Positions 1 through 64,000 of a stretch of DNA of 64,000 nt are shown here, piece by piece. How positions within the stretch are numbered: the stretch's first letter is position 1; the number at the start of each line of letters is the position of its first letter. A model generated the notes under the pieces. That model was not told the origin of the DNA. It worked only from the letters and a program-made list of their open reading frames with translations, and did no database searches. The position numbers and the translations under genes are program-made. The stretch is from NCBI GenBank assembly GCA_029641185.1, contig JAPWGK010000001.1, forward strand, positions 3,980,501 to 4,044,500. Reading direction: 5' to 3'. The DNA is from Pseudofabraea citricarpa. Lineage: Eukaryota; Ascomycota; Leotiomycetes; Helotiales; Dermateaceae.

Positions 1-2350
1 TGTTTGACTTCGGGGTTTGGATCTTCGTGCGATTGTAATCGTCAAAAATATAGCCTGGTTCTTCTATACTTCAAGTATAACCACTATTTTAAACCTCTTT
101 CTTTACCTACCCTTCTCTTTTGATTCTCGAAGCAACCTCTCTTAATACACGATTTTATACTTGAGAACAGGTGTACTACCATACGAGTGATACAGAACAT
201 TCCATCTAAAGTAATTCCCTCGTTCGTTTTATATAAGCGAAATTCCCTGTTCTCTAAGACAATGATGTTGCTGGTTCCTTGGAATATTACTGTTATCGGA
301 AGGTATCAGGTAAGATGACGATTCATTCAAGTGGTACCTGGTATAAAACTGCTCGACTTCATGTTTGTGGTTAGATTGATCGGCTGCACTAAAGTATGAA
401 AGGGTAGCTAATAGGCAGTTCTATGGTGGTATACCCGGAAAGAAGAAATCTATCTTTAGAGGATGTGATAGCTTTTATAACTCGTGGAACCGTCAAACGT
501 GACAAAATTCACGGCATGTGGCCCGCTACCAGACCACTTGCTGTTCTGTATGACGTTGCATACACGTCCACCCTAGAGTCCTCCTTTACCCAGATTCTTT
601 CCCAGTCCATATTTCATTCCACAAGGGGTCAATACAGAGGTATTTAGAGGCTCGCGCGTATTTTCTTCTTGCGAAGGAACAAAGTCACTGGCATTCTCTA
701 TGTGTCAACCATACGTTTGCCTTTCTAGCGTACATTATATATGCCTACCACTTTTACGAACTACGAATATCAACAACAAGAAACTAGAGCGTATTTCATG
801 AAATAAATACATCCCGTGCAAGGAATAATATACTAGGAGAAAATCTAGCGACCCTTCTGATCAAGATCTTCTACAAGTCCAAGTCTTTCCTTGCATGACA
901 AATAATTATATGAACAATAAATTCTATGCTAGTTATAAGGCTTCAATTCAAACTTTTGCTACTTCGTCGGCTTGCATAGGTAATCGGGAGGCCACCGGCA
1001 ACGACGTCGAATCTCAACTTAACAATAAGCTTCAGCCCAGGACGGGCAATGACCCTCGGCACCCTACCAGCCACCCACCACCGCTTTAGCGACGGCACCA
1101 GCCACGACTTTGCTAAAGCCACCAACGATACTTTGTTTCTGTAAGCTTCACAATAGCAGCGAATGGTAAGGAGTAGCATGTAATAAAGGGTGTTGATCAT
1201 TTCAACCTGCCAAAGTCGTCAGTAGCATGCTTTTCTTTCTTTTGCCGTATGTATGAATTTCCAATTCTCCTGTGATGTTGTGTGTTTTTGAACGGGAATC
1301 TTTCCCAGGTTGCGTCGTGTGGTCATGAAAATCTCACAGTCGAGATATATTTCAAAAAGTCTCGACAGCGTGTGATTTATGTTGAAATCCTCTTGCCCAA
1401 TAAGAGTACTCTCTGACTACATACGTGCGGTCGATGAAGGCACCTCAACCAGAACCACAATTCAACACTAAGCGAAAAGAGAGCTTGACTTTTGATGCAC
1501 ACCAAGTGCCCGAGACGGATCCTGCCTTTTTAATCCAGTAACCTCAGAGCAGTCAAGGTCTTTCTCTAGACCTAACATACTTTGAGCATCTGTTGATGAA
1601 AATGTTGAAATATCACCCCGATGAACGTTTGCTGGGATATTAACTTGTATTTCTAAGTTCTACGGTAGAGAGAGAGTTACCTAGGTACATTAATTTACTT
1701 TCAGCTTAGAGGTACTCGTGACTCGGCTCCGGACGAAGCCGATCTTCACCGATCTTCCGTGTCACGTCACATGTACACTCGATCCAACATCGACGTGTTG
1801 CAATAATATCAAATGCAGATGTTTTAATGCGCCTCCTTTGATGTACGTTAGTTTTAATATACTCGAAGAAGAAAATAATCACATTATTTTGTATACTGAT
1901 TGGTGCTAAAGAAAATAGATATCTTTTCTCCGAAAGAGTTAACAGATTTGTTCAAAAATTCAACCCCAAAAGTTCGCCTCAGCTGGTTTGAATCAGCTTT
2001 AGAGTAATACTTTACAAACGAACTCGAAAACGTTTTGAAGAATACAGGTCCTAGTAGATGATTCCCTCAATGGTATTCTTCGACCGTAAATCAGACCAAC
2101 CAAGAACTTGAATTTGACAAGAAATAGCAACCAACCGTACAGGATACTGCAGACATGTAAAAGACATATGGGAAAGGGGTAACAGGTGCTCAGAAGTTCA
2201 CATGAAGCGAATAAGTGATTAGGTGAAAGCTATGTCGGTATGAGCTCTTGATTCATGCCCATCTCAGGTAGTTTGACAACTACAATACAGAGAACTTCCA
2301 CCGCAGCCCTACCGTCGCTGACCGATCAACCCAGACTTGATGTCCTCCTT
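1..2350. other. Gene-free stretch at the left edge
   Basis: Only short open frames (under about 85 codons) lacking recognisable domains, splice-consistent neighbours or signal peptides. I see no repeat or RNA gene here. Part of it may be the 3' flank of the small minus-strand gene that ends at 2351. Confidence 0.5.
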
Positions 2351-2740
2351 CTAGAAACGGAGCTCGCCCATGTATTGCATCGCGCCGGTATAAGCTATGG
2401 CCAAGGCGGTTGATAGTGCGTAGGTCAGATCACCGCAGTTAGAACAGCCGGCCCATCCACACAGAAGACGGAAAAGGATTGTACTGAGAGTGATGTAAAG
2501 AAGACTAACAATTGACAATTAGTGGCTGGATGTGAAGGTGAGGATAAGAATGACTGGAGTAGGGATTGCTCACCTCTTTGGGTGGTTTTGGACAATGGTC
2601 TGGACAGCATTTCGAAGAACACTATTTCCTGGGCCCGCGGGTAGAGTTGTAGAATTGTCTGGCGCCGGCGATGGGGGATCTGGGAGTGGATTTAGGAGCG
2701 AATCTAGCTTATAGTTCTCGTGTCGCTCCTTTGAAGTCAT
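2351..2740 (-). CDS. Small membrane protein homologous to the alpha-like segment of the neighbouring killer-like precursor
   Basis: Two exons (2740-2574 and 2504-2351) separated by a 69-bp intron (GTGAGC...TTAG, phase 2) give about 106 residues. I chose the ATG at 2740 because it opens the frame that splices cleanly. Residues 1-40 are polar and proline-rich with no signal peptide. Residues 57-102 form a hydrophobic, probably membrane-inserted module with the YITL motif, Arg68, Cys71, Cys76, Cys79 (SNC) and a DL-x-Y motif. This module aligns without gaps to residues 75-120 of the divergently transcribed gene at 3728 (20 of 46 identical by eye), and the intron falls at the same place and phase just before it. 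The family is not one I can name. A role in self-protection against the neighbour's product is inference; a paralogous remnant that kept a frame is the alternative. Confidence 0.65.
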
Positions 2741-3727
2741 CTTGGCGGCTGAATAGAGTTCTTGATGAGCGCGACGGTCGTTGGAAATGGAAGGAAGCCG
2801 TAGATCGATAGGCGGGGACGAGAACTTGGTGACACGATTTGATGTTACACCAGTTGCGGCTGATAACCTTACATAAACGACTCGTGTGGGGATGAAAAAT
2901 CAGGCTGGAATCAACGCAATACATAATCCTCTAAAATAGCATACTTGCCAAAAATAGATAATTCTTCAGCAAAAACGCATACACCAAGAATTCAACATCT
3001 TGATAAACCTCCTTAGTAGTTGCTTGATCGGGTAGGTAACGCGAGCTAATGCCAGTGGGTGATCTCACTGGAAACGCACTTGTTCATGCGGTAACCAGCC
3101 ATTATAACACAGGAAACCAGCTGTATACAACATCTATTGATAAGCACCTTCCTATAATGAAGTTGAGTTTCAGAAACCTAGAAAATGGCCCCGTGATGCT
3201 GTAGAGAAATCGGGAAACCGCATGCCAAGACAATCTGATGAGCCCATTACTACCATCATCTTCTCATCATGATGTCTAGAGATTTTCTTCTGTTCTTCAA
3301 GCGCTGGTATTGTGGCACAGTATTAATTCTCCTGCCCAATAGCCTTTGCAGACGATGTCAATACAGCGCATTATCAAGTCGCCTGCTGAACAGAGTCTAG
3401 TTATCGAATAATGTAAAGGTCAGCTCGGCCTGTGTGCCACGAGAAACATGGAATCCTTCGTCTTTGTAGAATAAGTGAGTAATTAGAAGCCAAGATGCCC
3501 AAGAATACACGACATTGCTTAACTGCCTTCAACTCATATCAGCTGCACATCCTCCTTGCTGTAGCACGCGGGAAGGAGCACTACGGACATCTCTTATATT
3601 TAAGCCACTTCCCTCCATAACAGGAGCCTCTGTTTTCCAATTTCCCTGACAATCAATTTACACAACTATTCAAGCCTTCTTATATTGCTTCAGATTACAG
3701 TCGTTGCATCCCGTTGCAATAATCAAA
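2741..3727. promoter_or_regulatory. Divergent intergenic region between the two homologous genes
   Basis: About 1 kb between the start codons of the small membrane protein (minus) and the killer-like precursor (plus), so both promoters must lie here. A TATA-like TATATTTAA sits at 3595-3603, about 130 bp before the plus-strand ATG. I see no other gene or repeat. Confidence 0.45.
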
Positions 3728-4640
3728 ATGAAATTTCTCCACGCTGCTGCTTACGCCCTCGTGGCCAGCCAAGCTACCGTCATTGCTGCCCCGACTGCTG
3801 TTGCTGATCCCATTGCCGAAAACTCGTTGAGTTTGGTCGAATACCGTAGTGCCAACCCAGAGCATATGGCTCTGGCTACTCTGGAGAAGCGAATCAACTG
3901 CCGCAACATCCGTCGTACCATTCGTGGAATTGGTACCAGTAAATTTATGTACGCCCTCACTTCGATACCACATCAACTTCATTTGCTAATGTATAATTTA
4001 GCGTCATCTATATTACCCTGGCAAACGTTCTAGCCCGTAGCATTTGTGCCTACGCCAATAGTAGTAACTGTGAAGACCTCGCATATCTCATCCAGACTGG
4101 CTTGAACCTCATATATATAGCGGCAGCTCATTATGCAGGTGCTCAACCGGAGATCTTACCCGGTGCCAAGAAGCGTGATGATATCCACGATAGTTATGTG
4201 GATTGGTGGGTCAACTCGCTTGCTGCGAGCTCAAGCGACGTCAATTACGAGAGCATCACCACTCTCCCCTTCAACAGTACTGAAGAGACTCTTACCCGCC
4301 GCGATGGAGACCCTGAGCTTGTGAGCCGTGTCTACCTTGCTGGTGTGACAGCACCTCACAGCCCGGAGTCCAAGCAGGACATCATTGTCAACCACTTCGC
4401 CGACGGCAACACGGTGCTCCACCTACCATTTGGCCCAAGCGAGACGGTGTTAGGCAAACGTGTCCCAGCAGGTTCCGGTTTTAAGATCTCCTTTGTGAGT
4501 AGCGCATTTCGACCTGAATTTGTTCCTTTCCTTGCTAATAAGAGTACCTAGACAACCAGGGGAAAGTCTTTGCTTACAGCTTCGCATCAACGACAGATGT
4601 CGGCTTCTGCTTCAGCATCCTGGGCTACAGCCACCAATAG
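3728..4640 (+). CDS. Secreted Kex2-type multi-domain precursor resembling a killer preprotoxin
   Basis: The ATG at 3728 opens a signal peptide (residues 1-20, cleavage likely after VIA). Dibasic sites follow at LEKR (54-55), KKR (130-132) and TRR (173-174), dividing the rest into a hydrophobic alpha-like part with three Cys (58, 89, 97), a short gamma-like linker with an N-glycosylation site (NST 165-167), and a beta-like C-terminal part with one Cys. This order matches Kex2-processed killer preprotoxins such as K1, K28, KP6 and SMK in plan; I claim no sequence match. Intron 1 is 3949-4001 (GTACGC...TTTAG, phase 2). Intron 2 lies at about 4495-4551 and its exact splice is unresolved: one reading frame stops at 4640, the strict TAG acceptor with the GTGAGT donor would run to 4782. 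I prefer 4640 because that frame is hydrophobic-patterned and carries the Cys. The total is about 270 residues. The partner at 2351-2740 is divergent. Confidence 0.7.
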
Positions 4641-5075
4641 GTATGCGATGACTGACTATATTGGCTTCGCCGAGACGGATCACAGCGCCAATTTCTACTA
4701 CCGAATTATTCCTGAAACGAGAGCATTCGGGCTCAACTATGAATCAGTTGACATCTGTGGCGGCATGGCAAGCTTTTTGTAGAGTTAGGTCGATGCAAGG
4801 GCAGATGGATCTCCATAATGATTCTGTCAGAGGATTTAGACAGGATTTTGGTAGAAGTTCCGGTGCATTCAATGGACTTCACACGTTTCAATCTATTTGC
4901 TCAAGTACCTAACACTAAGACGAACGCCTCATGTCGAATAGGTGGTAGCCTGCTGCTAATTTCAATATCAACTGCTCTACAATCTTAGACTTCAAGATTC
5001 TGACGCTGAAAACTTTTTATTGAATGATTCTGACAAAATATTATACAGTGAATTAATAATGAGATGCGTAGGTAT
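4641..5075. other. Convergent intergenic region
   Basis: Lies between the ends of the killer-like gene and the subtilisin gene. It contains the alternative tail of the killer-like gene (to 4782) if the other splice is used. Nothing else recognised. Confidence 0.4.
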
Positions 5076-6485
5076 CTACTGGCCACTGCCATTGTATACC
5101 AACAAGTTAGGCGACCCCATAGGATTAGGTATCACATCTTTGTGCGCCAACTCGACAAGTCTTAATCTCACTTCTTCCGGAGATCCTAGGCCACCTTCCA
5201 GAGCACGTAAATAACAGACTAAGCCTGCAACCAGCGGAGATGCCATGCTAGTCCCGGTGCGGGCCACGAGACTCGTGTCAGAAACATAGTCAGCGCTGAT
5301 GACATCGCGACCTGGTGCAAAGACATCCAACTCTGGGCCCCAGTTACTTCCGTAGATATCATCGATGATGTCGGTGCGACTACGGTCAGGGTCCGTCATA
5401 CCCACCGTGATTACCTGCGGCACTCGGGCAGGGGTATGTTCAGCTGCAGGACCCTGAATTATCATATTAGCATATACGTAGCTAGCGCTTGGTGGATTGA
5501 TTAGGTTTACTCACATCATTGTTACCAGCTGCTGCAATGGATAAGATACCCAAGTCATATGCTGCGATGACTGCATTATCCCATAAAGTGCTAGACGTTT
5601 CGGCAGCTAAATTTGATATTAGCATGTCGCTTTATCTCAAGACTTTTTTCTTGTATGGAAGGCTTACAAAACGAGAGGTTGATCACTGATGTGTTCTGAG
5701 CACCTTTGCTGATAATGTCATTTACTGCCCAGTTATAGCCTGCCAATCCCAAAGAGACGGCGCCCTATTAGACTGATTAGTAAGAAAGTTATGAGACAAT
5801 GAGAATTTCCACTTACAGATCCCTGAGACAGTATTTTGACATCAACCACTGTCGTCTTGCGAGCGACACCGTGAATTTTGCCAGCAATAATACCTGCAAC
5901 GTGCGAGCCATGGCCTTCTTCATCCGTGTTCGTCCCATTCTGGACAGTAGAAGCAGTGAAAGCGTTGTAACCAAAGATGGCGCGGCCCTCAAACTCATCA
6001 TGCGAAAGTCGAATGCCGGTGTCTAACACGTAGGCTGTCTGTCCTTCTCCTGCACTATCATCGAATACATAATCTGTCGACCCAGCGGCTTCGTGTGAAA
6101 CATCCCCAAGATGCCACGGTGCTCCGACCTCGGTTACCAAGTCACGTCTACTAATATCCACGGCTTCGGATGGCTCCTCGACTATGATCTGATCGGGCTC
6201 CACGCTCAGAACATCGGGTAGTTTTACAATTGCCGCAATTTGCTCCTCGCTAAAACTTCCGGCATATGCACTGAAGCTTCCGAACTGAAGCACATTCTCG
6301 ATTGTGCTTTGGTGAGGGCTCAGAGAAGAGACGATCGACTCTGGTGACGAGTTGGCTTTGAACTGGATTATATATTGACCTGGAATGGCTCGACTTTCGA
6401 TGCCAGAATGTCGACCAGAATCCAGTGGCGCTGCTAGTGATAGCGTAGCCACACACAGAAACGTTTGAATTGTCTGCACCCTCAT
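5076..6485 (-). CDS. Secreted subtilisin-like serine protease (S8, proteinase K type)
   Basis: Four exons give about 411 residues. A signal peptide (1-19) is followed by an I9 inhibitor propeptide (about 37-100, PGQYIIQFK start) and the S8 catalytic domain. The catalytic residues are visible: Asp155 in VLDTG, His192 in GHGSHVAG, oxyanion Asn near 284 in AAAGNND, and Ser near 355 in GTSMASP. Introns begin with GTAAGT, GTAAGC and GTGAGT and are each about 50-60 bp; splicing restores the conserved spacing between the residues. The enzyme is an extracellular endopeptidase that matures by removing its own propeptide. It sits tail to tail with the killer-like gene and head to head with the M28 aminopeptidase at 7166, so the two secreted peptidases may share a promoter region. 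All key residues are present and the length is normal for the family. Confidence 0.95.
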
Positions 6486-7165
6486 CCTGAAATCTAGTTC
6501 TCGTTGGGTCGATCAAATGGATAGATTTGCAAACGAAGCCACTCCCAAATTGACGTTCCTGATCGCTTCTTATATTTGTGAGAGATGCATGAAGCCAAGA
6601 AATGAGACCCTTCAACTTCTTGATGGTGACCAAATCATTACTGGTTGCGTGACCCTTACGTGCTTTGTGTAGATATCGTATCTCGCTTCCCAGAGTCCCT
6701 TGAAATAACCATCAAAAGCCCAGTTTGCGATCTCTGGTATATTGATTTTTGGGTGATCATTGCCGAAGACGATCGCAACCGGCAGTAGATCCATGGCAAA
6801 GCTTGGCATAGTTAAATCCTTCCGGGGAACGTTTCTTGGTAACTGCCAAGTTGGGAAGTACAAGGCCGGCAGTTTGATGCAGGAACCCCGTCCCATCTGA
6901 GAAAGGCAGGTCGGCTCGTCCCGGATACGATACCGATAACGCTACCTTCCCCATATGTTTGTGCCCAGATTTTAGATTGGTCGTTCCTGATGTTCGAATA
7001 TCAACAATTAATATGCAAATTTGACTTCAGGCGATGTCGGAATTGATTGCCATCTATGGCCGTCTACTTTTTAATAAGTCATGTCGAGATACTTAGCAGA
7101 GCTCACTGCAAGTGTTTTCCTGGATCTTACAGTTATTGCGCTCTCGTAATTGCACCCATTTTAAG
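6486..7165. promoter_or_regulatory. Divergent promoter region of two secreted peptidases, with a possible gene relic
   Basis: Separates the start codons of the subtilisin and the M28 peptidase. On the minus strand, 6612-6990 carries overlapping open frames with protein-like composition that cannot be joined by obvious introns; this may be a decayed exon (see findings). Confidence 0.4.
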
Positions 7166-8776
7166 ATGGAGGCTAAGCAGACATCTCTGACACGGCTATT
7201 GATTTGCTTAACCTGGCCAATTCTCTGTCTCTGTCAAGAATTGAGTTCTGTGGCTCTGCAAGCCGACATTTTATCGGAGAAGTAAGTACACAAGCGACAC
7301 TACCATTTCAAATCTTAAGCTAATTACATATGGAAGTCTACAAGCAGACTTAGTTCGGTTCAACGAGATAGCGACTTCCAATGGAGGCAATCGTGCATTT
7401 GGACTTCCTGGCTATGATGCATCTGTTGGCTTTGTATGGAATCGACTTTCGCAGCTTGAAGGCGTAAATGCCTGGAAGCAAGACTTTTCTGCCGTTTTCG
7501 AACGCACACCAGTTGTAAATCTCACGGCTGGCGGAACGGATTATGCTGCATGGCCGATTACATATTCTCCGTCAACAAGTCATGAAGGTCTCGAGGCTGA
7601 GCTCATACTCGGGCCTGCAGGCGATGCGGCATGTGACACGGCTTCATATGGAAATTTAAATGCTACTGGCAAGATTGTCCTCGTTGAGTATGGCAGTTGT
7701 CCTGGTATCCGTGCTGCGTTTTTAGAAGGGCGGATGCTGCCTGCTGCGGCTGCTGGTGCCAGTGCCGTCATCATCTACAATGACATCAACTTGATTCAAC
7801 GCGCTGGTAGCTTTTCGAGGGCTGCAGAGGGTGATGTCCCTACTGGGTTTATTAACAGAGTAGAGGGGCTCAACATCAAAAGCCGCTTGGAGTCTGGAGA
7901 ACTGATTACAGCGGTATTTGTAACGTACGAAATTCTAGACACGAGGACCACACAGAACATCTTTGTAGAGACAGTAGAAGGTGACCCTGATAATGTTATA
8001 ATGGTGAGCTATCCAATATATGATAGCAAAAATTTGAAACTGAACAGAATAGTTAGGAGCGCATCTTGATAGTGTTCAAGCAGGACCCGGTATCAACGAC
8101 AATGGTGAGTTTTTTTTAATTATGTTTATGTACGGACGTATAAATTCTAACAAAAACACTTTAGCTTCTGGATGCTCTCTTCTCCTTGAGCTTTTCACAG
8201 CAGTCACCAGATACAAGATCAAAAACAAGCTACGTTTTGCTTGGTGGGGCGCCGAAGAAAAAGGGCTATTGGGCTCTCGACACTATGTCAACACACTTCT
8301 ACAAACCGATGCTGATAAGATCCTTGCTTACCTCAATTTTGATATGGTATCTCGAGGCTACTTTGGAGTGTTTGACGGTGATGGGAGCACCTTCGGCATT
8401 GCAGCACCTCCAGGGTCAGGTGCGATTGAGAAGCTCTTCGTTGATGACTATGTCTCTAAGAACATCACTGTGACACCGGCAAATCTTAGTAATGGATCCG
8501 ACTACAATTCATTCTGGCAGGTTCTCCACAAGCCGATTGGAGGTCTTCATACTGGCACTGGGACTGCTCAAGATCCCTGTTATCACCAAAGCTGCGATAC
8601 TGTTAGTGGCGTGAATATAACCACACTTACGATTAACACGAAGGCAAGTGATTTAGACAGCATATGATTTGATGCGGTCTTGTTGAATAGAAATGAAGAA
8701 TGCTAATTTGGAAACTCTATAGGCAGCTGCACATGTCTTGTCGAACTTAGCGATGAACGGTTTAAATGTCAATTAA
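7166..8776 (+). CDS. Secreted M28 family aminopeptidase
   Basis: The ATG at 7166 opens a signal peptide (residues 1-23), then a PA domain and an M28 zinc-peptidase domain. The metal ligands expected for the Streptomyces griseus aminopeptidase type are visible: GAHLDS (His), GINDN (Asp), WWGAEE (Glu), NFDM (Asp) and CYHQSCD (His). Exons are joined by short introns starting at 7281 (GTAAGT), 8003 (GTGAGC) and 8105 (GTGAGT). The last intron uses a GC donor (AAG|GCAAGT, about 8643) and adds a 17-residue C-terminus ending at 8776. The Gly usually found after GINDN is Ala here. The enzyme removes N-terminal residues from peptides outside the cell, which fits with the neighbouring subtilisin. It runs divergently from that gene. 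Confidence 0.93.
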
Positions 8777-10268
8777 CAGTAATAATTAATATAAACTGAA
8801 CTTAGATCATTATTCATCCTTTATACTGCAAAAAGTAAGTTGTCTGTTTGTTTTCTGCTTGAATATCTCTTAAGTGAGCTGCCAGTTTCTAGCAAAGAAA
8901 CAAGATTGAAATTTAAGCGATTAAAAGTGATATTATCAACACATATTTAGTACAGTTATTCTGCTTATATTTGCTCAAATTTTGGGTCAAGCGATGTCGG
9001 CCAAACCTCTTCAGTCATTGTAATCCACGTATCGTGTTAGTTGATTAGAGCTTAGTTGCATGCTTTTGTCTTGCGTATTAATGGTAAACTTTGTGATTGT
9101 ATCAAATCGACAGATTTCAAACATTAAACCAAAATACTCTTATTACTCTTTCAAAATATTGAAAGAACAAATCGGTTGAGTGAGCGAAACTGCGTACCGT
9201 CATCCGGAAAGCGATTTATATTTCAATAACATCCAGTTATTGTCGCCATCCGCTTAAGATACAAAGGTTACAGGCTTACAGCTTTGCATGCTGCGGCGGC
9301 CTGAATTTTGCCAAACAGGCACTAGAAAAAGTTCTAAGACTGAGAATTACTACACAAGGATTTATAGTTTTGCTAATGGCGAGTAATTTACTTGCAGTTT
9401 TGATGCTCGAATGCGAGGCTGGGAGAAATTGAGTTCTTATCGAGTTTGGCTGTAAGTTCGCAGAAAGGAAATAAGAGAAGAAAAGCTATTAAGAGTGAAG
9501 GATTCAACATTCGATTTCGTTGCATGTCGTACCTTTGTTTACTTTCCCTTCTCGGCTCTTGATAAAGCAAATAATCGGGCAGAGCCACGTTAGAAACAGT
9601 ATATTGATCTCGGGCTACCTTGTGGATGTTTGCTATAATTTTTCACTCTATGATGCTTGGGCCCGCTTTTGATCAGGATTTTTAGAGTTGTTTTATAATG
9701 ACTTAGCTGTCTTTTTTTAAAGCATTTAATTGTTATGCAGATACTCACTACTATGTGGTTTTTACGCAACAGAATTATTATTTCCAAAAGCAATTAAAAA
9801 ACGATACGGTCGTTAAATTTTTTACAGTCAGTCAAAAACAGAAGGTTATCAGAAGATGCAATCGCGTGCCAATCTTACAACAATTATCAGGCAGCTTACA
9901 ACTTTTTATGCTATATATCAGGTAAAGTAAGGTTGCTGGCAAAATTGCTGAGAGTGGATTGTTTATGAGTCAATGTACTCAGAGGTGCAGTACTCGTAGA
10001 GTTTCGACCTTTGACATCGGCAACTTCATCCTCGAGGCATTGCCAAGAAGACTCACGCAGGAGTCAATATTGATCCAATAGGAGTTCACCAATTCCAGCC
10101 ATTTTTAAACTCCGCTGCCAACACAAAAACCAATGAAAATTAAACGAAAGCCGTGTCACGCCCCACTTTTGTCGAAGCAAAGGCGTCATCCCGTGGAAGT
10201 ATATATATAATGTTAGGACCGGTGATGTTTATCAAGTATCCATACTCTCGGCATCTCTATCATCCAAG
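8777..10268. other. AT-rich intergenic region
   Basis: About 1.5 kb with no supportable gene; several short minus-strand frames at 9388-9793 have low-complexity, AT-driven composition. The right end carries the promoter of the MFS gene at 10269. Confidence 0.45.
10199..10209 (+). promoter_or_regulatory. TATA-like element before the DHA2 transporter
   Basis: An alternating TATATATATAA run lies about 60-70 bp upstream of the ATG at 10269, at a typical position for a fungal TATA box. Confidence 0.4.
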
Positions 10269-12186
10269 ATGGCACAAGCAATGATACTAAGCGGAGACCA
10301 AGAACTTCAAGTTATTAGTCCCGTTGTGAAAAACGAAAGACAAGCGGATGATGAACTTTCAATATCAAATGAGATGGTTCCTGAGCCAGCCGGGAAGAGA
10401 AGTGGATTAAGAATGGCGACAGTCCTAGTAGCTTTAATGGTAAGTATTCTGTCTTGATTGTGATACCCATATCGATTAAATGGTTGAACGACATGAGAAC
10501 AACTGGATTATACACAAGTCTTCAATGGCTTTCATGCAAAAGCACCTGCTAACTTCTGTAGCTTTCCATGTTCATATCTGCTTTGGATCAAACTATCATT
10601 ACAACAGCAATACCCACAATAACATCTTCATTGGAATCAGCATCAGGTTATGTTTGGATCGGCGGGGCATATCTGCTAGCGAATGCAGCTTCAGGACCAA
10701 TTTGGGCAAAGCTCTCTGACATCTGGGGTCGTAAACCCATCCTATTGACAGCTGTGGCGTTGTTTTTGTTTAGTTCTATTATATGTGCAAAGGCTATTAA
10801 CATGCGGATGTTGATTGTTGGTCGAGCGCTCCAAGGAACAGCTGGCGGAGGACTAAATTCATTGGTCATTATCACGATCTCTGATATTTTCAGTCAACGA
10901 GAGCGAAGCTTGTACCTAGCTTTGACGGACTTCATGTGGGCTATTGCTGGAGCTTCGGGACCTCTGATTGGTGGTGCTTTGACTGAGAAGTTGAGTTGGC
11001 GATGGTGCTTCTGGATTAATCCGCCCGTCGCTGGTACTGCATTTATTCTACTTTTATTATTCCTCGATGTCCACAATCCGAAGACATCTGCCAAGGATGG
11101 TCTCAAGGCAATGGATTGGGCAGGAAGTTTGAGCATTCTTGGTCTTGCATTGATGCTTCTCCTTGGACTTGAGTTTGGAGGAGCCACATTCCCGTGAGTT
11201 AGCTATGGGACCCCTGTCAAAGACATCATACTGATAGGTCATTAAAGATGGAATAGTCCACAGGTTATCTGTCTAATACTGTTCGGAGCCTGTATGTCCG
11301 GCGTCTTTATCTTCATCGAGAAACGCCTTGCAAAATATCCGCTTATTCCACTGAGTCTTTTCAAAGAAAGATCTAACGTGGCTTGTTTGTTTGTTGGGTT
11401 CTTCCACGGAATGGTGAGTGATAAGCAATATTCTTGTGGTCCAAGAGTTCATCTGTTAATTCTCAACAGACGTATTTTGCGATGGAATATTATCTTCCCC
11501 TCTATTTCCAGTCCGTCAAAGGCGCTTCACCATTACGTTCTGGGATTCTTGTTTTACCTCTGATCATTATGGAATCCTTAACTGGCATCGCAGCTGGAAT
11601 CATCATGCATCGGACTGGTCGCTATCTGGAGTTGATGTATTTTGGAACCGTGGTACTGACTGCCGGAATTGGCACATTTAATCTTCTAGACGCAGGTGCA
11701 TCCGTAGCTAAAATGATTGGGCTCCAGATATTTGCTGGATTTGGTGCCGGTCTCTTGTTTGCGGCTCCCTTGATCGCGCTTCAGGCTTTCGTTTCGCAGT
11801 CCAACACAGCGACCGCAACCTCAACATACACGTTTGTGCGTAACATGGCGACAACTATTTCTGTAGTTATCGGTGGAGTGATCTTCCAAAACTCCATGGA
11901 AACACGAGTGCATTCGCTGAAATCACCGCCCTTAAATATACCCCAGAACATAACTGATTTGCTGTCAAACGGAGAAGCTGCAGCTCATGTTCATGTCGCA
12001 GAAACTCTGCAAGACCCAGTTCAGAAGCTCGCTGTCAAGATGGCCTTTGCCGATAGCATGAAGAATATGTGGATATTCTATACATGCATAGCTGGACTGG
12101 CAATCGTGGCCAGCTTATTCATAAAGAAGCAGGTCTTGAGCAAAGATCATGTCGAAACAAAAACTGGACTGAAGGCCGAGACTTGA
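10269..12186 (+). CDS. DHA2-type (14-TMS) MFS multidrug/toxin efflux transporter
   Basis: Four exons. The polar N-terminus (about 57 residues) is followed by the first helix with the LDQTIITTAIPTI signature, typical of DHA2 drug:H+ antiporters, then the loop 2-3 motif (SDIWGRKP) and the GRALQGTAGGG motif. Introns start at 10440 (about 120 bp), 11194 and about 11413; each join restores membrane helices. The second half holds the remaining helices and a polar tail ending in GLKAET. The protein exports small molecules across the plasma membrane by proton antiport; substrate unknown. The gene converges with the Zn2Cys6 factor at 12422-14670, only 235 bp away, an arrangement often seen when a regulator controls an efflux pump (inference). 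Confidence 0.93.
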
Positions 12187-12421
12187 GACTTCTTGTCCAG
12201 AAACCCGTCGTGCCTTGCAATAGGTGGTGATCGAGGTGGTAAGATTAACGTAGCTCCACGTACTGAATCGTGGCATTCACTAATTCATTTGAGTTGAACC
12301 GAGTTGGTAATATGATAGTTGTCATATGGAGGAATCCTACTGCGGTCACTTGTTATATCACGTGGCAGAGCCACATAATTGTACCACACTTCGAGATGCT
12401 TAGATTTTAAGAGTCAGGTTA

Positions 12422-14670
12422 TCACTGCCAAGCAAAATATGATGTCTCGTCGAAAGTCCAGTCCAATGAATTGAAAAGGTCGAAATCTTCAATGGTTGAT
12501 GTGAGAGTTGATTGATCTGGGAAGAACTCTGTCTGAGGATATGGAAGCGTGACGTTTTGTTCAGGTAGAAATGGGATACTTGATACTGCAGCTGTTACAT
12601 TTGTCTCCTTGCCTACGAAGAGTATTCATTAGCATGATGACCGAAAATAATAATAAGTACTTACGACTTAGGGCAGTACCTTGCATTGCGATACTCCTTC
12701 GCCAACCCCAGATACAGTCGTATATATGACTAACTCCCATCCTAGAACGGATGCGAAGTTCAAGAGGATCTTGTGCGTTATTTGCAACACCTTCTATCGG
12801 AATGCCGGATCCAGCAGCACGCCACATTCTTGCCAAAGCCTCGGCTACCCTATCAGGGAAATCATTATTTCTAAGACTGATAGTACGGAGAGCAAGGATG
12901 GTAGTGTTGAATAGCGCTTTGCCTTGGATGACATCTAAATTTATGGCAAAATCGCTATTCAACAGTTTCAGTAGAATGCAGCTTGCAGAGACAAGTGTTT
13001 TCAGGATATGATTCGGACAATAATGAAACAAAGAGTTAGAATGAAGGTCATGATCTAGCACTGCTTGTATAAAGCTTGTGGCCGCATCGTAAACACTAGA
13101 CAATGCTGTGTATCGGGCTGGCGACTGACGTGGAACAAAAAATGCGAAAGAACTAAAGTGCACTTTTGCAGCCAGCAAGGAAAGCTTGTTGATAGCTTTC
13201 AAGGTGTTAATAAAGTGGCCATTTGAATTGAATCAGACATACCAGATAAATTTACCGCAAGTGATCTTTCGAGTTCTTGGAGATCTATTCTGAGCATTGC
13301 CATTGCATCATCCTGCTCGCTCTCGGCGATCAACCCAACCAAATCCAAAGAGTTGCTGTACAACGTTCTTGTAACCTTTGCGCTGAATTTTTCAATCTTG
13401 AGACGTTGTTCTATCTCGCCAGATAATGTATCCCACCCAGCCTGTAGACCAGGACCAAGATTCCAGTCATAAATTGTTGTTGATGGCTGGCCATTTCCAC
13501 TTGATACACTGTTTTAAATCAGTGATTTTGTATTGACGTAGAGAGCTGTATGGGCTTACGCTTGTGAGATAATATTACATACAGCCCACGTCAATTTTCG
13601 ATCATTTACTTCTGCTTCTGAGACTTCCCTCGTTTGACGTATGAAATCCTGTGCGTGAAGTGCTCGATGGAGTCCCGTCTGTAAGGCTATTTGCATCATT
13701 ATTCCGCTAAACATGAAAGTCGGGTCCATTTCGCTGAGTCCCAGACCTGCACCGAGTCTTTCATTCTTGCTTCTTCGCGACATATCCATAACCAAAGGTA
13801 TTGGCCACGTACATAGAAAAGCAAAAGCCTTGACTGCATGATAACGTTGGGGCATCTCAGCCACAGTGGCCCATAGCAGTTTTTTGTACGGAGACGAGAG
13901 CCTTGCAAGTAGGAGTGGATCCTGAGGATAGCGACGAGCAGCAACAACAACAACAGTCCAGGCAAGAATGGGCGACAAATTAAAATACTCATCACAACTT
14001 AGACTTGGGTCTAAAAGAGGGCAGAGTGGATGATAATATGTGAAGAATCTGTAATAACATAAGTTTTTGACTGGAGAGGAATTTGGTGACTGATATTACT
14101 AACTGTTCAAAAAGTGTAGCTAATTTTTCACCGGAAAGGGCAACGTCATCGAGAAGTTGTTCGCTGAGTTGTATATTGCTCACAGGCGAAGGAAAATGTA
14201 CTTCAGTCTGTGCAATTTGCTGTATGTTCGTATCTGGTAAATTCTGTCGTTGGTATCTGGTAAGTTGTTGCTTGAGGTCTCTGATTTCTTGCTGCATTTC
14301 AGCATGTTTGCTGGGATCTCATGAGTACAATGTTCGTCAATGCGGTGCTGAAAGCCGTACTTGCGTTTCGCGACCCTTTTAAAGTCAGAGTCGACTTTAC
14401 AAGTAATCTTGAGTCGTCGACATCGAGAGCACGCCTCAAAGGGCTCTTTCACAACATCGCATCGAAGCTGGAGCGATTTTAACATAAATGACTATTTACT
14501 ATCTCAAGAGATTGACATACTTTTTGTTGTCGGCATTCATTGCACGACTTGATTGTCGCAGGCACTATCCGGTTCGGAGATTCCGCATCTTGGCCGAGCC
14601 TTGGTCTCTTGCTACGACTCGGTCGTGACAATTCAACCAAGTTCTCTTCCTGACTCTCATTTGCACTCAT
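12422..14670 (-). CDS. Zn2Cys6 transcription factor with fungal-specific regulatory domain
   Basis: Start at 14670. The binuclear zinc cluster is split by an intron: CNECRQQK on exon 1 and LRC...CSRCRRLKITC on exon 2, giving C-x2-C-x6-C-x9-C-x2-C-x6-C. A basic linker follows, then after a second intron (GTACGG donor) a coiled coil (KHAEMQQEIRDLKQQL). The middle-homology region includes YHPLCPLLDPS, GIMMQIALQTGLHR and further helices. The last intron (GTAAGT at about 12664) leads to an acidic/aromatic tail (FDLFNSLDWTF) that ends at 12422. Six or more exons; the joint near 13208-13250 is the least certain. It is a nuclear DNA-binding regulator. It converges with the DHA2 transporter, which is a plausible target (inference). 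Confidence 0.88.
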
Positions 14671-15014
14671 TGCAAACTCGTGTGCTGCTCCATGGATTGT
14701 ACTCGTGCTGTTGGAGTTGTTGATGGTCGGAGGGGATGGTGCGAAAACCGGAAGACGTCAAAATAACCACCAGACGCGAGATGTGATGAGTAAGCATTTC
14801 TGCGCCTCATCAGAACCACTGTTACCACCTAGCCACGGGAGTCACACCTAGCCTTATTTTCTATTTGCATTGAATGTCTTAGTGAGGATTTGTTTTTCAT
14901 TATTTCTTTGCCTTTTGGTACCAAATGTTTCCAAATAATCAGAGTAATAATAATTCCTATTTAGCAGAATAGGCAATGTTTCAAGCTTGACTCTGGCTTG
15001 CGCGATCGTAAGTC

Positions 15015-15425
15015 AGACTATTATTATTATTTTGGTGTCAAAGCTAAGCTATTTTATGGATTCTATTCAAAATAGTAGTTACCCTCCGGCTAAACTAACC
15101 TCTTAGAATATATCTAAAAAAGATTATCTAAAAATTATCTATTATATACCCTCTTACGACCTAATTATAATTATCCTCGGGTTTTATTTTTAATTATTAT
15201 ATTCTAGAATATTATAATTAAAGTTCCCTCCTAACTATTATACTCCTCTTAATCCTTTATAATTATTATATAACTGATAAATATCTCTTATTAAAGTTAT
15301 CTTATGTATTAACCTTTTCCTTAATAATAAAGATAAGTAATTTTATTATTCCTAGATATTTTGTCATATTTTTTCTTTATTTTACTTTATTTTTCTTTTC
15401 TTTTCTTTTCTATCTAACTTTATAT
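15015..15425. repeat. AT-rich block, possibly RIP-decayed transposon debris
   Basis: Sharp change to TA-dinucleotide-rich sequence with few G or C, lacking open frames, next to a dispersed repeat. Such blocks in ascomycetes are commonly produced by repeat-induced point mutation (C to T at CpA). No terminal repeats or coding motifs remain, so the origin is inference. Confidence 0.5.
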
Positions 15426-15429
15426 TTCT

Positions 15430-15685
15430 TATAAATCGAAGCGAGAGCGATTGGACAAGTTTGCTGGAAACTTTGACCTATTTTGAGAAGCAGAAGATGC
15501 TGTAGAACAAAAAGAGCATAACATGAAAAGAGACAAACACACAACCAGTGCATGTGCAGCACGTGAGTTTTGAAAAGGGGAACCACCACACGAAGCGAGG
15601 TCACATGCTTCGCGAGATAGATTCTTCCGAGCAACCCCTCGGAAGATGGACAGTTCCGATGCATCAGTACATCTACCACTGCTTC
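15430..15685 (-). repeat. Dispersed repeat, copy A
   Basis: Read on the minus strand, it begins GAAGCAGTGGTAGATG and ends around GCTCTCGCTTCGATTTATA. It aligns with copy B at 23550-23826 (plus strand), best over the last 110 bp, where the CAAAGTTTC-x-AGCAAACTTGTCCA stretch matches; small indels break any shared reading frame. So it is a non-coding repeat, perhaps a short non-autonomous element or remnant. It ends at the AT-rich block and lies 140 bp before a transcription factor gene. Confidence 0.7.
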
Positions 15686-15824
15686 CTCCCGACCAGCAAA
15701 TTTCTATCGTTTGCAAAGCCTGTTACTGTATGCACTCACTGCAAGAGCAAGGTTCACCTCCCATCAAATCCACTCGTTGTTCTAGCCTTTCATTACACCT
15801 GGGGTCAAGCCGACGACATCTTAA

Positions 15825-18250
15825 ATGTCTACCCCAGAATCCCCCCGCAGCCACACTCCTGCCCAGTTAAAATCTCAACCAACAAGCAGCCACGCCAAAC
15901 CTGCTCAGGCACACCCGTGTCTTCTTTGCCAACAACGGAAGGTCAAATGCGATCGTAAAGCGCCTTGTTCAAACTGCCAGAAATCTCGAGTCGACTGCAT
16001 AGCAGTAGTACCAATTGGTCCCAAGCAGAGGAAAAGAAGATTTCCCGAGGCTGAATTGTTAGCAAGGTTAAGACGTTACGAGCGGCTCTTGCAAGAACAT
16101 GGCGTTGATGTTGAAAAGGTCAATGCCGACATTGACAAGCAAATATCCGAAGGTGTACTTGGCAGAAAGTCTGGAGAAAGAAGTGGCTTTAAGAAGCATA
16201 TCACTAAGTCGGAATTTTTCCAGGCGCCTGAGAGGTTTGTTGTATTCTGTTGGCTCCAGTTAGGCGTTAACAATACCCTTACAGCCCTTCGTGCAGCGGA
16301 CAAACGGACGAGGTATGTCAAGGCAGATTTCCCCTCTGGTCACCATGAACTCCCAAAACCTTCAACGTCTTTGTAGCTAATCAACATCTTCTTAGTTCAG
16401 AGACACAGAAGCCATTCTTCGAGGCTCATCCGAGGACGAAGCTGCAGAAAGCCCGATCATGTCTAGCTACGACAAATGGTTTGCTGCTGATGGTCTTGAC
16501 TTGTTCTTCGGTCAAAGCCATGGCAGTGGCAACCTGAAGCCGTTTCACCCACCTCCTGCTCAAATTTTCAGACTATGGCAGACTTTTCTCGACAACGTCA
16601 ATCCCTTGATCAAGATCTTCCACGCTCCATCAGTACAACAGCAGATTTTAGAAGCTAGTGGAGATCTTTCCAATGTCCCCAAAGGTCTTGAGGCTTTGAT
16701 GTTCGCGATATATTACTTTGCAGTAACATCACTTGCACCGCAAGATTGTCTGAGTATGTTTGGCATGGAGCGCTCAGCTTTATTAACAAAATACCAACAT
16801 GGAGTGCGGCAGGCTTTGGTCAATACCTCTTGTCTTAAGACTTCTGATATGGTAGTGCTACAGGCTCTGACGTTATATCTGGTATGTTGAGTTATCCAAA
16901 CTGTCACCGTTGTTAATTGTGATTCAGACCTCCGCTATTCATATGATTGATCCTCGATCCTTATTCTGTCTTACTGGTATCTCCGTTCGCATTGCTCAAC
17001 GTATTGGTCTGGATCAAGATGGAGCCGGCCATGGAATTTCACCTTTTGACGTTGAGATGCGTCGTCGTCTTTGGTGGCACATTGCTGTGCTAGATTACCG
17101 GGTGGGGGAGCTGAGCGGAGCGACTTCTTCCATATTGTCACAATCCTGGACAACTAAATTTCCACTCAACGTGAATGATAGCGACCTCTACCCCGAGATG
17201 AGAGAACCGCCTCAGGAATACCAAGGTGCGACAGAAATGCTGTTCGCCTTATTAAGGTGTGAGCTAGGGCAGTTCTTTCGTCCTTCGACCACACCTGCAA
17301 CACAGGCTACCATCAAACAGTATAAATCGAAGCTGCAGGAAAAATACTTGCGACACTGCGACCCTAGGATACCACTTCATCTAATCTCTATGTTAGTTGC
17401 CAAATCCCAAATGTGCAAACTACACCTTGTATCACAACATCCGCGGGTTTATCCCAACAAAAGTGCAAGTCTATCACAAGCCGAAAAGGACTCCTTGTTT
17501 ATCAGTTCGGTTGAAATGCTTGAGTACCATAACAAGATGCTTTCTAGCAGGGAAACCCAACGATATCTTTGGTACATTAACAAAAGCTTCCCTTTCCCGG
17601 CACACATGTATATACTTTGCGAACTACGTACGAGAACTGTAGATGCTCTCGCCGATAGAGCATGGCAGCAGATCACCGAATCAATTGATGGGCGAACGGA
17701 GCATATGTCTCATCGGCAGGAAAGTCCCCTACACACCGCATTATCAAATCTAACCATCAAGGCATGGGATGCGAGAGAAAGTGCTTTACTCAAGAGACAG
17801 CCTCAAGTGACTCCACCAGTAACAATTCTCCGACTTCGAGAATCGAGCCAAGCGAAGAAACAACTAAACGCGACAACTTCGTCTTCTACCGAGACAGAGG
17901 TATATCCTGATCCGAAGAAATTCCCTGACGTCGAACGCCATTTTGCTGCAGTTCACAAAACTTTTGGGCCTGATACCGCTGATCCTAATCCAAAGGCGGA
18001 ATCAAGTCATGCGGGAGAAATAGCTTTAGTGGAATATGGGAAGCCTGCGAGAGAGGCAAGCCCTGCGGCAGAAATGAATCCAGGTGTGGATGGGAATACA
18101 GCGGAAGAAATAGTTGCTTCTGATGGCTCTGGGAATATGAATTTCTCGACCATGGACTGGGATTATTGGAATCCTATGATGCCTGAGTTTGATGTGGAAG
18201 GTCTTGCAGGAGGGCAAAATACCTTCGATAATATCTGGCCATTGGGATAG
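15825..18250 (+). CDS. Zn2Cys6 transcription factor with fungal-specific regulatory domain
   Basis: The N-terminus carries the zinc cluster CLLCQQRKVKC...CSNCQKSRVDC (C-x2-C-x6-C-x5-C-x2-C-x6-C, residues about 32-59), then the basic linker PKQRKRRFPEAELLARLRRYERLL that leads into a short coiled coil. The frame runs to about 16234, then one or two introns (a good AG|GTATGT donor lies at 16312 and a CTTAG acceptor at 16392-16396) lead to the exon beginning FRDTEAILRGSSEDEA. A further intron at 16880-16926 (GTATGT...TTCAG) joins the main regulatory domain with the motifs GISVRIAQRIGLDQDG and RRRLWWHI. The splice pattern between 16234 and 16396 is uncertain. The C-terminus is acidic. The DHA1 transporter at 18952 follows on the same strand and is a plausible target (inference). 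Confidence 0.88.
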
Positions 18251-18951
18251 ACAATTTTCATTCACAGAATTAGAATCTGAATATGTATACTATTTTTCCT
18301 CGCCTCTTATTGTTCTCTTGATATGCTTGTTGAATTCTAAATAAGAAGCAGTGAGAAGAGAAAGAAGTAAAGAACTTGATCACCCGAATAATGAATTTCA
18401 TTTTGCGTAGAAATGAATATAGTGCCTATAATGATATGTATAAGACTATTAAATATTAAATCTCAGATGCAAAGAAAATGTGACAGTAAGCGACGATAGC
18501 CAGAAGTCAAGTCAGCCGAGGGCAAGTAAAGTAGTTACATGCCACGAGCGACATAAATAGCAAGCAGAGCTTACGATAGAGATGAGAAAAAGATCAATCT
18601 GCCATTTCAACTGAAGAACAGAGCAAGTGTAATATAATGGTGTTGGGTTGTAGTCCGGTTTTCGCATCTGCCGATGCGGTTCCCGCATCGGAGCGCGACT
18701 TTCGATACTCGGAACTGCGAAGATCCTCAAAGAGTGTGGATCTGCCCCCATCTTAGATCCAAGTTGAGAAATAATGAGTGTTCAATGGCTGTATGATGTA
18801 AGAATTCTCAAAATTAGCTTTACATCCTTTGTCACGAAGTCTGAGTGTGGAGGTGGTATATAAAGTATAGTCCTCTATTTAGGCAGGTTGAAATTCAATT
18901 TTGCGACTGAGCATTTGGCTTTGAACCTTTTCATATTTGGCAGTTGCAGCA
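18251..18951. promoter_or_regulatory. Upstream region of the DHA1 transporter
   Basis: About 700 bp; carries a TATA-like TATATAAAG at 18857-18865, 87 bp before the ATG. No gene seen. Confidence 0.5.
18857..18865 (+). promoter_or_regulatory. TATA-box candidate
   Basis: TATATAAAG, a full match to the TATA consensus, 87 bp upstream of the transporter start codon at 18952. Confidence 0.5.
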
Positions 18952-20629
18952 ATGGCAAATGATTCTTTTCCGAGAAACAGTGCCCTAGCAGATTTGCAGA
19001 AACACGATGGCCAATCGGATCTAACAATATCATCGGCTTTTAACCCAGAAAAGGTACCCATTGCTGGCCATGGCTCATTAGACAGATCAAGTGAGATTGT
19101 CAACTTCGATTCCATTGAGGATCCAGAACAACCTTTGAATTGGCCCATGCGGAAAAAGATAATCACGACTCTACTTTATGGCCTTACGACAGCGGGAAGC
19201 ACCTGGGCTAGTAGTATTTTTAGCACCGTCACGGCCGATGTCAAGGAAGAATTTGGTGTTTCCAATGAAGTCAACACTCTAGGCGTCTCGTTATTCTTGT
19301 TTGGGTATATGATTTTCTGTTGGAGTTTTACGTTATGCTAATATGACACAGCTTTGGTGTCGGTCCTCTTCTTTGGGCTCCCATATCCGAAGTATATGGC
19401 CGCAGGATCGCGGTTTTTATACCGTACTTCATCGCAGCAATCTTTTGTTTCGGAACCGCCACGGCAAAGGATATACAGACAATTATTATTACTCGCTTTT
19501 TTATTGGATTCTTTTGTTCGGCTCCCGTCACCAACACTGGAGGTATGTTAATCCACGGACCACTATTGCTTGGTTGTAAACTCACTGGATTATAGGAGTT
19601 ATGAGGGATATCTGGTCTGATGCTCAACGAGGCGTTGCAGTAATCTGTTATTCCATGACTTTGGTTGGAGGACCACTATTCAGTCCCATTGGTGGTGCGG
19701 CAATCGTACAAAGCTCTTTGGGCTGGCGATGGACACATTATATCACAGGAATTATGATGCTTAGCATTCTTTTGGTTGATGTTTTGGTTCTTGACGAGAC
19801 CTATGCCAAGGTTATTTTGGTCACAAAAGCTAAAAGACTACGGCACGAGACTGGCAACTGGGCTCTCCATGCGAAACACGAGGAGGACGTCAATGTACAT
19901 GATTTGGTTCAGAAGTTTTTGCTGAAGCCATTTCAACTCCTACTGACACCTATCTGCTTTTTCATGGTTCTCTATTCAAGCTTTGTATACGGGATTGTGT
20001 ACCTGTAAGAATATTCTTTGGTTTATACTAAACTCTATATACTAATTACGCATGCAAACAGGAATTTTGCCTCCTACCAAATTGAATATATCGAAGTCCG
20101 GAAGTGGTCACCACTCGAGGCTTCTCTGCCATTCCTGGCAGTTTTGATCGGCACAAGTCTTGGAGCCATAGTCTGCTTTTACAATCAATCGTTTTACTTG
20201 GGTCGTCTCAAAGCGAACAACAACAAACCTGTCCCCGAAGCTCGCTTACCGCCCATGATGATCGGTGGCTTCTTTCTTGTATTTGGCCTCTTTATATTTG
20301 CTTGGACATCTGGACCACGAATCCATTGGATTGCTGGCTGCGTAGGAGGTGTTTTTATGGGATTGGGCTTTTTTGGAATATTCCAAGGATCTACCAACTA
20401 CTTAGTCGATACTTTCAATGAATATGGTGCAAGTGCCATCGCGGCTAATACCCTGGTACGAAATGGCTTTGCAGGGGCTTTCCCACTGTTCACAAAACAA
20501 ATGTTCCATACTTTGGGCGTTCCATGGTCAGTCAGCTTGTTGGGTTTTGTGGCTGTTGCGATGGTACCAATTCCGTTCTTTTTCTATATCTATGGCAAGA
20601 GGATAAGAGCTAAAGGTTTTTGGTTCTAA
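18952..20629 (+). CDS. DHA1-type (12-TMS) MFS transporter
   Basis: I chose the ATG at 18952 (MANDSFPRN). The cytosolic N-terminus ends in DPEQPLNWP, the segment that precedes helix 1 in the polyamine/drug DHA1 family. After an intron at 19308 (GTATAT...ACAG) come the signatures GVGPLLWAPISEVYGRR and SAPVTNTGG. A second intron (about 19540-19595) leads to MRDIWSDAQRG and LVGGPLFSPIGG, with SLGWRWTHYITGI closing helix 6. A third (about 20008-20061) leads to the second half, which ends in YGKRIRAKGFWF. Length is about 500 residues, normal for the family. Plasma-membrane proton antiporter for small molecules; substrate unknown. Same strand as the Zn2Cys6 factor before it. Confidence 0.93.
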
Positions 20630-20669
20630 TTTAATGTCGAGTCGAACAATACTTCCCAAAGAGGGGGAA

Positions 20670-21474
20670 TTACATCTTGGTGATACTCATAACATGTGTC
20701 TCCATCACTGTGCTCGTTTGGGTCTCAATGACCGTCTTCGTCGAAACAATCACAACTTCGACGGGACCTTTTACAACTACTGGAGTTGCAAATATAGGCC
20801 AAGACATATTTAAATATCCCGAAATCCAAAAGAATAGTGGGAATATCCACGTATAAAAACTAAACCAAAGTGTTAGCAATTAATTATACCTATATACCTA
20901 CCTATACCAACTTAGGTAATAGGTAAGTATGAGTAAATACATACAATTTTATAATGCCAAAAATTGTCGGCCATTTTTGCCGGAGCCATCCCCAGAGAGC
21001 CTTGCAACCAGAAAAAAAGGCTAAACAGCCGCGGGCCAAAAACAACAAAGGTAGGCAAAAAAGCCTAAAAATTCGGCGGAAAAGACGGAAAATTCGGCCG
21101 GGAAGTGCCCAGATAATGCGGGCCGCAATTTTCAAAAAGCCACCAAAGGTTGCCAACCAATAACCCATATTGGTTTCGGACCGGAAAAAGTTTTCCAATT
21201 GTGGGATCCGGAGTCGGTAGTAGGAGTAGCGGCCGGAATAATCTTGACCCGGGGCGGGGGATTCGGGCCGAGAAGGGTTACTGGCCTCAGGCCCAAAGTT
21301 GTTGCTGCCGGAGGGAGGATTCATCGAATCTATAAAATGCGTAAATTAGCTTGTAATTCAACAGAATAGATACGATTTTGTCTTATATCATTTAATGACA
21401 GTATCTACAGTTAACATTGGGTCAAGGATTGTCTTACCAGTGCCAGAAGAAGGTCCACCATCAAGAACATCCAT
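20670..21474 (-). CDS. Hypothetical small membrane protein with cationic amphipathic segment
   Basis: Three exons, about 200 residues. Exon 1 starts at 21474 (MDVLDGGPSSG) and ends with a GTAAGA donor near 21437. Exon 2 (from about 21329) is Ser/Pro-rich, then contains hydrophobic helices and the arginine/aromatic segment GRIFRLFRRIFRLF. A GTATGT donor near 20947 and a TTTAG acceptor near 20862 join, in phase 2, to the C-terminal exon with another helix (YTWIFPLFFWISGYL) and a Val/Thr-rich tail (STKTVIETQTSTVMETHV). I do not recognise the family. It converges with the DHA1 transporter, only 40 bp between their stops. Confidence 0.68.
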
Positions 21475-21886
21475 TTCGATTACTATATACGAAGTCAGTA
21501 ACTGAGGAGTTCTGTTCATAATCATAATCATTCAACTTTGGAGTTTATTATGCAAGCTTCATTGATAGGCTAAATGTAGCTTAATCTGAGATCAAGGTGA
21601 TGCTACTTAGTTACACATGAAACTTGATTGGAGGAACAGTAATGTGCTGAAATCTTGACTTTGGGGATTGAAGTGCATCATAACAACGACTTAGAACTAC
21701 ATGCCATCCTTTTGTTTTGGTCTTTGGGATTGTCAAGAAAACTGAGCAAGGCACGGCACTTGTCTTTGTTGATGTAATGTTTTACCATGAGGTACGCTAT
21801 AATATACTCAGTGTCACTCGACTTGAACTGCACTTAAAACAGTAATACAACGCAAGGTAAGGATCTTCTTTATGCACTTGGGTGAC

Positions 21887-22200
21887 TGTGATGAGATGAA
21901 TGTTCGAGGGCAGGGAACGTTTGAGGATAGGGATGGCATTTGCCTTGTTGATTGTGATGAGATGAAGGTTCGAGGGCAGGGAACGTTTGAGGATAGGGAT
22001 GGCATTTGCCTTGTTGATTGTGATGAGATGAAGGTTCGAGGGCAGGGAACGTTTGAGGATAGGGATGGCATTTGCCTTGTTGTTTGTGATGAGATGAAGG
22101 TTCGAGGGCAGGGAATATTCGAGGATTGGGATGGCATTTGCCTTGTTGTTTGTGATGAGATGAAGGTTCGAGGGCAGGAAATGTTCGAGGATTGGGATGG
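21887..22200. repeat. 66-bp minisatellite, four full copies plus a partial
   Basis: Units start at 21887, 21953, 22019, 22085 and 22151 (the last is about 50 bp). Copies differ by few substitutions; the last two carry GAATATTCGAGGATTGG-type changes. As 66 is a multiple of three, frames stay open through all copies on both strands, so open frames here are not evidence of coding. Confidence 0.9.
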
Positions 22201-23549
22201 ATTGCTACTGGATGAAAGTTAACTGAGATTAACAATTGTACGTACCAAAAGGCTGGTTGGATGGGGTGGGGGGGAGTGCTCGTGCCGATGCTTCGGCCTC
22301 CATCTTGTCCTTCGGTGATCGTGCAGGAGAAAGGAATTCTTTTTGCAAAGCGTGGTCTTAAATAGCCCGATTAAACTCGTTTGACATGGCAGCTACTTCT
22401 CTTGGAAGCAGCAAAGGCTACGTAGAAAAGCACTTCAATGCTCTTGCTACCCATAACTTGATAATACGCACAGACTTTGATCGGGTTTGAGTTCGTACAA
22501 ATCCAGCAGCCGGGAGTGACTTCCTGATATTGGAATTTCAAGACAGCAGATGGCAAATCTACAACTGAAACTGATAAAAATCATCAAAACCTTTAGTTGC
22601 AATCCTAACCTACCTCTGTAACTCTTGTGGAAATAGATGCACGAATGTTGCGATAATTAAGCGACGCTCGCTTGTGCTACATTTTAGAAGTGGAAAGAGT
22701 CAACGGATCAGACACAGAAACCGTTTCTTTTTAGAGGGAAAAAAAACATTTAAGTTGTGTAAGACTGCAGAGATTTTTGAATGTATAGTTTGAAGCTATT
22801 TTGTGACCCTCCCGAAATGCTTCCAATTCTCGTAGCCTTGATTTGTCGCCCAGCAATTCATGATCATGATTTGTTCAAAAACTAACAGTTTTCTAACCTC
22901 CCTCCCCTCTTTTCACAGTGTTCATTTATGGTACAGGATTTGTTCGCAGGACAGGAGTTGGTAGCGCGGTGTTACAAATATAGACCAATGGCAAGCATAC
23001 TCCAATCGCTGACTAACCAATTTCCTAAGTTTCGACACACTCGATCATCGAGAGTATCTCTAGTTTACCTTCGTTGTTCGTAGAAGACGTAGGTGCAATA
23101 AGGTGGAAAGTGGAAATTATTGTCGATGTACCGAAGGACTACAAAATATCATCAGCGAGAAATTGAGGGCGGCAGGATGTATCAAAATTCTTGGCCACTT
23201 GAAGAAGCTTTGGCTTGGTGAAATACCTTTGAAAATTACTTCATTGTCGTCTTGAGTTTCTGCCAAACACTCCGTCGGATTTTCCCTTGTAAAATCGGTA
23301 TTGGACTCGAGCTGTTTGGTTGTTTAGACATAGCACTTTGTGATCGCACTTATCGTTTGGATGTTTGTAAAGGAGGTTTGCGGCGGTTGTTTATTGGTTG
23401 AAATTTTGACTCGGAAAAAATCAGGCGAGGGAGAAGGCTGGGGTAAAACTGTGAGAGGTCAGATTGATCCCCAGATATGAGTTTAATGGGCGAACTTGTC
23501 TACCTTTTGTAAATTAGGTTGGATTGATTGGCAGTTGAAAGTTGAGAGA
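22201..23549. other. Gene-free stretch between minisatellite and repeat copy B
   Basis: No supportable gene, RNA or repeat seen. Contains a short poly-G run near 22262-22274. Confidence 0.45.
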
Positions 23550-23826
23550 AAGCAGTGGTAGATGATGCATTCATGGCAAAACTTCAAGGTTTACTCGGAA
23601 AGAGGTATCTATATGCTATCCATGAGCGAGTGTGGACCTCTTTCCTATTATCACGTGTACTAGCAAAACATGCAAGTGAAGCGAGATCAATGGAGAAAGC
23701 TCTGGCGTTTGCATGTTTGTCCCTTTTCTTGCTATCCCCTTTTCATTCTACAACATTTCCTACTTCTCAGAGCCCGGTCAAAGTTTCTAGCAAACTTGTC
23801 CATTCACTCTCACTTTGATTTGCAGC
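23550..23826 (+). repeat. Dispersed repeat, copy B
   Basis: Begins AAAGCAGTGGTAGATGATGC and ends near CTCTCACTTTGATTTGCA; homologous to copy A at 15430-15685 but in the opposite orientation. It ends about 100 bp before the start of the MFS gene at 23925. The matching is clearest at the two ends, with indels in the middle. Confidence 0.7.
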
Positions 23827-23924
23827 GTCGAATTGTTTGTGGTGGCGCGGTTCCTACCTTGTTCATCTGGCGGGTCTAGACAAACAGAACAAGTTTAGAA
23901 AGCGGAAGGAAGCCAAAGGCAAAC

Positions 23925-25582
23925 ATGCGCCAACGAATACACAGTGTCGATGGCATCAATATGCATCAGTTACACCCCCAGTTGAACCAGGCCTCAAGCT
24001 CAAGACCATGGACCGCCGACGAATCACGCAGCTCGACCCTCAAGTCTATCAGTAGGCTGTTCCCACCAACCCCAAACGAAAGCGTGGAGGATCTACAACA
24101 CCAATTGGAATTGGAACCTGGACAGATTGAAGCGGGAAGGATCTCTTTCGTCGCAACCTCAAGCCCAGCTGCCCCACCGCAAGATGGAGGAGTATGGGCC
24201 TGGTTATTCTTGGCTTCGTGCTTTGTCGTTGAAGCTCTCGTCTGGGGTGAGTTACCCAATGTGCAGTGTCTCCCACTCCAAATTACTGTCATTTTTGCTG
24301 ATGTAGAATCTTTTGACTATGCGTACTAGGATTTCCGTTTTCTTTTGGTGTTTTCCAGGATTACTATAGCACCACCGAGCCATTCATGTCTGAGTACTCT
24401 GGCATCGCAATAATTGGCACAACGGCAACAGTGTGTATATTGTACCTTTGTCAACCTGAAAATCTGCTAACTTGACGCAGGGCATCATGTACGCAGCTGG
24501 GGCACTCTTATTCTTTGTCTTCAACAAATGGCCACGCTTTGCCAGAATCTCAACCATCTGCGGTCTTCCGATCATGGCTGTTGGGTTGCTATTGGCATCA
24601 AATGCGACACGGGTATGGCATTTGGTTCTCACACAGGGTGTGGTATATGCTTGCGGAGGATCTGTTCTATATTATGCCATTATTCTTTACATGGATGAAT
24701 GGTTTGATAAGAGGAAGGGACTTGCCTTCGGGGTCATGTGGGTGAGTTGAGAGAACAACACAGCTTGGGGGAACTCACCGGACTGACATATGACAGGCCG
24801 GTACAGGTGTCGGTGGCCTCATCATACCATTCATCATGCAATCTCTCCTCGATGGATATGGACTCAAGACGGCTCTGCGAGTCTGGGCTATTGTTCTTTG
24901 CATCTTTGCTATACCACTTATGTTTTTTCTCCGCCCACGACTTCCAGCATCCCGCTCAAGACTACCTCCTCATGCAACGAGTTTCTGGTCAACGTCGACA
25001 TTCTGGCTTCTTCAGCTGGCGAATATTGTGCAGAGTATGGGTTTCTTTCTGCCTGGAATCTACCTTCCCAGCTTCGCTCGTTCCCTTGACCTGCCGGACT
25101 GGGCTGGTACACTTCTGGTCTCTCTTATCAATGCATCGGGAGTTGTTAGTGCTGTCTGGATTGGGTGGATGACAGATTATTACGATGTGTCAACTATCAT
25201 TGCCATTAGTACGCTCGGTGGTGGACTTTCCGTCTTATTATTCTGGGGATTTGCGACAAACCTGGCTCATCTTGCTATCTTCTCACTCTTCTACGGTCTC
25301 TTCTCTGGAGGTTTCACCAGCACCTACACTGGAATGATCAAGGAAATGAAGAAGCGTGACGAAAGAACCAATACAGGATTGCTGGTCGGTGTGTTATCGG
25401 CTGGTCGTGGGATTGGTGCACTGGTTTCGGGACCTGTGAGTGAGAAATTGCTTGAGCCACACGCGTTAGAAGCTGTGACGCAAGGTTATGGTTCGGGATA
25501 TACTGGATTGATTATTCTCACCGGAACCACAGGTATACTCGCGAGCCTCACATTTGTGGCCAAAAAGTTGGGCTGGATTTGA
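23925..25582 (+). CDS. Monocarboxylate-transporter-like MFS protein (MCT/MCH type)
   Basis: Four exons. The long polar N-terminus leads to PPQDGGVWAWLFLASCFVVEALVWG, the D-G-G-x-x-W-x-W motif at helix 1 of fungal MCT-like proteins. Introns start at 24248 (GTGAGT), about 24432 (GTGTGT) and 24741 (GTGAGT). The later exons give YAAGALLFF, TQGVVYACGGSVLYY, DEWFDKRKGLAFGVMW and AGTGVGGLI, all typical of the family, then GLLVGVLSAGRGIGALVSGPVSE in the second half. Length about 470 residues with 12 helices. Yeast relatives include riboflavin transporter Mch5; the substrate here is unknown. An internal ATG at 23961 is an alternative start. Confidence 0.92.
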
Positions 25583-25993
25583 GACGATAAATTCTTTGCT
25601 GTGTCATGATATGAATGTAGCCGGGCTGCAGTCGTTTCTTGCTTTTTCAGTATAGGGAGCTTTCTCAACTCTAGTCCACAATTGTCGATGAATTTAGCGA
25701 TGTTTACTCACAGATTTCAGCTATGGCGTCGGCGAGTCGGTCGATAGGATACTTTCAAGCATCTTCGGGGGCTTTATGGCGTTCATAGACTTGTTGTACA
25801 TTTTCTTTAGATGGAAGCATTTTCATGAAGTTTGATAGGTTGCTTATAGAATTGCAAATAAGCAGCCCTTATCTGAGCTAAAGCTCATGCGCAAAGATCA
25901 GAATTCCATGCCTTTGGGATATCTTGTGTCCGTGTTGTGTAAAATGCCAAAAACGCCAGAATCGCCATGTATGCACGAGTGGGCATTTTTCAT
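25583..25993. other. Convergent intergenic region
   Basis: Lies between the 3' ends of the MCT-like gene and the small basic protein gene. Nothing recognised. Confidence 0.4.
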
Positions 25994-26385
25994 TTATGCA
26001 ATCTCGTCAACCTCCATCTTCTCCTCGCCATCTTTAGCATTTGTTCCCTTTGCTTTGGTCGTCTTGGGAGCATCTACAAATGATTAATATGTGTCTTATG
26101 AGTGTGGAGGAAGGCAAATATACCTGTCATCTCTACTTCTCCTGCTTCCTCCATTGCCTTTTCCAATGCTCGTCTCTTTGCGTGATTCTGAGCCTTCTCC
26201 AACTTCCGTGCCTTCTTGCCTGATACTGGTGCTGCTGGGCCTCCTGTAGGGTGAAGGACTGTGCTGCGCGCAGTGCCTCTGGGATTTTTGGAGATGCCGT
26301 TCACGGAATTGCGCTTTTGGACCTTGGTGCGGTTTGCAATTCGCCTCTGTTTGTTGGGTACATTGGGGTTACCGCGGGAAGGCAT
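25994..26385 (-). CDS. Small basic protein, probably nucleolar / ribosome-biogenesis related
   Basis: Two exons, about 113 residues. Start at 26385 (MPSRGNPNVPNKQ); the upstream in-frame Met codons look like 5' UTR. The body is Lys/Arg-rich (NRTKVQKRNSVNG), with PVSGKKARKLEKAQNHAKRRALEKAMEEAGEVEMT, then a 58-bp intron near 26067-26124 and an acidic tail (KDGEEKMEVDEIA). The composition resembles small shuttling ribosome-assembly factors such as Alb1, but I cannot confirm the family. Divergent from the BAR-protein gene. Confidence 0.75.
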
Positions 26386-26752
26386 ACTGATTCGATCGAT
26401 AGTCTTTTGGCTGGTGGATTGTGGTGGTGATTGAATAATGTCCTGTTTGCTGCGTGCTGTGAGACCGAACCTCGACTTTGACTTTGCGATACGAGAAATT
26501 ATTTTTGGTTTTGGCGGGGTTTGCGGATCTTCTTTGCACCGCCACAAGCACAAGGAATCGGCACCGCAGCGCCCGCCTCGTCACCTTTCCTCTGCCAACT
26601 CTTCGCGACATCGACAATCAACATCAACACCTGCGCTCGTCCCCCTTCTACTTCGACTTCTGCGGCACGCTATACGCAATAGATCGAACATCTCATCCAA
26701 GACCGTATCGCTCTTCGATCTCCCACAAGGACTTTCACACGCCGATTTTATC
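26386..26752. promoter_or_regulatory. Divergent promoter between the basic protein and RVS161/hob3
   Basis: 367 bp between two start codons on opposite strands. Pyrimidine-rich plus strand toward the BAR gene. No other feature. Confidence 0.45.
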
Positions 26753-27857
26753 ATGTCTTGGGCAGGTACGCATGCGCCGCATCCTCCAATTCACGGCTGC
26801 GCTGACTGACGTACCTAGGGTTTAAGAAAAATGTCAACCGGGCGACGACCCAGGTAATGATGAAGACAGGTGCGCTGCAGAGTTGTCTGGAGAAGAGGAG
26901 GAGGCATGCTGACTAGAAGCAGGTCATGTCGAGAAGACCAACGATCGAGATTACGAGGTTGAGGAAAGGTACGAATCATAGGAGTGGACTGATGGATTAT
27001 ACTGATGGGGACCAGGCGTTACAGAACGATGGAAGCCGCCTCGATGCGGTTACAGAAAGAAGCAAAGGGATATCTGGATTCATTACGAGGTGGGTTATGC
27101 TGCATCAGACCATAAGATCGACAGCGGGGTTACTAACCTTGTTAGCAATGACTGCTTCGCAGATGAGAATTGCTGAGACAATCGATGCCTTCTATGGTGA
27201 TGCTGGAGCAAAGGATGGAGTCAGTCGGAGTTACAAGCAAGCTGTAGAGGATCTCGACGCAGAAACCATCAAGGCACTTGATGGACCATATCGGTATGAT
27301 GAAATGATGTACTCCTCACGTGGAAGGCATGACTGATTTTTATTTTACAGAACTACTGTCCTGGAGCCTATCTCAAGATTTTGCGCATACTTCCCTGATA
27401 TCAACGAATGTATGGATGCATGCAAATCCTGTTCTGTTGCCAAGACTAATGGGTATTTTTAGGTATCAAGAAGCGTAACCACAAACTGCTCGACTACGAT
27501 GCCATGCGAGCCAAGGTTAAGAAGCTTGTAGAGAAACCCGACAAAGATGTTACAAAGCTCCCTCGGGCGGAGAAGGAGACTGAGATGGCCAAAGCTGCAT
27601 ACGAACAACTCAACGAGCAACTCTTTACTGAACTTCCCCAACTCATCGACCTTCGAGTTCCTTATCTGGATCCCAGTTTTGAGGCGTTAGTCAAGATTCA
27701 GCTACGATTCTGTGCTGAGGCTTATTCGAGAATGGCTCAAGTTCAACAATACTTGGATGCGGATACAAGAGAACAGTATGCCCAAGGGCATTTGGATAGC
27801 AGAGTGGAACAGGTCTTGCAGGAAATTCGGGAATTGAGCATTAGTGGAACTGTTTGA
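26753..27857 (+). CDS. RVS161: BAR-domain protein Rvs161/Hob3
   Basis: Exons spliced through short introns from ATG 26753 give the signature start MSWAG|GFKKNVNRATTQVMMKTG, then HVEKTNDRDYEVEERRYRTME, KEAKGYLDSLR, AMTASQMRIAETIDAFYGD, LDGPY, TTVLEPISRFCAYFPDINE and KKRNHKLLDYDAMRAKV, ending with LQEIRELSISGTV. That is a whole BAR domain with no SH3 domain, about 265 residues, as in Rvs161/Hob3. It binds and bends membranes at endocytic sites and works with the Rvs167-type partner at cortical actin patches. At least six exons. Conservation is high, typical of a housekeeping gene. Confidence 0.96.
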
Positions 27858-28176
27858 AAACGGACATGCAATGTTAGGAGTCTGGCGTCTGTAGAGAAAA
27901 ATAATGTTTACGAGTCAAAATGTTCGAGAGGGAAGTCCTGGTCGCACTCCCACTCACAGGTGTCTTTAGACGCGCGCTTGAGGATCTGCGTATTCATATT
28001 CCAACTGTTTTACTCGACTTGTCATTTAATCAGAAGCATTTCCCAACCTGCAGGCTCTGTTCCAATGCAGTTATCTAAGGCTAAGTTTTACGTCTGTAAC
28101 ATGGATTTCTATCTTGGCCTAACAAATAACCCAGGTTGACATGGTGGCCTAGCAGATGACTACTCTCGTAACTTGG
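27858..28176. other. Convergent intergenic region
   Basis: About 320 bp between the 3' ends of the BAR gene and the hypothetical membrane protein gene; nothing recognised. Confidence 0.4.
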
Positions 28177-28713
28177 TTAGATTTCCTCGAACATTTTCTT
28201 CACCCAGTACATTGTTCCCTTGGGTTTTTCTTCCTTCGTCAATTTACCCCAATCCATGTTTCTCGGGTCGCTCCATTCTTTCAAGTGTACATAGGATGGA
28301 TCCTGCTCTATGTAGAGACGGAAGTGATCCAGCACGGTGTGATTCAGATCTTTGAAGTGTCCAGATCTTATACCCAATTTCCACAAACGATGGTATTCGC
28401 ACACAAATTCGTAGAACTTTTTTGGATAGTCGAGATTTTTTTCGTCCACTTGTGGTTCTCCTCCGCTTGTATTTGAAGTTATCCCTTCTTCGCCGACTTT
28501 CTGTTCTTGGGTGCTCGATGCTGGTAGCATCCTTATTGTGCCCACCCGACATGGGAATAGGAAGCAATGTTGCCAGTAGTATTTCTTCCAAATTGAAAGT
28601 GCTATTATGCAAGTGAGGATGAAAACGGAGAGGCTGGTGAGTACCGAGGCGATGAATGATGTATTACTCCCGCTGCCGCTGGGACAGATGAGATATTGAG
28701 CATTGGCGGCCAT
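28177..28713 (-). CDS. Hypothetical single-pass membrane protein
   Basis: Uninterrupted 178-codon frame from ATG 28713. A short polar N-terminus is followed by one hydrophobic helix (about residues 20-43, SFIASVLTSLSVFILTCIIA), then KK and a cytosolic-type soluble part with a charged C-terminal half (KKFYEFVCEYHRLWKLGIRS, WSDPRNMDWGKL). I do not recognise the family. The single frame and the membrane-segment placement favour a real gene. Confidence 0.65.
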   Translation of the reverse strand: MAANAQYLICPSGSGSNTSFIASVLTSLSVFILTCIIALSIWKKYYWQHCFLFPCRVGTIRMLPASSTQEQKVGEEGITSNTSGGEPQVDEKNLDYPKKFYEFVCEYHRLWKLGIRSGHFKDLNHTVLDHFRLYIEQDPSYVHLKEWSDPRNMDWGKLTKEEKPKGTMYWVKKMFEEI

Positions 28714-29329
28714 GATTGATTTTTGATGATCCGGATCTTGTCGTTCTAACGAGGGAGTTCGAGATGGGTCTTTATACTTATTTTCAACACCGTTAGGGAT
28801 AACTTTTGAGAAGTGTAAACATTAAATTTCTACTAATTTAATGTATTTAGTTAAGTACCTACCTGGGTAGGTTTCCAAGGTTCATTTATCCAATCACATA
28901 AGAACCGTTGTGTCTAAATAGCAAGCACGTGCTTGCCTTGTGTTAGCTTAATGATTAGTAAAATGCTAGTTAGTAAGCCAAGTACGCCAAATATCAGTTC
29001 TGTTAAACGCAGTTGAAGAAATTTTTGTTCTCAATAGTTGTATCTCAAAATATATGTTAATCAGTCAGAGGAATTAAAATACCCAGGTTTCGTAAGTCGG
29101 TAGATGATCAGTTATCCATGCGTTGTGATTCGATCATTTGAAATACTCAGTTGAGTCAGCTCTCAAAGAATGAGTCAACCACTTCTTAGGGGCAATATTT
29201 CAATCACGCACTATGTGCAAACAAGAGATCTCTTCTAGAAAACAAAAAAACAAATAAAAATCTTCCACTTACCATCTTCGAGCAGAACATCCCAAATTTC
29301 CTTCAGCCTCGCCAAAAGAAAAAAAAAAG
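28714..29329. other. Divergent intergenic region
   Basis: About 600 bp, AT-rich, between the hypothetical membrane protein and peptidyl-tRNA hydrolase; contains both promoters. A CACGTG-like GCACGTGC lies at about 28924-28931. Confidence 0.4.
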
Positions 29330-30070
29330 ATGACGCAGGGACCAAGCGAAGACTCCCAAGAGCCTTGGGAAATTTCGCCGCGACGACAGCGACGAAAGAA
29401 ATCGTCGTCCAAGACCTCCCAACCAGAAACACAAGATGCCTCAGCGGTGATAACGACAGTGATAGTACGGATACCGACCTTTTCTCCTCGTCCTACTCCT
29501 TCAATGGCGCAACCCACCCGACTCCTCGTGTGCTCGATTGGCAACCCAGCACCATACCTCAGCACCTTCCACTCAGCGGGCCATGTGGTGCTGAACTCGC
29601 TGCGCACGTCGCTCTCGCAGCCGGCATTCATGAAGTCGCGCGCTCACGGCAACGGGCAACTCTCAGCCGGCTCCGAGTACACGCTCTGGCAATCGTCGTC
29701 GATGATGAACATCTCGGGCGTGGGCGTGGCAGCCGCCTGGCGCCAGTTCACACGCGACACCCCGAGCGACATGGCGACGAAGTTGGTCATTGTGCATGAT
29801 GAGCTAGAGCTGCCTCTCGGCCAGGTCAAGACGAAGAAGGGCGAGCTGAGCGTCAAGGGTCACAATGGGTTGAAGAGCTGCAAGGAACAGCTGAGGGATG
29901 TCGACTGGTGGAGGATTGGCGTCGGTATTGGAAGACCTGTCAGTCGAGAGCCGGCTCAGGTCGCTAATTATGTTCTGAAGAAAATGGGGCCAGTCGAGAG
30001 GGTGAAGATTGAAGGGTCTGCCTTAAAGGTCGAGGCTGAGTTGAGGAGATTGGCTGCTGCTGGGCCTTGA
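29330..30070 (+). CDS. PTH1: Peptidyl-tRNA hydrolase (Pth1 family)
   Basis: Single exon, 246 codons. The Pth domain begins near residue 63 (TRLLVCSIGNPAPYLSTFHS). Active-site positions known from the bacterial enzyme are visible: Asn in GNP, His in TFHSAGH, Asn in MNISG, Asp in HDELELPLG and Asn in GHNGLKS. The enzyme releases peptides from peptidyl-tRNAs that drop off ribosomes, either in the cytosol or mitochondria. The first 58 residues are a polar, basic extension; an internal ATG at 29504 directly before the domain is an alternative start. GC content is visibly higher than in the neighbours. Confidence 0.93.
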   Translation: MTQGPSEDSQEPWEISPRRQRRKKSSSKTSQPETQDASAVITTVIVRIPTFSPRPTPSMAQPTRLLVCSIGNPAPYLSTFHSAGHVVLNSLRTSLSQPAFMKSRAHGNGQLSAGSEYTLWQSSSMMNISGVGVAAAWRQFTRDTPSDMATKLVIVHDELELPLGQVKTKKGELSVKGHNGLKSCKEQLRDVDWWRIGVGIGRPVSREPAQVANYVLKKMGPVERVKIEGSALKVEAELRRLAAAGP

Positions 30071-30489
30071 GTATGGCCGTCACACACGATAGAGGAACAC
30101 ACGATAGACGACTGAACACAAGATGAATCATACAGGAGCGGTGGATACAGTGCGACACCTCGATCGAGACCAAGGGACAGCACCACATACAACTTGCAGG
30201 AGAGAGCGATGCTACGTCGGATCTATACTACTATAGAAAGCAGGTTCTCAACACAGAACGCATCTAAAGATACGAAAGCAGCCCGGGTGGGTGATTGGGC
30301 ATACAAAATCCAGAGATAAGGCTGGATATAATCTGTACTATATATTGTACAATGCTGTATTATATTTCATCAAACCTGTAGAATAACTCCGTGGCCATGC
30401 TTCGATACCAAAAACAAACTGAATGAAAAAAGAACCTCCTCAAACAGTCCTCCCAAAACGTATCTATCCCCCCATGCAAAATGCCCATT
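30071..30489. other. Convergent intergenic region
   Basis: About 420 bp between the 3' ends of PTH1 and the Ytp1-like gene. Nothing recognised. Confidence 0.4.
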
Positions 30490-32109
30490 CTATACATGCG
30501 TCTCATTGTTCTTGCCCAGCGTGCTCGGGCTCTCCGGTTCGTCATCGCTCATCAAACCCTCCAACTCAAACTCCTCCGCATCTCGGATCTGCCTCGAGTC
30601 GGATCCTCGGGTGTGCCCGTTCATCCTGGGTAACCGCTCTGGTCTCTCAACATCCTTGGGTGGTACGGCTGGAGCTTCGGAATTGACCGCGTAGAGGTGG
30701 AGGAGCATGTTGGTGAAGAGAAAGATGAGGAACGCGAAACTATACAGGACAAGTATATAAGAGACGTGGGTAATTCCAGCATCAGAGATCATCTGCATTT
30801 GTTCCTCGGTTGCTCCCATGAAAAGGAATCCGGATGCATACAACAACTATTCAAAAGTCAGTAAAATACAATAGCCAGATTGACCACAACTCACAAATGG
30901 TGGGACATATTGGAAGCTGTTGACATCTCCATCTTCGGAGACATTGGCAGCATCCCGCAGAACGAAGGCAACCTCAATGATTCTAGTCAAACCCGCTGCC
31001 ATCAAAGTGTAACCGAACACAGTGTGAACCATGGTGCTCAGCATCAAATGCTGAGGGTGACCAGACATGGCCCAACCAGTAATGAAGATGACGAATCCAG
31101 GAATGAAGTTTCTCTTTGGTGATCCGTCCCTCTTTCTGCTCAGCCACACGCCTGCCAAACCAGCACACCACCAGATTATACCCATTGTCGTGTGCTGAAT
31201 GTCGTTGGCAACCCATGCACCTCCCCAGCGATGCTCGGTGAACGTGTTGACGCAACCCCAAGCCGCAATCATGGTCGAGTCGAAGAATTCCTGAGACCGC
31301 CCCGTCTTCTTCAGCCATACCTGGCCCACCAACATCAAGAGGGTCATGATAATGCCATATCCGATAAATGCACTTCCCATGATGAAATGAGCAAGGCATT
31401 GGCCGAGATGGTCATCACGACAGAAACCCAGAGCTGTGATGCCTCCGAACAACATCTGCACCCAAGACAGAACTGGCATCAGTTTTCCGACCACCCCGTG
31501 TCCAACCACAGCAATTCGTCGAACTTTCCCGTGAACCCCCTTAGTCAAGTGCATTCGCAGATAGCTCCCAAGCACAACCTGCACCACCAGCATGAGCATG
31601 AGCCAATTGGCGAACTTGCTGTGAACATTTTTGGCAAAGACGCGGCCTTGGTGAAGGTGGCCCAGGAAGTAGGCTGGTACGGCGATGGCGGTTCCCAGGA
31701 TTTGCACAGGTACATGCCATCGGTTTCTCACCATCTAGTTGTCCACAGTCAGTAGAGTCTTGGAGAGGCGCAGAGGGGTTGGTCGCATACCCCGAGGACC
31801 ATTCCCGTGGGAAAGATGATGCCGAAGGACAGCATCATCAAGAGGATGTGAATCCATAGTATCGAGTCCTACACGTCGTCGGTCATCAGCAGCTGTTCCG
31901 CGCATGCCGTGTCTCTGGCATCATCTGGCATTGTCGCAACGTACCATGGGCTCGACGCTCATCGCTTCTCCGTCAGGTATCTTCTCCATGTCGTGGCCGT
32001 GTGCAGAAGCGTGTCTGACCAGAAGAAGAGATATGGCAGCGAGGCCCAAGACTCGCTGTCCGGATGCTACTGGGCTCCTGTGGCTCATGGTGCTGCTGAA
32101 TCGTGCCAT
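30490..32109 (-). CDS. YTP1: Ytp1-family polytopic membrane protein (DUF2427 + Ytp1 domains)
   Basis: Four exons. Exon 1 (from 32109) encodes a signal/anchor segment (GLAAISLLLVRHASAHGH) and a GTACGT donor after EPM. Exon 2 is a short piece (DSILWIHILLMMLSFGIIFPTGMVLG) with the His of a cytochrome-b561-like DUF2427 fold. Exon 3 holds several helices with paired His residues (AYFLGHLHQG, VVGHGVVGKL, HFIMGSAFIGYG, FTEHRWGGAW, SGHPQHLML). Exon 4 gives the last helices and a charged tail ending in GKNNETHV. The family is found in the vacuolar or other endomembranes of yeast and its biochemical role is not established; the His pattern suggests heme binding (inference). Confidence 0.92.
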
Positions 32110-32713
32110 GTTTCAAGATTGCGGTGGGACGAGTGGGACAAACCCCGGGCCTGGGAGGGAGGGAAACGTCTGAGCGGGACGACGCTTGAGTGGCGACGTT
32201 GCAGCTCGATCGAATGGGAATCCGCGGATTGCGAAAAGATCGGGTTGGGCGGAGCGGACAGAATGAATATTTAATAAGTAACGACTGGAATGTGTTTTGA
32301 GAAAGTCCAGCAGATACACACAGCGTACAGCACGCACGGTACCGTACCACCAAATCCTTTAGGGCTGTTTAGTGATCTTGCTCGTGCGCTACAGACTTTC
32401 CCTTCCGGCGTCTCCAGTCGCGAAATTGACATTCGTAATGCGCAGACACGGCCTCCCGTCGCTAAAAACAGCCTGTGGCTGGCCCGAACCACCAAGCTAC
32501 CACCCCCTATCCCTATTTACACCAGTAAGCATGGCTTCTACCGGTATTAATATTCACTGAGTTGCAAGCTATGAACAGTTGAACCAGTGCTTGTTCTTGT
32601 TCAACAGGCTACCCTACTTTGCTATATATCTGGATGCCGAAAAGGCTGTAGATGGGATCCATGGATGACATATGCCCACCTCCTGAGCTATCTATCTACC
32701 CTCCTGCTCATTC
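32110..32713. other. Upstream region of the Ytp1-like gene
   Basis: About 600 bp between two minus-strand genes. It must carry the YTP1 promoter. The short open frames here have no recognisable domain. Confidence 0.4.
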
Positions 32714-33483
32714 TCACTCCCTCACCCACGTCAAGATTCTCTTCCACAGACTGATACCATCGTGAGGCTTCTCAAACTCTTTTCTGACGAGGTCCAAGTC
32801 CGCCTCGTTTACTTTCATATAGTTCTTCGTTGCACTTGGCAGCATTTTCTTGCCAAATGCCTCGGTCATTTCGGGATGGCCTTGGAATGTGAGTACAGTG
32901 TTGTTGGCATTCACGAAGGATTGGTTATCTTCAGCGAGTGCGATCAGTCCCTTTCCAGCCTGCTTGATTTCTCTTGCATGGTACTCGAGAATATCATATG
33001 ATGTAGTGGATGACAGGACGGGCGAGAAGAACTTTGAACCTGCTTCTGTCAAAGGAATCGTATGTACTCCCAGCTGTAATATCTCGTCAGTCATCCATTC
33101 TCGAATTTACACGAGGAGCATACCTGGGCCTTCTCCATCGGACCAACGATTCCTCCCAGAGATACCGAAATCGTCTGATGACCCCAGCAAATTCCCAGCA
33201 GTTTCTGAGCTGGGTAATCAGTGATGGTGCTTCTCACAAACTCCTGCATCTTTAGGACCCATGGTTCGTTGCTCATGGGGTCAGTACCTCCACCGCTGAG
33301 CACAATGAGGTCGTATTTGGACTGTTCCGGATAGGTCTGGGCAACAATGGGGTCATATACGTCGATGACGGCCGCAGGTTCGATGGCATGGATGGCATTT
33401 GTGAAGCACTGCTCGACATCTGCATGCATTGACGATGCACCGTTCATGAGAACAGCAACCTTGAGTGAGGGAACGACTGTCAT
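32714..33483 (-). CDS. Class I glutamine amidotransferase (GMP-synthase-like GATase1)
   Basis: Two exons, about 240 residues, start at 33483 (MTVVPSLKVAVLMNG). The GATase1 nucleophile elbow GICWGHQ (Cys) and the C-terminal catalytic pair in FQGHPEMTE (His, Glu) are present; the substrate loop LSGGGTDPM is in the usual place. The intron (33123-33075, GTATGC donor) lies between EKAQ and LGVHTIPLT. Such stand-alone enzymes hydrolyse glutamine-like amides; yeast YLR126C is a relative of unproven substrate. Cytosolic. Confidence 0.9.
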
Positions 33484-35506
33484 TTTAGCGATAATAATGA
33501 AGATGACGCTTGAACAGCGGTTTTCATTTAAAAGGATGGGCTCGAATTCCACTTCTGCTCTTGTTGGCCCGCGGATACCGTCTCAGCCGTCGGGACCTGT
33601 GCCGCTGGAGGTGATGATTTCGAATGGCCTTCGTTATCCCATCTATCTTGCATCATGGCATGGGAGTGGAGTGCCGCCGAGAGTGGGGTAGTGCCCGTTA
33701 ATGTTTGGTCGCGGGACAGGTCAGATAAGCGGGATGACTTGTTGCCCGTTATTCTGCTAGCAAGATCGTTAGATTTCCTTGTTGACATATCAGATAAAGA
33801 GTACCCGTGTGCTCAGTGTTTTTTCTGTGCTTAGATGCAACTTTGTGTTCTTGCGATTTGGGTCATATGGTCTGGGTGTCAAATAAGTTCTTGATGCTAT
33901 TGACCTACTGCAAGAAGGAAAAGAAGAAGAAGAAGAAATGCCATGGGATTTCTAAGCAACAAGATACTCGGTGCATTTATATTTCCTCCAAGTGTCTCCA
34001 GCGATATCCCTTTCAAAATCTTGTTCTGAGAATGTTAAAATATCTCATAAAATGAAATTATCTTTGCATGAAGCACCTCTGAACCACTCTTCATCCATGG
34101 TTGTTGCAATACATGTCTTCTGGTCTTAGATTCATGTGAAATGGCTAGTTGCTTGTCTTGTATTTCAAACCTTGATATTTGAAATCAAATGGCTTTTTCC
34201 CCCGCCTAGATTCATGATTAACTCTAGTCTTCTTTAATTAGAGAAGTTGGTTTATTCTCGGTCCTCATGTTATCCTGTTAGTAGCAGAATATTTCTTTAC
34301 CCTGAAGCTCAGTCCTATCTATCGCGTTTTCCATTTACTTTTCTCCTGAGTCCACACTTCTACCGGTTAGAGGCGCCTTTCAAGCTTCCTGCACAATCGA
34401 AAATGCAGCCCAATGATCAAAGTTTCGCGAGCAATTGATGACTCCGTTTCGAAGACAAAGAATGTAAGAGTAAATAACGATTGGTATATTCTACCAATGT
34501 TAATGGCATAGCACGTAGCATCTGCATACGGGCGATAGAACGTGCATTGGATATATAAGAGCAAGCTAGTGCTGCGAATCAACCAGCACGCCATTTCAGA
34601 AGAAACAATTTGTAATCGGAAATCGGTCAAGTACGCCATATAAATTTTAAGTTAAGTGCTCTCTTCCTTGAAATCGATAAGCCCTTGCCGTAAAACTCGA
34701 GAGAGTTCAGATGCCCTTAATCATGAATCGCGTCGGGATTCTTGATTTTCAGCCGTAAGTCCAGGATTACTTGATTGTTTCTCCAACACTTTTTTCCACC
34801 TGCCTAATGCTGCTGAGTTAGACAATTTATCAGGAGATTCCAACTTGAGGGAACAGGGTTATACCGAGTGATCGGTCAACCCGGGCATGGGTGGGTTTTT
34901 GGGGAAATATCGGCCATGGATTGGCATCGCTAGTAGTACCGGTTGAACAGACAGATGCAAGTGCATCCAATTCTGGTTCTACTCGCGAGCCAAGCTATCT
35001 CAAAATGCATGCTTTTATAAACATGGCACCCAATATTCTAGAAGTTCTGAAAGGGGATTGCTGTTCCGTCCTTCTGCGCCGTCAGAATTTTCTGTGCTTT
35101 CCTAGAAATGTCATGGCGTCGTAGCTTTCCTCTATTTGATCTAGAAAAATTGTCGCTTCGTCGGGTAACATTTTCAGCTTCCCCGCGAGCTCGGTTTGTA
35201 CTTTTTCGATCGACGGCACGACCTATGATTGGTTCTCAATTAAACTTTTGAACGTGCCTGCAAGCTTGAGCCTTGTGGGATTTCTAGCTCCGCGTAAGGT
35301 TTTCTCTTTGATCCGGTTGTCGTGCGCACAGCTTCATAAGTAGCCTATGTGGCCTATGTCGCGTGGTCGCGGGAACCATCTCAAGTTCTTTGCGACATCC
35401 TCGTCAATCGAAATCGCAACAACCCCAATCAAAATTTCTCAGCAGCATTTCTAGCACCAAAACTAGAATTAGGTTAAACACTTCTCACAACCAGGAAGAA
35501 ATAATT
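33484..35506. other. Long intergenic region
   Basis: 2 kb with no gene I can support. A purine-rich (AAG)n-like run lies at about 33911-33938. The right end is the methyltransferase promoter. Confidence 0.45.
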
Positions 35507-37064
35507 ATGCCGCCAAAAGGAGTCCAGGTCACTGCGAGTGATGACGTTTTGGAAGCCGAAGTGGGCAGACACTATTGCTTCGAGATGCGATGTGCCACTA
35601 ATCAAGCTGATAGGCAGATGATTACAGTGATCGTGATTCAGCATTCGCTGTATGTTACGCACTTATCTTTCATTGAAAGGGACTAACATGAGCAGAGCAT
35701 TGGGGCTAGCTCCACGACCTCAATTGGTTCAAGTATTCTCAAGTACCGGTAAGTTCGATTTCGGAGAGGGACAAAATAGTATCCGTAAGAAAGTAACCTA
35801 ACATCCTGTAGCGAAGAGAATGGTCGGACCTACCATGCCTATAAAGAAGGAAGTAAGTCTACTTTTCTTGATTAAAAGATGAGTAGTTAATGATGATTTG
35901 CAGAATACCCACTTCCAAATGATGAAGTAAGTTGGTTCATGGCTGGAGTGACATTGGCTAATATTGCAAAAGGGTGAAAAGGATCGTTTAGGTTTGGAGA
36001 CAAGTTGCACTGTGATAGCGCATTTCTAACTTGAACAGATCTTCAACATCATCTTTACATTCTGACTTACGGCAACAAGCTTTTCCTTGCCCCAATTCCC
36101 AAAGAGAAGAATCTCCACAGAGTTTTAGATGTTGGCACAGGCACTGGTATATGGGCAATTGATTTTGGTAGGTCAGAATCAGTTTATGTGGAATTTTGCA
36201 TGCTAACAAGTTAGCCGATGAGCACCCCGAATCTAAAGTAAGTCATTTGAGCCAGTTCTCAAGCATTTCTGATTGTTTTCAAGGTTCTTGGAGTAGACCT
36301 CAGTCCTATTCAACCCTTATTCCTCCCACCCAATCTGTCATTTGAAATAGACGATCTTGAAGAGCCTTGGAACTTTGGTCACAAGTTCGATTTCATCTAT
36401 TCTAGAATGTTGACCGGCTCATTCACCGACTGGCCTCACTTTTTTGAGCAGAGTTTGGCGTAAGTTGGATGCTTGCTTGATCGAGTTATGTCTAACGTTC
36501 CGCTTAGAAATCTCGAGCCTGGTGGATATCTTGAGGTTTCAGATCTCACCTTCCCAGCTTTGGTGGATGACGATACCTTTCCTGAGAATTCTGCTCTCAA
36601 GAAGTGGGGAGAACAGGGTGTGGAGGCATCTATCAAGTTGGGTCGTCCAATAAATAGCGCAGAGCGATACAAGGAACAAATGGTCGAGGCTGGTTTCACT
36701 GATGTTGTGGAAGTGAAGAACAAATGGCCCACTAATCGCTGGCCAAAGGATCGTCATATGAAAGAGCTTGGTAAGAACACCTCTTTTTGCAGGTTGAATA
36801 AGAATTTGCCTTTACTGATGCGGTTTCTAGGTATGTGGAATCATGAAAATATTGCCGGTTCGCTTTCTGGTCTTACGATGGCCATGTATACCAGGGGTCT
36901 GGGCTGGACATCCGAGCAGGTAGAAGTCTTTTGCGCCGAGGTTAGAAAGGAGATGAGGGACACCAAAATTCATGCATATTTCGACATGTAAGTTATCACG
37001 ATGGTGATCAAATGTCTGCTGATGATTGTTCAGATACACAATTTATGGAAGGAAACCAGAGTAG
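35507..37064 (+). CDS. LaeA/UMTA-type SAM-dependent methyltransferase
   Basis: About ten exons. The ATG at 35507 opens a short variable N-terminus; then serine-rich SSTTSIGSS and ENGRTYHAYKEG, the usual entry to this family. YPLPNDE and DRLDL follow across two small introns. SAM motif I is VLDVGTGTGIWAIDF, with the acidic residue at the end of strand beta2 in GVDLSPIQP, then IDDLEEPW, the post-I motif FDFIYSRML, and NLEPGGYLEVSD. The last intron (GTAAGT near 36988) leads to a short tail ending YGRKPE at 37064. Length about 330 residues. Targets of this family are mostly unknown; some members regulate or act in specialised metabolism. The transcription factor at 37528 and transporter at 39760 may be linked to it (inference). 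Confidence 0.9.
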
Positions 37065-37527
37065 GATTAATCTTGGAATGAGGTTTCAACAGCAAATCCA
37101 AGTTCTCGTACGGCAGAGATGGTACAAACTCCATAAACCAAGAAGATACTCTTCAATGTTATACTACCGAACCCCCATGTTTCACATACTTTGTAGATTT
37201 GTAGGAATGAAGAGGCAACAGAAACAGCCTTTTATATTTTCATACTTATCAGATATCTGCGTCACAACCGTGAGATGATCGGATTTATATTTTCCTATTC
37301 TAAAGCATTAGCGTACTAGATGGATATAACGTGTTAGATCAAGTCAAAAATGGGCCAGCCACGCCACGTGATGGGCTATGCCAGTGTGGCGTCAGCATTT
37401 GATGATTATTCAGCGCCAAGACAACATATCATACCTGGAAATCTTGGAAGTCTTTCTTATTACTATAGCACTACAGACAACAAATGCACTGTAAATACAC
37501 TATTATAAGAGTATAAACAAGAATACA
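37065..37527. promoter_or_regulatory. Upstream region of the two-zinc-motif transcription factor
   Basis: 463 bp. The CACGTG core in GCCACGTGAT near 37363-37372 is a palindromic E-box-like site in the promoter. No gene. Confidence 0.4.
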
Positions 37528-39290
37528 ATGAGTCGTTTCGATTCAGACAACATCAACAATCTGAGGTGCGATGCCTGCAATAAATCTTACGAGCGACGTA
37601 AGCTCATCTCCTCTCCACTGCTTATTTCTCCCACTGACAACAATCCAAACACAGGTGATCTACTTATGCGCCATCGCAGGCGCTGCCAAGGCCCCCAGAA
37701 GTTATTCAACCGCCGCAAAGCCTGCAATGCATGTGTTCAAGCAAAGACAAAGTGCTGCTACACTCAGCCCACGTGCACTCGCTGTACCAAGCGAGGAACA
37801 CGATGTGTGTATGCTTCCTCTTCAGCATCCTCGAATAGAGGTCAATCAGAACAAAGGAGCGAGGCACCTACCACAGGCACGATCCAATCAAACTTGCAAC
37901 CTTCTTTCGCCCAGAGTGAGAACTTTGCAACTATGACCGAATCGTATGATATGGAACTTCCTGCCTGGGACTTATCTGGATCTCCTTTCTCTCTGGGAAA
38001 TTTCGACATGAATCTAGCCGATTTGCTTAACCCCACAGTTATACTTCCAGAGTCTACTTCCACACAATCAGCTAGTCTTCGAGAAAGCCCGGATTTTACG
38101 CTCTCTAGCGAGGCTCGTAGCCCAAATTCTCTCTCTCGTGATGCAAGCTTACTTTCCTCCTCGACACCTCGGGTTACTCCAAAACCTGCATCAATTGTTC
38201 AACCTAACGAGACTGGAAGCTCTGCTGTGAGCCCTCCATCGGCCTCCCACGCTCATATTCGCTTGCTAAACGAGTATCCTTTATTTCTAATGAAGGATGG
38301 TTCCGCTTCCCCATTTCTACATCATTCACTGTATAGCGATGCAATTCCTGACATCACTTTCTTGCCACTAACCTCGATGGCAATCTGCTGTGGCAGTGGC
38401 ATAAATCTTTCAGACCGCTCTCGATTTTTCCGGCGAGCTATGGACGCTGAGCGGCAAAGATTAATTGGGGACTTTGTGAGTACCATTGATACCTGATCTT
38501 TCTTTGACTAATTATCAATATTTACGTTAGCCTTCTTACCAGTGTATGCAACAGTGGGATGCTTTACATGCCATGCTGATTTATGAGGACTTGGAGCTCA
38601 GAGAATGTATCTGGGATGAACTCGAACTCTGGAAACATAATCCGCGGGGTAAAGGACTCCGTTCACCATTTCTTTTAAAGGTAAAATTTTGATGTCCCTT
38701 TCTACTTCTGCTGCAGGAGTCTTGTTTGGACATTTTTGGTGGGCAATAGACTTACATTTTCGCTACAGATGATACAATGCTACGTTCAATCATATCCCGA
38801 GATCCGCAACCCCGATATCAATGTTTTCTCAGACCCACAATCAGTCGTAAACTCTTCCAACACGTCGACTTGGGCCCGGTGGGTTAAAACGGAGACTGCA
38901 AGGAGGACCATCTTTTTCGCCAATATTCTCAATTTCTACAGCAATCGCAATCATACGACAGGAAAACAATTACCGTATTACGAACCACTTGATGATGAAC
39001 TTATTCTTAATATGCCATTACCATGTAACCAATCCGCTTGGTTAGCCTCTAATGAGGATGATTGGAAATCTGCAATACAGAATCCCTCATTATCTTTGAT
39101 ATCTCGCCGCTCGTCTAGCGTCAATGGTCTCGAAGGAACAACACATTATTCTGGGGATACTTTGAAGACCATCTTTTCTCAATTTAATAAGGATGGCATT
39201 CAAGTTGAACTTGGGAAAAGTGTTGGTTTCAGCGATTCTATTAAGCTAAGAAACCTTATAATTCTTTGCGCCAGCGAGCAATATATTTGA
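37528..39290 (+). CDS. Transcription factor with a C2H2-like finger followed by a Zn2Cys6 cluster
   Basis: Exon 1 ends YERR (GTAAGC donor at 37598) and exon 2 begins GDLLMRHRRRC, so splicing makes a finger-like CDAC...HRRRC motif (C-x2-C...H-x4-C). A basic linker then gives the Zn2Cys6 cluster CNACVQAKTKC...CTRCTKRGTRC. A Ser/Thr-rich region follows, then the exon ending DRSRFFRRAMDAERQRLIGDF with a GTGAGT donor near 38475. Later exons (38529 onward and from about 38768) give QWDALHAMLIYEDLELRE and an MHR-like region ending at 39290. It is a nuclear regulator. It is on the same strand as the methyltransferase and converges with the DHA2 transporter, both possible targets. Confidence 0.88.
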
Positions 39291-39759
39291 TTACAAGCAG
39301 CTTGCTGAACAGCAATTAGGCACATTATTATAAAAGCTTGTACAACTTGTATGTTCCAGAATACTTAATAATTCAAATTCCCTTGTGGTATCAATTTTGT
39401 TTCGAGTAGCTTTAAATCGACATCTTCATACACTCGTCGGTTAATTTTCAGCTAACTACAAAATGGTTAGTCTTTATTGTTGACCCCTCTTATATTCTCA
39501 ACGTTCATATATAAATATCTTGGAATTTTTCTGGTTTGGATAGCAATGAGAAGCGTGAAATGAAAGAAGATGAATGACAATCTTAGCTTCGGTAATAACT
39601 GTCAAAAATAATACGCCTAATTATTACTAGGCAAAGTATGATCAAAATTGTGATTTATTGGTTGAAGAGACCATGATATCTTAATTGGGCTAATTGAAGA
39701 TTTGCTGAGCAGATGGAGATGAAATACCACTAAATCTATACAGAACCTCCGAATTAAAG
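39291..39759. other. Convergent intergenic region
   Basis: 469 bp, AT-rich, between the transcription factor and the MFS gene; nothing recognised. Confidence 0.4.
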
Positions 39760-41549
39760 CTACCTATCTACACTGCCACTAACTAGCAAATATGAGCTGC
39801 GGTTTAGCTCCTCCCTTGTCAATCGAGTTATTCTAACTATGTATATGATTGCTGAAGATCCAACAGTTTCTATTTCACACTTTGGATTTGCTTTTCCAAT
39901 GGCTTTTAGCCACAAATATAAGACTGAGAAACAAGCCAAGCCCTGCCAAACCAACGGAAAACCATAAAGCTCCACGGTAACCAAGAAGCCTGTCCGATGT
40001 TGTTGATCCACCTCTATTAATATTGGTTTCGATAGTACCAGCAAACCAAGACCAAGCGATATACTATAGTTAATGACGGTCATAACTATGCTTGCACCCA
40101 TACCCTGGTACTGTTGAGGCACAGCGTTCGAAAATATGATTGTAGCGGCGGGGAACGATGTGTCCATACCGACAGTGATGATAAGGACGCCGAAGAAATA
40201 GTATGTCCAGTAATTCGAGTGCGGGGGGCGAGTAGCTGCCAGGATGGATCCAGTGAGGTAGGCGACCTGTCCGACAACCATGATCCACGAAGCGGGAATC
40301 TTACCAAGTAGCCTGCCCACGGCCAGAGCTGAGATCAAACCAGAAGGAATGATGGGTAAAAACCACGCTGCTATTTGAAGAGGAGTACTACCACCAATAT
40401 CCACAGCGACTTGTCCAATGTAGAAGACCTGTTGAGCATTAACCACTGTTTTTTGGGGCAAGGATGAAACTGACCCATATACCAAAGCAAGCCCAGCCTG
40501 TTGCCGTGCATGCAAAAACAAACGCTATATCCGAATTGAAGGCAGCGAGGGGTAGGATTGGTGATTTTGCCCAATATATTTCAATGGAAAAGAATGCGAC
40601 ACCGAAAAGGACACCGAGAATCAGGCAAACATAGATGTAGGGCTGCTGCCAACCAGCAACTACGGCCTGGTTCCATGCGAAGTTGAATAATACCAGCGCC
40701 GAAACCCCAGTCAATCCTCCTGGAATGTCCAATTCCTCAAGCTTTTGACGAAGTGGCCGATTTTGCTTTGGTTGCACAGGCAGAGGAGGGATTGTCCAAG
40801 CAGCGAAGACGGCTACACCTGCAAGAGCAATTGCCTGACTCCAGTAAATCCATGGCCACCAAGCGAGAGCAAAGAGACCTCCGAATAAGAATCCAGCGAT
40901 GGCGCCAAAAGGGGCGGCTCCGCCAAACCATGCAAAAGACATATTTTTACGCGGTCCGGGGGAGTAAGACTGGCCCAAAATTGCAAGACCGTTGGGCAAG
41001 GTCAGTGCTGGACCCATGCCTTGGAAGACCCGAGCAAAGATAAAAAGAACATGCGAAGAGTAAACTGAAAGACCGGCCACGAGTGACCATAATGAGTACC
41101 AGCTCATACCGATGACAAACAATCTCTTGTTACCAAACTCATCTCCCAATCGGCCGCCAATGAGAATAAATGTTCCAATGGTCAAACTATAGCCAGCTAC
41201 AAGCCAAGATAGTTGACCTTGGTTGGTAATACCGAAAGATTCTCCAATGATACCTACTGTCGCCAGGGTGTTTCCTAAACCAACTTGATTGGTGAACATA
41301 GCGGTGCAAAGTGTCCCAACGAAGAGTATCTGTCGTGGTGTCGACAGGGAATCCGCTGGGTACAAATTTCCTTCTTTTTGGGATTGCTCGTTGGACTCAA
41401 CATCTGAAGATTTCAATGTTAGCTAAGAATGAAGGTAATAGTCTAGATTAGATTATCTATCTGGGTTTTCTACCTTGCTGTTGTGGTAATTGAGATGGCG
41501 TGCTGATTTCGGATTTCATAGCCAAACCTATCTCGGGTGAGGATGTCAT
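39760..41549 (-). CDS. DHA2-type (14-TMS) MFS transporter, Atr1-like
   Basis: Three exons. Start at 41549 (MTSSPEIGLAMKSE); the first intron is at about 41410-41475. Exon 2 carries helix 1 with GNTLATVGIIGESFG, LSWLVAGYSLTIGTFILIGGRLGDEFGNKR (loop 2-3 motif) and FARVFQGMGPALTLPNGLAILG, as in the aminotriazole/boron exporter Atr1 group. A second intron near 40425-40475 joins to the second half, ending SSYLLVSGSVDR. Length about 560 residues. Proton antiporter for small molecules. Convergent with the transcription factor at 37528. The C-terminus after 39890 is unusual and may reflect a missed final intron. Confidence 0.9.
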
Positions 41550-44500
41550 TGTAGCGGTCAAGACTATGTAGAATAGAGAGCAAGCTGTGATGAACAAAAG
41601 AGATGACGAAGGGAAGCAAAGATTCTTATAAATAATTCAAAGTGCCTAGATAGCATTTTTGATTTTTAAGAATCTGTTTATAAGCATCCAACGAACTCCA
41701 GTATCTACGGAGTATGTGTACCAGTACTAGCTTTACAATTTCGGAGCAGAATGGTCGTCACGTGTCAGTTTTAGGCCCCTGTTTACTCAAATGATAATTC
41801 ACAGCATATGTAGGGCTCATCAGATTACTAAGTTATTTGACTCGTAATTCTCTTGAGACGCTTTATGGATTTGTGTCAGGTAATCAGATTCCAGCTCTAT
41901 AGGTTAAATAATTGAAGATCAAATGACAACCCGGAGCGAGGTTGACAACCGGAGATGGATGGACGCACCACGACCACGACTCCGAAACGCCACCTCGCTA
42001 CATATTCCGACCCAAAATATGTACTGATATACTAGACATAATCAATCATTATTATTATGGCCGGCATAATATTCACGATTGTAGTGATGACACCTTGCAT
42101 ATCCACACTGATCACAACAAATAACTTGTGAAAAGTACTTTGGTTTTGGATAGTCTGTGCTAATATGGGTTCTAACGGGAACCGCTGTGAGATGAGCTTA
42201 TCATTTCCAAAATCTTTCGTATAATATGTAAACATGATAGAACTTCTTCTTAGTCATGTTTCAAAGTTGAAGACAATAGTGCCGGCTGCTGTGCACAAAT
42301 GTTTCCGGAATAAGCCATACGACTTATACAATTGTACTCGGTTATAATTTGACAACTTGCAGTAGAGTCAGATGGAAATGGCAGAGGCAGAAGCATATTA
42401 TTCAAAAGCGTTAGATTTTCGTAAAAAAAAACAACGCGAGCTATGAGAGATACTAGGGTTCTTGATTCAGGAATTGAACCTGAAACCCCCTTTGACTGAC
42501 AATACTTCCACCACGTTGTCCACACGATCTGCTATATAATTTACTACTTAATGCATGGTATTCCTTTCTAGATATACTCTTTTTTGTTCCAAGTGTGTTG
42601 GTGGAAGATGAAGTGCCATGAATTTAATCATATTGTAGAGTTCTGGTATGCGGAACAGACCCAATGACTAAATCAGATCTTCAGGTTGATAGAAGCAAAG
42701 CTGAAAGAACTTTCTTGGGATGGTACAATTTACAGGAAGCTTTGGATATAACAAGCAACTAGAACTTGGGTTCCACCAATAATTTGAGCTCTTAAACATA
42801 CAATTTCCAATGCCCACCCTAAAATATGCGTGTCGGTATTATCTATGATCTCTGAGCTCGAATCACTATAGCGTAGACTCTTTATTCAATAAATCCAAGG
42901 AGCAATTTATTGAAGCATGGCATTCGCATTGTTGCCCGTTATCAGGTCTTGCTTTTTGGATAATTTTCGAATCCCAAAGGACTTATGTCATATCGCTAAA
43001 TTAATCAGCTAAAGTCAAATGACTTGCGACCATGGATGTTCCGTGTTCTGCCCAATCAAATATTATTGGCAGAATGTCTTCACCCTGCCGAGTAAAAATA
43101 TTCCCGGATATGCTATATTCTTTAATTGCAATTGCCTTCAACGGTAGTAGTATACTTGGAGAAATCCATGAGCACAGATGCAAGGCAAAGGTCTCGTTAT
43201 CAGCATCGCAGCATCAAAAGTCACCTAGCCTATCAGTGAATTTCGATAACAAGGGGTTAAAAATTCTATGGGAATCCATACAGCCATGATAGTCTTCCCT
43301 TGAATCATTGGGTCACAGCCTTTTCTATGGAATTGAGAGGTAATTTTATGTTCGCTGGAAATTTCTGATCTGTTGCTTGAACTTTGGCTAATCAGAACGA
43401 ACAGGAAATAGGAGAATAAAAGGATCTAGCAATAGCATTCGAAGTCAGGAGACTCGAATTTAAGAAAATAGATTTGCAAAACACTATGGACTCTGCGGTC
43501 TCCGCGGCGCGGTGGAGAATTAGAAACCGAAATGCCTAAGGGGAACCATATTCTTGGCAGGCATTGCCAATTGCAAGGTCTCGCTAGCCACGATTGCTTC
43601 GCCTCACATAAGATCAATGCGAAACACAAACACGTGATGACAAGAGACGATCATTGAACAGGCAGTTCTTTTTATTTAGTAGACGTGAGTTTGCTAGGAG
43701 AGCTTTGCACCTGGGTATATTTCAACTTAGTAAGCGATTCGGTGGCTTCTGTGGTAAATTCTAAAGCTTGTTTGCATTGCGTAGACATGACGTCGCTAGA
43801 TAATTTCCTTGCAGTGTCGATTCCAGGTCGCTTGGTTCAATTCTAACTTGCTCGTTAGTGAAACATCGTCGCCTGATAAGTAATGATCGATGCTGTCATT
43901 GTGGATTGTCAGCATGATGGTTGCTCGTGTCCCGATTTGGGACTCTACAGTCCAAGGTTTTGCCTTGTATGGAAACAAGACTTTTTTGAAAGGCCGATGA
44001 ACGTTAATGGTTACAGTATGCCTTGCTTGACCGCTTATCGTATACATCGTTTACTCCTAAGGTTTCTTTAGCGAAGAGAAGGATTCGTTGAAACATGTTC
44101 AATATAGAGTTTAATTAATAGAAAGCATGAATTTGTTTTGTCGCTTAGCTTAAACTTACATAAAATGCCGGACTAGGCGGAAGTTAGCGAGACAGAAGCT
44201 TGGTACAACCTCACGAGACCTATACTTGAAGCTGACCCCAGAATTTATAGGGCAAACTTCTGCACGGAACCAGAGCTTTTTATTACGAGGTTGATTCCTT
44301 CGAATCTTTTGGTTTATGTTTGACAGCCTAAGTTCATCTCAAAAGCCACCCTATGTTTGATCCTCCAGCATTGGCAACTGTCAAGCTCAGCTATGGTTCC
44401 TACGATGAGTCAATTCATTGTATAAGAATGCTACAGCTGCGCTTGAAATGACTTCCTCACCATCACCAACACTGCATTCCATTCTTTTTACGCAACCTCG

Positions 44501-44589
44501 ACGGTATCAACATTCTTTACAAACGACTTGTCGTTTATACATTCTTTTAGCATTACGCTTAACCATTCTTTCTATACAACACTTTCAAA
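41550..44589. other. 3-kb gene-poor region
   Basis: No supportable protein gene. Minus-strand 42455-42535 contains a tRNA-like B box (see findings). Several short open frames (for example 43032-43289 and 43796-44047) have no recognisable domain. The right end is the promoter of the secreted protein at 44590. Confidence 0.45.
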
Positions 44590-45942
44590 ATGGCCATCTT
44601 TTCACTCAAGACTGTTCTTTCTACAGCTCTTTTAGTTGCACATTCTGCTTTGGCTATTCCAACTCCAGTTGAGCATGAACCTTTGGCAGCTCGCGCCACT
44701 GTTACTGAAACACCCGCCGCAACCATCACACCTGAAATCATTGACCATGGACCTCTTGATGAAGCTTCCCTCGAAGAATTGATCAAAAACAAGACAAGCA
44801 CCATTTTGGACAAGATTCTACCAAGACAGAACACTGGCACTTCCATCAATGGCGGATTTCTTTCGTATATGAAAGGTCTTGACATGCCAGGCAACAACCC
44901 AAAATGTCCAGAATTCTTAGTCGAAGGACCTATACTTGGTCTTCAAGCTGCGATGGGAAGTACAAACATTCGAAGCTTTCATTTGACAAGTATCGCTGGC
45001 AACTCCACCGATATCAAGGGTCTTGTAAGACAACGTGAATATTTTTATTTGGTTAATGCTAACACTGTAAAGGAAAATATCGTGGATCCTCCTCCTGGCC
45101 CATTCGAATTTGGAGCAAACGAGCGTGTTACTGAATTCGTTGTCTACGAAGGAGGTGAACAGGTCATGGGGTTTACATTCAAGACCGATGCTGGTAAAGA
45201 ATACAAGGCCCTATCTGAAGGTGCCGAAAATCCTGCGAACAATGTCGTATTGAACTCCATTCCGGTGGGCTCTGGTATTATTGCTAGAATTCGTGGAACA
45301 AACTGCGATGTTGGCGTTCTTGGTGCTTTTGGAATCGATTTCCTTGACGAACTAGCTTCGATTGCAATTACCAACACAACCTATTCTGGTTTCACCAACA
45401 ATATTGCACCTGCAGGAGATGGTTCATTCCTCAATGTTGGGTCGCAAGTTCTTGATAATCGCAACGGAAGCGTTCAACAACAGATGACTCTCACCACAGC
45501 CGATGCAATTACTCAGAGTCGAACTATTACTACTACAAGTAGCTGGTTTGTAGGAGGTGGAGTCACGGCGAAAGCCTCTGCTGGTCTCCCATTTATTGGA
45601 AAGACTGAATTGGAGACAACCGCTAATTGGCAAGTTGCTGGTGGTAGTGTAAGTTTAATTTCCCAATTCAATGAAAGACTGTACTGACTGAGGCAGGATG
45701 ATGCCGAACTTACTTCACAAACATCGACTCGGACTGCAACCTTCCAACTGAACTGTCCTGCTAAGAAATATTGTGTGGGCGCTGCCGTGTTTCAAGTTTT
45801 TAAGCTTGATATCAACATGGAAGCTACTTTCACCGCTGAGACGAAGAGTGGGAACAAATACAGCTGGGTTCAGAAGGGAACCTATAAAGGCAGTGACAGT
45901 CTTTCGATGAAGTTGACTGTCGATGAGGTTGACAACGTTTGA
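44590..45942 (+). CDS. Secreted protein with lectin-like domain and aerolysin-type beta-pore-forming domain
   Basis: Two exons, about 435 residues. A signal peptide (1-22, ALLVAHSALA) is followed by a pro-region rich in Thr/Pro up to LPRQ. The middle (about 90-250) resembles a jacalin-like lectin fold, with VTEFVVYEGGEQVMGF and GSGIIARIRGTNCDVGVLG. The C-terminal third has the alternating Ser/Thr-rich strands of an aerolysin-like module (TSSWFVGGGVTAKASAGLP, KTELETTANWQVAG). One intron at about 45650-45695 (GTAAGT...GGCAG) sits inside this module and splicing keeps it intact. The gene has a normal CAAA before the ATG. Proteins with this plan can bind glycans and form pores; activity here is inference. 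It appears complete, with no disruption. Confidence 0.85.
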
Positions 45943-46254
45943 TAAGTTTATTGAGATGGGAGTTTTGGGGTTTTATCTCTTTGGGACACGTTCTTCTCTT
46001 CTGGGGTACATTTTTATGATAGATGATAGATCAGGCTGATGAACAACTTCAAACATTTGGAATATATGAATACAAATTTTCATTTTGATTGCTCGAATTT
46101 TTGAACTGGCAGTCATTTAAATAGTATGGGAAGTAGGCTTATTAGTGATGAGATCTAGATTATTAAATTGACTCTATATTCTAAGATCACAACAGCTATT
46201 TTGCTTACGTTACTTTCCCCCATATTTGTTCTATACCCAAAATAACTAGCGTAC
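45943..46254. other. Convergent intergenic region
   Basis: 312 bp between the aerolysin-like gene and the cysteine-rich protein gene. Nothing recognised. Confidence 0.4.
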
Positions 46255-46725
46255 CTAAGCACCAGGAGTGAGTCTGCACAACGGCCTGCCTCGCTCTAAT
46301 GTGTTTGCATCACAAGTGAGTCTACTATCCTCGATACAGGTCAACTGTGCTCCGCCTATATTTAAACAATTAGTTTTTGAATACTGCCGAAAAAAATGAA
46401 CTTTGATATATGATTTAAGGTTTATGAAAGTAGTAGGTTAATTCCACTAATGGAAACCAATGGAAACTACTGAATTTTACTCACAGTTGTTTACCCCAGC
46501 AGGGACGCAACGCCCGCTCTGTCCATTGTTGTTGCAGACGTCCTGCTTCAAACTGGTGTTGGCCACACAGCATGCTCCGGTAGGGACTGGGCGGTTATCG
46601 TTGACACCTTGGCGCTCAAGTAGACGCACATCTCGGCGAATTGCTGACATTCCCGGAGCTTCGATGGCTACAGCAGTGACGGTAGCGATGAGACAAAACA
46701 TAGCGGTGGAAATTGGAAACTGCAT
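46255..46725 (-). CDS. Small cysteine-rich secreted protein (effector-like)
   Basis: Two exons, about 115 residues. A signal peptide (1-21, LIATVTAVAIEA) is followed by a basic pro-like segment with SAIRRDVRLLERQG. The mature part has eight Cys, beginning with adjacent Cys (GACCVANTS), then KQDVC, GRC, NNC, LTC, LTC and PLC. The intron (donor GTGAGT after NN, acceptor ATATAG at about 46355) splits the fifth Cys codon. This is not the hydrophobin pattern, which has two Cys pairs flanked by singles. The family is not one I can name. A TATA-like element lies upstream near 46885-46894. Such proteins are often cell-surface or host-interaction factors (inference). Confidence 0.82.
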
Positions 46726-48371
46726 TTTGGCAAGAACACTTTGGTAGGTAAATGATATAGATGTAGCGTAAGAGATGTGAAGAAAAGAATTAGGATCAAA
46801 TTGATATCCGACCGGCGGCTTGAAGAATGAATAGAATTGTGATGGGTAAAGATTCAGAAAGGCGAAATAGAAGGAGGAACACCAGATTTATATACTTTTT
46901 TCATTCTACCTGGAGGTTTGCGTGCATAGAATGGCATGCTGGATGAAATTTATAAGCGGCTGCATTCCTCTTGGCAATACAACGTCAGATGAATCTGGAA
47001 GGGAAATCATGCAGGGATGCTTAAATGCTGTCCTCGCCTCGAGAGAAGTCTTTCAAAAAGAGGAATTTGTCTGGAAGAAGAGGATATATAGTGGGTCTGA
47101 AGCTGAGATCAATTGTGTATGGCTGGAGTTACATACCTTGAAACTGTTCCCTGCCACAGTATCATCGCTTGTCGGCTAGAGCTGAACGTCCAGCGTTCTC
47201 ATAACCGAGCTGTTACAACAACCGAGTGATACGCTGGCTATTCCAAAGCTTTGACATTTGCACAAAATTCCGATACCAACTTGCACAGAGAAGATAGGTA
47301 CTAATATATTATTAACGTCCTGAACCTCTGTGTATTTTATGCTACGTGAGATTATCATTGAAAAATCGAAGCTGTTTTCAAAAACGTGGTGTTCAAAGTA
47401 TAGAAATTTGAAAGAAGAAAACAAAAAAAAAAAAGGAGAAGAACTACTCATATTGGCTTGAAACGTTTCAATTCCACCCATAGCAACACTCCAGTCAATT
47501 TAAACTATAAACCTTAACAGTCTTATAGCCAGCTATCTAAACCAACGAAGACGGAAAGAACAAATCTAGCGGACTGATCTGAATTTACAATAAATCAAAG
47601 TTCAAAATCTATTCATATAATGGCCACAGGAAAGTATTAGGCGGGAACAAAATTTGCCTCTTGAAGAAGCCATCCGCACAAAAGCTGAATTCACTTACAC
47701 CGCTGCAACTAGTTTGATGGGAGCCTCTTGGCGTCAAACCTGGTTTTGGGTGTCTTGGCAACTTACCAACATATGTGAGCTGTATCCCAGACCAAGGTGT
47801 AGGAATTATTCCCAAAGGTGACTTGAAGCATTGTACACCAATGAATAATCGAAAAGATGGATAAAGATGACCCAACAAAATCATCATTTGGCCTGGGGAA
47901 GCAGCATACATGTGCCAAGTGCTACCGGCTATAAATATATTGCCGATCGGTACCTGAAGTACAACCGAATTCTGAACTTGGGATCTGCACCCTTCCTTGG
48001 TCAAATTTGGAGTCGTGAATAACTTCAATATTCAACTGATCGGTCGACGTCTCTGAATCACGAGGAGCAAGTGAATATAGCCCAAATTTTTCGCTCAAAA
48101 TTGCCGCAACTGTAACATGATTTGGCTGTCTTCTTATCGGTGAACTGAAGTTGTTAAGCAATACCAAGTCTTAGAACTCTCCTGACATCTCCTTGGCAAG
48201 ACGCATCCCGTCATGGCACGGCACCTTGGCACCTCCGCATCTCTGCTAGCTATCGCGGGGTTGAATTTCCAATCCACTTATCTATCTCCCCATGGGGTTG
48301 CGTGGGAAACGAAGTATAAAGTTGGCATCTCTGCCTTCTACTGACGATCAACAAATCTACACAGTCTCAAA
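46726..48371. other. Divergent intergenic region
   Basis: 1.6 kb between the cysteine-rich protein and the Dal5-type transporter. Minus-strand open frames at 47609-48167 have no recognised domain and weak splice sites. The plus-strand promoter carries TATAAAG at 48315-48321, 51 bp before the ATG. Confidence 0.45.
48315..48321 (+). promoter_or_regulatory. TATA-box candidate
   Basis: TATAAAG about 51 bp before the start codon at 48372, a good position for a fungal TATA element. Confidence 0.45.
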
Positions 48372-50174
48372 ATGACCGACAGAAAATCCAACGAAGACTC
48401 CAAAATGGTCATCGAGCATGTCGATACCAACGTTGACGATTTGAAAGAAACCCGCCTGGATCGTGATTACGCAGGCGCAGTAGCAAAAACTGATCCTGCT
48501 AAAATCAAGCTTGTGCGAAAACTTGATATGCGTATCTTGCCTACCCTCTTTGTCATGTACTTTCTCAATTATGTAGACAGTAAGTTTTCTAAATCTGTTG
48601 CAGTCTTATCTAACGCTATTCAAGGGAATGCTATCGCCCAAGCTCGCCTCAACGGTCTCGAGGAGGATCTCAACATGGATCCTGAGTCAAGCCAATTCAA
48701 TACGACAGTTTCTATCCTATTTGTTGGATATGTCTTGATGCAAGTTCCTAGCAATATGCTCATCACAAAAGTTCGTCCAGCTTGGTATATGAGTGGATGG
48801 ATGGCGGTTTGGGCAGTTGTTTCTGCTTGCACTGCTCTTGTGCAGAATTATGCAGGATTGGTTGTTTGCCGATTCCTACTTGGCATTACTGAAGCTCCAG
48901 TCAGTTGTTCAACGAAAATTATGTCCATAACTATGCTAACCGTGATAGTTCTACCCTGGTGCGACTTATGTCCTCTCAATCTTCTATACCCGCAAAGAGA
49001 TCGCTTCTCGAATTGCAGCACTTTACCTTGCCCAGATTACTGCCACTGGATTTTCCTCACTGATTGCTGCGGGAATTTTCGAAGGATTGCATGGTAAAGC
49101 TGGTATTTCAGGATGGAGATGGTAAGTTCTTCTTCTTTGAAAGCCAGCATTGATCATCAGGCATTGGGCATTCCAGTTCTGCAAGTTGCTATGACTGAAT
49201 GGGATGCATCCAACTCCTGTAGTGGACTTCTTAAAAGACCCTCGTCTAGTGCTTCACACTTCTCATTTTTTTTCTGACGAAAATAGGCTCTTCATTCTTG
49301 AAGGAGTCATCACTTTTGTAGTCGCGATATTCGGTTTCTGGTTGCTCCCGGATACACCCAGCACAACACGATGGCTTTCTCCAGCTGAACGCGAACTTGC
49401 TCACGGGCGCATGGTTCGTGATAATGTTAGCAATAGTGATGAGGATGTCCCAGCAATGGAAGGTCTCAAGCAGGCTTGCAGAGATTACAAGACATGGATA
49501 TTTGTTCTTATGCAGTGTTTTCATCTTTCTGCATGTTCGTTTAATAGTTTCTTCCCAACGTAAGTTTTCCTGTCTTGTGTTGACCTAGCTGACAGTTGTA
49601 GCGTCGTCAAAACACTTGGTTTCAGCACGACAATTACTCTTGTCATGACATGTCCACCTTTCCTTCTAGCAGGATTGGCTGGGCTAGGAATGGGATGGTC
49701 GTCGGGACGATTTCACGAACGTACATGGCATACCACAGCTGGTCTTTCAATTGCAATCGTCGGGTTTGCTATTGCAGCTGGGACATTGAATACTGCAGGA
49801 CGATATGTTGCTTGTTTTATCTTTCCAATCGGAGCATATTCGGTCAATTCCGTGATCATGTGATGGGCATCATCGACATTGTCGCAGACGAAGGAGAAGA
49901 AAGCGGTAAGTTCCTCGGCTCGATTTTTGATTAAGCTGATAAGTAATAGGTTGTACTCGCAATGACGAACGTTGGTGGTCAGATTGGGTATATCTATGGC
50001 GCATATCTTTGGCCTGGTAGTGACTCTCCTCGTTATGTGATTGGTTTCAGTGCTTCAGCAGCTTTTGCTTTGGGATCTATTGGATGTGCTTGGTGGATGA
50101 GATTTGTTTTGAAGAAAGAGAATGAGAAGATCAGGGCGTCGGCGGCTGAATCGGTTAACTTTTATGGGTATTAA
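48372..50174 (+). CDS. ACS-family (Dal5/allantoate permease type) MFS transporter, interrupted by an in-frame TGA
   Basis: Six or seven exons. Family signatures are clear: FLNYVD|RNAIAQARLNGLEEDL across intron 1 (48580-48626), YVLMQVPSNMLITKVRP, CRFLLGITEAP|FYPGATYVLS, GWRW|LFILEGVITF, VVKTLGFSTTITL and, in the last exon, VVLAMTNVGGQIGYIYGAYLWP. The frame reads IFPIGAYSVNSVIM and then TGA at 49861-49863, directly followed in the same frame by WASSTLSQTKEKKA, which belongs to this family. So one codon stops translation before the last two helices. A weak alternative donor (GTGATC at 49852) joined to the acceptor at 49949 would skip the stop in frame but would delete the conserved loop. Anion or amide/vitamin uptake is the family role; this allele may be non-functional, read through, or a sequence error. 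Confidence 0.85.
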
Positions 50175-51115
50175 CTAGCACGTAGGGAAAGCATTTGCTG
50201 GAAATTGACCTATACTCAGTATTAGAATTAATCCACGTACCTCCAGTCTGCATTTATCGTTGGGAACCTTTACGCGTAACTTGTATTTAGTATCAAAGCG
50301 GTTGCTTGGGCTTAGAAAGTTTACCCCTCTCTTATACTCTTCCCTGCTAATACCTGGCCATCAAAGGTTTAAGAAAGTGATATCATTCAGAATAAGAGAG
50401 AATAAAAAACAGACCTTTTTAGGACACAGTGTTAGAGGAAGTTATAGTTTCAAAATTGAACTAGCATGAACCTTAGAAAGAGAAGTAAGTTGTGTCTTTT
50501 CTAGGCCAGTGTAAGAAAAATTAGGGCTTACAGAAGGTTGGAAATTATAGATATTGGTTAAGGCGGTGGTAGAATTGAGGGCCGTTAAGAGTTTATCTTG
50601 CTAAACTTTACTATAATATTTTACTTATTTTACGTACAAGTACCCTCCCACTGGAAAAACAACGGTATCAAGCGAGCTTACACTGTAGGGAAAAGCTAAG
50701 AAAGCTAAGACAGACACATTGAGCGATTTAAAGCAAAGCATTGAGAATTGAGACTGGGTTCCTGTGTATAATAGGATAAAATGAAATGCTTAGTTACCCC
50801 GTAATAGAAAGAGTCAATCTCTTGACATTCGCTTAGAATAGGCGACCACCGTACTTTACCACCAGATTCATATCGACCCCCGTTCATTCACTCTGACTAT
50901 TACCAAAATCATTTCCGGCTGTTGGAGGAACATTCACGTGGACACGTGATGCGCTAGTGCCTACCTAGGTACATAAGGCCTCCTCCTGTAGTACACCTCT
51001 TTCTTCCTCAGACAAATAACCTTCGAACAAGAGCATTCAATTTACTAGAGTGAATGTGTGGTGTCTATCGACCTATTGACTACAATCAACCGACACCGGC
51101 AATTATCCCTGAAAT
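50175..51115. other. Intergenic region
   Basis: 940 bp between two plus-strand genes; holds the F-box gene promoter. A palindromic CACGTGGACACGTG-like pair lies near 50936-50949. No gene seen. Confidence 0.45.
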
Positions 51116-52566
51116 ATGACAACCAACAAGTTACTATGTTTTCCTGTCGAGCTCTTAACCCGTATCTTCCAAGGATGTGATAGCTTTTCCGACCTCGTTG
51201 CATTGGCTTCTTCCTGCAAGATTCTCAACGCAGTCTGGTCGTCCCAGGCTCCAGATCTGATTTGGAAGCTTGCTTCAACGCGCATAATGGCTTTTGATAG
51301 TGCTCTCATGGCTGTAAGATCTCTTGGGTGGTTACTAGTGTGTGTTCTCACGATTTATAGGTCAGGGCTACGGCCATTGTAGTGAATTCTCGGAACGATG
51401 GAGTCGAACCGCCTCATCCATTTCCGATAAGGCAATTAAGCGGGCGGGAGAACAAACCATTGCCCGGAGAGATGAAGGCAGTCTTCGATTTTGAGCATCT
51501 GGTTAAGTGCGTTGAATGGATGATGTTTCATTGGAAAATGGATCATCAGCCAGAAGACGAATATGGAGAGCTCCTCTTGAAACTAAAAGCGCCTGGGCAA
51601 TGGACCAACAAGACTACGTACGAGACCTGGAAGGAGAGGCTATACAGGGGACTTTACCATATTCTACTTGCTGGGGCGGTTTGTTCCAGGCCATACAATG
51701 CCCCATTCGTCCTTGCAGAAAAAGAAGGTCGTACGGGTTTTCTTGAACGCTGTAGTCGTTGTGCTCTCTTTGCTCGGGGTCCCTTGATTCTTACCCCCGA
51801 AGACTTTGATTATCTAAGAACATTCCCGGTTTATAACTTCAACGTTCCTCATGACAGTGAAGTTGGGCGATGGAGAGACAAGGAATTCGAGACTATTTTT
51901 GGTCCACTTTCAGAATGGCTGATCGAGGATGGTGCAAAGAGGGGGCTCGAGGAGAACTTAAAACCTGTCATGATACCAGATGTCAACGACGCTGGGGGAT
52001 GGGACTTCGATAATGCCGGGTCATTTGATGGATGTCAAGTGGGATTAATTCGCGAGATCAAGAGTCTCATTGGTGCCTATGAGCACTTCTCGCGGAAGTT
52101 CTCTCGCCGGGACTATTCTATACCAGGATTATCGACCAAATCAGAGCCTATTCTGGATTTCCCAGAGCAAAAACGAGTGACGGCTGTCGTATTTGGGCAC
52201 TTCCATTTAGATGAGATATCCATGCCAAAGCGTATCGAAGAATCCGAAAATATGTTTCTGATTGCAAGGCCAACGTTGGGAACCCCAGGAGCAAGAACCA
52301 TCAACATCCGCGCGGTTCAACACCAGTTACATCGAACGGGGCCAGAATTTGAGGACGATTATCGGCCCACGCCACCCGAATTTCAGCTATTCTCCTTTCT
52401 CCTGAGGAGATATTTGAATTTGAAATTGGAAGCAAGGAATTTTCACGAATCCTTCCATATGATCTATATGGTTCAGCTTATTGGGGGGGAACTTTCCCAA
52501 GTTCCATATATAGCGCTTCCTTCCTACGAGTTGTTAGTCATGTACCGTGCTCCTGTGTTTTCATAA
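51116..52566 (+). CDS. F-box domain protein
   Basis: Two exons, about 460 residues. The N-terminus is an F-box (residues 6-45, LLCFPVELLTRIFQGCDSFSDLVALASSCKIL). A phase-0 intron (GTAAGA near 51314, acceptor TATAG near 51359) joins to the long second exon. That part has no recognisable repeats such as LRR or WD40 and is typical of lineage-expanded fungal F-box proteins. It ends at 52566. The F-box would bind Skp1 in an SCF ubiquitin ligase; the target is unknown. Confidence 0.85.
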
Positions 52567-53565
52567 AGAGTGGACGAATACAAAAGTTAGATGTAAACAC
52601 CCAAATCAAATATAATAAAACCAAGGCCACTAAATAACTCATTTTATGACAATGGTAATTCCTTAAACGGAACCAAATTGTCGATAGCAATCCACGTGTA
52701 ATTATCAAGTCGAGTATATGCTTGTGAGCAAATATCAATTCGCCGTAGCTGGCTTTCTTCGTTATAAGCAACATCTTGAAAGTAACATTAAGGTCAGTTC
52801 TTCAAAAACTATAGGAGCAGATAGATAATTCTAGAATCGATTCCTAGGCACTTACAGAATACAAGCTGCCACCTCCAGACCAATTTTGCCCCCTTCAGCA
52901 CGCACGATGTCACGGGACATGGCACGCTAGACAGACGCTAGCCACCATACAGTCTACGGCTAGGCGTAAACCAATACATCATCACACATGCCACACACGC
53001 TGTAGCCTGCATAATAGTATTCCGGACCCATTAGTTAGAAAAGTCGATGATTTACATCGAAGTGGGGATTGGAAACTTAGTTATCCATGCACAATACAAT
53101 TCGAGAATTCAAGTCACCCAACTCTACTGGCGTTACAACGCACGCCGACGAAGCGAAGCGAGTAGGAGAGCCAAGGACCACGCCTCGCCATCAATAAACC
53201 TTCTGTTTTCATTCATCTTCTTGTTGTCATCGCCGCTGTGAGGCTTGAATAAGTTGCGTGAGTTCATCGCCAGGGTGGTTGGAGAGAGAACAGTTCCTGT
53301 AGCGGAGGAAAGGACATGCAGGACAGTACAGAATTTTTGATCAAGCACGGTTGCTTGTCTTCAAAGCCGACTATACTCGGAACCGGATAACCTAGGACTC
53401 TTTCTCTCCTTTGGAGTGTGTTGCTCGCTTAATCTTGGTATTATCAGAACGAAGGAATGAACCATGCCAAGTACAGTCACACGCAGCTTCACTCCAGAGT
53501 ATCGAGGCGCATACTTAAATACAGGGTTTCATTATGTGCGACATTAAATTAGGTATCTCTCAAGA
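52567..53565. other. Convergent intergenic region
   Basis: 1 kb between the F-box gene and the phosphatase gene. Nothing recognised. Confidence 0.45.
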
Positions 53566-56500
53566 TCAGTCATACTCTCTACCACGGAGGAACAATTCCA
53601 ATATATCGCGCCTCCGATCCTCCATCAACTTACGCTCTTTATCTTTACCCGGCGTTGTTGCTTTGAATATGATGGGAGCGAAAATTTCAGCGTACCTTCG
53701 ATCCATAGCTTGTCGTCGAACAATGGCCGGATCTGATGGTAGAGGTGGAGGCTTGCCACGGAAACTTAGTGATCGACGGACTTGCTCCATACTACTTCTT
53801 GCAGATGAAGCGATGCTAGCCGCGTACGAATTTGTTACTGGTGCAAGTTCGCTAGCTACCTTAGCTAGCATGGATGTCAGGAATACAAATGAGATATTGT
53901 GATTGGGTGACCCGGAGAGAACGTCAAGAATTCGTGATTTCTGTTCTTCGGCGTCAATGATTTCTTTGGGATCTCTGGCCAACCTTTCTTGCTCAATATT
54001 TAACCAAAGTGATTCAGGCACAATTCCATCGGTAATGCTACCCAGAAATAGAATAAGTATTTCAGCCATAATCTCAAGACGTTTGACTGCAGGAATCTCG
54101 ACGGGGAGACACTCGGTGAGATTCTTGTCGGTTTCCAATGCAATGATAACCTCGGACTTTCGCACATCTCGAGAGTTTTTATCTTTGAATACCCAGTCTA
54201 ATTCATCAAAGGGCCATCCTGCTGCCTCTCTGGGAGGATGAGCACCATCAATTATGTTTTCTTCGGCAGTAACACGTTCGACGAGTGATTCAACCGCTTC
54301 GGTAAGCTTGAAGAGCTCTCGGGGTGCTGACCACCGGACTTCCTGGCCACGATTAACGTAGTCACCCTTGGAATTTGGCCGCAAAGCTCGGACACCGCCC
54401 TCGGGTATGCGTATCAACTCTTCAACGGACCTTCCAAAGCAAGACTGAAGCCAGAAGCCTCTGACAGGGACAAAATGGTCTCTTCCATCAATGACGCGTA
54501 GAACAAGAACATCATCCAAGGAGACCTGGCCTGAGTTGAGTCCTCTGACAAGCGAAATCTCGTTCACAAGAACTTCCAAGGAAACATTTATAGCATCGCC
54601 AGGCTCAAGAACCATTTCACGATCCATATCCTGTGGGGCGTCATCTATTTCATGGCTGAGAAACTTCACTGTAAGCCATTCAGGAGATATACGGTCGACT
54701 CCAGTAGGACTTGGCCTGTTTACAAAGGCAAATTTGGCTGACACTTGGCCAGTATTGGCAATGGTAAGAAATCTAACTTTCCGTCGTTGAAATCCAACTT
54801 CTCCGAATTCTATGCCTTCGTCACCAAGAGCCGTGGCCGTTTTTGTCGAACTGTTTTGTGATTCGGAGATCTCGTCTGCGTCTTGTGAGTGATCAATAAC
54901 GATGGTAATTCCAGGACGACCCTCGTTTTCGGCACGATCTAACTCTTTCGCTACCTCTGCTTGTATCTTTGATTTTAGTTCCGGCACTACAGCGTCGTAT
55001 TCTAGTGTAAAGACGGCATCGAGCGGCTTGTGATCAGAAGATAAAACTCTTTGGTGTGAAGTATATACATCGAGATGGATGCGATCCACGAATCCTTCCT
55101 TGGTAATTACCTCTTCGGGCTGAACTTCATTCAGATCGTCCTCGTATTCGTCATAGTCTCCTGTCGGTGTAGTTTCTTCTGCACCATCTGTGTCGGGATC
55201 GTAATCAAACAAGACACTCTCATCGTCTCCAGCCAGATCTATACCTCTGGCTTTCATCTCTTCATCTTTAATTCGAGCAAGTTCTTCTTCTTGTGATTTG
55301 CCATCGTATTCCATCTTGTCTCTGCGTGTTCGGAAAAGAATGCGATCACACCAACTTGGTGCTCGTTTCTTTTCGCTACTATCAAACATGGCCATACTCC
55401 CGACATCGTACTTGTATGTCGGTAAAAAGGTGATGGGTCCTTCTCTCCAGCCCTCATGGAAAGCTTTGCGCGACCTTTGTACCTTCGCTAATTGGTCATG
55501 TGGTAATAAAGAATCGAGTGTAGCTTGTAAAGATGCAGGATCTGAATGTGGATCTTGAACAAAGTCTTCTGGATCTGGAAGAGTGGTTGATGAGGCACTG
55601 TCTTGTCCTTGCTCAGAAGTGCTCGTCCGTGGTTTAGATTCCGTATCAGAATCATCCTCACTATCAACATGATGAACGATAATCTCGCTCGCAGCATCGT
55701 CCAGTTCGGAGTCAATTGTCTTGCGAGATTCTGTTTCGGGTTTGTATTCTCCTTTGGTATGAAGCATAAGTAGGCGGCGGATATCATCTCCTGGCAGACC
55801 TTCCAATCTGAAATTTAGATCACCGAACCAAAATGCAAAGTCCTCGTCCCCAATAATCTCATGCCTGTCGTCCAGAACACCAGCCCAGCTTATAGGATCG
55901 AAATGAGTCCTCGTTTGAATTTGCGTTACGTCCCAACAGCGGCGATCGAGATGGGCAGGGTCGGTTCCCGAGGCCAGATGAGAGTTGACAAAGACCATGC
56001 GTGTCGTCTCGCCCAATACTATCCTCGTTGTGACAGCACCTTTGTTCCCTAGATAACCCATAATCCCTGTGCCGACAGATACGGTACTAACAGAGCTAAT
56101 AGTGGGTGCCACCGAAGGAGATGCGAATATAAAAAGGAGTAGACCAGAAAGTTGCTGCTCTGCGATCGGTTGGTAACCCGTAGGTAAGGCGTCCAGTAAT
56201 ACCTTCCGCCATTTGGTCGCTGGTCCGGTATCAGTATACACCCTGCCAATGTACTCCTTTGCGGAAGCCAACTCAACCACTTCTTGCAGGCCCAGAACGT
56301 ATAGACCAATCTCGTCGCCGCCTGCAATGGTGCCCTCGTCACCTCGAGGAATTGTCGGCTCTTTCTTCGTGCGTCTGGCCTCCTGCTGCTCTATGGTTTC
56401 AATATATTCCTGGCTGTGGTTGGCGTCGATTGCATCAGAGACTCTGAAGCCTGCCAACTTCTTGTCGATTCCTTTCCCATCTACAAACCATCCACCCAGG

Positions 56501-56685
56501 TCTTTCTCTGTACCCGGACACGCGGCGACGTTCCATGTTCCAATTTTGACCTTGATCTTCTGTGGCCGAGTGTATTCTGCGCGACGAGCATACACAGCTT
56601 TAGATAGAGAATGAGGTGTCGATGTTAGGGCAGGTTCTTCGACGGCGGCTTCAGCATGAGCTGCATCTGGAGAATCCGAGGACAT
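53566..56685 (-). CDS. Inositol polyphosphate 5-phosphatase with ASH and RhoGAP-like domains (OCRL/INPP5B-like)
   Basis: One uninterrupted 1039-codon frame. The 5-phosphatase domain (about residues 44-590) shows GTWNVAACPG, FVNSHLASGT, FWFGDLNFRLEG, RAPSWCDRILFRT and SSDHKPLDAVF, the family's catalytic motifs; the first usually reads TWNVNG. A long acidic insertion lies between the second half motifs. An ASH-like beta region follows (about 640-780) and a C-terminal RhoGAP-like helical domain (about 800-1010) without an evident arginine finger. The protein dephosphorylates phosphoinositides at membranes of the endocytic or Golgi pathway. It is divergent from DCP1. Confidence 0.92.
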   Translation of the reverse strand: MSSDSPDAAHAEAAVEEPALTSTPHSLSKAVYARRAEYTRPQKIKVKIGTWNVAACPGTEKDLGGWFVDGKGIDKKLAGFRVSDAIDANHSQEYIETIEQQEARRTKKEPTIPRGDEGTIAGGDEIGLYVLGLQEVVELASAKEYIGRVYTDTGPATKWRKVLLDALPTGYQPIAEQQLSGLLLFIFASPSVAPTISSVSTVSVGTGIMGYLGNKGAVTTRIVLGETTRMVFVNSHLASGTDPAHLDRRCWDVTQIQTRTHFDPISWAGVLDDRHEIIGDEDFAFWFGDLNFRLEGLPGDDIRRLLMLHTKGEYKPETESRKTIDSELDDAASEIIVHHVDSEDDSDTESKPRTSTSEQGQDSASSTTLPDPEDFVQDPHSDPASLQATLDSLLPHDQLAKVQRSRKAFHEGWREGPITFLPTYKYDVGSMAMFDSSEKKRAPSWCDRILFRTRRDKMEYDGKSQEEELARIKDEEMKARGIDLAGDDESVLFDYDPDTDGAEETTPTGDYDEYEDDLNEVQPEEVITKEGFVDRIHLDVYTSHQRVLSSDHKPLDAVFTLEYDAVVPELKSKIQAEVAKELDRAENEGRPGITIVIDHSQDADEISESQNSSTKTATALGDEGIEFGEVGFQRRKVRFLTIANTGQVSAKFAFVNRPSPTGVDRISPEWLTVKFLSHEIDDAPQDMDREMVLEPGDAINVSLEVLVNEISLVRGLNSGQVSLDDVLVLRVIDGRDHFVPVRGFWLQSCFGRSVEELIRIPEGGVRALRPNSKGDYVNRGQEVRWSAPRELFKLTEAVESLVERVTAEENIIDGAHPPREAAGWPFDELDWVFKDKNSRDVRKSEVIIALETDKNLTECLPVEIPAVKRLEIMAEILILFLGSITDGIVPESLWLNIEQERLARDPKEIIDAEEQKSRILDVLSGSPNHNISFVFLTSMLAKVASELAPVTNSYAASIASSARSSMEQVRRSLSFRGKPPPLPSDPAIVRRQAMDRRYAEIFAPIIFKATTPGKDKERKLMEDRRRDILELFLRGREYD

Positions 56686-57430
56686 GGCGCATGCGTCGAA
56701 GTCTGTGTACTTTTGTGGCGGGGTGAAGGTCAGACTGAGGGGGTAGAGATAGCTTCACAACCTGGTGTTATTGGGATTGTGGCATGGCGAGAGCAGACAC
56801 AGGCGCATTCGTATTGTGTTGCTCAGCTGTAATTCTTATCGTGTGAGACTTGGGTTTTGGCGATGTGAGGCAGTGCAGACAGAGGGACGTGAATGAGGAA
56901 TGGGAATGACGTAGTAGGATGACCTTTGGTTGAGCCAGGCCAGACCACGGGAGAAATCAATATTGAACATGCATAACCAAGTCCTAATCTGAGCTGTCAA
57001 CATGGACGCGACAGCTTTGACTTTTTTAGCCAGCCTTTGGAGAAAGAAGCAAATCCCGGCGATTGAGAGACTGGGTTGTGCTTCAGGTCAGGAGGTGCAA
57101 AAGATCAGATCACGAGGCTACGGTAATCCGAGAGACCCATACCTATCACGTGAGACGCAAAGACGAGGCTGAACATCGCCATCCCCTCAACACCAACCAC
57201 CAACCACCAACCACCACCTCCACCACTGACAGAGCCTTGTCGCATCTCACTTCAACTCCTCATAACCACAACCTCACACCAACCATAGTTATCGCGTCTC
57301 ACTTGCCTCAGCAGCACCTTCACCGATCGATAGTTCTACCGACTCCTCAGCCCTGTCTCCTATAGCGTGTCGACGCGCCATCCCCCATATCACGACGTCA
57401 AGCAATACCATCTGAAGTTAGCCAAACATC
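56686..57430. promoter_or_regulatory. Divergent promoter region of the 5-phosphatase and DCP1
   Basis: 745 bp between two start codons on opposite strands. An (ACC/AACC)n microsatellite-like run lies at about 57188-57226. No gene seen. Confidence 0.45.
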
Positions 57431-58117
57431 ATGACTCCCCGAAAGACGAGCCGGCGCCAGCAGCAGCACTTCCATGCTCAACCTACCCCCCTCGTCCAGC
57501 AATCCGACTTTGATGAGTCCGACGTGCCTCAAGTCACACAAGAATCCCATGCCCGACCAGCCCGTACCAACACCGAGCTCAATCTGTCAGTCCTACGCCG
57601 TTACAATCCCTCGATACAATCCATTCTCTCAATTGCCGCCAGTGCTGTAGTCTACAACTTCAACCCACCAGAATCATGGGAAAAGGCTGGTATTGAGGGG
57701 ACCTTGTTCGTCTGCGAGGAGGCACCCGATCCAGTCTCTGGCGGTCTGCGCTTTTGTGTCGTCATCCTGAACCGTCGTGGTCTGAACAACCTGATACTAG
57801 AACTCAGCGAGGTCGTACATATTGAACTGGCTGGTGAGTATGTTGTTGTGCACCAAGGCGGGAGTAGCGGAGAGGATCAACCGACAAAGACAATTGGATT
57901 GTGGATGCATCCAGACAAAGATGATACCAGAGAAGTCAACGGGACTCTTATATCACAATGCTGGGAGAGGGTCATGGAATCGAAGCCCGATGAAACAGTA
58001 ACAGCTTCGGATAGGCGAGAAGGTTCCTCGAGTGCAGAAAGCTGGAATATGGTCCCAGAGCAACCACCATTAGGCAGGAAATTGAGCCTTCGTGACTTGT
58101 TCGCGCAGATACGATAG
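57431..58117 (+). CDS. DCP1: mRNA-decapping enzyme subunit Dcp1
   Basis: Single exon, 228 codons. A Gln-rich N-terminus leads into the EVH1-like Dcp1 domain (about residues 50-195): LSVLRRYNPSIQSILSIAA, VVYNF, WEKAGIEGTLFV, FCVVILNRRGLNNLI and TIGLWMHP are hallmark positions. Dcp1 activates the catalytic subunit Dcp2, which removes the 5' cap in cytoplasmic P-bodies. A short C-terminal tail (PLGRKLSLRDLFAQIR) may serve as an interaction motif. Confidence 0.94.
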   Translation: MTPRKTSRRQQQHFHAQPTPLVQQSDFDESDVPQVTQESHARPARTNTELNLSVLRRYNPSIQSILSIAASAVVYNFNPPESWEKAGIEGTLFVCEEAPDPVSGGLRFCVVILNRRGLNNLILELSEVVHIELAGEYVVVHQGGSSGEDQPTKTIGLWMHPDKDDTREVNGTLISQCWERVMESKPDETVTASDRREGSSSAESWNMVPEQPPLGRKLSLRDLFAQIR

Positions 58118-58365
58118 ATTGGATGGCTTTTGGAATTTGCATTTACAGCGAGAGGTGCGATGCGGCGTACACGGATACATTTTAACAACCCCCATATATG
58201 GTTGCAGGGAAAAGCAGGCACAATTCCATGCCTTTTTATGGACATTAGAAAGCTCCAACTTCTACTCCACAACACTTTAATAGACTCTTTGTCCTTTCTT
58301 CCATGGAGTCCACAGCATATCACCCGGTTATGCAACTCTTCCATGCCACATGTCCCATAATCCCA

Positions 58366-60126
58366 TCACTTGGATGAAGTCAAAATGATATCTACTGCCT
58401 GCTCGGCCATCGCGTAAATACACGCCTGTGGTGCTGCAGAGATTGGCGTCGGAAGCACACTGGCATCTACAATCCGAAGTCCCTGTACCCCGAATACTCG
58501 GAAATCGGTATCAACAACCTTTCCCATAGATGCGGTTCCTGCATGGTGCCCGATAGATCTGCTAGCTTATTAGAAAAATTTCATGTCGCGGATATCCATA
58601 CTGACATGTTCTTTTCACAGAAATACTTATCAATTTCTTCGTCGCTAGATAACGATGTAAGAGGATCATGACCTTCTGGTAAGGTCTGTCCGGTGGCTAT
58701 CTCTTGGCCAGTAGATGTTTCTGCTAGAAGCTTCACCATGGTTTTTGTGCCATGTCGAATTCTGTACTTGTCAGCTTCGGTAGAATTGTAATTTGGATCT
58801 ATAACAAGAGCTGCAGCGGGATCTGCCGATTCCAAAGTGATTGTTCCCCTCGATGTCGGCAGAGTACAAATAACATTCGTTTGAATATGAGTACCATCTA
58901 ATGGTATGACTGGATTGGTCATGTTGACGCATACATATTGCACAATAGTCCAACTATGGCATCGGTCTTGAGAAGTCAAACTTTTAAAGAATGAAGATTC
59001 CTTCGGAATTTCATCTGCAATCAATGCAGCCGCCAACTCTTCTTTAGGTGCCGTCTGTGATACAATCCAGTCGATAGGATTTCCAAACGCAAACGAAGGG
59101 TCTTTCCACGCTGGAGAACCGATCGACGCGCCGTTTTCAGGATGTTTGAGCTTCCAAAACAATCGTAACGCTATGTGGTCCCAGTGATTCTTGCCGACCT
59201 CAGGATTATCGAGTTTCAGTTCAATACCATGTCGCTTGAGTTCTTCAGCTGGACCAATTCCAGAAAGCATCAAGATTTTTGGAGTGTGAATCGCCCCAGC
59301 AGAAAGGATGACTTCTCTCTTCGCCGTGAACTGTTTCCCGTTAATTAATTCAACACCTTTAGCAACTAAGTTGTCATCTTCCCTCTCAAGCAGAACTCGT
59401 TTGACCATGGTTGCCGACATGACATGTACTCCATTTAGGGGATAAACACTGCTGGCGATGACTCTCATCCCTTTATCTCTTGCTTCTACGTTCTCAGCCA
59501 GGCCAAGAGGAGAACCCGAATTGAGGTTAGGGATTTTCTGAACGCCCAGAGATTCCCATGCACGCTTTATTGGTTCCCGCAATGGATAATTACGACCCGA
59601 TGAAGTGATGGAGGATATTGGGACGGGGCCATCATAGCCATGATTCTCTTCGTCCCTTGAATCCCCCTCATGATGCTCAGTCTTCCGGAAATACGGAAGC
59701 AGTCCTGCATAACTCCATCTCTGGTCTCCCACCAACTTCGCCCAATCATCATAATCCTTAGCATCTCCGCGTGTCCATTCACCTAGTCATCTATCAATTC
59801 TGATCCCTGGTCTCTGCTCTCGCAGCGACATGTAGTTACTCACCGAAATTTATCACCGAGCCGCCACCGATTGCTTTGCCTCCTGCGATGTATACACGGC
59901 TCCCACCGAGATGTTTCTGCGGCACCGTCTCAAGATTCCAATCCACCTCTGTTCCGCGCAGCAGAGCGGCCGTGAGTGGATTTGGAACTAGGGGGTTGTC
60001 AGAAGCGTCCGATCCGGCTTCGATGAGGAGGATGGACAAGGAGGGATCTCGCTCGTGAAGGCGAGACGCGAGGACCGTTCCCGCTATTCCGGCTCCGACG
60101 ATGATGAAATCAAACGAATCAGCCAT
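58366..60126 (-). CDS. GMC oxidoreductase (FAD-dependent, aryl-alcohol/choline oxidase type)
   Basis: Three exons, about 550 residues. The N-terminal FAD dinucleotide motif is DFIIVGAGIAGTVLASRL, with the acidic residue at LLIEAG. GGKAIGGGSVINF is the GMC signature 1 region; an intron there (GTGAGT) joins to EWTRGDAKDYDDWAKL. GAIHTPKILMLSGIGP is GMC signature 2. The last intron (donor GTCAGT near 58607, acceptor near 58566) leads to HHAGTASMGKV with the catalytic His and to SAAPQACIYAMAEQAVDI. It lacks a signal peptide, so it may be intracellular. Substrate unknown, an alcohol is likely. Confidence 0.93.
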
Positions 60127-61648
60127 TTGTTTTCCTGCTTCTCTTCTTCTCCTGGGTTGTCAGATGCGTGCCGGTTTTTAGCCAAGTGGGAATGCGGATT
60201 TGTAGTATTATATCATGTGCCAACAGAATAGCACTAGCTTGTGTGGTGCTTATGGTTTCTTATTCCGGATTCGGGAAGCGGGGTGAAGCCTAATTGCCAG
60301 ATTCCAGATGGTGCAACTTTACATTGTTTGAAGTAATTGGCTGAGCAAATTTGTTTTGCCCTCATTTGTGTTTTCTGGGGTTGTGAAAAGCTACATGGCG
60401 CTGTTGAAAGTTCAATGGATACGTGGAATTAGCGTATCTCCGAGATGGTGCTATCATAAGGCAGCCAGCCCGACGGTATTGATACGCCAGGATCAAAAAA
60501 GAGAAAGGTTGGATAAGACGCGCGAAGGAATAGAGATTGTTCTGCATCGTCTGTCATTTAGCCGAACAGTTCCTGGGCAATTCGTCATTCGAACGCGGGT
60601 CTATCTATAAACAAATCCAGAAATATTAGCATCTTATTGCGCATTTCTAGTAAAAGACCAATGCATCACCTGGCTGGTCCCAGTACCCAGTACCAGCACT
60701 GCATTTATCCCATTCTGTAGACAATCGCAGAAAGGATGCAGCTGATGAAATGTGCTTTTTTCGTGGATGTATTTCCTAAAGATTATGTTTCTTGAATTAG
60801 ATATTTACCAATCTGCTATGCGCAATGATATAATCGAGTTCTTGTGCGAGTGATAGAGAGACCGGCCTCTGCCCCTTGATAATGGGATGTTCGCTTTTCA
60901 TATTATATAATACAACTGGACTGGTCTTAAGCGTGCAGTTTTCTGTGTCTGCGGTATGGATGCCCTGGCTATCAAGAAGACATAGAACGACATACATTGT
61001 TTGTATTGACGCGCAAGCTGAAACTTCTTTCCGTAACATCTCTTGAATTCTCAAAACCCGATGAATAAATTATTATTCTCGGTCGCTTGACAAACGCCCC
61101 AAAAAGACTTCTCTGCGGTCGCTTAACTTATTACCTCCAGTCAGCATGCGCATGGCTGCACATGGCCAAACGTGAAGTTCAAGCATTGCCAAGAGCCAAG
61201 AGACGATAGATTAGATGGACGGTAACACATTAACATAAATGATCCTGGTTTTGAGGATAACCTCCTGATTTCCAGTCCCGTCTGACAATAAAATTCTTGA
61301 GCTGAGGATACCAAGTGAGATACCTGTGTTCTTTTGGGTCCTGAGTGGATTGGATTTTTGTGTCAAGGTCTCACTGTCACGTATAGATGAATGCCTCGAA
61401 CCGCAGTAACAACCCTCGACGAGGGCACGACTGCAAGGTCTTGATACATAAAGTTTCGATTACCCCTGAAATCACGGCCATGGCATAGAATCAACATCAG
61501 AGTCATGCTAGGCAAAAGGAAGAATAAACAGCATTTAAGCATCTTCACATCCGACGCTTGTAGACACAGTCGGACAACTTTGCCAGCTTAAAAAACATGA
61601 TTTATCCAGAAACACAACCACTTGCAGCAATCAACGACTCGAATCCAC
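60127..61648. other. Intergenic region
   Basis: 1.5 kb between two minus-strand genes; contains the GMC promoter. The short open frames show no recognisable domain. Confidence 0.45.
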
Positions 61649-62401
61649 TCAAGCCGGTTTAGAAAAGCGCATGAGCAGAAAAACCGGCCTGTCAAAGCCC
61701 GCCTCAGTCGCCAACCCATTCTCGAGACTCTCTTTTGTCGGGCGCCACTCATAGAACTTATCCAGAATAAAGCCAGCCCCGAGGAACAAGTCCAGGTAAG
61801 AGGTCATGCTCCTATGTTGCTTGAGGACCCCGTCAGCCAGCCAATGCGTGATTCGTGGCCCATCCCTGAAGTAGTCGTACAGAGGCCAGACAGCTTTCGT
61901 CTCGTCTTGGTCCTTACCAAGCGGGATCTTGACGAATTCTTGATGGGTACCCGCTGTGAAGCTAGGGTGCTCGATCTCGACGGCGAATTTGCCGCCGGGC
62001 TTCAAGGCTGCGAAGACTTGGGAGATGACTCGTTGGAGGTCGACGATGTAATGGAGGGCGAGAACACAGATGGCGAAATCTACATGCACTCCATCTAGAT
62101 CCAACGTCTCGAGATTGGCTTGCTTGTAAGTGATCTTCTCGTCGGCGGGAAACGACGCAGCTTTGGCGAGCATGTTAGATGAGATTTCGAGTCCCAGAAT
62201 GGATTTGGCATTCTGTGAAGACGCGTAGCGTGAGAACCACCCGAAGCCGCTTGCCAGATCAAGGACATCGAGATCGGCGAGCGGTGGAAGCATAGCTTGC
62301 AGGGCTGGCCATTCTGGCATGCCTGGAAGACCCTGTTGGGATCGTGGAAGTGAGCTATAACCTTCGAAGAAGGCCGCGGTATCGTAAATGTTCTGGGCCA
62401 T
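61649..62401 (-). CDS. Class I SAM-dependent methyltransferase (UbiE/COQ5-like fold)
   Basis: Single exon, 250 residues, start at 62401. SAM motif I is VLDLASGFGWFSRY, followed by GLEISSNML (acidic end of beta2), QANLETLDL (motif II region), VDFAICVLALHYI (post-I) and LKPGGKFAVEIEHP. The C-terminal half holds a substrate-binding region ending PVFLLMRFSKPA. Substrate unknown; relatives methylate small molecules. A plus-strand open frame of 158 codons runs antisense to it and is a shadow. Confidence 0.92.
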   Translation of the reverse strand: MAQNIYDTAAFFEGYSSLPRSQQGLPGMPEWPALQAMLPPLADLDVLDLASGFGWFSRYASSQNAKSILGLEISSNMLAKAASFPADEKITYKQANLETLDLDGVHVDFAICVLALHYIVDLQRVISQVFAALKPGGKFAVEIEHPSFTAGTHQEFVKIPLGKDQDETKAVWPLYDYFRDGPRITHWLADGVLKQHRSMTSYLDLFLGAGFILDKFYEWRPTKESLENGLATEAGFDRPVFLLMRFSKPA

Positions 62402-64000
62402 TTTTGTAGTCTTCTGGTAGCTACACTTACGGTGGTGGGAACTTTGAGGTTAAAACAAATTTGCTGGGTGGCTATTTTTCTCTATTTAGAGAGGACATTA
62501 GAATTGCTTTCCTCTTGATCCCTTGCCCGAGTTATAGTCCAAGCAGGCCTCTTATCAAACTAGTTGCAATTCAGCTCGCCGATAAGGATATCCAATGTCG
62601 TGCTTTGATGCGGGATTGCATGCAATTGGTGAGTCAGACCGACCATTAACCCAATCTGAGCTGTCGCTTAGAGCTGTAAGCTAGAATCGCGATAAAGCAC
62701 AAATTTTGCCAAAACCCAGAAGGCCAGCTTACCCCGCAATAGCTAATCGCTTGATGTTACTGTACGACGCGTGGGTATTGCAGTGCCATCGCTTGGATCC
62801 TGCATGATGGATAAACTCGATATCCAAGGTTGCTGCCCATGCGAATATGCTATAACTCTGTGTTCCCAATTGGCTAGAACCAGCAATAAACATTGTACAT
62901 GTAATACTCGACGCAGGCATTTGAATAGCAGGTTTCAAGTTATCATGAAGCTGTGACTTGGCGTGTCATGACTCAACGAACCCTATCTCGGTGCAGTCAG
63001 CCATAGGCAGCTTCACAGTGCTGAGATAATGGCGGACGATGCATGGTCCTTCCATGTCAGTGAACTATGCTCTTGGCTAAACTGCTAAGCAACAAGACTT
63101 GTACCCATATCAAAGAGCGAAGTTGAACATGTTCAATGTCGGCCATTCCGTCGCATAGTAAACCAGCCCATGGAGCTCAAATTCGGAGACTGCTATACTT
63201 TCAAAGCAAGGTTGCCCTATTACAACCGAAATTAGAGATTCCATCAAGACAAGTGGGATTTGGAGGAGAATGAGAATTCAACAAGGTCGGCTAATCAACT
63301 ATACTTGTTATCTCTGTGGTTGCTTGAATATATGGGTCTTAACCGTGACAAATATTTGTGCATACATTCGGCTGCAAATCGAATTACTGTAAAGAAACAT
63401 TTGCTTTCTCTAGCGGAGCCTGCACACGAGTCGCTTGTATTAAAGAAAGCGAGAACAAGAAGAAAAACAAGTTCGAGATGTAATTGGAAAAGCTTTGTTT
63501 GTCAGTTGCAACGGACTCTTTTCCTCATTCGCAATAGCAATTTTGCAAGATTCTCCGGGACTACCGGTACGAAGCAACAGAGACATCTCGGCTCACCTGC
63601 TATCACTGGATAACGAAGGCTTACATACGACTTTCTTTCTCTATCCAGAGCAAGTCATTCAGGCTTTCGATTCACCGACTTTACACGGCAACACTGGTTG
63701 TTCTTCCAGCCCCTCTCACCACCCCGTCGTCGACAACGCAGTCAGGAAGCGCTGGCAGTGACCGGATGAAAAGGAATGCTCCTCTTCCAATACTTTAAGA
63801 GATGTGTCGCATGATGTTGCGAATAAGCTCCCGAAGGTTCCGGAAGGATTAGCTTGACGGCAACGACTGGCTCGATGGACGGCGGTGTTCGGTCTGGCGG
63901 AAGGTCCCAGAATGCTTATCTCTGAATAAGGCATGGAAGAAAAGAAGCAAGATGACTTCATCGTCGGGCATGACTGAAACTGCTCTGGGTCCTCTCGCCA
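62402..64000. other. Right-edge region without a supportable gene
   Basis: 1.6 kb. Plus-strand open frames at 63260-63761 have no recognisable domain and do not join by clear introns. A gene may begin or end beyond the window. Confidence 0.4.

Follow-up and report, generated by a model that had tools for sequence, protein, structure and literature searches.

The window analysed here, a stretch of 64,000 nucleotides at positions 3980501-4044500 of contig C1 in a fungal genome of 44 Mb, carries two divergently oriented genes whose predicted products share a homologous module of 46 residues: a precursor gene with the layout of a killer preprotoxin, and a small gene that keeps the module but not the rest. 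The homology of the modules, the matching intron position, the gene order and the separate lineage of the small-type proteins are direct results of the computation. On our best reading, to which we give a probability of about 0.4, the locus would encode a killer-toxin-like preprotoxin together with a divergent, leaderless decoy of its alpha hairpin, by which the producing cell may protect itself.

Both gene models were read directly from the DNA, with predicted splices in each (Table 1); all three introns begin with GT, end with AG and contain a CTAAT motif resembling a branch site. The precursor end at position 4640, which the first-pass annotation had adopted, was abandoned: the frame opened by its acceptor at 4560 is not conserved in relatives. 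The last exon most likely spans 4552-4782, because relatives conserve the C-terminus encoded by this frame (NFYYRIIPE...FGLNYESVDICGGMASFL), and P0011, one of them, matches exon 3 at 70% identity; the precursor is most likely a protein of 314 residues, as predicted from these relatives. Codon scores of the three precursor exons are 0.135, 0.059 and 0.084; the first small exon (0.049) falls between the 95th (0.042) and 99th (0.076) percentiles of stop-free non-coding windows, and the second (0.031) under the 95th percentile, so that codon bias weakly backs the coding status of the small gene. Contig C1 terminates in TTAGGG repeats (seen in C1:4066178-4072177), and the gene pair ends 86.9 kb from this telomere. 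Two peptidase genes lie downstream, a subtilase with an I9 prodomain (5736-6512, minus strand) and a PA/M28 peptidase (7245-8664, plus strand).

Table 1. Features of the small gene, the precursor gene and the region between them (positions in the window).
Feature	Position	Strand	Description
Small gene	2351..2740	-	106 residues, two exons
Small gene exon 1	2574..2740	-	Residues 1-55 and two bases of codon 56; polar, without signal peptide
Small gene intron, phase 2	2505..2573	-	69 bp, GTGAGC...TTAG, CTAAT
Small gene exon 2	2351..2504	-	Module (residues 57-102) and stop; two-helix hairpin in model
Divergent intergenic region	2741..3727		987 bp; from sequence
TATA-like TATATTTAA	3595-3603		Upstream of precursor gene; from sequence, putative regulatory role
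Precursor gene	3728..4782	+	314 residues, three exons
Precursor exon 1	3728..3948	+	Signal-peptide-like N-terminus, pro-part, LEKR site 3887-3892
Precursor exon 1, start of alpha domain	within 3728..3948	+	Cys58; further RR at residues 62-63
Precursor intron 1, phase 2	3949..4001	+	53 bp, CTAAT; immediately 5' of module
Precursor exon 2, module	4002..4494	+	Residues 75-120 = 4003-4140; Cys89, Cys97
Precursor exon 2, processing sites	within 4002..4494	+	KR 4171-4176; RR 4297-4302 splits gamma; KR 4456-4461
Precursor intron 2, phase 0	4495..4551	+	57 bp, CTAAT
Precursor exon 3, corrected frame	4552..4782	+	Beta-like C-terminal domain, ends VDICGGMASFL (Cys307); from family alignment

Residues 75-120 of the precursor align without gaps with residues 57-102 of the small protein, with 20 of 46 positions identical and a BLOSUM62 score of 112; 200,000 shuffles reached at most 50, and a further 200,000 that kept the hydrophobic/polar pattern reached at most 64. 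A chance likeness of two hydrophobic stretches was rejected on these grounds, since none of the 400,000 shuffles, half of them pattern-keeping, attained the score of the module pair. A family profile was built from 31 of 53 precursor relatives, leaving out the window precursor itself and 22 relatives that were near copies or whose modules were short, absent or apparently mis-spliced; a search with it, proposed in the first-pass annotation, recovered the small protein at 34.9 bits (best domain 34.6), against a top score of 11.3 bits among 10,000 shuffles. When the whole 44 Mb genome was searched, each module retrieved itself and the adjacent other module (E 1.7e-6 and 7.9e-8), and no further copies up to E 10 appeared among the best candidates scored; a scattered pseudogene family, the alternative raised in the first-pass annotation, is not the picture that these searches give. 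In both genes, a phase-2 intron with canonical ends splits the codon just 5' of the module (codon 74 in the precursor, codon 56 in the small gene). Six relatives in rows that look unspliced (P0005, P0012, P0018, P0025, P0026 and P0050, picked by eye) have Ser or Arg before the module, and a seventh, P0038, has Gly; since Ser or Arg is what an AG acceptor followed by one base would predict, the intron seems, from these sequences, to be ancient within the precursor family. The gapless alignment, the paired introns, the divergent arrangement of the two gene models and the absence of a signal peptide and of dibasic sites from the small protein had all been described in the first-pass annotation, and all of them hold; its killer-toxin-like layout of the precursor is supported by the precursor family and by the predicted element order.

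The precursor belongs to a family of at least 53 relatives, all with E values of 4.2e-19 or better among the best 7,997 candidates scored in the alignment search; they come from Trichoderma, Xylariales, Colletotrichum, Phialemonium, Aspergillus and unnamed samples, many rows are fragments, and those with a named source are labelled as hypothetical, uncharacterized or unnamed proteins. None of the 53 carries a precomputed Pfam domain, Pfam gave no family for the 314-residue precursor, its paralogue on contig C18, P0006, P0015 or P0047, and the PDB gave no sequence match for the precursor. Its layout consists of a signal peptide (by eye), a pro-part, an alpha domain, a gamma domain with an internal site, and a beta domain, separated by predicted Kex2-type dibasic sites at residues 54-55, 131-132, 173-174 and 226-227, with an additional RR at 62-63; by these predicted sites it follows the delta-alpha-gamma-beta order of the K1 superfamily. 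Among 13 of the 53 relatives that were checked, the site between alpha and gamma is present in 11 and that between gamma and beta in 10; nine carry exactly four cysteines, which correspond in position to Cys58, Cys89, Cys97 and Cys307, two have five and two have three. If, as the four conserved cysteines may suggest, Cys58 and Cys307 form a bond that joins alpha to beta in the toxin, the small protein might imitate alpha while being unable to attach to beta. Hydropathy peaks at residues 73-91 and 100-118 of the precursor, together with the model described below, indicate the hydrophobic alpha-domain helix of K1-type toxins; the shared module is the helical hairpin of the alpha domain.

The relative P0006 was modelled with AlphaFold2 from the 53-row alignment, with modest confidence (mean pLDDT 64, pTM 0.68); gamma blocks reach pLDDT values of 75-92 and beta lies mostly at 66-79, prediction is poor for the pro-part and for the first alpha helix, and residues 54-86 and 88-93 fall below 50. 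The model has helices at residues 82-89, 96-115 (the central helix, with blocks of pLDDT 62, 87 and 64) and 135-148, a short strand at 158-161 and a helix at 166-172, followed by strands at 180-190, 199-206, 211-216 and 234-241, a helix at 249-269 and strands at 275-281 and 285-294. In the K1 superfamily, a disulfide fastens the central helix, at its N-terminal end, to the element that precedes it, and the core is an antiparallel sheet between two helices that ends in strand-helix-strand-strand, with the last strand inserted (PMC13211469). In the modest-confidence P0006 model, Cys87 is found where the first alpha helix ends, and Cys95 just before the central helix; the core order of hydrophobic helix, strands and terminal strand-helix-strand-strand agrees with the order given for the superfamily in section 2.7 of PMC13211469. 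Foldseek placed K1L at the top of the viral matches of this model (E 1.3e-3, probability 0.77; runner-up E 0.11), a weak match with TM-scores of 0.25 and 0.24 and an rmsd of 17.2, and there were no viral matches at E 0.001. Given the weak K1L match and the modest model, the precursor is therefore termed killer-toxin-like and is not filed as a member of the K1 superfamily, to which it is probably akin by layout and model. With that superfamily (K1, K1L, K2, K21, KHS, K45 and K74) it shares, as the superfamily is defined in PMC13211469, the signal-pro-alpha-gamma-beta layout with predicted Kex2-type sites and a hydrophobic alpha helix with a cysteine pair at its N-terminal end, and the modelled strands and C-terminal strand-helix-strand-strand resemble those of the superfamily in order; it differs in being a chromosomal gene with introns, without a Pfam or PDB sequence match, and is known from sequence alone. 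The precursor family may already sit within the homologue lists that accompany PMC13211469.

The small protein begins without a hydrophobic leader (by eye) and contains no adjacent basic residues; when the intergenic region was scanned in a simple way for a leader exon that might have been missed, one weak and unconvincing candidate of 18 residues turned up at 3590, and it is unlikely that the small gene has a concealed signal-peptide exon further upstream. Its Cys71 and Cys79 correspond to Cys89 and Cys97 of the precursor, at the start of the central helix; Cys76 is extra, no cysteine precedes Cys71 and hence none matches Cys58, and Cys307 has no counterpart. A structure model of the second exon has helices at 2-18 and 23-47 of its 50 residues (pLDDT 73, pTM 0.42), and Pfam gave no family for the protein. 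A word-based search of about 5.8 billion sequences yielded one other small-type protein, P0005, from an ENA contig of 865 bp; it shares 30 of 46 module positions (65%) and the same cysteines with the small protein, and both carry GCSNCGDLT, which includes the extra Cys76, and GAMQY.GEL, neither of them seen in precursor modules. In a module tree of 46 columns and 28 rows (31 rows with the cysteine pattern, less P0033 for its wrong register, P0042 and P0025), the two small-type proteins cluster with support of 100/99; so few columns limit the resolution of other branches. A sole clade of the small protein and the window precursor, as would be expected of a recent fragment, was rejected (p-AU 0.0017), and a wider clade of both small-type proteins, the window precursor and P0012 was not (p 0.174). 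The grouping with P0005 and the rejection of the narrower clade therefore place the duplication before the split of the two small-type lineages; on this sequence evidence the small gene looks like an old paralogue rather than a fresh fragment, and the small form is, judging from the module sequences, retained in both lineages. P0012, from an ENA contig of 1027 bp, is the closest relative of the precursor module (32 of 46 positions). P0012 and P0005 might come from one organism, which would favour pairing.

A second gene of the precursor family lies elsewhere in the genome, at C18:104262-105182; it has a single exon, encodes 307 residues and contains four dibasic sites as well as four cysteines, of which the middle two are 14 residues apart and not 8. 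Within 8.3 kb before and 6.8 kb after this gene, the module profile found no reading frame above noise as a small partner (next best 8.8 bits), and BLAST with the paralogue's own module likewise gave no partner in these flanks; the same flank procedure applied to the window recovers the small gene at 33.9 bits. At 24.5 bits, the C18 module is a divergent one, so that a C18 partner which had likewise diverged could be missed. The last 6 kb of this contig (660756-666755) are extremely AT-rich, with a GC content of 0.186 compared to 0.435 in the first 6 kb, and could be mitochondrial-like or repeat-mutated DNA. Precursor relatives are widespread, in contrast to the one other small-type protein found, and the scarcity of small-type proteins in protein collections counts against general pairing; short two-exon genes are often overlooked by annotation, so that their absence from such collections is weak evidence.

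Among known systems, K1 immunity has been mapped to the late part of alpha and the early part of gamma; it relies on export from the ER and on two alpha residues, Cys95 and Cys107, and its proposed mode of action is sequestration of either the receptor or the mature toxin (PMC13211469). The mechanism of K1 self-protection has been called poorly understood (PMC7888664). Protection types are classified as precursor-based (K1, K28), signal-sequence-based (K2) and genome-encoded (KP4, zygocin, K62) in PMC12691639. In the K1 and K28 preprotoxins, as proposed here, the alpha part is central to protection; there, toxin and immunity reside in one gene and part of gamma is required, whereas the candidate here is a separate, leaderless paralogue without gamma and thus departs from K1-type, precursor-derived immunity. 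The precursor may still protect its producer by itself. The closest precedent comes from yeasts, where decayed K1-like genes tend to retain alpha and part of gamma and might protect, as suggested by Fredericks and co-workers (PMC7888664). These truncated KKT (K1-like) genes are, like the small gene, chromosomal, alpha-containing copies with a proposed immunity role, and they are mostly subtelomeric, as are the K1-like chromosomal genes of yeasts; they are C-terminal truncations, and are described under gene inactivation in PMC7888664. The small gene, by comparison, has its own start and its own shared residues, faces its toxin-like gene and lacks a signal peptide. The wtf genes of fission yeast are meiotic spore killers, and their proteins are not known to be related to those of the small gene and the precursor. 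They offer a parallel to the proposed scheme in that poison and antidote derive from one gene, through alternative transcription starts, and in that a family member suppresses through antidote mimicry (PMC9762604; PMC6283613). Zymocin-type elements, which are virus-like elements of yeasts, encode a specific immunity protein on the toxin's own element; their toxins are anticodon nucleases, and the immunity protein is not described as a toxin homolog in the opening of the abstract of PMC4431711. The first-pass annotation had regarded a separate, homologous partner gene as a new arrangement; this stands insofar as no paper describing one was found among open-licence PMC papers, and gives way insofar as immunity by truncated alpha copies was already proposed for yeasts, so that the idea is not wholly new (PMC7888664).

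On our preferred reading, the precursor would enter the ER and be cut by a Kex2-type protease into alpha (which carries the hydrophobic helical hairpin), gamma and beta; fungal membranes would be the target of the mature alpha/beta protein. The small gene, an ancient copy of the alpha hairpin that has neither a signal peptide nor processing sites and no beta domain, would yield a protein that inserts in the producer's own membranes while keeping the hairpin and the cysteine pair. This protein would prevent the toxin's alpha helices from assembling or docking, a dominant-negative decoy that confers self-protection from a gene adjacent to the toxin gene. Secretion, toxicity, membrane insertion, immunity and co-regulation of the two genes are all postulates of this scheme. 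The membrane decoy is preferred because it best joins the proposal of immunity by alpha copies with the leaderless hairpin, its own shared residues and the head-to-head gene order; the lack of a leader and of gamma in the small protein, the C18 paralogue without a recognisable partner and the finding of one other small-type protein count against it.

The pair can also be read in other ways. A serious contender, if a rather doubtful one, is a small gene neofunctionalised as a membrane hairpin outside immunity, for example helping the precursor to fold or to be processed in the ER, or serving as a second membrane-active subunit; the motifs GCSNCGDLT (with Cys76) and GAMQY.GEL, common to the small protein and P0005 and absent from precursor modules, suggest that the small form is under a constraint of its own, paralogue partners are not necessarily antidotes, and the gamma part that K1 immunity requires (PMC13211469) is missing from the small protein. 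Yet adjacency, divergence and retention of the alpha hairpin alone fit a cognate role, an argument that does not separate a chaperone from an antidote. That the small gene is a functionless, decaying partial duplicate is improbable: its codon scores (0.049 and 0.031, against a non-coding 95th percentile of 0.042), the truncated K1-like copies carried by yeasts (PMC7888664) and its site about 87 kb from a TTAGGG end would be in keeping with decay, but the frame is intact, as is the intron with its branch motif, P0005 is 65% identical over the module with the same cysteines, the codon scores of the small exons are close to that of precursor exon 2 (0.059), and scattered copies were not found among the best candidates scored in the 44 Mb genome. 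There is similarly little likelihood that the precursor is a secreted signal or effector-like precursor instead of a toxin, regulated by the small gene; the relatives found carry no known activity, the named ones being hypothetical, uncharacterized or unnamed, and several come from plant-associated genera such as Colletotrichum, but the domain order, the cysteine positions and the predicted order of structural elements are killer-toxin-like, and K1L is the top viral structure match, albeit a weak one.

Should the membrane decoy be correct, the locus would tentatively represent a chromosomal killer-toxin locus of a filamentous fungus with a dedicated immunity gene derived from the toxin's own alpha hairpin, a putative split, leaderless decoy; such an arrangement differs from precursor (K1, K28), leader (K2) and zymocin-type immunity. 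If a leaderless hairpin copy of 106 residues suffices for protection, the immunity determinant would be isolated in one small gene; a widespread, unnamed precursor family of moulds would at the same time be placed beside the K1 superfamily, and its antifungal activity would be directly testable.
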